Source: a virus. Taken from it: 31,063 nucleotides of DNA. Within the stretch, counting starts at the first letter, position 1. Each line of letters starts with the position of its first letter. A program made the position numbers and the translations under genes. The notes below the pieces were generated by a model that made no database searches, was not told the origin of the DNA, and saw nothing but the letters and a program-made list of their open reading frames with translations. Shown piece by piece: positions 1-31,063 of this stretch. The DNA lies in the IMG/VR virus record IMGVR_UViG_3300032296_000403, positions 1-31,063 of that record; one strand, 5' to 3'.

Positions 1-1859
1 ATTGTGCGTTGTGTCTCGGCTTGTTGTTTGAATTGCTCAACGTCCATGCGGCTCTGTAGCATCATGTCTCTAGCCTGAACCGCCTGTGTAAGTTCCTGAA
101 TCTGCTTCTGTGACATAGCCAGCTGCATTTGAACCTGGGGAGGAATCTTGGACTTGTCGTCAATCTGAGCCATTGGGTTAGCAGCTGCCAAACGGTCAGC
201 AATAATGTCAGCGCCAGGCCAATCCATGTTTCTAAACACCAAATCTCCCGCCACTTCCATAAGGCTAGGCGCAGCTGACAACAATGGCAGCATATTGTCC
301 ACGGCTTCTTGACGCTTACTGTTGTAGCCTGGGCCTGTTTCCATGACCACATCATATTGACCAACGCTAATGTCATTCAGCACTCGGCCCACAGAGTCCC
401 GCTGATTGATCGTCAGCAATTCGGGCTTGCCATCGTCACCAATTATCCGCATCACACGTTCTGTGTCGTAAATCTTGGGGATTAAATCTAGGCAAATCTT
501 GCCAACGTGAGCAATTGAACGGGTCAAATTGTCGTAATAGTCAAAGTTTGTCAGGTCAACTTGTTGTTGTTGACCGTTTAATGCTTTGCCTGAAATGTTG
601 CCTTGACCAAGCTGTGCAGGGTCAAACACGCCCATGATTCCCTTAATGTCGTTGTCCACACCCATAGCCGCAGCCATGATGCCCGCTTGTGGCGGCTCGG
701 GTTGCAGCCTTGTTGGGGGAGGCGCTGGGCGACCGTCAATGTCAGTCTGTTTGTATCGCAGAAGTGGGAAAGACTTAATATTGGCGTTTGTCCAATCGTT
801 TTCGTGTCCCTCATCTTGGCCTTCAGCAAGCAGCCATTTGGCTTTGGGTGCTAATGCCACGCCTTCTGTGATGGAAGTCTGCCAAAAGTTATACATCCGC
901 TGTGGGTCTTTGGCATAGCGAATCATGCCAAACTTTTTGCGCTTGTCACCAATGACAATGTGTCTGCCATAGACGGGGACAATGGGAATGTATTTGCCCG
1001 CCCAATCCCGTTCTTCCAAGACTTCAACCGCAGTCAATTTGCAGTATTTAATGGTTTTCTTGTAAGACTCACGGGTATCAACTACTTCAATGCCGTAATT
1101 AGCCAGGCGTGTAAAGAAATCTTTGTCATCAGCAAATGTTGCTGTGCCATCGCTCAAAAGGTACAGTTTTGCCTTTTCTTTGACGGTGTAGTAATACTCA
1201 GCCAGGCGAATATCCTCTTTGGTGATCCACTCTGATTGTGAGTCGCCCGTTCCACGTTGGGTAAAACTTGTGCCGCCATCTTCTGCGTCAGGGTACAACT
1301 TTCGGAATTCATCCTTACGCATCATTGTTGTAATCAAACAACGGTCAGCATCAGACCCGTCTGGTAGGACTGAATTGGGGTCAAAGTAAACGGTAAAGGG
1401 ATTGTCTATGGCATCAATGTAGATTTCTTGATCAAACGAATCCTCTGAAATATAGTCAGTTCTGACCCGCATATAACCCCAACCCATGCGAACAGCGTAT
1501 TCAAACGCATTGTCGTAAGCATGATCAGCGTTGGAGTTAACCTCAATGTGCCGAATAATCCCGCTAATGGTCTGTGCGTCAACCATGTCCTCATGCGTGT
1601 TTGTGGCATGAACCTTAATGCGGGGGCGCTGCTGTCTCTGCTGATTAGAGACTTGGCGGCAATAGTTGTCTACCTTGTTCACCACGATAACAGGGCGGGA
1701 CTCAAGATTGCGGGAGTTTTGCAGCTCTACGGGCCATTGATCACCAGCGCCAAACTTCAGGTCATCTAATGCCTCTTGACGGTTCATTGTGTCTGCGTCA
1801 TTGGCAAACTTGAGAAAGTCAATTGCTTCCTGAATTCGTGGATCGTAATCATCAGCCAT
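1..1859 (-). CDS. P22-like portal protein (C-terminus cut by window edge)
   Basis: Forms the dodecameric ring at one head vertex through which DNA is packaged and ejected, and docks the terminase and the tail. The frame is open from an ATG at 1859 to the window edge, giving about 619 residues without a stop; P22 portal is about 725 residues, so roughly the last hundred are missing. The N-terminus begins MADDYDPRIQEAIDFLKF and continues with the repeated FGAGDQWP-type motif of this portal family. The last visible part is glutamine-rich and helical, as in the C-terminal barrel region. A purine-rich AGGGC lies just upstream of the ATG. It directly follows the large terminase on the same strand, the usual packaging order. 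The family call is from recognition, not a search. Confidence 0.9.
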   Translation of the reverse strand, partial: MADDYDPRIQEAIDFLKFANDADTMNRQEALDDLKFGAGDQWPVELQNSRNLESRPVIVVNKVDNYCRQVSNQQRQQRPRIKVHATNTHEDMVDAQTISGIIRHIEVNSNADHAYDNAFEYAVRMGWGYMRVRTDYISEDSFDQEIYIDAIDNPFTVYFDPNSVLPDGSDADRCLITTMMRKDEFRKLYPDAEDGGTSFTQRGTGDSQSEWITKEDIRLAEYYYTVKEKAKLYLLSDGTATFADDKDFFTRLANYGIEVVDTRESYKKTIKYCKLTAVEVLEERDWAGKYIPIVPVYGRHIVIGDKRKKFGMIRYAKDPQRMYNFWQTSITEGVALAPKAKWLLAEGQDEGHENDWTNANIKSFPLLRYKQTDIDGRPAPPPTRLQPEPPQAGIMAAAMGVDNDIKGIMGVFDPAQLGQGNISGKALNGQQQQVDLTNFDYYDNLTRSIAHVGKICLDLIPKIYDTERVMRIIGDDGKPELLTINQRDSVGRVLNDISVGQYDVVMETGPGYNSKRQEAVDNMLPLLSAAPSLMEVAGDLVFRNMDWPGADIIADRLAAANPMAQIDDKSKIPPQVQMQLAMSQKQIQELTQAVQARDMMLQSRMDVEQFKQQAETQRT

Positions 1860-1888
1860 GATGTTGCCCTAAGTGATTTGGAGTCATT

Positions 1889-3172
1889 TTAACTCATCCA
1901 AGAATGTTGACCACCATAATTTGCTATTGGTCTTGGCCTTCTGCGCTCTCTAGGCTCATTGACCATCAAACCAATATACCTAAACGCATCAGCGCCATGT
2001 GAATAATTGTCGTGCAAAGGCGTTCTGCTGAATTGCTTAGTGTCAGGGTCTACATCGTAACGGTAATGACGTAAGCATTGCAAGCCTTCGTGACAGTTCT
2101 CACGGTCAAACCAACAATTGATGAAGATTGTCCTGGCTGCATTGATTGAGTCAAGAATGGGCGTTTTGGGGATTATCTTGGTTTTGTAGCCCGCAGCCCT
2201 TACGATTTCCTCAATGCTTCTGCCATTGGCTGCAAGGGTTTTATTCTCAGCATCGTGTGGCAACCATAGCGTGTCGTACATATACCCAAACGTCTGCATC
2301 TTCGCCAGATAGTCGCTCATGGTCTGCTGATTGCCCTCAATGTAGCGAATCAAACGGGTTTCCATGCCTATAAACTGTAAGAACCAAATCGCTGTGGCAT
2401 CAGACCACCCAAGGTCAAAAATAGCGTGAACAGGCTTAGTCGGGTCATAGTTGACCTTGGTGATGCGCCCATCCAACTCTGCCATTTGCATTTCTTTGGC
2501 AAAGATAGCCCCATCTACCGTCTGTCGGCATAAACCTTCCCAAACCACGTTATAAGCCTGTGGATCACGGTGTTTAAGCGCATCCTTCTCAAGTTTCAGC
2601 GTTTCGGGAAACCACGGGTTATCTGACCAATTGACCTTTTGAACTATGCAGTTCTCAGGGGGGTTTAGAACAAACCTTTGGTAAGTCTCGTCAGTTTCCA
2701 ACTCAGGGTTGAACGTAATCCAAATCTCTGAATTTTCTTTGCGAATAGTAGGAATTAGCACGTTCCAAGACATGCGGCTTGTTGTCTGCGCTTCCTCTAC
2801 CCAACACACATCAACGCCCTCATAGGACTTCACATTAGCAACATTGTTCTTTAGGCCGACAAAGCTAAACTCTGTGCCGTTCTTTGCCCTGATTGATGCC
2901 TGAGTAATTTCGTAAAAGCCTAAAAGCCCTAATGCCTCTATCTGATCACACAGTAGCTTGTGGACTGAATCTTTAATAGATGTTTGGAATTCACGGGCGC
3001 AAAGCACTCTAATCGGGGCTTGAGCGCCTTTGATCAGTAATGCCCTAGCAACCCCCCAAGACTTAGCCCCGCCTCGTCCACCGTACAGGACTTTGTAACG
3101 TGAGGGCTTAAACAAGCATTGCAGCTTTAACGGGAATTCCGCTTTGGCAATGGATTGGGCGACTTCACTCAC
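1889..3172 (-). CDS. terL: Terminase large subunit (headful type)
   Basis: ATP-driven motor and nuclease that cuts concatemeric DNA and pumps it into the prohead. The 427-residue protein has a deviant Walker A (GGRGGAKSW, residues 31-39), Walker B (VCWVEEAQ, 123-130), a coupling motif (WITFNP, 152-157) and an RNase H-like nuclease with D254 and D259 in FDLGWSDATA. These features fit the P22/Terminase_3 type, which packages by headful from a pac site. The start is a GTG at 3172 that overlaps the end of the small subunit by 8 bases, so translation is probably coupled. The portal follows after about 30 bases. Confidence 0.95.
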   Translation of the reverse strand: MSEVAQSIAKAEFPLKLQCLFKPSRYKVLYGGRGGAKSWGVARALLIKGAQAPIRVLCAREFQTSIKDSVHKLLCDQIEALGLLGFYEITQASIRAKNGTEFSFVGLKNNVANVKSYEGVDVCWVEEAQTTSRMSWNVLIPTIRKENSEIWITFNPELETDETYQRFVLNPPENCIVQKVNWSDNPWFPETLKLEKDALKHRDPQAYNVVWEGLCRQTVDGAIFAKEMQMAELDGRITKVNYDPTKPVHAIFDLGWSDATAIWFLQFIGMETRLIRYIEGNQQTMSDYLAKMQTFGYMYDTLWLPHDAENKTLAANGRSIEEIVRAAGYKTKIIPKTPILDSINAARTIFINCWFDRENCHEGLQCLRHYRYDVDPDTKQFSRTPLHDNYSHGADAFRYIGLMVNEPRERRRPRPIANYGGQHSWMS

Positions 3173-3569
3173 TTGGCTTCACAAATGACACTTGAATGCC
3201 TGACAGAAGCGGTGCGCCATCAGCACCTGTGATTTCTTGTTTTACTTGCTCACGGTACTTTTTAGGGAATCGTGCAGCCATTGATCTTGACCAGATCGTA
3301 GCGTTCAGTCTCGGCCCGTCTTTAGTCTCAACCATGTAAGAATCGGCTTGATCTTCCCACCACGCTTGCTCATGTTGCTTGGCTTCCTCCAAGGCGTGCG
3401 AAAATTCCTCATGCGCTTCACGCCAATCGTACATTGTGCGTAGGGAAAACCCTAGCCTTGAAGCTATTTGTTCCACACTCTTGCCGATTTTGCCCAGGGC
3501 TATTACTTCGTCGCAAAACTTTGGATCGTATTTGGACGGTCTACCAACGGGGCGCTTTTCTTCGGTCAT
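3165..3569 (-). CDS. terS: Terminase small subunit
   Basis: Recognises the packaging site and hands DNA to the large subunit. The 134-residue protein starts with MTEEKRPVGRPSKYD, then a helix-turn-helix around residues 25-52 (IGKSVEQIASRLGFSLRTMY). A central helical stretch rich in Glu, Gln and Trp follows, and the C-terminus contains PKKYREQVKQEITGADG, a common ending of phage small terminases. It lies immediately upstream of and overlaps the large subunit. Other HTH proteins look alike, but position and the C-terminal motif make this call strong. Confidence 0.85.
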   Translation of the reverse strand: MTEEKRPVGRPSKYDPKFCDEVIALGKIGKSVEQIASRLGFSLRTMYDWREAHEEFSHALEEAKQHEQAWWEDQADSYMVETKDGPRLNATIWSRSMAARFPKKYREQVKQEITGADGAPLLSGIQVSFVKPSE

Positions 3570-3571
3570 TT

Positions 3572-3733
3572 TTATACGTCTGTCACTTCTGTGGGTTCAG
3601 CTTGCTTATCAAGTTCAGCCAACCAATAATTGCAGTCTTGTAATGCACCGTTGATCATGTGTAATTGAACTTCTAGTTGTTTACCCTGAGTCATCAAGGT
3701 TTCAATTTGTTTGTTGATTGCTTCTTTGTTCAT
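3572..3733 (-). CDS. Small coiled-coil protein, 53 aa
   Basis: A 53-residue protein beginning MNKEAINKQIETLMTQGKQL and ending in an acidic, Thr/Val-rich tail. The first 45 residues form one amphipathic helix with regular hydrophobic spacing, suggesting a coiled coil. It fills the gap between the preceding gene (stop at 3735) and small terminase (start at 3569) almost exactly, which supports it as real. The upstream GGAA is a weak ribosome-binding site about 12 bases from the ATG. Function is not recognised; a role with the terminase is only suggested by position. Confidence 0.6.
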   Translation of the reverse strand: MNKEAINKQIETLMTQGKQLEVQLHMINGALQDCNYWLAELDKQAEPTEVTDV

Positions 3734-3734
3734 G

Positions 3735-4007
3735 TTAACAGTTCCAATTTTTAAGTGATGCTTTGGCCCGTTCAGCAGGGCCTTTTGAGTTCTTTACAAC
3801 GCCTTCCATTCTGGCGCAGAAACTTGCTTTGCGTCCCTCATCCTTCTTTGTTTTGGGATTTGGGGCGGGCGGTTTCAGGTTAGCGTTGTTCTTTGCGTTG
3901 TACTCAGCACGGCCTTTGGCGGTCATTCCAGCGCCTTTATCTGTGGGGTTGTAGGTTTTACCCTTCCCAACAGTTTTATGCTCTATGGGCTTGTCGTGCT
4001 TTTTCAT
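3735..4007 (-). CDS. Basic phage protein with SFCAR motif, 90 aa
   Basis: A 90-residue, very basic protein. It contains KGKTYNPTDKGAGMTAKGR (residues 15-33), then LKPPAPNPKTKKDEGRKASF and a CARMEGV segment, ending KNWNC. This combination is familiar from small uncharacterised proteins found near terminase genes in many environmental phages; some carry DUF6321-type names, but I cannot confirm the family without a search. High lysine content suggests nucleic-acid contact. It overlaps the upstream gene by 4 bases (ATGA), so it is part of a tightly packed leftward operon. Confidence 0.75.
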   Translation of the reverse strand: MKKHDKPIEHKTVGKGKTYNPTDKGAGMTAKGRAEYNAKNNANLKPPAPNPKTKKDEGRKASFCARMEGVVKNSKGPAERAKASLKNWNC

Positions 4008-4168
4008 TTCTTTGCCGTTTTAGCAGATTGTTTAAAAGCAGCAGCTGTGGGTGCGCCCTTTGAGCCTACCGCCCTCATGCGCTCTACGGGCTTGCCTTCT
4101 GCCTTTTGGCGCTCGATACGTTCTTGCTTTTTGTGGATATTGGCATAAAGGCCAGGTTTACTTGCCAT
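4004..4168 (-). CDS. Small basic phage protein, 54 aa
   Basis: Begins MASKPGLYANIHKKQERIER and ends in a Lys/Ala-rich tail (FKQSAKTAKK). The first ATG with a good ribosome-binding site (GGAGGA, 7 bases upstream, lying over the GroES-like stop codon) is at 4168, so the longer frame starting at 4204 was not used. The GLYANIHKKQERI and GAPTAAAFKQSAKTAKK segments recur in small hypothetical proteins of many phages. No function is known to me. It is basic throughout and could bind nucleic acid. Confidence 0.75.
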   Translation of the reverse strand: MASKPGLYANIHKKQERIERQKAEGKPVERMRAVGSKGAPTAAAFKQSAKTAKK

Positions 4169-4170
4169 GA

Positions 4171-4452
4171 TTATTCCTCCATTACAAAACAAACGTCTTG
4201 CCAACTCATCTTGAGTAAGCGCTCATCATTGTGTTTGATTTCCTCAAACTTTAGGTATTCGTCTTTGTATTCTTTGTGAAATGTGCCGAATGCGATCTTG
4301 TCGCCAACATTTAAACCCTCGGCCTGGGCTTCTGGGCCAACCGCCATAACTATTCCACGGCTTTCAGCTTCTGCCGATTGAAAATAAATTGTGCTTTGAA
4401 TGCGTTGTTCAGGGCGAACAAGAATCTTGTCTTTCAATGGCTGCAAGTTCAT
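4171..4452 (-). CDS. GroES-like co-chaperonin
   Basis: Predicted lid for the host GroEL chamber, probably helping to fold a phage virion protein. The 93-residue protein keeps the Cpn10 layout: MNLQPLKDKILVRPEQ at the N-terminus, a loop at about 17-32, then SRGIVMAVGP (31-40), the GLNVGDKIAFGTFH strand pair (46-59) and a closing DVCFVMEE. The mobile loop carries Ile22-Tyr23-Phe24 where GroES has its GroEL-binding Ile-Val-Leu. The start overlaps the upstream stop (ATGA) and has an AAGGAAG site. T4 gp31 and other phage co-chaperonins are precedents. Function is inferred from fold-level resemblance. Confidence 0.85.
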   Translation of the reverse strand: MNLQPLKDKILVRPEQRIQSTIYFQSAEAESRGIVMAVGPEAQAEGLNVGDKIAFGTFHKEYKDEYLKFEEIKHNDERLLKMSWQDVCFVMEE

Positions 4453-4655
4453 TTAGCTTCCTTTGCTGGTCTGCCACGTTTCTTGGGTAAAAAAGCACCC
4501 GCCTCTAGGACGGGTGAAATCTCAACGGCAACTACTTGTGAGAACTCGCCACACCAATCGTTAGCGTGTTTATTTTGTAATGTTGGATAGCGTCTGCAAC
4601 TACCCATAATCTGAGAGTCACGAAAAAACTTACAAAATTCGCATTTCTCGGTCAT
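4449..4655 (-). CDS. Cys-rich putative zinc-binding protein, 68 aa
   Basis: The N-terminal half holds four cysteines (C5, C8, C20, C35) in the pattern CEFCKFF, SCRRYP, DWCGEF, which looks like a zinc site and is common in small phage proteins. The C-terminus KKRGRPAKEAK contains an AT-hook-like GRP core flanked by lysines, hinting at DNA contact. It overlaps both neighbours by 4-base ATGA junctions. No specific function is recognised. Confidence 0.7.
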   Translation of the reverse strand: MTEKCEFCKFFRDSQIMGSCRRYPTLQNKHANDWCGEFSQVVAVEISPVLEAGAFLPKKRGRPAKEAK

Positions 4656-4846
4656 TTCGCTTCTCTAGCCAAAACTGCTTTGTTTAATCCCGCAGCCAGG
4701 CGTTCAGCAAAACCCTTGTTTTCTAAATCAAAGGTTCTGCCTTCTTTGTAATCAGCGAACTTTTCCTGATGTTCCACGGTAGATGGCATCGGAGATTCTC
4801 TCCTTGCCGCCAATGCCGCTGCTTCTAACTCGCTCAAGTGTTTCAT
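4652..4846 (-). CDS. Small hypothetical protein, 64 aa
   Basis: Begins MKHLSELEAAALAARRESP and is rich in Ala, Glu and Leu, probably mostly helical. The start is unusually well supported: AGGAGG lies 4 bases before the ATG at 4846. That start sits inside the upstream kinase-like gene, so the two genes share 95 bases in different frames. The final codon overlaps the next gene (ATGA). Function is unknown. Confidence 0.7.
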   Translation of the reverse strand: MKHLSELEAAALAARRESPMPSTVEHQEKFADYKEGRTFDLENKGFAERLAAGLNKAVLAREAK

Positions 4847-5627
4847 TTAACCTCCTACGAACTTCATTTTCCTCTAGTTTAGGTAGCTTGTCAAGCTGGC
4901 TTGCAATAGCCTTACCTTTACCTTTGGAGTTATCAACGATTTGTATGTTTACCCTGGGGTTGCCCTTGTATTTCTTTTGAAGTTCCTCAATGACCTGGCG
5001 TGCGCCAATGTGAGTTTTTAGATGTTCCTCAATTGGAACGGTGCGGCCTGAACCCTTTTCCTTTTCCATGCGGCTGGCCCTGCTCAAAGCGCCAAACTCC
5101 AACGCTTCAGCTGGGTCACGGTAGGTGTAGACAATACGAACCTTGCGCTTAGCATCTAATGCCTGTTTGATCTTTTTGTCAGCAGAGTCAAACTTGTTCA
5201 TGTTTGTGTCGTAAATCATTTCCGACCGTTTCAAGGCGGGATCGACACTTTCCAACAAATCTAACGCTGTGGTTTTGCCAGCACCTGTGCCGCCAGCACT
5301 AAAGACAACGGTGTTATCCATGCCTTTGGGTGTAGGGTTCTTTAGCTTTTCCGCATAAAGCTGCTTCATAAAAGCGCTAGATGGCTCATGCACATCAGCT
5401 GACTTGGTGCGGTCTGATCTGTACTCAGGCGACATTTCCCTGGCTACGTCAGTATTGATAATGCGTCCGCCCTTTGACTCAGGATGTGCTGCATATTCCT
5501 GAATCAATTGCGGATAGGCTTGCATCAGGCGTTGGAAATACGCCTGTTCAATAGGGTTGGTAGGGGCAACTGCCCTATCAGGGGCTGGCTGTCCCATCCC
5601 CATCATGGAGGACAGGGAGACAGCCAT
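4752..5627 (-). CDS. Zeta-toxin-like P-loop kinase
   Basis: A 291-residue protein with a Walker A motif SAGGTGAGKTTA (110-121) after a strand VVF, followed by IYDTN (D140) and a segment KVRIVYTYRDPAEALEFG, as in zeta-toxin/UDP-N-acetylglucosamine-kinase-like P-loop proteins. The first 100 residues are an extra domain containing GGRIINTDVAREM, resembling the region before the P-loop in phage and polyvalent zeta-like proteins. No antitoxin (epsilon-like) gene is adjacent; the neighbour upstream is a small basic protein. The start ATG at 5627 has no strong ribosome-binding site and lies just after the upstream stop, so coupling is likely. Substrate is unknown. Confidence 0.75.
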   Translation of the reverse strand: MAVSLSSMMGMGQPAPDRAVAPTNPIEQAYFQRLMQAYPQLIQEYAAHPESKGGRIINTDVAREMSPEYRSDRTKSADVHEPSSAFMKQLYAEKLKNPTPKGMDNTVVFSAGGTGAGKTTALDLLESVDPALKRSEMIYDTNMNKFDSADKKIKQALDAKRKVRIVYTYRDPAEALEFGALSRASRMEKEKGSGRTVPIEEHLKTHIGARQVIEELQKKYKGNPRVNIQIVDNSKGKGKAIASQLDKLPKLEENEVRRRLNETLERVRSSGIGGKERISDAIYRGTSGKVR

Positions 5628-5630
5628 TTT

Positions 5631-5843
5631 TTAGCGGTACTCTGATTTGGTCTTGGTGTAGCAGATGCCGTTTGTCTTGCCAGTATTGAACTGGTGATCA
5701 GCGCCCATCTTGTCCTCTTTACCCATAGCCACACCGCCACGCATTTTTTCCATGCGCTCGCCTGTACGGTCAGACGATTCAGCACCTTTAGGGGGTGTTG
5801 CGCCAGTTGTGCTTTTAGCCATTGTTGTATCAGCTTTTCCCAT
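5631..5843 (-). CDS. Small hypothetical protein, 70 aa
   Basis: Begins MGKADTTMAKSTTGATPPKG and ends NGICYTKTKSEYR. The ATG at 5843 follows AAGGAAAAATC and is preferred to an in-frame upstream start at 5903. It is hydrophilic, rich in Gly, Lys and Thr, and probably disordered. A plus-strand gene diverges from it across an 83-base gap. It ends 3 bases before the zeta-like kinase and could be cotranslated with it, but it does not look like a known antitoxin. Confidence 0.6.
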   Translation of the reverse strand: MGKADTTMAKSTTGATPPKGAESSDRTGERMEKMRGGVAMGKEDKMGADHQFNTGKTNGICYTKTKSEYR

Positions 5844-5871
5844 GATTTTTCCTTGCAAAGAATTTATGGAT

Positions 5872-5898
5872 TTGACTTTATGTCCGATATGGCACAAT
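5872..5898 (+). promoter_or_regulatory. Weak candidate promoter for the isolated rightward gene
   Basis: TTGACT at 5872-5877 and CACAAT at 5893-5898 lie upstream of the plus-strand gene at 5927. The 15-base spacer is short and the -10 matches consensus at four of six positions. The gene is alone on its strand inside a leftward operon, so some promoter is expected here. Confidence 0.25.
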
Positions 5899-5926
5899 GT
5901 CAACCACCATTTTAACAGGATTTGTC

Positions 5927-6097
5927 ATGGCTACAAATTTTAAAATCACTTCTGCTAAATCAAGCACCCCTAAACAACCTATGCACTATGAAAAGGTTTC
6001 TGAGCATCGCTCTGAAATGTCACGCATCAAAGCTGTGGAAAAGGAATTAAAGCAGCATGAGGCGCAAGGCTTAGACAAGGCTCACAAGGGTAAGTAA
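5927..6097 (+). CDS. Isolated rightward small basic protein, 56 aa
   Basis: A 56-residue Lys/Glu/His-rich protein starting MATNFKITSAKSSTPKQPMH. The ATG at 5927 has AGGA about 7 bases upstream; an ATG at 5897 in the same frame lacks one. The second half is one helix (SRIKAVEKELKQHEAQ). It is the only plus-strand gene within the leftward arm, diverging from the gene at 5843 and ending 16 bases inside the 3' end of the YbcO-like gene. This moron-like placement implies its own promoter. Function is unknown. Confidence 0.55.
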   Translation: MATNFKITSAKSSTPKQPMHYEKVSEHRSEMSRIKAVEKELKQHEAQGLDKAHKGK

Positions 6098-6402
6098 GGC
6101 TTTGGCACTTCGGTAGGCCAACGCTCACCAAGTGCCTCAATCGTTGCTTTGTGGGCTTTTAGCCACATTTCTTTGCGCTCGTCTTTAGATAGATGTGCCC
6201 CCTGGTCTATTTCGTAATGGCATTTAAGGCACAGCGCAGCCACTAGGTTGTCGTCTGCCTTTATCCCTTTGCCTTTACCCCCGCCCCAATTGCTATGGGC
6301 CGCTTGAACGCCATTGTCCATGCCACAGTTTTGACAAGAGAGAGCCGCCACCAGCTTCAACAGCTTTTGACTCCTCACATACTGATGTTTCAGATATTGC
6401 AT
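6082..6402 (-). CDS. YbcO-like HNH/zinc nuclease
   Basis: A 106-residue protein with cysteine pairs CQNC (23, 26) and CLKC (58, 61), His36 in AAHSNWG and the segment CHYEIDQGAH (61-70). This matches the YbcO/DUF1364 family, a lambdoid nin-region nuclease of the His-Cys fold. The N-terminal YVRSQKLLKLVAALSCQNCG is the expected lead-in. Its start lies 110 bases inside the upstream zinc-ribbon gene, in another frame, and the ribosome-binding site (AAAGAA) is weak. Presence downstream of NinB agrees with a role in recombination or DNA end processing. Confidence 0.8.
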   Translation of the reverse strand: MQYLKHQYVRSQKLLKLVAALSCQNCGMDNGVQAAHSNWGGGKGKGIKADDNLVAALCLKCHYEIDQGAHLSKDERKEMWLKAHKATIEALGERWPTEVPKPYLPL

Positions 6403-6520
6403 ATTCTTTGGTTTGGTACTTGTGACCGTTTAAGCATTGGCGTTTTCTAAGGATAAATTCTGGGTTTGCCCTGGTATCTAAAACTTTGTTACCACGGGTT
6501 TTGCAAACAGGACACATCAT
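6293..6520 (-). CDS. NrdR-type zinc-ribbon protein, 75 aa
   Basis: The first 40 residues hold CPVC (3-6), VLDTR (13-17) and RKRQCLNGHKYQT (25-37), closely following the zinc ribbon of NrdR, the ribonucleotide-reductase repressor. NrdR has a Cys where this has His33, still a plausible ligand. The ATP-cone that follows in NrdR is absent. The last 35 residues overlap the YbcO-like gene in another frame and may carry little constraint. It could be a small DNA-binding regulator. Its start overlaps the upstream stop by 4 bases. Confidence 0.7.
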   Translation of the reverse strand: MMCPVCKTRGNKVLDTRANPEFILRKRQCLNGHKYQTKEYAISETSVCEESKAVEAGGGSLLSKLWHGQWRSSGP

Positions 6521-6672
6521 TTATTTTCAATACCTTCGTAAATTAGCTGTAATTTAACTAATTCCAAAGCGCCAATGATTGTCGCCATGTAAAGGGACTC
6601 ATCGTATTTGTTGATTGTGTAAAGCAAATCTTCAATAAGACTGTCCACCAATTCCCCCTGGTTAAAGTTCAT
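6517..6672 (-). CDS. Small hypothetical protein, 51 aa
   Basis: Begins MNFNQGELVDSLIEDLLYT and ends LIYEGIENK; acidic and helical. The ATG at 6672 overlaps the NinB stop (ATGA) and has AAAGGAA upstream, so it is preferred over an in-frame start at 6711 inside ninB. No family is recognised. It sits in the nin-like block between NinB and the zinc-ribbon gene. Confidence 0.65.
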   Translation of the reverse strand: MNFNQGELVDSLIEDLLYTINKYDESLYMATIIGALELVKLQLIYEGIENK

Positions 6673-7070
6673 GCTTCTATTCCTTTGTCTGCCATCCAGC
6701 ACATAAGCCATTCAATAAACTCTGAGCCTTCCTCTTTGGTGAACTTGTGGCTTTGAACACCAAGCTGCACCACTCTTTGCCCATCTAGGCTTGGCACAAC
6801 CCGCCCAATCTTTCGGCCTGTGTCGTTTGCCCAGGCATCAATCAATAGCCTTTTCCAGCACTCTGCGTCCCAATCTGAACCCGCAGCCTTCATTTCTTTG
6901 GTTACTTTGTCGATCAGGGCGTGAAACATATCATTTTGATCTGAACTGCGTGTGGCTTTCTTGACTTCCAAGCGCAGCTGCTTGCCCGCTTGGAGGGTTT
7001 CTTTGATCTTGGGCCAAAGGTCTTTTAGGACTGTGTGGGCTTGTTGGCTGTTGTGCAGAGTAAAGATCAT
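6669..7070 (-). CDS. ninB: NinB recombination protein
   Basis: In lambda, NinB (Orf) acts as a recombination mediator that binds SSB and ssDNA and can replace RecFOR. This 133-residue protein shows the family signature: RLEVKKATRSSDQNDMFHAL (33-52), then AECWKRLLIDAW (about 70-81) and a C-terminal FIEWLMCWMADKGIEA. The length is close to the usual 140-150. It starts at 7070 with AGGA upstream, overlapping the stop of a 29-residue membrane peptide. It fits with the ERF/YqaJ genes on the other arm as a phage recombination set. Confidence 0.9.
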   Translation of the reverse strand: MIFTLHNSQQAHTVLKDLWPKIKETLQAGKQLRLEVKKATRSSDQNDMFHALIDKVTKEMKAAGSDWDAECWKRLLIDAWANDTGRKIGRVVPSLDGQRVVQLGVQSHKFTKEEGSEFIEWLMCWMADKGIEA

Positions 7071-7156
7071 GGTTTAAATCCTATGTAGTACGCAACCAAT
7101 CCCCAATGGATAATTAACAATAAACATAAAAGGGCGTAAATAACTTTATTGCTCAT
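7067..7156 (-). CDS. 29-aa single-span membrane peptide
   Basis: Encodes MSNKVIYALLCLLLIIHWG followed by LVAYYIGFKP, one hydrophobic span with a positive N-terminus. GGAG lies 8 bases before the ATG. Both ends overlap neighbours through ATGA junctions (nuclease stop 7153, ninB start 7070), which strongly supports translation. Function is unknown; it could be a membrane-active regulator or an exclusion peptide. Confidence 0.6.
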   Translation of the reverse strand: MSNKVIYALLCLLLIIHWGLVAYYIGFKP

Positions 7157-7419
7157 TTGATAACTCCAATCATGCGTAAAGCCGCTTCTGGGCTGTCAAC
7201 TCTAGCCAACGTACTACCAGACCAATTGTCAAAAAAATTGGCTTGTAGACCCGTTAAACGCTTTTTAGAGGTACTTTTGATTTCCACCAAGAATGTGTGA
7301 CCACGAAATCCAACCAAAAGATCAACAGGCAAGCTAATGATCCAAACATAAGCGCCAGCAGCCCTTAGTGCTGAAACAATTTGTTCCTGATTAGCGTCAA
7401 CCCTTGCTGCTTGTCTCAT
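7153..7419 (-). CDS. VRR-NUC-like PD-(D/E)XK nuclease
   Basis: An 88-residue protein with the compact restriction-like fold signature: VDANQEQIVSALRAAGAYV (7-25), then D33 in PVDLLVGFRG and E46-x-K48 in FLVEIKS. The order (Glu/Gln helix, D, ExK) is that of small VRR-NUC/Holliday-junction-resolvase-like phage nucleases. The start has AGGAT 6-7 bases upstream and overlaps the previous gene by 23 bases. The gene probably takes the role of RusA/NinG-type junction processing in this nin-like block. The exact substrate is not known. Confidence 0.75.
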   Translation of the reverse strand: MRQAARVDANQEQIVSALRAAGAYVWIISLPVDLLVGFRGHTFLVEIKSTSKKRLTGLQANFFDNWSGSTLARVDSPEAALRMIGVIK

Positions 7420-7588
7420 TTTTAATCCTGTTCATGCGTTTGCGTAGTTCGTCAGCAGCTGCCTGGCCTCGTTTCTTGGCAATGTCCGCTATTACTTGTT
7501 GAAACCAATAATGGGCCTCGCCCCTGCCTTCCTCCAGCGCTTTCTTTTTGAATCGCCTGATCCATTCCATTGCTTCCGATTGCCTCAT
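7397..7588 (-). CDS. Small helical hypothetical protein, 63 aa
   Basis: Starts MRQSEAMEWIRRFKKKALEE and contains AHYWFQQVIADIAKKRGQAA followed by LRKRMN; similar small proteins occur in replication operons of related phages, without a known function to me. The start at 7588 follows GGGAG by about 3 bases. The frame stays open upstream to 7678, but the upstream part overlaps a better-coupled gene in another frame. The end overlaps the nuclease gene by 23 bases. Confidence 0.6.
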   Translation of the reverse strand: MRQSEAMEWIRRFKKKALEEGRGEAHYWFQQVIADIAKKRGQAAADELRKRMNRIKNETSSKG

Positions 7589-7688
7589 AGTCTCCCGTAA
7601 GTTCAAGCGCTCTTGTAATGACAAACTCGCTAAATTGCTGGCCTTCTCTGACCCGATTAAGAATTGCTGTTGCTTCATGGTGTGTCAT
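7452..7688 (-). CDS. Hypothetical protein, 78 aa; C-terminal half may be out of frame
   Basis: Starts at ATG 7688, overlapping the stop of the O-like gene (ATGA). The first 35 residues (MTHHEATAILNRVREGQQF, then ITRALELTGDYE) look like a genuine small phage protein that usually ends near this point. Beyond it the frame runs on over the next gene, giving a Gly/Ser/Arg-rich tail that looks unlike protein. Either the tail is a tolerated overlap, or a small frameshift has removed the original stop. Confidence 0.5.
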   Translation of the reverse strand: MTHHEATAILNRVREGQQFSEFVITRALELTGDYEAIGSNGMDQAIQKESAGGRQGRGPLLVSTSNSGHCQETRPGSC

Positions 7689-8083
7689 TTGCGTAATTCA
7701 GCAAGCCTGGCCCGTATGTGATCAGGCATTGGTGCAGCCTTTTTAGAGTCGGCTTCAATTTTAGCCAGGGCGGGGTCTATCAGCGGTTTAGGGCTTAAAT
7801 CAGGAATGTCAGCCCCATCCCATCGTTGTTGGTTTAAATAGACCTTGGGCGCTGGAATAAATGCCCCGTTGTCTCTCAGCCATTGGGTTGTTGTCACCAT
7901 CCATTGCAGATGTTTTAAGATGATGTGTTTTTGGCTGAAATAATAAGATTCAATCCACTTCTTTTTGCAAGCGGACTTTTCGCCTTTTCGCTCGCATCTT
8001 GGATAAGCAGACCAGAATTCATCAAACCCTTCGTCTGTTTTCTTTTGTTGTTCAGGTAACTCATTACCAAATAAGTCTTGCAT
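7685..8083 (-). CDS. O-like replication protein (C-terminal type domain)
   Basis: A 132-residue protein with FDEFWSAYPRCERKGEKSAC at about 19-38 and a later HLQWMVTTTQWLRDNGAFIP segment with YLNQQRWDGAD. This is the C-terminal module found in many phage O-type initiators and helicase-loader-binding proteins; the usual N-terminal winged-helix origin-binding domain is absent. It begins with MQDLFGNELPEQ, a short possible interaction motif. AAAGGGAAATT precedes the ATG. It is the first clear protein gene after cro and the structured leader, matching lambda gene order. Precise role (loader or initiator) is inferred. Confidence 0.7.
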   Translation of the reverse strand: MQDLFGNELPEQQKKTDEGFDEFWSAYPRCERKGEKSACKKKWIESYYFSQKHIILKHLQWMVTTTQWLRDNGAFIPAPKVYLNQQRWDGADIPDLSPKPLIDPALAKIEADSKKAAPMPDHIRARLAELRK

Positions 8084-8498
8084 TTAATTTCCCTTTGGTG
8101 ATTGTTTGAGCAAAGCAAAGCCTTACCGTACTAAAACAGCAATCGCTTTGCTTGTGGATAACTTCCCTTCGGAGCCATGTCATCGCATCGCATAGGACAG
8201 ACTTCTTAGACTTTCGTCCAAACCACTCGGCTCTATCCTTCGCCCACCGCCCCTGCTTTAGTTTGCTCGTGTAACAGGGTATCCCTGAATGCAACCACCG
8301 ACGTACCGCATTGCACAGCCGCCAAAAGAAAAACCCCGTAAAACACTCTGTGGTCTTGGCTCTTGGCGAGAGCAACAGCAAACGAATGACGCTAATCAAA
8401 AGTTCACTTGCCGTCTGACAAGACCACACAATGTTCTGCGGGGTTTCTGTGATTAGCGTCACTCGTCTGATGCCACTCAGACGGTTTGGATTATACAT
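8064..8498 (-). CDS. Open frame overlapping C4-like RNA (Icd/Ash-like)
   Basis: A continuous frame through the whole structured leader, rich in Arg, Trp and Cys, with LSGIRRVTLITETPQNIVW early and ECFTGFFFWRLCNAVRRW in the middle. Frames of this kind accompany C4 RNA loci and are often annotated as Ash or Icd-like proteins. The ATG at 8498 lies within the C4 promoter, so from that promoter a later non-ATG start would be needed; read-through from cro would include the ATG. It could equally be a by-product of the conserved RNA. Translation is uncertain. Confidence 0.3.
   Translation of the reverse strand: MYNPNRLSGIRRVTLITETPQNIVWSCQTASELLISVIRLLLLSPRAKTTECFTGFFFWRLCNAVRRWLHSGIPCYTSKLKQGRWAKDRAEWFGRKSKKSVLCDAMTWLRREVIHKQSDCCFSTVRLCFAQTITKGKLNARLIW
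8325..8398 (-). promoter_or_regulatory. C4 target region with terminator-like arm
   Basis: Holds the downstream partners of the three C4 complementary blocks (8387-8398, 8349-8358, 8331-8338), separated by a small hairpin (8359-8363 with 8369-8373). The last partner, CGGGG on the minus strand, is followed by TTTTTCTTTT, so pairing with 8439-8446 would make a terminator-like structure. Pairing of the 12-bp block and of the other two blocks is topologically exclusive or a pseudoknot. Confidence 0.55.
8405..8484 (-). ncRNA. C4-type antisense RNA candidate
   Basis: About 80 bases starting at the predicted transcript start below a consensus promoter. It opens with a perfect 7-bp hairpin (8464-8470 with 8477-8483). 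It then carries three blocks, each fully complementary to downstream sequence of the same transcript: 8450-8461 with 8387-8398 (12 bp), 8439-8446 with 8331-8338 (8 bp) and 8419-8428 with 8349-8358 (10 bp). Short RNA plus downstream target copies is the arrangement of the C4 antisense RNA of phages P1/P7, which blocks expression of the genes behind it. Assignment to the C4 family is from recognition of this layout. Confidence 0.7.
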
Positions 8499-8516
8499 AG
8501 TTTTTTTATTTGTCAA
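8490..8516 (-). promoter_or_regulatory. Promoter of the C4-like leader
   Basis: Perfect TTGACA (8511-8516) and perfect TATAAT (8490-8495) on the minus strand, separated by 15 bases, which is shorter than the usual 17. The -35 box overlaps the last codons of cro. Transcription should start near 8483, exactly at the first arm of the C4-like RNA. Confidence 0.65.
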
Positions 8517-8664
8517 ACCATTCTGGTTTTAATGCTTTTAATTGCCACACCCTAGCCTGGGGAACTGTGTCACCCCATTGGCTGATGGCTGCTCTTGTAA
8601 TGCCCAGCAGCTGTGCCAGGTTCTTTGCAGACCCAGCGTTTTTTATAGCTTGCAATTTATCCAT
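8506..8664 (-). CDS. cro: Cro-like repressor, 52 aa
   Basis: Encodes MDKLQAIKNAGSAKNLAQLL, then a recognition helix TRAAISQWG (23-31), VPQARVWQLKALKPEWF and a short end. It resembles P22 Cro in length and in the QxVAxxLGIxxAAVSQW-type helix-turn-helix. It should bind the palindromic sites between itself and the rightward operon. The ATG at 8664 falls at the predicted transcription start, so the mRNA is probably leaderless; no ribosome-binding site is present. Its 3' end carries the -35 box for the C4-like RNA. It could instead act as the main repressor, since no CI gene is seen. Confidence 0.8.
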   Translation of the reverse strand: MDKLQAIKNAGSAKNLAQLLGITRAAISQWGDTVPQARVWQLKALKPEWFDK

Positions 8665-8670
8665 GTTTGC

Positions 8671-8699
8671 ATATTAAGCCAACTTACACAAACAGTCAA
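8671..8699 (-). promoter_or_regulatory. Leftward early promoter (cro)
   Basis: TTGACT (8694-8699) and TAATAT (8671-8676) on the minus strand with a 17-base spacer. The -10 box ends 6 bases before the cro ATG, so transcription would start at or next to the A of the start codon. An operator-like palindrome (8674-8687) covers part of the -10. Confidence 0.7.
8674..8687. promoter_or_regulatory. Operator-like site 1
   Basis: TTAAGCCAACTTAC, matching the perfect palindrome at 8749-8762 in 11 of 14 positions. It overlaps the -10 of the cro promoter, so binding would repress cro. Confidence 0.5.
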
Positions 8700-8712
8700 A
8701 TACCCGACAAAT

Positions 8713-8726
8713 TTAAGGGGGCTTTA
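8713..8726. promoter_or_regulatory. Operator-like site 2
   Basis: TTAAGGGGGCTTTA, matching the palindrome at 8749-8762 in 10 of 14 positions with both half-sites (TTAAG, CTT) kept. It lies between the two divergent promoters, 39 bases from site 1 and 36 from site 3. Confidence 0.4.
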
Positions 8727-8736
8727 TAAATACCAT

Positions 8737-8765
8737 TTGACAAGCCAGTTAAGCTAGCTTAATAT
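8737..8765 (+). promoter_or_regulatory. Rightward early promoter
   Basis: TTGACA (8737-8742), a 17-base spacer and TAATAT (8760-8765), upstream of the gene at 8811. The spacer holds a perfect 14-bp palindrome. The transcript leader contains a short hairpin (CCC and GGG arms, about 8774-8790) and a TCTTTT tract before an AAGGAAATC ribosome-binding site. Confidence 0.75.
8749..8762. promoter_or_regulatory. Operator-like site 3 (perfect palindrome)
   Basis: TTAAGCTAGCTTAA is a perfect 14-bp inverted repeat between the -35 and -10 boxes of the rightward promoter. Its core is repeated at 10120-10133. Probable binding site of the Cro-like protein. Confidence 0.65.
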
Positions 8766-8810
8766 TCACCCATGCCCTGACGTTTCGGGGTCTTTTAAAA
8801 GGAAATCAAA

Positions 8811-9356
8811 ATGACCACTCAATATCTTTCATGCGCTGAGACTGCAAAATTAGTTCGTGCTGCTCTCAAAGAGTCTTTCCCTGGCATTCGGTTCTCTGTG
8901 CGTTCTAGCACATACAGCATGGGCGCTTCAATCAACATCAGCTATACCAACGGCCCAACTTACGATGCTGTCAAAAATGTTGTGGCAATGTTTGAGGGCG
9001 CTTACTTTGACGGGATGACCGATTACAAAGGTTACAACTACAGCAGCCTGGACGGTGTTGAGACTAGCTTTGGCGCTAACTACATTTTTGTTAGACGTGA
9101 ATTGACTGTAGAAGTTATGCAAGCAGCTGTGCAAGCAGCTTGCGAATATTACGGTTTGCAAGTGCCAGCTGTCAAAGATGGTTGCCAAGGCGCTTACATC
9201 GCTGATTCTATTGATTACAACGATCAAAGACGCATCATGGATCGGGTTTCTGCTCTCAGCTTCTGCGAGACACAACCCAGCCCCACATTGGCCCGTGTCG
9301 CTTTTTTAGGTGATGACGGTTACGGCTTTAACTCTGTTGGACGTTTGGCAGCATAA
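8811..9356 (+). CDS. LPD29-like early protein, 181 aa
   Basis: The N-terminal 75 residues (YLSCAETAKLVRAALKESFP, then FSVRSSTYSMGASINISYT, and FEGAYFDGMTDYKG) match my recollection of LPD29, a domain first named from large polyvalent proteins of phages and conjugative elements. Here it stands alone with a C-terminal part rich in aromatic and Gly residues. The biochemical role of the domain is not known to me. It is the first gene after the strong rightward promoter and so likely among the earliest and most abundant products; anti-defence or host takeover is a reasonable guess. AAAGGAAATCAAA precedes the ATG. Confidence 0.75.
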   Translation: MTTQYLSCAETAKLVRAALKESFPGIRFSVRSSTYSMGASINISYTNGPTYDAVKNVVAMFEGAYFDGMTDYKGYNYSSLDGVETSFGANYIFVRRELTVEVMQAAVQAACEYYGLQVPAVKDGCQGAYIADSIDYNDQRRIMDRVSALSFCETQPSPTLARVAFLGDDGYGFNSVGRLAA

Positions 9357-9366
9357 GGGGAACAAG

Positions 9367-9582
9367 ATGAAATTTCAAAAAACAATTGACATTTGGAAAT
9401 TAACTGATGACCAGGTGCGGGCCTTACGGCCTGGTCAATGGGTCAGCGCTGGCGGCAGTCTTGGGCGCTTTTATGGGGTTAAAAAATCAGGCTCTGTTGT
9501 TGTTGCCTGGTCAAACAACGCAAAAAGAAGCGGCAATTATTTTGATTACTGCCAAACCGTTTACCAATACGCAAGGGGATAA
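9367..9582 (+). CDS. Small hypothetical protein, 71 aa
   Basis: Begins MKFQKTIDIWKLTDDQVRAL, followed by a strand-rich middle (GQWVSAGGSLGRFYGVKKSG). The ATG at 9367 follows AAGGGGAACAAG; the longer frame from 9310 overlaps the LPD29 gene and was not used. The residue pattern suggests a small beta barrel. No family is recognised. It belongs to the rightward early operon. Confidence 0.7.
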   Translation: MKFQKTIDIWKLTDDQVRALRPGQWVSAGGSLGRFYGVKKSGSVVVAWSNNAKRSGNYFDYCQTVYQYARG

Positions 9583-9584
9583 AA

Positions 9585-9788
9585 ATGATCATTTCTCAAA
9601 CTTCTAGCCAAGTCGCAACATTTGTCAATGTTTTGGATGGCATCGCTTCCTTGGTAACTAAGGTTCAAAAGGGTTACGCAGTCACCCTGATCGACACAGA
9701 CGCAGAACAAGTTGTAACAACCAGAATTTACCCGCCCACCATGTTTGACCAGGCTGTCGCTTACGCAAAAAAATTAGCAAACATTTAA
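9585..9788 (+). CDS. Small hypothetical protein, 67 aa
   Basis: Begins MIISQTSSQVATFVNVLDGI and ends AVAYAKKLANI. AAGGGGATAAAA precedes the ATG, and it starts 2 bases after the previous stop. A mixed alpha/beta pattern with Val/Thr-rich strands is visible. No function is recognised. Confidence 0.7.
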   Translation: MIISQTSSQVATFVNVLDGIASLVTKVQKGYAVTLIDTDAEQVVTTRIYPPTMFDQAVAYAKKLANI

Positions 9789-9798
9789 AGGAAACATC

Positions 9799-9972
9799 AT
9801 GCAAATTTCTAAAACCGCATTTGGCTGGAGAGCCTTATCAACTGTTCAACTGGACGATGCAACCCGCATATCAATTGGAACAATGAAACGCAGCAGCGGC
9901 CTGATTACTACCACGGTGACGGGCAGTCGCAAAGAGGGTGAAATGTATTACTTCACCGTCACAAAAGATTAG
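9799..9972 (+). CDS. Small hypothetical protein, 57 aa, ending at an amber codon
   Basis: Begins MQISKTAFGWRALSTVQLDD and ends YYFTVTKD at TAG 9970-9972. AAAGGAAACATC precedes the ATG. The frame continues open after the TAG for 45 more codons (9976-10110) with protein-like sequence. This is probably the N-terminal part of a gene split by a single CAG-to-TAG change. The FGWRA and MYYFTV segments resemble small early proteins of related phages that are about 100 residues long. Confidence 0.6.
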   Translation: MQISKTAFGWRALSTVQLDDATRISIGTMKRSSGLITTTVTGSRKEGEMYYFTVTKD

Positions 9973-9975
9973 CAA

Positions 9976-10110
9976 ATGACTTGGGCTGTGAATGGCGGCA
10001 AAGCCACAGAAAAAGCCATCACCACGCAGCACCAAACAGTTATTGAACAAATTGACAAAATAATTGCTGAAAGTGTTGCTTTTTACGCAAATTTAAGGGT
10101 AAGCACCTAG
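9976..10110 (+). pseudogene. Continuation of the 9799 frame after an amber stop
   Basis: In frame with the preceding gene: starts MTWAVNGGKATEKAITTQHQ and ends ANLRVST at TAG 10108-10110. No ribosome-binding site precedes its ATG. The helical TEKAITTQHQTVIEQIDKII stretch looks like the natural C-terminus of the upstream protein. Either a nonsense-split gene or a short cotranslated product. Confidence 0.5.
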
Positions 10111-10136
10111 TTGATTTGGTTAAGCTAGCTTATAAT
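10111..10136 (+). promoter_or_regulatory. Second rightward promoter with operator copy
   Basis: A perfect TATAAT (10131-10136) with TTGATT at 10111-10116, a short 14-base spacer. The stretch GTTAAGCTAGCTTA, the ATTCA after the -10, the ATGCCCT hairpin arm, GGGTCTTTTAA and GGAAATCAAATGAC all repeat the region before the gene at 8811. The palindrome core is at 10120-10133. This looks like a duplicated promoter, operator and leader unit. Confidence 0.6.
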
Positions 10137-10182
10137 TCATTCATGCCCTAGCAAATCGCACAGGGTCTTTTAAGGAAATCAA

Positions 10183-10443
10183 ATGACAACTTTTACACAA
10201 TCCAGCCGCAACGTGTCCATGTATGGTTTTGAGGATATTGACGCTTACATTGAGTCAGTCAAAGAATCTATCACTTACCAATTCACAGGCGGCAACATGG
10301 TTGTTGCTGGCCTTATGTCTGACGCTCAAGAATTGATGACAAGAGACACAGAACGTGCCAGGCAAACCCTCAACATTGCCAAAACTATTCTGTTCATGAT
10401 TATGGATGGTGAATTAGTTGGCACACAGCCTTCACGCATCTAA
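10183..10443 (+). CDS. Hypothetical early protein, 86 aa
   Basis: Begins MTTFTQSSRNVSMYGFEDID and contains LMSDAQELMTRDTERARQTL, a helical segment. The first codons (ATGACA-ACT) and leader repeat those of the gene at 8811. AAGGAAATCA precedes the ATG. No family is recognised. It is the first gene behind the second operator-bearing promoter. Confidence 0.7.
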   Translation: MTTFTQSSRNVSMYGFEDIDAYIESVKESITYQFTGGNMVVAGLMSDAQELMTRDTERARQTLNIAKTILFMIMDGELVGTQPSRI

Positions 10444-10453
10444 GGGGTAAAAA

Positions 10454-10696
10454 ATGCAAAAGTTTTATGTCCAACTAAACGGCAAAGAATACACCGTCAG
10501 CATTCGTGACGCATATACAACCCAAGACGGTGATCAAGTGCCAGAACAAATCAGCATTTGGGTGCAATGGCAAATCCCCAGCGTTGCAGACCGCTGGTCT
10601 GTGCGCCCAATGATGATTGACAAATCAGCTAGCGTTAGTCCTTACGGTGTGCTTGGCAAAAAAATCTTAAAGCAACTTCAATTGACCGCAGCTTAA
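10454..10696 (+). CDS. Hypothetical early protein, 80 aa
   Basis: Begins MQKFYVQLNGKEYTVSIRDA and has a Trp-rich middle (ISIWVQWQIPSVADRW), suggesting a small beta-sheet protein. AAGGGGTAAAA precedes the ATG. It is 10 bases from the previous gene. Function is unknown. Confidence 0.7.
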   Translation: MQKFYVQLNGKEYTVSIRDAYTTQDGDQVPEQISIWVQWQIPSVADRWSVRPMMIDKSASVSPYGVLGKKILKQLQLTAA

Positions 10697-10710
10697 TTTA
10701 AGGAAACCAA

Positions 10711-10983
10711 ATGATTGACTACAAACTGCACTATTACTTTGATGACGTTGTGTCTTATGACAATGGCACAACGCTTGAGAACGTCAAAGTTGGCTATGAC
10801 TACTACCCCGCAGAAATCAATATGCCCCATGACCACAATTCAGCGGAAATCTACGATGTGTTTATCTTTAACTTAAAGGGTGATGACATTTCTTGTGATC
10901 TGCCTTTATCAGAATTTCAACACATCATGTCTGAAACCAAAATTCACCACGCCCGTATGCTGAAAGAAAAAAATGAAATCTAA
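10711..10983 (+). CDS. Hypothetical acidic early protein, 90 aa
   Basis: Begins MIDYKLHYYFDDVVSYDNGT and ends ARMLKEKNEI. It is rich in Asp, Tyr and His, with a strand-rich N-terminal part and a helical end. The strong negative charge resembles DNA-mimic style anti-defence proteins, but that is speculation. AAGGAAACCAA precedes the ATG. Confidence 0.7.
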   Translation: MIDYKLHYYFDDVVSYDNGTTLENVKVGYDYYPAEINMPHDHNSAEIYDVFIFNLKGDDISCDLPLSEFQHIMSETKIHHARMLKEKNEI

Positions 10984-11065
10984 GATTATTCAAACACTTA
11001 TTGAGTGGACGCTTGCCATCATCATCTTTGGCGGCATTGGCGTACTTTTAGCCTGGAGGGGATAA
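10973..11065 (+). CDS. 30-aa membrane peptide
   Basis: Encodes MKSKIIQTLIEWTLAIIIFG then GIGVLLAWRG, a single hydrophobic span with a basic start and Arg end. It overlaps the previous gene by 11 bases and its stop abuts the next ATG (TAA-ATG). The upstream GAAAGAAAAAA is a weak ribosome-binding site. Function is unknown. Confidence 0.5.
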   Translation: MKSKIIQTLIEWTLAIIIFGGIGVLLAWRG

Positions 11066-11224
11066 ATGAACACACGATTTCTTAAACAAGTAAGACGCAT
11101 ATTTTCACGGTATGACGCACCGCCTGAAGTTATCCGTTCTTATCAACGCCAATGGGTGCGCTCTGTGCGCCAGCTTGGTAATAAATGGTTAGTCGCTAAA
11201 CAAATTGAAAGGATCGAATCATGA
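11066..11224 (+). CDS. Small basic hypothetical protein, 52 aa
   Basis: Begins MNTRFLKQVRRIFSRYDAPP and continues as a basic helix (VIRSYQRQWVRSVRQLGNKW). GGAGGGG lies about 6 bases upstream of the ATG. The stop overlaps the ERF start (ATGA), so expression is coupled to recombination genes. No family is recognised; nucleic-acid contact is plausible from charge. Confidence 0.65.
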   Translation: MNTRFLKQVRRIFSRYDAPPEVIRSYQRQWVRSVRQLGNKWLVAKQIERIES

Positions 11225-11778
11225 AAAATTTAGCAACCGCATTGGTCAAGGCTCAAAAGGCGTTTGGCCCTGCTTTAAAGTCCTCTACAAACCCGCATTT
11301 CAAGTCACGCTATGCTGACCTATCCGCTTGCGTTGAAGCTGTCCTAGACGCTTTAAACAACAACGGCATTGCCCTGGTGCAGAAATCTTATGACTGTGAA
11401 AATGGCGTGATGGTTGAAACCATGTTTGTCCATGAGTCAGGCGAAATGATGGAGTGCGGCATTCTGCACTTTCCCGCAAGCAAAGCAGACCCACAAGGTC
11501 ACATGAGCGCTTTAACCTATGCCCGCAGAGGATCGCTGATGGCAGCTTGTGGGATAGCCCCTGAAGATGATGATGGCAACGCAGCCAGCCGCAGAACCGT
11601 GATTACTTCAACAATTGACGAAAACGCCCTTGTAGACCATTTAGCGGCTATTGAGGCATCTACCGATCAAGACAGTCTGAAAAACGCCTACAAAGCCGCT
11701 TATGCCGCTTGTAACGGTGATTCTGATTGGCAGAAGAAAGTTATTGCAGCAAAAGACAAAGCAAAGGGGAAATTATGA
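11221..11778 (+). CDS. erf: ERF-family single-strand annealing protein
   Basis: Promotes annealing of complementary ssDNA in phage recombination and genome circularisation. The 185-residue protein has the ERF signature: an N-terminal helix KAQKAFGPALKSSTNPHFKS with YADLSA (to 36), a strand region to about 88 and the motif HMSALTYARRGSLMAACGI (94-112). An acidic linker EDDDGN follows. The C-terminal third is helical and probably mediates oligomer or partner contacts. It overlaps the YqaJ exonuclease by an ATGA junction, as in two-component recombinase systems. Confidence 0.92.
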   Translation: MKNLATALVKAQKAFGPALKSSTNPHFKSRYADLSACVEAVLDALNNNGIALVQKSYDCENGVMVETMFVHESGEMMECGILHFPASKADPQGHMSALTYARRGSLMAACGIAPEDDDGNAASRRTVITSTIDENALVDHLAAIEASTDQDSLKNAYKAAYAACNGDSDWQKKVIAAKDKAKGKL

Positions 11779-12401
11779 TTGAAATGATTGAACAAGGCTC
11801 AGACCAATGGTTTGCAGCACGAATTGGTAAAGTTACCGCATCCCGTGTGGCTGATGTACTTGCCAAAACCAAAACGGGTTACTCAACAACCCGTGACAAC
11901 TACATGGCGCAGCTGGTGTGTGAGCGCCTGACGGGTCAAAAAGGCGACAGTTTCACAAATGCTGCCATGCAACATGGAACTGAAACAGAACCGCTTGCCC
12001 GTATATCGTATGAAGTCGCTCAAAACGTCTTGGTTGATGAAGTGGGGTTTATCCCTCACCCATCCATCATCATGGCGGGCGCTTCCCCTGATGGCTTGGT
12101 TGGTGACGATGGCCTGTTGGAAATCAAATGCCCCAATACAGCCACGCACATTGAGACTTTGTTGTCTCAAACTGTGCCAGGTAAGTACAACACCCAGATG
12201 CAATTCCAAATGGCTTGCACGGGGCGCAGCTGGTGTGACTTTGTGTCTTTTGACAACCGTCTACCCGCAGAACTTCAGTTGTTTGTTAAACGTGTCCCAA
12301 GGGACAATATGTATATCAGACTAATGGAAGAAGAAATTGTCAAATTCTTAAATGAACTTGATATAAAAATTGCTCAACTTATGGAAATTAAAAATGTCTA
12401 A
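11775..12401 (+). CDS. YqaJ-type recombination exonuclease
   Basis: A lambda-exonuclease-fold nuclease that makes the single strands used by ERF. The 208-residue frame contains QGSDQWFAARIGKVTASRVA (7-26), RDNYMAQLVCERLTG (40-54), HGTETEPLAR (68-77) and the catalytic set D106 (ASPDGLVG), E116 and K118 (LLEIKCP), followed by YNTQMQFQMACTGRSWCDFV. The start at 11775 overlaps the ERF stop and follows AAAGGGGAAATT; a longer upstream frame was not used. The length and motif spacing are normal. Confidence 0.95.
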   Translation: MIEMIEQGSDQWFAARIGKVTASRVADVLAKTKTGYSTTRDNYMAQLVCERLTGQKGDSFTNAAMQHGTETEPLARISYEVAQNVLVDEVGFIPHPSIIMAGASPDGLVGDDGLLEIKCPNTATHIETLLSQTVPGKYNTQMQFQMACTGRSWCDFVSFDNRLPAELQLFVKRVPRDNMYIRLMEEEIVKFLNELDIKIAQLMEIKNV

Positions 12402-12630
12402 AATTTACGAAATCACCGTTGTGTCGGGAAAATACACAAACAAAGATGGTGTGGAAAAATCACGCTATCAAAACATTGGATCGGTCATTGAGACAAAGAA
12501 CGGCCCAATGTTGAAACTAGATAGCATTCCACTTCCCGATGGCGGTTGGAACGGTTGGGCATACTTGAACACCCCCAAGCCAAAAGATGATTACAAAGGC
12601 TTGCCAAAAGACGATGACATTGATTTTTGA
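12394..12630 (+). CDS. SSB-like DNA-binding protein, 78 aa
   Basis: Begins MSKIYEITVVSGKYTNKDGV, then a strand pattern (SRYQNIGSVIETKNGPMLKL) of a small OB-fold and a WNGWAYLN motif. It ends KDDDIDF, matching the acidic tip with terminal Phe of SSB (DDDIPF) that binds recombination and replication partners. It overlaps the exonuclease by 8 bases and follows the usual ERF-exonuclease-SSB order. The family is inferred from pattern; the protein is shorter than bacterial SSB. Confidence 0.7.
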   Translation: MSKIYEITVVSGKYTNKDGVEKSRYQNIGSVIETKNGPMLKLDSIPLPDGGWNGWAYLNTPKPKDDYKGLPKDDDIDF

Positions 12631-12635
12631 TTAAC

Positions 12636-12691
12636 GGGGGGAAAGCTGTGCAAAGGGTAATCCTAGCTTGCAGACGAGCAGCGATCCCCCC
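12636..12691 (+). other. Structured intergenic RNA element
   Basis: Between the SSB-like stop and the next gene, nested complementary segments stack into one long imperfect hairpin: GGGGGG (12636-12641) with CCCCCC (12686-12691), GCTG (12645-12648) with CAGC (12679-12682), TGCAA (12649-12653) with TTGCA (12668-12672), and AGG with CCT around a GTAAT loop. It has no T tract, so it is not a typical terminator. It may protect or regulate the mRNA. Confidence 0.45.
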
Positions 12692-12709
12692 ACCCAACAA
12701 GGAAACATC

Positions 12710-13036
12710 ATGGACTATAAAGAAACATTTAAACGCATTTTTGCCATGCCCGAATTCCCAAGAGTTAGGGCGAATGATCCCCTTACATCGTTTGAGGCAG
12801 CAGAGTCAATCAAAGACGCTGTGTCTCAACACCACCAAACCATCTTGGATTGCCTACAAAAACACGGTGCGTTGGGCAAAGACGGGATTTCAGCCCGTAC
12901 AAACTTAGATGGTAATCAGGTAGCCAGGCGCTTAAACGAAATGAAAGTTATTGGGCTTATTCAATTGACAGGCAACACGGTTAAATCAAATTCAGGCAGA
13001 AATGAAAGAGAATGGCAATGTATCCACTCGGATTAA
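12710..13036 (+). CDS. Winged-helix DNA-binding protein, 108 aa
   Basis: Begins MDYKETFKRIFAMPEFPRVR, then DPLTSFEAAESI and a winged helix at about 45-90 (TILDCLQKHGALGKDGISAR with QVARRLNEMKVIGLIQLTG). It ends SNSGRNEREW with a cationic wing. Small proteins of this build are common in phage early operons and probably regulate transcription or bind DNA during replication. AAGGAAACATC precedes the ATG at 12710, which favours it over an in-frame start at 12668. Confidence 0.75.
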   Translation: MDYKETFKRIFAMPEFPRVRANDPLTSFEAAESIKDAVSQHHQTILDCLQKHGALGKDGISARTNLDGNQVARRLNEMKVIGLIQLTGNTVKSNSGRNEREWQCIHSD

Positions 13037-13203
13037 ATGGTAATCAGCCTGTTCACAAATTAAAAACTTGTAATAAATGCGATGAAATTAAACCACCTGA
13101 AGGCGGCATTGACATGGGCCACAAATGGATTTGTCAAACTTGTTGGATTCTTAGAACCACGGGTAAACACCAAAGGAACAGGCAAACCCTGCCCACCTTG
13201 TAA
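13012..13203 (+). CDS. Small zinc-ribbon protein, 63 aa
   Basis: Contains CNKCDEIKPPEGGIDMG followed by HKWICQTCW: two Cys pairs 18 residues apart, a classic zinc ribbon. The C-terminus is basic. It overlaps the winged-helix gene by 25 bases. A start at 13018 is also possible; neither has a strong ribosome-binding site. Function is unknown. Confidence 0.6.
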   Translation: MAMYPLGLNGNQPVHKLKTCNKCDEIKPPEGGIDMGHKWICQTCWILRTTGKHQRNRQTLPTL

Positions 13204-13235
13204 TGGTAACTGTAACCAAGGAAGGAACTGCCCAA

Positions 13236-13430
13236 ATGACCAAAGACGATTTAATTAGTTTGCTACGCATAACAGGCGCTCAAGAAGCCTCTATAGACGC
13301 TGTATGCGCTGCTTACGATGCGGGTTGGAACGATGCCCTTGACGATTACGTAAAGCGCATAGAGCCGCTTCCCTTTGGCAAAGACACAATTGGTAGCTTT
13401 GGCAGTTTTATCAAAGACGCTAAGAAATAA
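13236..13430 (+). CDS. Small hypothetical protein, 64 aa
   Basis: Begins MTKDDLISLLRITGAQEASI and includes AAYDAGWNDALDDYVKRIEP, helical and acidic. GGAAGGAAC lies 8-10 bases upstream of the ATG at 13236; an in-frame ATG at 13203 has no such site. It is the last gene of the rightward arm and ends 11 bases inside the 3' end of the convergent endolysin gene. No family is recognised. Confidence 0.65.
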   Translation: MTKDDLISLLRITGAQEASIDAVCAAYDAGWNDALDDYVKRIEPLPFGKDTIGSFGSFIKDAKK

Positions 13431-13863
13431 GGGCGCACTCGGCTTTTCTGCGCTTCAGTAAGCCTGGCAACACTTTGCCGCCCCCTTTTGTCCACAGCAT
13501 CAATTGTTCTTTAGCGCCCTCCCAATCCCCTGCGTTTATCTTACGCTTGAGGGTTGAAGTTTGGAGTCGCCCATTTCCAAGGTTATAAACAAAGTCCACA
13601 ATGGCGTTACATTTGCGTTCATCAGTTGCAAGGATGGGGCATTGCCGCAACACGCCTGGCAAGTAAGTATGCTCAAGTTCCACCATCAGCAGCGCCCTTG
13701 CTGTAGGCTCATCCATAGGGGCATCTTCCAAGGTCACTTTGCGCCCGTCTGAATAGTAGGTTGACCCGTAGCCAATCGTAGCCACGTTAGCGGGGCATAG
13801 GTAAGGCTTAGACCTAAACCCCTCAAACTGGCGACACAGAGCAGCAGCCAACTCTAGGTTCAT
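13420..13863 (-). CDS. Endolysin, T4-lysozyme-like (GH24)
   Basis: Cleaves the glycan strand of peptidoglycan at lysis. The 147-residue protein shows the GH24 catalytic region CRQFEGFRSKPYLCPANVAT followed by IGYG, with E14, C23 and T29 at the usual E-8-D/C-5-T spacing; the Asp of T4 lysozyme is replaced by Cys. Later AIVDFVYNLGNG and LLKRRKAECAL are typical for the family. No signal peptide is present, so a holin is needed. The start overlaps the holin stop (ATGA) and follows GAGGGG. Confidence 0.93.
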   Translation of the reverse strand: MNLELAAALCRQFEGFRSKPYLCPANVATIGYGSTYYSDGRKVTLEDAPMDEPTARALLMVELEHTYLPGVLRQCPILATDERKCNAIVDFVYNLGNGRLQTSTLKRKINAGDWEGAKEQLMLWTKGGGKVLPGLLKRRKAECALIS

Positions 13864-14354
13864 ATACCCCTCTTAGACAATGTACGGTCAAGAAACCAAT
13901 AATTAATTGTTCCTGAGAGCAAAGCTGAAAAGTCAGGGGTCATCATGGTTTTAAACACTTCCACAGCTGGCGCACCATTTAACCAAGCGTTGTAGGCAAA
14001 CCAAACATGGATAAATGACCAAACAAACAAAACCCAATAAGTCACCATAGGGCGCACAGAGGCCGACAGGGAGGCAACCCACCCACCCGCTGCTTTAACC
14101 ATCTCGGCCTGTTGTGTGATGGCGTTGTTAAAGGCATCCATCACGCCCACATCAATAGCAGCTTCCCGTTGTGCGCCAATTTCAGCCAACTTTTGCTGAC
14201 CACGCTGCGCTTCCAAGTCGCATTGGAACTTAAACATATTTAGTTCATGCTGGCGCTCATTTTTCTTATCAAGCCACTTCAGCACTTCGGGGGCCATTCT
14301 AAAAATGCCACCAAAAATAGAACCCAACAAACCACCACTTAAAACTTCAAACAT
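13860..14354 (-). CDS. Holin, three-TM type
   Basis: Predicted membrane pore former that times lysis. The 164-residue protein has a hydrophobic N-terminus (MFEVLSGGLLGSIFGGIF), a long charged helix (about 27-75) and two spans near the C-terminus (VRPMVTYWVLFVWSFIHVW and the LLSGTINYWFLDRTLSKR end). VRPMVTYW and YWFLDRTLSKR are signatures of the 3TM holin family. The start is the ATG at 14354 with GGAGG 7 bases upstream, not the TTG at 14360. It overlaps the endolysin. Confidence 0.85.
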   Translation of the reverse strand: MFEVLSGGLLGSIFGGIFRMAPEVLKWLDKKNERQHELNMFKFQCDLEAQRGQQKLAEIGAQREAAIDVGVMDAFNNAITQQAEMVKAAGGWVASLSASVRPMVTYWVLFVWSFIHVWFAYNAWLNGAPAVEVFKTMMTPDFSALLSGTINYWFLDRTLSKRGI

Positions 14355-14356
14355 GA

Positions 14357-15085
14357 TCAATCCTCCGACATATCAGTTGCAGCCAGGTTAATGCGGGTCT
14401 TTAATGCCGCAATATCTTCAGGCTTATCTTTAAATCCAATGGCTACATATCCAGCAAACTTACCCATATCGGGAGGGATAGAGCCTCTACACATAAACTT
14501 AACACCTTGCTTAACACCCCACTCACCCACTTTAGATGACGGTTTAAATTCCTCACAAAGAATCTCACCATTAAGCATGGCAACCATTGCACCATTGCGG
14601 TCTGATGACGCATTAAACAATGAAGTAATAGAACCTTCAATAGATTTTTCCCGTGAGCCATCAGCATTTAAGGCCAAAACCGTTGTGCGGCTATTGGTTG
14701 ATAAATTGGCTTTGTGAACCAAAAGAACAATTCCATCCACATCTTTAAGCAAACTACGGGCAGGGGCAAGCAAGTTTTCCTGTTTAGCCAACTGAGGCAT
14801 TTTGTCCTGAGTAGTAATTGCGTGAAGAATGACCTGGCGGGAATCCCAAGCAAAGTACCCAGCAAAGAATAAGAACGACAACAGAATGACCGTAAATAGC
14901 TTAAAAGGGTTATCTACCCACTCAATCAGGCCAATGACTTTACCAAGGGCGCTGTCGTCTTTCTTGGCCTCTGGCTTGGCAGCAGCTGGCGCAGCCAAAG
15001 ACACATTGATTGTTTGTTCTGCTTTGGGTCTAGGTGTACGCCTTTTAACGGGCGCTACTTTGGCAGGGGCTTTTTTTGTAACCAT
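14357..15085 (-). CDS. Single-span membrane protein of the lysis region, 242 aa
   Basis: A basic, Ala/Pro/Lys-rich cytoplasmic N-terminus (1-45), one transmembrane segment at about 62-80 (KLFTVILLSFLFFAGYFAW) and a roughly 160-residue periplasmic domain with LKDVDGIVLLVHKANLS and CRGSIPP. The topology is type II. No family is recognised. Position just upstream of holin suggests a role in lysis or superinfection control, but this is inference. No clear ribosome-binding site is seen. Confidence 0.7.
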   Translation of the reverse strand: MVTKKAPAKVAPVKRRTPRPKAEQTINVSLAAPAAAKPEAKKDDSALGKVIGLIEWVDNPFKLFTVILLSFLFFAGYFAWDSRQVILHAITTQDKMPQLAKQENLLAPARSLLKDVDGIVLLVHKANLSTNSRTTVLALNADGSREKSIEGSITSLFNASSDRNGAMVAMLNGEILCEEFKPSSKVGEWGVKQGVKFMCRGSIPPDMGKFAGYVAIGFKDKPEDIAALKTRINLAATDMSED

Positions 15086-15087
15086 GT

Positions 15088-15327
15088 TTAAACCAATATG
15101 TCTATTTTGCGGTTTGTAAAAATTTCTAAATTAAGTTGATTTCGTTCTGCTTTTTTAACATACAACTCAAACTCAAGATTATCAATTTTGTCCTTGACTT
15201 TTTTCATTTTTAAGGCTTGTTTGTATTCTTCTTCAAGTCGTTCAGCCCTGCGTTCTAGCGCATCAGTTTTGTTTGGGTAGCCCTCTGGCTGCACCATTGG
15301 ATACCACTTGTGTATTGGAGGAATCAT
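15088..15327 (-). CDS. Coiled-coil protein, 79 aa
   Basis: Begins MIPPIHKWYPMVQPEGYPNK, then a long charged coiled coil from about residue 22 to 65 (LERRAERLEEEYKQALKMKK). There is no membrane span. The ATG overlaps the upstream stop (ATGA). Function is unknown. Confidence 0.65.
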   Translation of the reverse strand: MIPPIHKWYPMVQPEGYPNKTDALERRAERLEEEYKQALKMKKVKDKIDNLEFELYVKKAERNQLNLEIFTNRKIDILV

Positions 15328-15608
15328 TTTTCACGCTCTTGTGCCTCTTTGTACCCGTGAATAACTGCTGCTCTTAACCAGGTGCTATCCGCTGACCCAG
15401 CCCATTCTGATAAATTGTTCCACATAACAATATAGTCTGAAGCCTTGCAATGTTTGGCATTGTTCTCAAGCCAAGCCAACATCTTAAAATGGCGCTCTGT
15501 AGGGTCATGGACGGTGTAGCCAATTCCATAGAATTCCCTAACATAACAGCCATTCTTGGCTACTGCGCCAACTAGCCCAAACAACAAAAGCAGAATGAGC
15601 CAGCGCAT
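15324..15608 (-). CDS. Exported small protein, 94 aa
   Basis: A clear signal sequence MRWLILLLLFGLVGAVAKNG is followed by a mature part with Cys21 and Cys53 and the segment DYIVMWNNLSEWAGSADSTW. The Cys after the hydrophobic stretch lacks a good lipobox (KNGC), so it is probably soluble periplasmic rather than a lipoprotein. It lies in the lysis region, but does not look like a spanin. Function is unknown. Confidence 0.7.
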   Translation of the reverse strand: MRWLILLLLFGLVGAVAKNGCYVREFYGIGYTVHDPTERHFKMLAWLENNAKHCKASDYIVMWNNLSEWAGSADSTWLRAAVIHGYKEAQEREK

Positions 15609-15612
15609 TCAT

Positions 15613-15816
15613 TTACTTTGACCAATAGTGCGAAATGTAACCAAAGATTGAGGAAACGCCTGACACTAAGGCCATGCCCATCCAAAAACCGCCACGGCCT
15701 TTGTTGGCTAATTCAATCAACGTATCTAGTTGGGCTTCCATTTTGTCAATTTTGGCTTCCATAGATTCAACTTTTTGCCAAAGAACCCCGTATTTGACCA
15801 AATCAATTTCAGCCAT
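15613..15816 (-). CDS. XhlA-like holin-associated protein, 67 aa
   Basis: A coiled coil (VLWQKVESMEAKIDKMEAQL, about 11-30) is followed by a short linker and one C-terminal span (GFWMGMALVSGVSSIFGYIS). This is the layout of XhlA/hemolysin-type phage membrane proteins that assist holins. The ATG at 15816 overlaps the upstream stop region; an in-frame start at 15846 lies within the preceding gene. Family assignment is from layout only. Confidence 0.65.
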   Translation of the reverse strand: MAEIDLVKYGVLWQKVESMEAKIDKMEAQLDTLIELANKGRGGFWMGMALVSGVSSIFGYISHYWSK

Positions 15817-15817
15817 A

Positions 15818-16360
15818 TCAACTCTTTTGGATAAACGCAAGCGCATAGTAAAGCGGCAAGTTTGTGCCGCCTGAACCCGTTACGGCTGACGTAAAGCCGC
15901 CTGTATTGCCCACAGCGTAAGTATTACCCGCACCCACCACAAAACGGTCACGCAAGTCGGGTGTGCCGTTCTGACCATCACAAAGGTAGTAGCCCGCAGG
16001 GATTGAGCCGATAGAGCCTGACCACATCACAATCGCACCTGATGGAATTGGGGTGACAGCTGCGCTAGTTCCCAAAATGCCATAAAGGTTGTCGTAAGTG
16101 GCAATCTGCACATTTCCTGAGTCTGTCAAAACAAACTTGTAAGAAAAGCCTTCAGTTAGCCAAATCTCTTGTGGAGGCCGCCCGCTTGTTCCTAGCTGAA
16201 TAGGATTGGTGTTAGCAATCGTTCCCGCTGAAGTGGTGTAAGTGGTTAGCGGAGTGCTAGACCCAGCCTGGTAAGTATAAATATACCCACCGTTTAAGGG
16301 AATGCCTGTGTTGGTAAAAAATTGAAAACCGTTACCGATGGGTGCAAGATTGACTGCCAT
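15818..16360 (-). CDS. Tailspike/collar-like tail protein, 180 aa
   Basis: The N-terminal 94 residues (LAPIGNGFQFFTNTGIPLNG, IYTYQAGSSTPLTTYT, NPIQLGTSGRPP, YKFVLTDSGN) form the head-binding-type domain known from P22 tailspikes and related fibres. Residues 106-148 (GAIVMWSGSIGSIPAGYYLC then DGQNGTPDLRDRF) are a phage tail collar domain. There is no long receptor-binding C-terminus, so it is a short adaptor or fibre tip. AGGAAAATAAA precedes the ATG. It is the last structural gene before lysis. Confidence 0.8.
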   Translation of the reverse strand: MAVNLAPIGNGFQFFTNTGIPLNGGYIYTYQAGSSTPLTTYTTSAGTIANTNPIQLGTSGRPPQEIWLTEGFSYKFVLTDSGNVQIATYDNLYGILGTSAAVTPIPSGAIVMWSGSIGSIPAGYYLCDGQNGTPDLRDRFVVGAGNTYAVGNTGGFTSAVTGSGGTNLPLYYALAFIQKS

Positions 16361-16361
16361 T

Positions 16362-18908
16362 TTATTTTCCTACGTCTGAAAGTTTAGTACCAAGTTCTGC
16401 GGCTTTCTTTTGTTCTTTTTCCATTTTTTTGAGCGCTTTGGTTTCTTCTCTTGCAACCTTACCAGCTTGCAATTTTTGCCCAATTTCTCTGCCAACGTAT
16501 GCACCGCCACCGATTGCCAAAGGACTGCCTTCACCCAAGAACCCACCGACAGCACCGCCAGCTGTTGCGCCAACGCTAGGCAAACCTTTTTCAATCAATC
16601 CAACTCTACGTTGCTGAAGCGCTGCACCTTCATATTTTAATGATGGCGTATATTGACCAACATAATTTAATGCGTGAAATCTTCTAATTTCGTCAGGCGG
16701 GAATGTTTCAACAATCTTTTGTCCAACAACAGAATTCATAACATTGTTGGCTTTCTTAGAACTCCACTCACCCACATTGCTTGCACCCGCTTTGTAAACC
16801 TCACGGGCCAAAGCGCCATCAATCTCAGCAACGGCAGCCTTTGCATATTGGCGCAGCTCATCAGGCACAGGCGGCAGACCTTCAGGGGCATTGCGAACCT
16901 TACCATTAGCCAAGTCGTTAAGCGTATCCCTAACGTGTCTCCATTGATCTTTAGGCAGATTGTTTAGCTTGGATGGAATCTTCTCCAATGGCGTAGCAGA
17001 TGTAAGCACACCATTCTGATCAACTTCACCAAACAAACTCTTGATGCCTTTGGACTCAAAAATAGATTTTTCTAATTTGTGGATGTTGTCGCCAAGTTTG
17101 TAAAGTGCGGGGTCAGCGACAGCCGCAATGTCTCTGTCAATCGCTTGGTTGATTTCACGAATAGTGCTAGCTTTTTCCCTTGACCAAATTTTAGGGCTGT
17201 TTAATGTTTTGCGTACATGATCAAAGGCCGCCACAGAGCCAGGCGGGGCAATTGTTCCATCAGGCAATTTAAAACCCGTTGTTTTTGCCAAGTCTATTAA
17301 CTCTTTAGCGCCCTCCAAAACATTTGTAGTCCCTGCGGCTTTAAATGTTGACTTGACTTGTGGATCAACAAACAACTCATCAGCGTGTGTTGTATTAATT
17401 TTGTTGTTTCCAACTTTGTCAAAAGCAGAATCGTAAATTTGTTTTTTGGATTGGTTAAAGTAACCCGTAATACTTGTTGGCGAAATGTCATCAGGGGCAG
17501 CGCCATACATAACGTCATTGATGCGCTGACCACGTTGTTCGTCATTAATCAAACTCTTTGATGCGCCTGTGGCATTTACCCGATCTTCAGCAAACTTAGA
17601 CAAACCAATCTGTTCATTGGCAATCTGCTCTTTCATTCTTAGGCCAAGCGGTGATGGCTCTGCCATGCCCGCCAAGGCGTGTTCATTACGCAATAAATTG
17701 TCGTTACCCGTAACAACGCCCATTCGGGGCTTAACGTCAGGCAATACTTCTTGAAACAGTTGTGAACGCAATTGTTGTTCAGAAACAGGCACATCTTTGG
17801 GGATTTTTGCCAATTTTAATTGTGGGAATGTTTCGCTTCCACCGTATTCCTCGCCCGTAAACTTGCCCGCAAATGGGTTGTTTTGCACACCAGCTGCGCC
17901 AACGCTGCCAGGGGGCGGGGCTTGTTTGGCAGCAAACTGTGCTTGTAGGTCAGCAGCCGCTGTGCCTGGGCGCTGAACTTGTAATTCTGCTGCCGCCTCA
18001 CGAAATGGTGCAGCTACGGTTTGACCAACTTGTTTAACAGCTGGGACGGTTTCTTTCACGGCCTGTGGCAAAGCCATAGAACCAATAACAACCATGTTTC
18101 TAATATCTTCAGCGGGGATGCCAAGTTTTTCAGAAATTTGCTCAGGAGTCATGCCCAATTGATTGAACATTCGGTTTGCTTCTTTGGCAATCGGCTCTGT
18201 AACACCGCCCAAAGGTTGCTGATACGTTTGTTTCTTTGTTATGCCAAACGCTTTGCCCAAAGGCTTGTCAATAGTGGCAGCGGCTTGTTGACCTATACGC
18301 TCGGCCTCTTGAGGCGTGTTTGCCGTTCTAGCCAAAGCCTGAACGCCCGCACCATAAACAGCGGGAACAACGCCATATAAAGTGTCTATTCCACCCGCAA
18401 CCCGTTCACCAAAATTACGTTTGGCTTCTTGAACTTGACCTAAGAAATTGCCCGCCATGCGGCCTAATGCCGTTCCTTCAAGTTTTGGCCCAGCAAGGGG
18501 TTTAACTTCACCACCCAATGCGCTTGGTTGGGTTTGTTGAACGGGTTGACTTGGCTGTTGGCTTGGCTGACTTGGCTGCTGTGGCTGCGCTTGCTTGCCA
18601 AGAATCATTGCCCCTAAATCATCTTGGGGGGCTTGTTGTTGCGTTTGTTTGGGCGCTAGTGGTGTTTTAGACTTTCGTGAAATTTCATTCAGCAAAGCAT
18701 CTACATCACCCTGCAAGCGCCTTTTTTGTTGTGGCTCAGTTGTTTTGCTTAACTGATTTTGTACGTTTGCAAGTTCACCTTGAAGAATTTTTAATGCTTC
18801 TTGATCACGTTCAGTTTGCGTTTTTGAAACCGTAGTTGATTTTTGTGCAGGAACATTAGATTTTGATTCAGGCGCTTTGCCTAATATGAGTGCGCCAAGT
18901 TCATCCAT
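16362..18908 (-). CDS. Ejection (internal virion) protein, 848 aa
   Basis: A large helical protein in the position of P22 gp16. It has an N-terminal Gln/Pro-rich tether (about 85-135), a long alpha-helical body and a C-terminal Gly/Ala-rich stretch (VGATAGGAVGGFLGEGSPLA) that could insert into membrane, followed by a charged coiled coil (ETKALKKMEKEQKKAAELG). The sequence DELGALILGK near the start is repeated as DDLGAMILGK at 97-106. GGAGG lies 6 bases before the ATG at 18908, and it overlaps the previous stop. The role in DNA ejection is inferred from order, size and composition. Confidence 0.75.
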   Translation of the reverse strand: MDELGALILGKAPESKSNVPAQKSTTVSKTQTERDQEALKILQGELANVQNQLSKTTEPQQKRRLQGDVDALLNEISRKSKTPLAPKQTQQQAPQDDLGAMILGKQAQPQQPSQPSQQPSQPVQQTQPSALGGEVKPLAGPKLEGTALGRMAGNFLGQVQEAKRNFGERVAGGIDTLYGVVPAVYGAGVQALARTANTPQEAERIGQQAAATIDKPLGKAFGITKKQTYQQPLGGVTEPIAKEANRMFNQLGMTPEQISEKLGIPAEDIRNMVVIGSMALPQAVKETVPAVKQVGQTVAAPFREAAAELQVQRPGTAAADLQAQFAAKQAPPPGSVGAAGVQNNPFAGKFTGEEYGGSETFPQLKLAKIPKDVPVSEQQLRSQLFQEVLPDVKPRMGVVTGNDNLLRNEHALAGMAEPSPLGLRMKEQIANEQIGLSKFAEDRVNATGASKSLINDEQRGQRINDVMYGAAPDDISPTSITGYFNQSKKQIYDSAFDKVGNNKINTTHADELFVDPQVKSTFKAAGTTNVLEGAKELIDLAKTTGFKLPDGTIAPPGSVAAFDHVRKTLNSPKIWSREKASTIREINQAIDRDIAAVADPALYKLGDNIHKLEKSIFESKGIKSLFGEVDQNGVLTSATPLEKIPSKLNNLPKDQWRHVRDTLNDLANGKVRNAPEGLPPVPDELRQYAKAAVAEIDGALAREVYKAGASNVGEWSSKKANNVMNSVVGQKIVETFPPDEIRRFHALNYVGQYTPSLKYEGAALQQRRVGLIEKGLPSVGATAGGAVGGFLGEGSPLAIGGGAYVGREIGQKLQAGKVAREETKALKKMEKEQKKAAELGTKLSDVGK

Positions 18909-20365
18909 CACAAGCCTCCAGTTTCAGACAATTTCTTAATGTTCTGATACTTATTGTAAAACTCTTGACGCTTTGCGGGGTCACTTCCTAGCAGTTTTTC
19001 AATCTCAAACTTGCGTTTAGTTGGGTCAGTTATGTCTTTGTAAATGTTCATGGCTTCAAAAACTTTGGTATCAGCATTGGAATTCCACAATTGCTGATAA
19101 GCCTTCAAATTGTTGTCGCCATATAACTGTGCAAATTTCTGTGCGCCTTGGGCTTGCATATCAATGTTGGTTTGATCGGCTTGAACCCTACGGGCAATTG
19201 CAATCAATACATTTGTTGGCACTTTAACCGTACCATTAGCCACGGCTTGCATATCCAAGCCCGCCACGGTGTTACCAACGCCACCCATAGCCTTTGTATT
19301 GGATAAAGCCATGTTAGCCAGGTCTTTGGCAAGCATATCGTATTCATCGCTTTTCATAGCGGAAAGCACTTTTTGCTCTAATCGACCAAAAACACCGCCA
19401 CCTGGGAACATTAGATTTTCACCAATTCCTGTGGCTTGTTTGATAACTTCCTCAACATTCCTTCGGCTTTGTGGCAAAGTACCTTGTGCCTCAACCAAAC
19501 GTGTGCGGTAGGCTTGACCCGCTGTTTGGTCTGCTACCTCTGTCGGCTCTGGTGCATAAGGTTGTGAGGCGCTTCTGACAGGGTAAGGCAATGGCATATT
19601 GCCAACAGTAGGTCTTGGCCCACCAACAGCACCAGGCTGCATTGGAGTGTTCTGTAAGCCACCCGCCACGCCAATAGTAGCGGTAGGCGCAGCACCCGCC
19701 ACGCTAGGTTGCGTTAATATTGTTTGACCTTGGGCTGTTGTGCTAATAGTAGGTGCAAACGCTGTTTCTTTTGCAGCTGGCGACAACAAAGATTGTTCTT
19801 GGGCAATCAAATCTTTTACAACATTAGGGCCACGGCTTGCTCTGCTTAATGGAACTTTGTAAGCCTCAATTAAGTCATGCACTTCACGGCTATCGGGGTT
19901 TTCCTTTTTAAGACGATCCAATTCACCAATAACCGTCTGTGGATCATCAATGCCCATACGTCCCAAGATGCCCAAACGTCCACCAACAATTTGACGCATA
20001 TCTTGCGTCATTGCATTTTTTGCTTTTGTTGCATTTGTTTGGCTTGTATGCAATTGGCTAAAGGAACTGATTACATCAGCGCCTGTTAACGGTGCAAGTT
20101 TTGGAATGACAGAATTGAGTTTATCCATGTCAATGCGACCGTTGGTCTGCCAATTGTTGGGATTGCTTGTAAATTCTTGCAGTTTTAAACGCTCATCATT
20201 TTTTTGCTTTAAAACTTGATTCTCAATTTGAGCCTTTTCCAAATTTAAAGGATTCATCTGTTGGGCTTGTTGGAAGTTTTGAATTCCACCCGCTAGGTTG
20301 ACCATTTCCCCAAGACTTGTGGTCTGGGGTTTGGCGTAATTTACGTTCATTGATAAGTCAGCCAT
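18908..20365 (-). CDS. Ejection (internal virion) protein, 485 aa
   Basis: Begins MADLSMNVNYAKPQTTSLGE and continues with a Gln/Asn-rich helix (NFQQAQQMNPLNLEKAQIEN). A Pro/Gly-rich linker (about 215-275) separates it from a second helical domain ending FYNKYQNIKKLSETGGL. In P22 terms it occupies the place of gp20. AAGGAC precedes the ATG. Specific homology is not recognised, so the role is inferred from position between two other ejection-type proteins. Confidence 0.65.
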   Translation of the reverse strand: MADLSMNVNYAKPQTTSLGEMVNLAGGIQNFQQAQQMNPLNLEKAQIENQVLKQKNDERLKLQEFTSNPNNWQTNGRIDMDKLNSVIPKLAPLTGADVISSFSQLHTSQTNATKAKNAMTQDMRQIVGGRLGILGRMGIDDPQTVIGELDRLKKENPDSREVHDLIEAYKVPLSRASRGPNVVKDLIAQEQSLLSPAAKETAFAPTISTTAQGQTILTQPSVAGAAPTATIGVAGGLQNTPMQPGAVGGPRPTVGNMPLPYPVRSASQPYAPEPTEVADQTAGQAYRTRLVEAQGTLPQSRRNVEEVIKQATGIGENLMFPGGGVFGRLEQKVLSAMKSDEYDMLAKDLANMALSNTKAMGGVGNTVAGLDMQAVANGTVKVPTNVLIAIARRVQADQTNIDMQAQGAQKFAQLYGDNNLKAYQQLWNSNADTKVFEAMNIYKDITDPTKRKFEIEKLLGSDPAKRQEFYNKYQNIKKLSETGGL

Positions 20366-20374
20366 GATTTGTCC

Positions 20375-22297
20375 TTATGTCGCTTTAAGCATAGAGCCAA
20401 GTAATGCAGTATTGCCAAGGTTGCTTAACATGGCTGCATTGTTTGCGCCTGATTGTGTAGCGTTGGTTGCCAAAGCTGATCCAATACCCGTTGCAAGGTT
20501 GGCTGTGTTCAAGCCATAAGCATTGGCTGCGCCAATACCTTGACCATAACTCTGTGTAAGGTTTTGACCAAGATTGGAAGCCAATGAACCCATGTTAGAG
20601 CCATATTGATTACCAAGACCCGCCAATTGACCCGCAGACGTTGTGCCAATTTTAGCCATGTCTGCCAAATTGCTATAAATGTTTTGGCGTTGCGTGTTGA
20701 AGTTGTTGAACGCATTTTGGTAAGCACCACCCGCATAGTCTTGGGTGTAGCGTTGCAAACCTTGCAAAGCATTACCGCCCAAGCTACCACCGCCCATGTT
20801 GGCTGCACGTTGGTTAGCCATCTGGCCCTGTTGCAATTGGAATGCGTAGTTAGGCGCTAAGTTAGCGTTCAGGTCAGCATTTGTAAATTGACGGTTGAAA
20901 TAATCCGCATTTGCACCCAAGCCTGTTGCAGCCTGGCTTCCAATGCTTTGATAGGGCTGCTGATAGCCAACTTGTTGGTTATACAAGTTCTGTAAATTAG
21001 AAGCAGCGTTTTGGTTAATGTTGGATAAATCTAGGCGGTTAGCTGTTCCTAGATTTTGTGCATTTGCATAAGCATTTGTTAGGTTTGAACCCGCTAACGA
21101 ACCATATTGGTTAATCAAGTTTCTAGCATCAGCAATGCCTTGTTGATTGGCATAAGCACCTAATCCCGTTCCAAGGGCAGATAGCCCCAAGCCTGTTCCT
21201 AAAGTTGTGCCTAAAACAGAACCTACGCCTGTTCCTGTACCGCCAACAACGCCCGTTCCCGTTCCTGTGCCGCCCACAACCCCTGTGCCTGTACCGCCTA
21301 TGACTGTCCCTGTGCCTGACCCGCCAAGCCCTGTGCCAAGCAATGTGCCTGTACCGCCTACACCGCCTGTTACGCCCGTCCCTGCGCCTGTACCTAACAA
21401 AGTAGTTCCAAGCCCTGATCCTGTTAAAACGCCTGTTCCTGTTAAGCCTGTGCCTGTGCCTGTGCCTGTGCCAAGCAATCCTGTGCCAAGTGTAGAACCC
21501 GTTAAAACACCTGTGCCTGTCAGATTGTTAAGCGCTGAACTGCCTAATAAACCCGTTCCCAATGTAGAGCCTGTTAACACGCCTGTGCCTGTTAAACCGC
21601 TTCCCGCAGTAATCCCTGCGCCCAAGCCTTCAGCGCCCAAGCCCGCAGTTCCCGCATTAAGTCCCAAGCCTGAATAACCGCTTGTGATGCCCGTGCCTGT
21701 ACCCATGCCTGTAACGCCACCAGCGCCAGTTCCTAATCCATAGTCAGCGCCAGCAGTACCCAAAGCATTAAGAGATGTGCCACCCGTTGTTCCCGCAGCG
21801 CCACCACCACCAAACAGGCTATCAAAACCACCACCCAAACCGCCAAACAAAGCAGCGCTTCCAAGGGCAAACTTTAAAAAGTCTTTGTTTGCATCAACTT
21901 CTTGTTGAGTGCCTTGACGTTGTAAAGTGCCATCAGGGTTGTATTGGTTATAACTACCACCCGTTTTGTTTTCACCAACTTTATAAGTGTAAACATTTTC
22001 AAGACCGCCAATTTGTTGGTTTTCACCGTCACCAATTGTTTGATATTGAGGCTGAACAATTATGTTGCCAAGGGTTACTGATTGACCAGGGGGAATGGTA
22101 GCCGCAACCCTTGCCGCCACTTCGCCTTCAGATACGCCAACAACCCTTGCCATTTGAGCAGGGGTAACACCGTAAGTCTGCATTGCTTGAGCAATTTGAG
22201 AATCACTCATGCCTGGGTTTGCCGCCAACGCATCTTTGACTTGTTGATCAGTAACGCCAACAGCTTGAGAAACTAAAGAATTTATTGTGTTGTCCAT
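20375..22297 (-). CDS. DNA-transfer/ejection protein with Gly-Thr repeats, 640 aa
   Basis: Three parts are visible. Residues 1-90 hold helical repeats around [17 protein letters not shown] and [21 protein letters not shown] long low-complexity Gly/Thr/Leu part follows (about 185-375), including three copies of [10 protein letters not shown]. The C-terminal third has [20 protein letters not shown] and [20 protein letters not shown], a segment shared with phage DNA-transfer proteins of the P22 gp7 type. Gene order (after gp10-like) agrees. The ribosome-binding site is weak (GAGAAAG). Confidence 0.75.
21190..21735 (-). repeat. Low-complexity Gly-Thr coding repeat
   Basis: Degenerate short tandem units (on the plus strand CCTGTGCC, CCTGTTCC, GTACCGCC) encode the GTGTG-rich centre of the DNA-transfer protein, with [10 protein letters not shown] appearing three times. 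The opposite strand gives a spurious Pro-Val frame. Such tracts vary in length by slippage. Confidence 0.7.
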
Positions 22298-22310
22298 GAC
22301 TTAAACTTTC

Positions 22311-22550
22311 TCAAACATTGTAGTAAGGCACTTTATAAGCCTGACCATTGACGGTGACATTTATAAACCCAACAGGGTTAGCGGGCAGCGTTGCAGACCC
22401 AGCTGTTGCAGTTGTGGCAGAACTGAAATTCAGCAAATTAAGAAAAAACTGTTGCCACGCCCGTGATGGACGGTTAGTCTGCCCATCCAAAAATTGCGTT
22501 TGTGGATAAGGGTTAACTTGTTGTGTACTTGAAAGTCCTGAAGTAGCCAT
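22311..22550 (-). CDS. Small tail-associated protein, 79 aa
   Basis: Begins [20 protein letters not shown], then RAWQQFFLNLLNFSS and a C-terminal GFINVTVNGQAYKVPYYNV. The C-terminal motif recurs in small proteins near phage tail and fibre genes. The ATG overlaps the gp10-like stop by one base (TAATG) with GGCGGA upstream. It sits where P22 has the needle gene 26, but it is far too short for a needle; the function is unknown. Confidence 0.65.
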   Translation of the reverse strand: MATSGLSSTQQVNPYPQTQFLDGQTNRPSRAWQQFFLNLLNFSSATTATAGSATLPANPVGFINVTVNGQAYKVPYYNV

Positions 22551-24538
22551 TAGTTGTCCGCCCCTTGTACTTTAAGATTTGCTGAAATGATGACAAAGTT
22601 AACAGGATCAGTCACCACCACTTCAAAGATTCTGTCTCGGGCTGTTCCCAATCTGCGCCAAATAGCACGATTTCTGTATTTACCCGTTTGACCAACGCCC
22701 GTCCAATGCTCATTTGACCAGGTTGAACCACCGTCATTTGACCACCGCAGCATTGCTTGTGGATTGGTTGTGGGGGTTAAAAAATTGATGGTATTGAACT
22801 CACCCAAGTTAACAATTTCCAATGGGCCTATTGTAAGAGTACCCGTGTCGGTAATGATGTAAGGGCTTTGTAAATTGACCGCTTGCAAAACAGATGAAAG
22901 ACCCGTTGTCCCCACGCCTGGCTGAAACTGAATCTGCAATTCATCAAAGTATTGCCTTTGAAACTCAGTCACCAAATGAGGCGCTCTGCGTAATCTGCGG
23001 ACATTCTGACCATCGTCTGTGTAATTGGTCTTGTCTAATTGGTAAAGTTTGCCGTTTTCATAGTCACCAATGATGACCAAACCTTGAAAAGTAGCGCAGC
23101 AATTACCACGGTGACGTTGATATTCGTTGTCATTATTCGTGTAAAGCCATTTGTGCCACAGCTGAGTGGTTGCGTCATAAGCCCATGTCAGGTTTAAAGT
23201 GGGAAATGTCACCACATAAACTTCATGGCCTTCAAGCTGATAAGTCCACGCAATCGCATCTTCAACGTATTGATTAGCTAATGTGTTCTCAACCGCATGG
23301 GTAGAAATCCTTTGTGGGATGTACCCTTGCATTTGCATGATTTGGGATTGTCCACGGTTATTGCGTGAAACGTAAGCAAATGAGTTTCCAAGTCGATACA
23401 GGGAAAAAGGCGCTGCAATACCGTGTTGGGTAGATGTGCCAGGGATTCTCTGAAAGGGAAACGGCACAGTTCCCACATCAGTCCAAACCTCTGAGGAAAT
23501 TTCACCCATCAAATAAACTTCACGGTGATCAACGATCAAAGCCACCAAATCATCAGGCGCACCGTCTTTTAAAGAATAGCTAGTGTTGGGAGAAATGGGC
23601 GACAAAAGGTCAGTCGATCCCCATTCTTGAGTCGTTGGGTTGTTATAGACAATGTAGTTGTCAATCACATCCACCGTGTTTGCACCGCTAAAAGCACCGT
23701 CACTAGAGGGCAAAACAGAAAAGTTAATGCCAAACATGGTCACGCCAACGGCTACCGTACTTGCCACGCTCAAAGTGTAAGTTCCAATCCCGCCCGTTCC
23801 CGTACCCAAAGCGGTAATGATTGTGTCAATGGTTACGCCAACGCCTTGGACGGTTTGTCCAACGTGTAGTTCACCTGATGCAACCGCAGAAACGGTCATT
23901 GTCGTCCCCGCAATGGTTGCAGTCACCACAGCGCCCACGGTTGCCGAATTTAAAGTTCCTGAAGCTACGGTTTGACTTCTGTTAATTGTGTAAGTCCCCG
24001 TCCCGCCTGTGCCTGTGCCAAGCGCCGTAATTACGGTTTCAGGCAATACCCCAATGCCATACAAAGACTGATTGATGGCAATTGTTCCGCTAGAAATACT
24101 TGTAACGGTCAATGTTGTGCCGCTTGTTGAGCCTGTGAATATAGCGGCTGCGGGGCTTGATATGTACCATGTGTAACGATAAGCACCGTCCACAATATAG
24201 ACGTTAATGCCGTTGTCGGTAATCTTCACTATGCCTGTGCTTGAATTAAGCTGCCCAATCACAGATGGGACAAGGTTAGCCGTCAGCGCATAGACGTAAG
24301 GCCCACAGACCGCAATGAGCTGCTCACCGCCTGAGACAGCATGAAGCCCACGAACTTCTTGTTGGTTAGGGAAAACGGCTTTGACGGTGAGGCCAGGCGT
24401 TGGGTAAAGCGCAATTACCCCACGCTCACCTTGCTGCTTGGCAGGGTCAACTTCGGGGAAAAAATTGATGCACTCTTGGGCATCTTGGTAGATGCTTGGT
24501 GCTTCGTATGATGCGCCTACAAAACCGAAATCTGGCAT
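22550..24538 (-). CDS. P22 gp10-like tail hub/DNA-stabilisation protein, 662 aa
   Basis: In P22, gp10 closes the portal channel and holds packaged DNA. The N-terminus [20 protein letters not shown] with [10 protein letters not shown] and YPTPGL matches this family, as do [40 protein letters not shown] and WHKWLYTN, plus a C-terminal [20 protein letters not shown]-like region. Two copies of a Thr/Gly-rich beta module (residues about 134-196 and 204-266) interrupt the beta-propeller-like body and make the protein longer than P22 gp10 (about 472). AAGGGAC precedes the ATG. Confidence 0.85.
23738..23929 (-). repeat. Inserted beta module, copy in gp10-like protein (second)
   Basis: Encodes [20 protein letters not shown] through [20 protein letters not shown] (residues about 204-266). 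It aligns with the first copy upstream and with a third copy in the gp4-like gene. Confidence 0.65.
23950..24139 (-). repeat. Inserted beta module, copy in gp10-like protein (first)
   Basis: Encodes [20 protein letters not shown] through [20 protein letters not shown] and TVAS (residues about 134-196). The same module appears in the adjacent second copy and in the gp4-like gene. Confidence 0.7.
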
Positions 24539-24547
24539 GGTAGTCCC

Positions 24548-25528
24548 TTAAATAAAGCCGCCAGTAAGAATCCATCCAGCGTCTTTTGACTTGTTAACCA
24601 ACAAGGCATCAGGATAACGTGCCACTTGCAATGGCGACATATTGGTGCGTTTGAGGGTAGCTTTAGCTTGCCCCGCAAACGTCTGAATCATCGCTATTTG
24701 CGTTGCAGAGGCTTTGCCATACATGGGCATCAAACGCTCTGCTAAACACCATCTGAGAGCCATTGAATAGCCTTGTGGTAGTGCTATGTCCTCATACATT
24801 GAGTCATAACGGCTAAACAAGGTATTTGAAAACAAGTGCATTTCGCCTTGTGATGGGCTAGGCCAAATAAATAGGTTGCCCGAATCAGCGCCTGGGTTAA
24901 AGTAAACCGCCTTGGGCCACGGGCCACTTAGCGTCTTTAAACCAATCATTTGGTAACTGTGCAATTCTAAAACCGACATTGGGTAGTCCAAACCACCGCC
25001 TGTAATGGGTTGACCATTTGATGTGGTGTTAACCCTGACAAACGCAGAATCAATGTTTAATGGCTTTTGGTAGTAAGCCGTGATTGATGTGGATGCAACG
25101 GTTTGATTGATGTTGACTTGGTAAGTGCCTGTTTCGTTGATGTTGCCACCCGCACCCGTCAAAAACTGCGTAATCTTTGTTCCCGCTGTAATTCCTGTGC
25201 CACTTAGGGTTTGCCCTTGAGCAATAGCGCCTGAAGCAATGGCAGTAACGGTCAAGATATTTCCTGAAATTGAGCCTGTAAAAGACGCACCGATAAAGTT
25301 CTGAGTCGATGGGTTAGGGCCAATTGTGTATTGGGTTTGTCCTGAAATGACGGGGCAAATGATTTCTGTGACATTGAAAACCATCATGTTTTCGTTTGAC
25401 CATTGGTCAATTATGTCGTTCAGCATTTCAAACGCATCAAGCGCTGCGTCAGGAGTCGGAGTTTCACCAGCTTCTAATGCGCCAATGTCTTTTAGCGCTC
25501 GGCTAACAATGTCAAAAGGCACAGCCAT
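24548..25528 (-). CDS. P22 gp4-like tail accessory protein, 326 aa
   Basis: In P22, gp4 binds under the portal and starts tail assembly. [45 protein letters not shown] and [12 protein letters not shown] are the typical succession, and [12 protein letters not shown] lies toward the C-terminus. A 70-residue beta module (82-151) is inserted in the loop between YTIGPN and the [11 protein letters not shown] strand, accounting for much of the extra length. AAGGAAACACT precedes the ATG. It lies directly before the gp10-like gene, as in P22. Confidence 0.85.
25073..25285 (-). repeat. Inserted beta module, copy in gp4-like protein
   Basis: Encodes [20 protein letters not shown] through [19 protein letters not shown] (residues about 82-151), interrupting a conserved loop. 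Clearly related to the two copies in the neighbouring gp10-like gene. Confidence 0.7.
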
Positions 25529-25537
25529 AGTGTTTCC

Positions 25538-25852
25538 TTACATTTCTACGGTGAAAGTCTGAGGCTGCCAAGGCGGGGGCGTAAATTGGCTTTTGCTCAG
25601 AGAATCTAATTGTTCTTGTAACCTTGATTTTATTACGCAAACGCCATCTCGCATAGTCTCTTTTTCAATCCAAGCAACAATCATTTCCTCTGTCACTTGG
25701 TCAAAGGGTGTAGATAGTTTTGGGCTGTCAAAAGTCCAATAACCCTCTGTCTCAACAGATAGGTCATCTTGCTTTGCAATCACATGATATTTAGCACAAA
25801 GAATCAAACCATCTTGGGCTTGAGTCCCTGTGATTGACCATTGGCAAATCAT
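25538..25852 (-). CDS. Conserved tail-region hypothetical protein, 104 aa
   Basis: Begins MICQWSITGTQAQDGLILCA and contains VETEGYWTFDSP, VTEEMIVAWIEKETMRDGVC and a terminal PPPWQPQTFTVEM. Small proteins of this pattern (DUF7936-like as I recall) are common beside fibre genes in environmental phages. Function is unknown. It overlaps the previous gene by 4 bases. Confidence 0.7.
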   Translation of the reverse strand: MICQWSITGTQAQDGLILCAKYHVIAKQDDLSVETEGYWTFDSPKLSTPFDQVTEEMIVAWIEKETMRDGVCVIKSRLQEQLDSLSKSQFTPPPWQPQTFTVEM

Positions 25853-26169
25853 GCTTGGCTTATTTGAGCCTGTGCAGCTTCAGCCTGTGCAGCTTCAGCA
25901 GCCAATCGTTGTGCTTCTTGTTCAGCAGCAATTCGTGCTTGCTCTGCCTGATAAGCCGCAATCACTTCAGTAGTCCAAGCCGTATTGCAGATTGCAACAA
26001 CATTCGCTGGAACGCCTGTCAGGTCTTGTGCGGGCGTGAGGCTTGAACGATGGTAGGTTTGGCTGATTTGGTTGCCGTCTTCCATAATGCGTGTTGCTTC
26101 ACGATAAAAAACAGAACCATTTTCAGTTACTGTAATTTGGTCAACAATTGTGGTTTTGGTAAGTGACAT
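25849..26169 (-). CDS. Conserved tail-region hypothetical protein, 106 aa
   Basis: Begins MSLTKTTIVDQITVTENGSV, then REATRIMEDGNQISQTYHRS and a helical Ala/Gln/Glu-rich end (AYQAEQARIAAEQEAQRLAA). The first half recurs next to phage fibre genes; it may be a fibre accessory or chaperone. AAAAGGAAAACC precedes the ATG. Function is unproven. Confidence 0.7.
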   Translation of the reverse strand: MSLTKTTIVDQITVTENGSVFYREATRIMEDGNQISQTYHRSSLTPAQDLTGVPANVVAICNTAWTTEVIAAYQAEQARIAAEQEAQRLAAEAAQAEAAQAQISQA

Positions 26170-26179
26170 GGTTTTCCTT

Positions 26180-27385
26180 TTAAGTAGTTTGATAAACTAT
26201 TGTTGCGGCCATTAAAGCACCAGTAAATGTTACGTTAAGAATAGTAGCGCCTCCAGTTGTGTACCAAGATGCCTTTGTTCCACCAGATGCGTCTAAAGTT
26301 AAATAAATTGCCGCAGTATTTGTTTGTTGATAGTTAATAAATCCACCACCTGCGGTAGCACCAACACCTGATTGACCTCCTGTTACAAAAGGAAGTCCAG
26401 AAATTGCACCTGCCGCTGTGCTACTTGTTGTTGGATATGTAAGCCTAAAAGTTGCTATTACATATCGTCCAATTTTTGTATAACTTCCATATACGCTTGT
26501 GAATGATAAGCCCGCACCACTTCCGTCTGTAGGTGTCCAAGTCCCTTCTTCATAGTCATCTAGCGTATTAGCGTTTGATGATGCTGATTGAGTTGCGGGG
26601 AATGTGATGCCTGTGCCTGTTTGTGGGTAGCCCGCACCTTGCAGACAGAATGTTGCACCATTGTAGGTGTAGGCTAGTGGGTTTCCATCGCCATCAGAAA
26701 GAACAACATAGTTGCTTCCTGTGCGAATGTCTAGGCTATTTTGATTGCCGTTGTAGCGACCGATGATGGTGTTGTTATTGCCAGAGGTCATCAAATTACC
26801 TGCTTGGCGACCAATATAGGTGTTGCTTTCACCAGTCGTGTTTGCATACCCCGCTTCAGAGCCAAAGAAAGCGTTGCGTTGGCCTGTTGATGTATACCCC
26901 GCCTGATAACCTACAGCAGTTGAGTTAGATGCTGTGGAGTTCAAAAACAGCGCATAAGCACCAACTGCGGTATTGTAGTTGGCAGTGTTTGCAGCCAAGG
27001 CAACATGACCCATACCAGTATTGGCTTGACCCGTCTGGTTTGTAGACAGAACTGATTCGCCAACACCGACATTTCGGAAACCAGTGGTTTGCGCCACAAG
27101 AGCACCATTGCCGACAGCGACAGAAGCGTACCCAGTTGTATTTGCCGCCAACGTACTCCCACCCACCGCAGTATTGGAAGACACAGCACCTGCACCACGG
27201 CCTACTGTTAGACCATTGACAACAGCGTCAACAGTAAATGTCTGCGTTCCCGCAAAGGTCTGCGCTGCCAATGTTGCAATGGTGCTTGCAACAGCGGGGA
27301 CGTTTAAGTTAAAAGTCGATGCCGTGTTTGGGCCAACCAAGTTGACTGCCCCGCCCAATGTTGCTTGAAAAACAAGTTGTCCCAT
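26180..27385 (-). CDS. Tail fibre with YadA-like head repeats, 401 aa
   Basis: After an N-terminal attachment segment (to about 60), residues roughly 68-215 consist of repeats of the type NTAVGxxALxxNTT, GNGAL, NVGVGESVL, SNTAVGYQAGY and NTYIGRQAG. These are the left-handed beta-roll repeats of trimeric autotransporter heads (YadA, Hep_Hag). A C-terminal domain with LDDYEEGTWTPT and GSYTKIGRYVIATFRL follows, as in many phage fibres. It is probably a trimeric fibre that contacts the host surface. GTAAGGAAATATC precedes the ATG. Confidence 0.8.
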   Translation of the reverse strand: MGQLVFQATLGGAVNLVGPNTASTFNLNVPAVASTIATLAAQTFAGTQTFTVDAVVNGLTVGRGAGAVSSNTAVGGSTLAANTTGYASVAVGNGALVAQTTGFRNVGVGESVLSTNQTGQANTGMGHVALAANTANYNTAVGAYALFLNSTASNSTAVGYQAGYTSTGQRNAFFGSEAGYANTTGESNTYIGRQAGNLMTSGNNNTIIGRYNGNQNSLDIRTGSNYVVLSDGDGNPLAYTYNGATFCLQGAGYPQTGTGITFPATQSASSNANTLDDYEEGTWTPTDGSGAGLSFTSVYGSYTKIGRYVIATFRLTYPTTSSTAAGAISGLPFVTGGQSGVGATAGGGFINYQQTNTAAIYLTLDASGGTKASWYTTGGATILNVTFTGALMAATIVYQTT

Positions 27386-27394
27386 GATATTTCC

Positions 27395-29656
27395 TTACGG
27401 TGCAATGATTAGCTGATTGGCGGTTAATGCGCCTGTGCTTGGGTTGTATTTTAACTTTGTTGACGAAACTGTCTGTGGCAAATTACCCGTTGTATTGCTT
27501 ACAAATGTTGGGTAAAAAGTTGCATTTGTTGTTGTGTCGTCTGTGATCGCTGTATTTGTTGCATTTGTTGCGGTTGTTGTACTTGTTGCGGTTGAGGCAT
27601 TACCCGTCAAAGCGCCCACAAAAGTTGTTGATGTGACAGAAGTCAGACCCACAAATGTAGTCACAGTCGCACCCAAAGCCACCGCAGTTGAGCCAATGGT
27701 CACGCTAGAGTTAACCAGGGCAGCGTTGGGAATGCTTGTCAAATTAGCACCTGAACCGCTAAACCCTGTGGCTGTCAGAATGCCCGTAGAGGGGTTAAAT
27801 TGGTACTTGGTAGAACTGACAAACTCAGTTGTTAAATTACCCGCAGTAACGGCTGCAAACAAGGGGTAACGGGTTGCATTAGTGGTTGTGTCGTCAGTAA
27901 CCGTTGCATAAGCTACAGGAGTCACCCAAGTGGGGGCTGATGCACCGTTAGACTGAAGCACTTGACCTGTTGTTCCCGTAACACCCGACACAGCCAAAGT
28001 GCTGCTGAAATCAATTGTTGTGAACTTAGCCGTTGATGCCGTAGTAGCACCAATAGACATATTATTAATTGTGCCAAGGTTTGTCGGGGCAATCTCAATT
28101 GAGCCTGTCCCTGTTGGCTTCATGTGGACATGACCCGTCCCTGTGGGACTAATGTCAATTTGAGCATTTGCACCATTGATGTTAGTGGAAACACTTAATG
28201 TAAGGTTATCACCACCGCCCGCACCCCAAGACAATTGACTTGTCCCACCCGAATTACGCAAAGCACCGCCCGCACTTGTGGCTGCCTCAAAGAACGGGCC
28301 AACAAACTTAGTTGTTGCCGTGATTGTTGTGCCTCTTACCGTGTTAGCCGTTGTTCCACCAATCGCAGGGGGCGCTGACAAATCTAATGTGCCGCCCAAA
28401 GTCAAATTACCTGATGTGGTGACTGTGCCACTTAGGGAAATCCCTGAGACTGTCCCTGTACCACCAACCGATGTGACCGTTCCCGTTGTGGGAGTTGCCC
28501 AAGATGGGATACCGCTTGCCAAGGTTAAAACTTGACCATTTGTCCCCGCACCCAACATTGCAGTTGTCGATGTTGCGCTTTGGTAAGGCACAGAACCCGT
28601 TGCACCACCCGCTAAATTTGTTGCTGTTGTCGCAGTTGTAGCCGTTGTTGCCGTTGTCGCTGTGGCTGCATTACCACCAATGGATAAACCGCTTGCTGTG
28701 CCTGTTAAACCCGTTCCAGCACCATCAAACTGAGTGGACGCAGTAATTGTGCTGCCACCCACAGTCGAACCGCTAATGGGCGTTCCTGTAATCGTCCCGC
28801 CCGTAATTGCTACATTGTTGGCGTTCTGAGTGGACATTGTTCCCAAACCCGAAACTTGGGTATTGGCAATGGCAATGTTTGTGTCAGCCAAAACAGTCAG
28901 TTGGCCTTGGGCGTTAACTGTGGCTGTCAGGGTTTTAGATGCAGACCCATAGGCAGCAGCTGTCACGCCTGTGTTTGTAATTGAGAACGTGTTAGACGTT
29001 AAAGTTAACCCCGTCCCCGCAAAGTAAGTCCCTGTCCCTGAGAACTGAACAAACGTGATGGCGGTGACGTTGATTGTGCCTGTCGTTGCAGAAGTGGAAA
29101 CCCACCCTGTATTTGCGTTAACAGAACCGCTAATAACCACCGTGTAAGCGCCTGGCACTTCTGCCCACACATCCATATCTGTTGCCCGTGTCCAAGTGGA
29201 CGCAGAAGCTACATAAATGCCGTTTTCATACGTTGTTGTTTGATTCTTAACCAAAACCCGATCACCCGCCAATGTGGTGTAAGTGTCGATGGTTTGCAGA
29301 CCCGACAAGGTAATGTTTGCAGTCGTTCCGCATTTAACCGCTTGCTTGGGGTTTAGCCCTTGGGCAACGCTATCAACATAGAACTTGTTGGCAATGTCTG
29401 TGTTGGCAGTTGGGGAAGTTGTGACTTGCCCTGTTGTTGTCAGAATACTTGTAAAAACACCCGTAGATGGCACAGAAGCACCAATTGTGGTGCTATTGAT
29501 TGTGCTGTTTGTAATGCTCAGTCCCGATTGAGACGGGTTCAAAGTGGCGTAAAAAGGCTGACCCTGACCAATAAATGTATTAAACGTATTGTCTAAATTA
29601 AACAGCGCCTGGACAGGCAGAATGTTTTGATCTACTGTCTTGGCAGGGTCAGCCAT
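27395..29656 (-). CDS. Large tail fibre protein, 753 aa
   Basis: The N-terminal part has MADPAKTVDQNILPVQALFN and KFYVDSVAQGLNPKQAV. A domain at about 95-210 with GDRVLVKNQTTTYENGIYVA, WTRATDMDVWAEVPGA and GTYFAGTGLTLTSNTFSI is common in phage fibres. The rest is Thr/Gly/Ser-rich beta repeat, including the NAATATTATTATTATTATNL run. It ends abruptly without an obvious chaperone domain. The fibre probably reaches the receptor or supports the second fibre downstream. Confidence 0.8.
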   Translation of the reverse strand: MADPAKTVDQNILPVQALFNLDNTFNTFIGQGQPFYATLNPSQSGLSITNSTINSTTIGASVPSTGVFTSILTTTGQVTTSPTANTDIANKFYVDSVAQGLNPKQAVKCGTTANITLSGLQTIDTYTTLAGDRVLVKNQTTTYENGIYVASASTWTRATDMDVWAEVPGAYTVVISGSVNANTGWVSTSATTGTINVTAITFVQFSGTGTYFAGTGLTLTSNTFSITNTGVTAAAYGSASKTLTATVNAQGQLTVLADTNIAIANTQVSGLGTMSTQNANNVAITGGTITGTPISGSTVGGSTITASTQFDGAGTGLTGTASGLSIGGNAATATTATTATTATTATNLAGGATGSVPYQSATSTTAMLGAGTNGQVLTLASGIPSWATPTTGTVTSVGGTGTVSGISLSGTVTTSGNLTLGGTLDLSAPPAIGGTTANTVRGTTITATTKFVGPFFEAATSAGGALRNSGGTSQLSWGAGGGDNLTLSVSTNINGANAQIDISPTGTGHVHMKPTGTGSIEIAPTNLGTINNMSIGATTASTAKFTTIDFSSTLAVSGVTGTTGQVLQSNGASAPTWVTPVAYATVTDDTTTNATRYPLFAAVTAGNLTTEFVSSTKYQFNPSTGILTATGFSGSGANLTSIPNAALVNSSVTIGSTAVALGATVTTFVGLTSVTSTTFVGALTGNASTATSTTTATNATNTAITDDTTTNATFYPTFVSNTTGNLPQTVSSTKLKYNPSTGALTANQLIIAP

Positions 29657-29665
29657 AGCGCCTCT

Positions 29666-30013
29666 TTATGATTGATCGCCAACAGGGGTCACATAAACAA
29701 TTGACGGGCCAGCGGCTGAACCAATCATGCGGACGTAATAAGGGCTTGCGGGTACTGCCAAGACAATTGGAACTGTCATAGAGGCGGGTAACACAAAGTT
29801 CCCTGTGGTTGAACCGCTGACGGGCAAGACTGCCGCAGCCACGTTAGCATCGCCAAGGCTCACAGCAACATAGGTAGCACCCGTGTTGATGAAAGAGGCG
29901 TAGTTAACTTGGTCATTGGTGCTTGCAGTAATCAGCGTTGCAGCAGTAGAAGTCGCACCCACCGAAATGGCGGTTGTTACTCCTACGGGGCGTAAGACCG
30001 TTGTATTAGACAT
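29666..30013 (-). CDS. Small beta-rich virion protein, 115 aa
   Basis: Begins MSNTTVLRPVGVTTAISVGA and is rich in Thr, Ala and Val strands, with PYYVRMIGSAAGP near the end. It looks like a small beta-sandwich head or decoration protein. No strong ribosome-binding site; the start is 2 bases after the upstream stop. Function is inferred from position next to coat and fibre genes. Confidence 0.65.
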   Translation of the reverse strand: MSNTTVLRPVGVTTAISVGATSTAATLITASTNDQVNYASFINTGATYVAVSLGDANVAAAVLPVSGSTTGNFVLPASMTVPIVLAVPASPYYVRMIGSAAGPSIVYVTPVGDQS

Positions 30014-30015
30014 GA

Positions 30016-30339
30016 TTAACCAGCCGTTGTGGGTAATGGGCCTTCAAAACGAATCACATCCACAATGTATATGCCAGCGGTAGGGGTTAACGATCCCGCA
30101 GTAACATTTCCAAATTGGATGCTCAATGTATTGTCGGCAGAACAACGTGCGTCAGCGATAAAAACACCCGCTGTTTGAGCCGCTTGACAAGCCACCAAAA
30201 CGTGATCTGTTGACAAAAGACCTGGCACGGTGAATGTTTGAGCCGCTGTGGTAGCTGTGGCTACTGCGGCAGGGGTCAAAGACGGGCCAACATAAAATGT
30301 TTGCAAAGCATTGCCACGGGCTAGGGTAGTAGAGGGCAT
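30016..30339 (-). CDS. Small virion protein, paralogue A, 107 aa
   Basis: Begins MPSTTLARGNALQTFYVGPS and has ATATTAAQTFTVPGL, AAQTAGVFIADARCSADNTL and PTAGIYIVDVIR. This pattern is shared with the protein at 30433, so the two are paralogues. Beta-rich and small, likely head decoration or completion. AAAAGGAATTATC precedes the ATG. A terminator lies between the two paralogues. Confidence 0.7.
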   Translation of the reverse strand: MPSTTLARGNALQTFYVGPSLTPAAVATATTAAQTFTVPGLLSTDHVLVACQAAQTAGVFIADARCSADNTLSIQFGNVTAGSLTPTAGIYIVDVIRFEGPLPTTAG

Positions 30340-30380
30340 GATAATTCCTTTTCAAGAATGGTTAAATTGTAACGCTAAAT

Positions 30381-30418
30381 AAAGAAAAAGCCACCCCTTT
30401 TGAGAGTGGCCTTTTTTT
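30381..30418. terminator. Bidirectional intrinsic terminator
   Basis: A 7-bp stem (30390-30396 with 30404-30410) with a TTTTTCTTT tract on the minus strand and TTTTTTT (30412-30418) on the plus strand. It follows the 125-residue virion protein on the minus strand and could cut late transcription after the coat segment. Confidence 0.75.
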
Positions 30419-30432
30419 AAACTAAACTCAAA

Positions 30433-30810
30433 TTACCAAGAAAGTAATGGAGAAGTTTGGCCGTAACCTGTAGAGGTACTTGGGCGCTGAACTGACACTA
30501 GGTAAGTACCTGATGCGGGTGTAACGCTTGCGGCAGTTGGGTTAACAAAACGAATTGTCAATTGGTCAGCAGCTGAAACATAAGCGTCAAGAACGCCTAC
30601 GCCAGCAGTCTGAGCGCCATTAAAAGCTACTGAAACAAAATCACCAACCACCAAGCCAATGCCAGTACTGGCAAAGTTTTGGGCGGCAGTTGTAATTGTT
30701 GCAACAGCGGAGGGAGTGAGAGTCAAAGAAAAAACACCACCTTTGACCACGTTGGTCATTGGGGCAAATGATTCTTGGGTGACTGTCGTTGCTGGTCCTG
30801 GATTAGCCAT
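30433..30810 (-). CDS. Small virion protein, paralogue B, 125 aa
   Basis: Begins MANPGPATTVTQESFAPMTN; residues 25-111 (LTLTPSAVATITTAAQNFAS, then FNGAQTAGVGVLDAYVSAAD and TPASGTYLVSVQRP) match the protein at 30016 nearly throughout. It follows the coat gene, so it is a candidate decoration or head protein. TTAAGGAAATTATC precedes the ATG. Confidence 0.7.
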   Translation of the reverse strand: MANPGPATTVTQESFAPMTNVVKGGVFSLTLTPSAVATITTAAQNFASTGIGLVVGDFVSVAFNGAQTAGVGVLDAYVSAADQLTIRFVNPTAASVTPASGTYLVSVQRPSTSTGYGQTSPLLSW

Positions 30811-30841
30811 GATAATTTCCTTAAATTGAGTTAATAACGGG

Positions 30842-30858
30842 GGGGGGATTAGCCCCCC
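30842..30858 (-). other. GC hairpin behind the coat gene
   Basis: GGGGGG (30842-30847) and CCCCCC (30853-30858) separated by ATTAG, within a longer G run beginning at 30839. No T tract follows on the minus strand, so it is more likely a 3'-end stabiliser or processing structure than a terminator. Confidence 0.5.
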
Positions 30859-30865
30859 TTGACCA

Positions 30866-31063
30866 TTAGGCTGCTACTCGGCAAGCCAATTCAGGGTACA
30901 GAGGCGCCCAGCCATACAGAACGTCCAAACGTGTAGGAATGGAGTCATTGTTGATGGTGTACTGACGCACAACACGCATTGACAAACCGATTTCCTTATC
31001 GCTTGCACGACCAGCAAAATGCACACCTTCAGGCAATTCCAAATCGGCTACTGCCAATGTGAA
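30866..31063 (-). CDS. P22-like major coat protein, C-terminus only
   Basis: The frame enters at the right edge and ends at TAA 30866-30868. The visible 65 residues include GVHFAGRASDKEIGLSMRVV and NDSIPTRLDVLYGWAPLYPE, ending LACRVAA. The PTRxDVLYG and PELACR pattern is the end of P22 gp5-type coat proteins, which form the T=7 icosahedral shell. Most of the gene lies outside the window. Confidence 0.8.
   Translation of the reverse strand, partial: FTLAVADLELPEGVHFAGRASDKEIGLSMRVVRQYTINNDSIPTRLDVLYGWAPLYPELACRVAA

Follow-up and report, generated by a model that had tools for sequence, protein, structure and literature searches.

The early region of this phage raises the question of why one control region stands twice in the same operon, once before the gene at 8811 and again before the gene at 10183, and whether the genes behind the two copies answer to one switch. 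The window, i.e., the whole stretch of DNA that was analyzed, is one virus record of 31,063 bases. Its rightward operon begins with gene A (8811 to 9356, plus strand), which has an LPD29 domain, and also encodes an ERF annealing protein and a YqaJ exonuclease. A gene for a Cro-like repressor (8506 to 8664, minus strand; Pfam P22_Cro, 6.5e-13) is divergent from this early operon; no cI-like repressor gene was seen between the divergent promoters, and the Cro-like gene is the sole repressor gene noted there. The gene behind the second copy (10183 to 10443, plus strand) encodes 86 amino acids and has homologues in other phages that are also preceded by such a unit. Elsewhere in the window, a Zeta-toxin-like protein (4752 to 5627, minus strand; Pfam, 1.6e-14) is encoded in a leftward operon near the terminase genes, and a GroES-like co-chaperonin is encoded at 4171 to 4452 (minus strand; Cpn10, 2.4e-6). 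The terminase relatives MW202520 and MW202674 each also have an annotated GroES-like co-chaperonin. Homologues of gene A with about 41% identity occur in Burkholderiales, which gives a weak hint of the host.

Two copies of one control region

A BLAST search with positions 8650 to 8830 had a sole non-self match in the window, at 10119 to 10191 (78% identity; E value, 2.2e-10). The copies align locally with a score of 65, whereas the best matches elsewhere on the two strands of the window score 22 and 25 and the best shuffle reaches 27; the E value and the comparison with shuffles rule out a chance origin of the repeat, which extends from 8748 to 8823 in copy 1 and from 10119 to 10194 in copy 2. 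The alignment bears out the sequence-only reading, which had held that the region before 10183 repeats that before 8811 and had named a palindrome, a -10 box, a hairpin, and GGTCTTTTAA as common parts, all of which were found in both copies. The palindrome GTTAAGCTAGCTTA lies at 8748 and 10119, CATGCCCT is present in both copies, GGTCTTTTAA lies at 8789 and 10164, and AAGGAAATCAAA lies at 8799 and 10172. Together with its Shine-Dalgarno stretch, GGTCTTTTAA occupies 8789 to 8810 in unit 1, where the stretch reads AAGGAAATCAAA, and 10164 to 10182 in unit 2, where it reads AAGGAAATCAA (both plus strand). The last motif claimed for both copies is shared but not identical, copy 1 having one extra A before the ATG. 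Both copies also fold as had been described, with hairpin arms that stay complementary while the loops differ. A strict 25-mer unit pattern had no match in the window, owing to indels. An upstream CAAATTTAAGGG (8708 and 10088) was tried as part of the duplication and was not counted because in copy 2 it is coding, being inside a 44-codon ORF at 9976 to 10110 that was read by eye, and because it lies at a different distance.

The promoters of the two units differ. Unit 1 has a -35 box, TTGACA (8737 to 8742), a 17-nucleotide spacer, and a -10 box, TAATAT (8760 to 8765), with a transcript start predicted from the spacing at A8772, all on the plus strand. Unit 2 has a -10 box, TATAAT (10131 to 10136, plus strand), with a start likewise predicted at A10143, and no proper -35 box: at the 17-nucleotide distance it reads TAGTTG, with 2 of 6 matches, while its -10 box and operator are perfect. 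As nothing in copy 2 corresponds to the -35 box of copy 1, the homology begins just to the right of that box, and the promoter of unit 2 may be weak on its own. The second-unit -35 box matches at only 2 to 4 of 6 positions in all 12 of the close relatives listed, although the box is perfect in the third units of three relatives (L007, L012, and L014). Transcription of the genes from 10183 on may depend mainly on read-through from the first promoter.

The poor -35 box, in the window and in those 12 relatives, also fits a view of copy 2 as a relic, a former unit whose -35 box was lost and which has no regulatory effect today, with the downstream genes served by read-through. This is quite unlikely, as in those relatives the -35 region varies but the operator, -10 box, and leader of copy 2 hardly change. 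Having lost or never had a -35 box, unit 2 probably supplies mainly an operator and a leader function; it would add these, maybe with only a weak promoter, within the transcript begun at unit 1.

Units in related phages and the genes behind them

Copies 1 and 2 are, by their sequences, members of a putative multi-copy control cassette in a large group of uncultured phages. The cassette consists of a sigma-70-like promoter with the -10 box over a palindrome, a leader starting with ATGCC 6 nucleotides past the -10 box, a hairpin of the form CCN...N'GG, UCUUUUAA, a Shine-Dalgarno site, and an early gene. The best 80 of 101 gene A relatives in IMG/VR were taken, of which 79 have an upstream region, and most of these 79 regions carry the cassette layout. 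The exceptions include L063 and L068, which have no leader and another palindrome upstream of gene A, and L061, which also lacks the leader and has an unrelated hairpin close to where the transcript should start. A scan with the unit pattern gave at least 119 stretches. The loci L083 to L195 were fetched by a search in which GCTTA, CATGCC, and GGTCTTTTA were fixed letters, and the invariant GCC and GGT likewise belonged to the patterns used. The ATG count (164/168), the half-site of the operator, and the invariant letters are therefore not independent evidence; only the third stem pair, the loops, the -35 box, the spacing, and the genes are. A looser pattern, in which any letter could stand at the third stem position, found 220 candidate units in 194 records (1.73 Mb), with GCC exactly 8 nucleotides past the -10 box in 171 of them; 168 distinct units in these records combine regular spacing with a promoter that scores as strong.

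More copies in relatives, which had been suggested as a check, were indeed found, at one to three units per representative locus: among 106 such loci, 45 have one clean unit, 54 have two, 5 have three, and 2 have none (the locus clusters and loop clusters used here do not represent a phylogeny). The unit pattern matched in 18 of 19 chosen long records, with 32 matches in total and none in a reversed control, and in 17 of the 18 all units of the record share a strand. The exception is G019, the record behind L186, in which the unit at 7240 to 7276 is on the strand opposite the other two and has an A-U third pair.

Outside this group, the genome_contigs collection (84,980 species) contained no match to the unit pattern, and a host gene element was rejected as the source on that result. 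No unit was present at the 6 loci examined of the 14 with bacterial gene A homologues. Among annotated phages, megablast found no match, and the unit region gave only short, weak matches with E values of at least 0.2; in MW202520 and MW202674, the closest relatives by terminase, all matches were judged to be due to chance and none to be a unit. Rfam had no match in the window at the gathering threshold and none up to an E value of 5 in 8660 to 10260, and among the papers listed by literature searches, none was seen to describe this element.

The first genes behind 172 unit instances form 47 families (BLAST single linkage), and 15 of these families occur both with and without a unit. They include three genes that have no unit in the window, at 9585 to 9788, 9799 to 9972, and 10711 to 10983 (all plus strand), whose homologues behind the second units of L022, L029, and L099, respectively, have one. 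These comparisons support the view that cassettes and genes have changed partners in the course of evolution, and in this way a cassette could place an early gene that is new to the phage under control of the resident Cro. The same family counts would be expected if the repeat were mainly a recombination joint for early gene swaps, its letters kept by recombination with no separate RNA function. That reading is very unlikely, since the third stem pair covaries while the loops diverge, a pairing that exchange alone would not preserve, and since the operators track the resident Cro. Copy 2 is closer to the unit-2 leaders of distant relatives than to copy 1, and among the matches listed, its leader type occurs in L012 (gene A 85% identical) and L017 (65%), which indicates that the duplication is older than the window phage. 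Taken as a recent event within this genome, the proposed copying of the unit together with its control signals is not supported, given these leaders and the absence of the -35 box from copy 2.

The palindrome and the Cro-like repressor

The putative operator palindromes are TTAAGCTAGCTTAA in unit 1 (8749 to 8762), which overlaps the -10 box, and TTAAGCTAGCTTAT in unit 2 (10120 to 10133). A predicted cro promoter (8671 to 8699, minus strand) has the mirror-image layout, with TTGACT, 17 nucleotides containing an operator-like site, TAATAT, 6 nucleotides, and ATG. That site, TTAAGCCAACTTA (8674 to 8686), has two mismatches to the unit palindrome and forms an inverted repeat with 8750 to 8774. As the -10 box TAATAT ends 6 nucleotides before the ATG, the cro mRNA is probably leaderless. 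The arrangement is that of P22 Cro-like systems, with a divergent Cro-like protein and operator-like sites in both divergent promoters, and the palindrome is, from the comparison with two related phages given below, most likely the operator of the P22-Cro-like repressor.

The operators of one genome resemble each other. At 59 loci with at least two units, operator likeness within a genome is 0.782, compared with a permuted mean of 0.688, and none of 20,000 permutations was as high, in a test that covers loci of shared ancestry, so that a kinship effect stays in its figures. Rows with odd spacing, a weak promoter, or an unpaired third position were dropped from this test; an earlier, unfiltered statistic (67 pairs; 0.715 versus 0.633) took in chance matches and is superseded. 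Without L042 and L053, the remaining 57 pairs gave 0.781 versus 0.712 (0/20,000). L042 and L053 are two close phages and count as one event. In these phages, TCACAAATGTGA is found in unit 1 and again at the cro promoter, and TCACATTTGTGA is found in unit 2, whereas the form of the leader hairpin is unchanged. The small HTH protein that they encode divergently is unlike the usual Cro, with weak YdaS and P22_Cro matches that are below the Pfam cutoff. We read this as an apparent swap of repressor and operators together. As the palindromes at the cro promoter and at both units change with Cro in these phages, the predicted coregulation of the units by Cro is well supported by the sequence comparison.

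The idea that the genes from 10183 on are coregulated with the first part of the operon therefore stands in outline, given operators that are alike within each genome and that shift with Cro in L042 and L053, and the recent, complete copying that had been attached to it does not. In the proposed mechanism, rising Cro would silence the cro gene and all the units at the same time. The whole model, a multi-copy Cro-operator cassette with an mRNA leader, is in our judgment probable, with considerable room for doubt. If it is correct, the control DNA rather than the gene carries the address, and an abundant group of uncultured phages would keep new early genes under a single switch. The representative loci allow cassettes, genes, and repressors to be compared, which makes the Cro-operator code and the minimal RNA leader directly testable.

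The leader and comparable elements

The leader hairpin is predicted at 8774 to 8791 in unit 1 and at 10145 to 10166 in unit 2 (plus strand), with covariation in relatives. Both window leaders have a predicted fold with a single hairpin and an unpaired Shine-Dalgarno site. The folding energy is ordinary, with z scores of -0.47 and -0.57 for the window copies and -0.57 to +0.96 over four leaders, and so the case for the hairpin rests on comparison between phages. The third stem pair, whose position was left free, is Watson-Crick in 166 of the 168 distinct strong-promoter units. Among 70 distinct hairpins, it is Watson-Crick in 68 (53 C-G, 12 G-C, 2 A-U, and 1 U-A), compared with a mean of 43.9 when the columns were shuffled (0/5,000 shuffles reached 68), and the next two stem pairs gave no covariation signal in these hairpins. 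The three-pair stem is in the minimum-energy fold of 58 of the 70 leaders, but no more than 41 of 67 have an open Shine-Dalgarno site.

Two departures from the usual layout bear on how the leader acts. A subgroup (L036, L069, L074, and L077) has about 12 to 14 extra bases between the -10 box and the hairpin, which indicates that a strictly 5'-terminal hairpin is not required; this longer leader (GGGAACCGTA...GATGACAACGCCC), upstream of gene A, has its own conserved letters. In addition, six leaders (L032, L055, L056, L118, L142, and L144) have the hairpin, UCUUUUAA, and the ribosome site but no recognizable promoter (172 places examined, 13 of them low scoring). That the leader is kept without a promoter suggests, from sequence comparison, that it acts in the mRNA. 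In L032, L055, L056, and L144, a GC-rich hairpin lies upstream of the promoterless leader. Those at about 1800 to 1880 in L032, 6360 to 6410 in L055, and 2680 to 2740 in L144, preceded by a hairpin such as GGGGCTTCGGCCCC, may represent another version of the cassette that is used within operons.

The start of the leader could also be read as ATG-CCC-stop, a two-codon minigene (Met-Pro-stop) controlling the downstream gene. The ATG is close to where transcription is predicted to begin, which is also true of cro with its probably leaderless mRNA, and ATG CCN is followed by a stop codon in 108 of the 164 leaders with an ATG, all three stop codons being used. This reading was attractive on the first 79 leaders and was dropped because 56 of the 164 have no stop (CAG, CAA, GAA, CGA, and others instead); the stops also follow from the common loops UAAC and UAGC. 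We consider it scarcely credible.

We prefer a leader that serves ribosome loading and mRNA stability, with nut-like antitermination as the main rival. The leader would act, and of this we are less sure, as an insulated, efficient ribosome-loading and 5'-protecting element, in which the hairpin would shield the 5' end and the Shine-Dalgarno site would be open in both window copies; the U-rich stretch is presumably a landing site of the ribosomal protein S1 type. In the nut-type alternative, a boxB-like hairpin and a boxA-like UCUUUUAA would let polymerase read through later stops. The units head early operons, and 39 of the 43 four-base loops are GNRA or UNAC. We take the arms GCCCU/AGGG to resemble lambda boxB and UCUUUUAA to resemble boxA, and the order boxB-boxA is that of rRNA leaders. 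However, boxA normally has C or U where UCUUUUAA has G. The loops are very diverse, from 4 to 15 bases (longer than four in 125 of 168 units), and they vary within one genome, which makes a single loop-reading protein unlikely. Moreover, the element is always fused to a ribosome site, although the pattern required one, and among the matches listed for both strands, the window's divergent cro transcript shows no element, the one leftward copy seen being that in G019. On balance, antitermination is unlikely. In its favor, UMAC loops are described in PMC12550061 as GNRA mimics that occur in ribosomes and phage boxB RNAs.

A further and more doubtful possibility than the model as a whole is that the leader represents a new type of RNA element in phages, in which a tiny hairpin with a GNRA or UNAC cap is joined to UCUUUUAA and a ribosome site; it would tag early mRNAs and be carried, together with a Cro operator, as an exchangeable cassette. 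If so, the element may be an antitermination signal in boxB-boxA order or a mark that favors phage early mRNA over host mRNA at the ribosomes or protects it from decay.

Several known systems resemble the cassette in part. Arbiol et al. in 2010 reportedly described mobile regulatory cassettes (promoter-early stem-loops) in T4-type phages, in which the stem-loop is said to be a terminator before the promoter. These cassettes reportedly also repeat a promoter and a stem-loop at the borders of exchangeable gene modules, but there the stem-loop precedes the promoter, whereas here the hairpin is in the leader after the promoter and is combined with an operator. No terminator-like plus-strand site was listed within 200 nucleotides before either window unit. 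The lambda nut sites and the boxB of phage 21 (for the loops, see PMC12550061) likewise have a small GNRA-like hairpin and a U-rich partner in early leaders. The order is reversed here, with UCUUUUAA 3' of the hairpin rather than boxA 5' of boxB, and the loops vary; the pattern design places UCUUUUAA 3' of the hairpin in all units, and both window copies show this order directly. Cluster O mycobacteriophages also have one palindrome in many copies per genome, a repeated 17-bp palindrome with 34 copies in Corndog, partly inside genes, and no conserved leader is reported in the part of PMC4351075 available to us.

The closest analogue appears to be the ESAS/SAS cassettes of cluster K mycobacteriophages, which are described as a repeated promoter with an inverted repeat (ESAS, a proposed repressor site) and a start-associated sequence by the start codon (PMC3203893, PMC11373665, and PMC12699233). 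Both systems stand ahead of many gene families, mostly outside structural genes, as far as these accounts go. The general property of a SigA-like promoter that contains an inverted repeat and lies ahead of several genes is present here, with letters unrelated to those of ESAS. The SAS consensus GGGATAGGAGCCC is absent near the start codons, where 87 distinct leaders, compared by eye, share GCCN...N'GGTCTT instead. The described phages have 7 ESAS and 13 to 19 SAS copies, compared with one to three units here. In the phages studied here, moreover, the palindrome overlaps the -10 box and tracks Cro, and a covarying hairpin and UCUUUUAA precede the ribosome site. The cassette also provides a parallel, of unrelated sequence, for the mycobacteriophage ESAS/SAS elements, themselves still unexplained.
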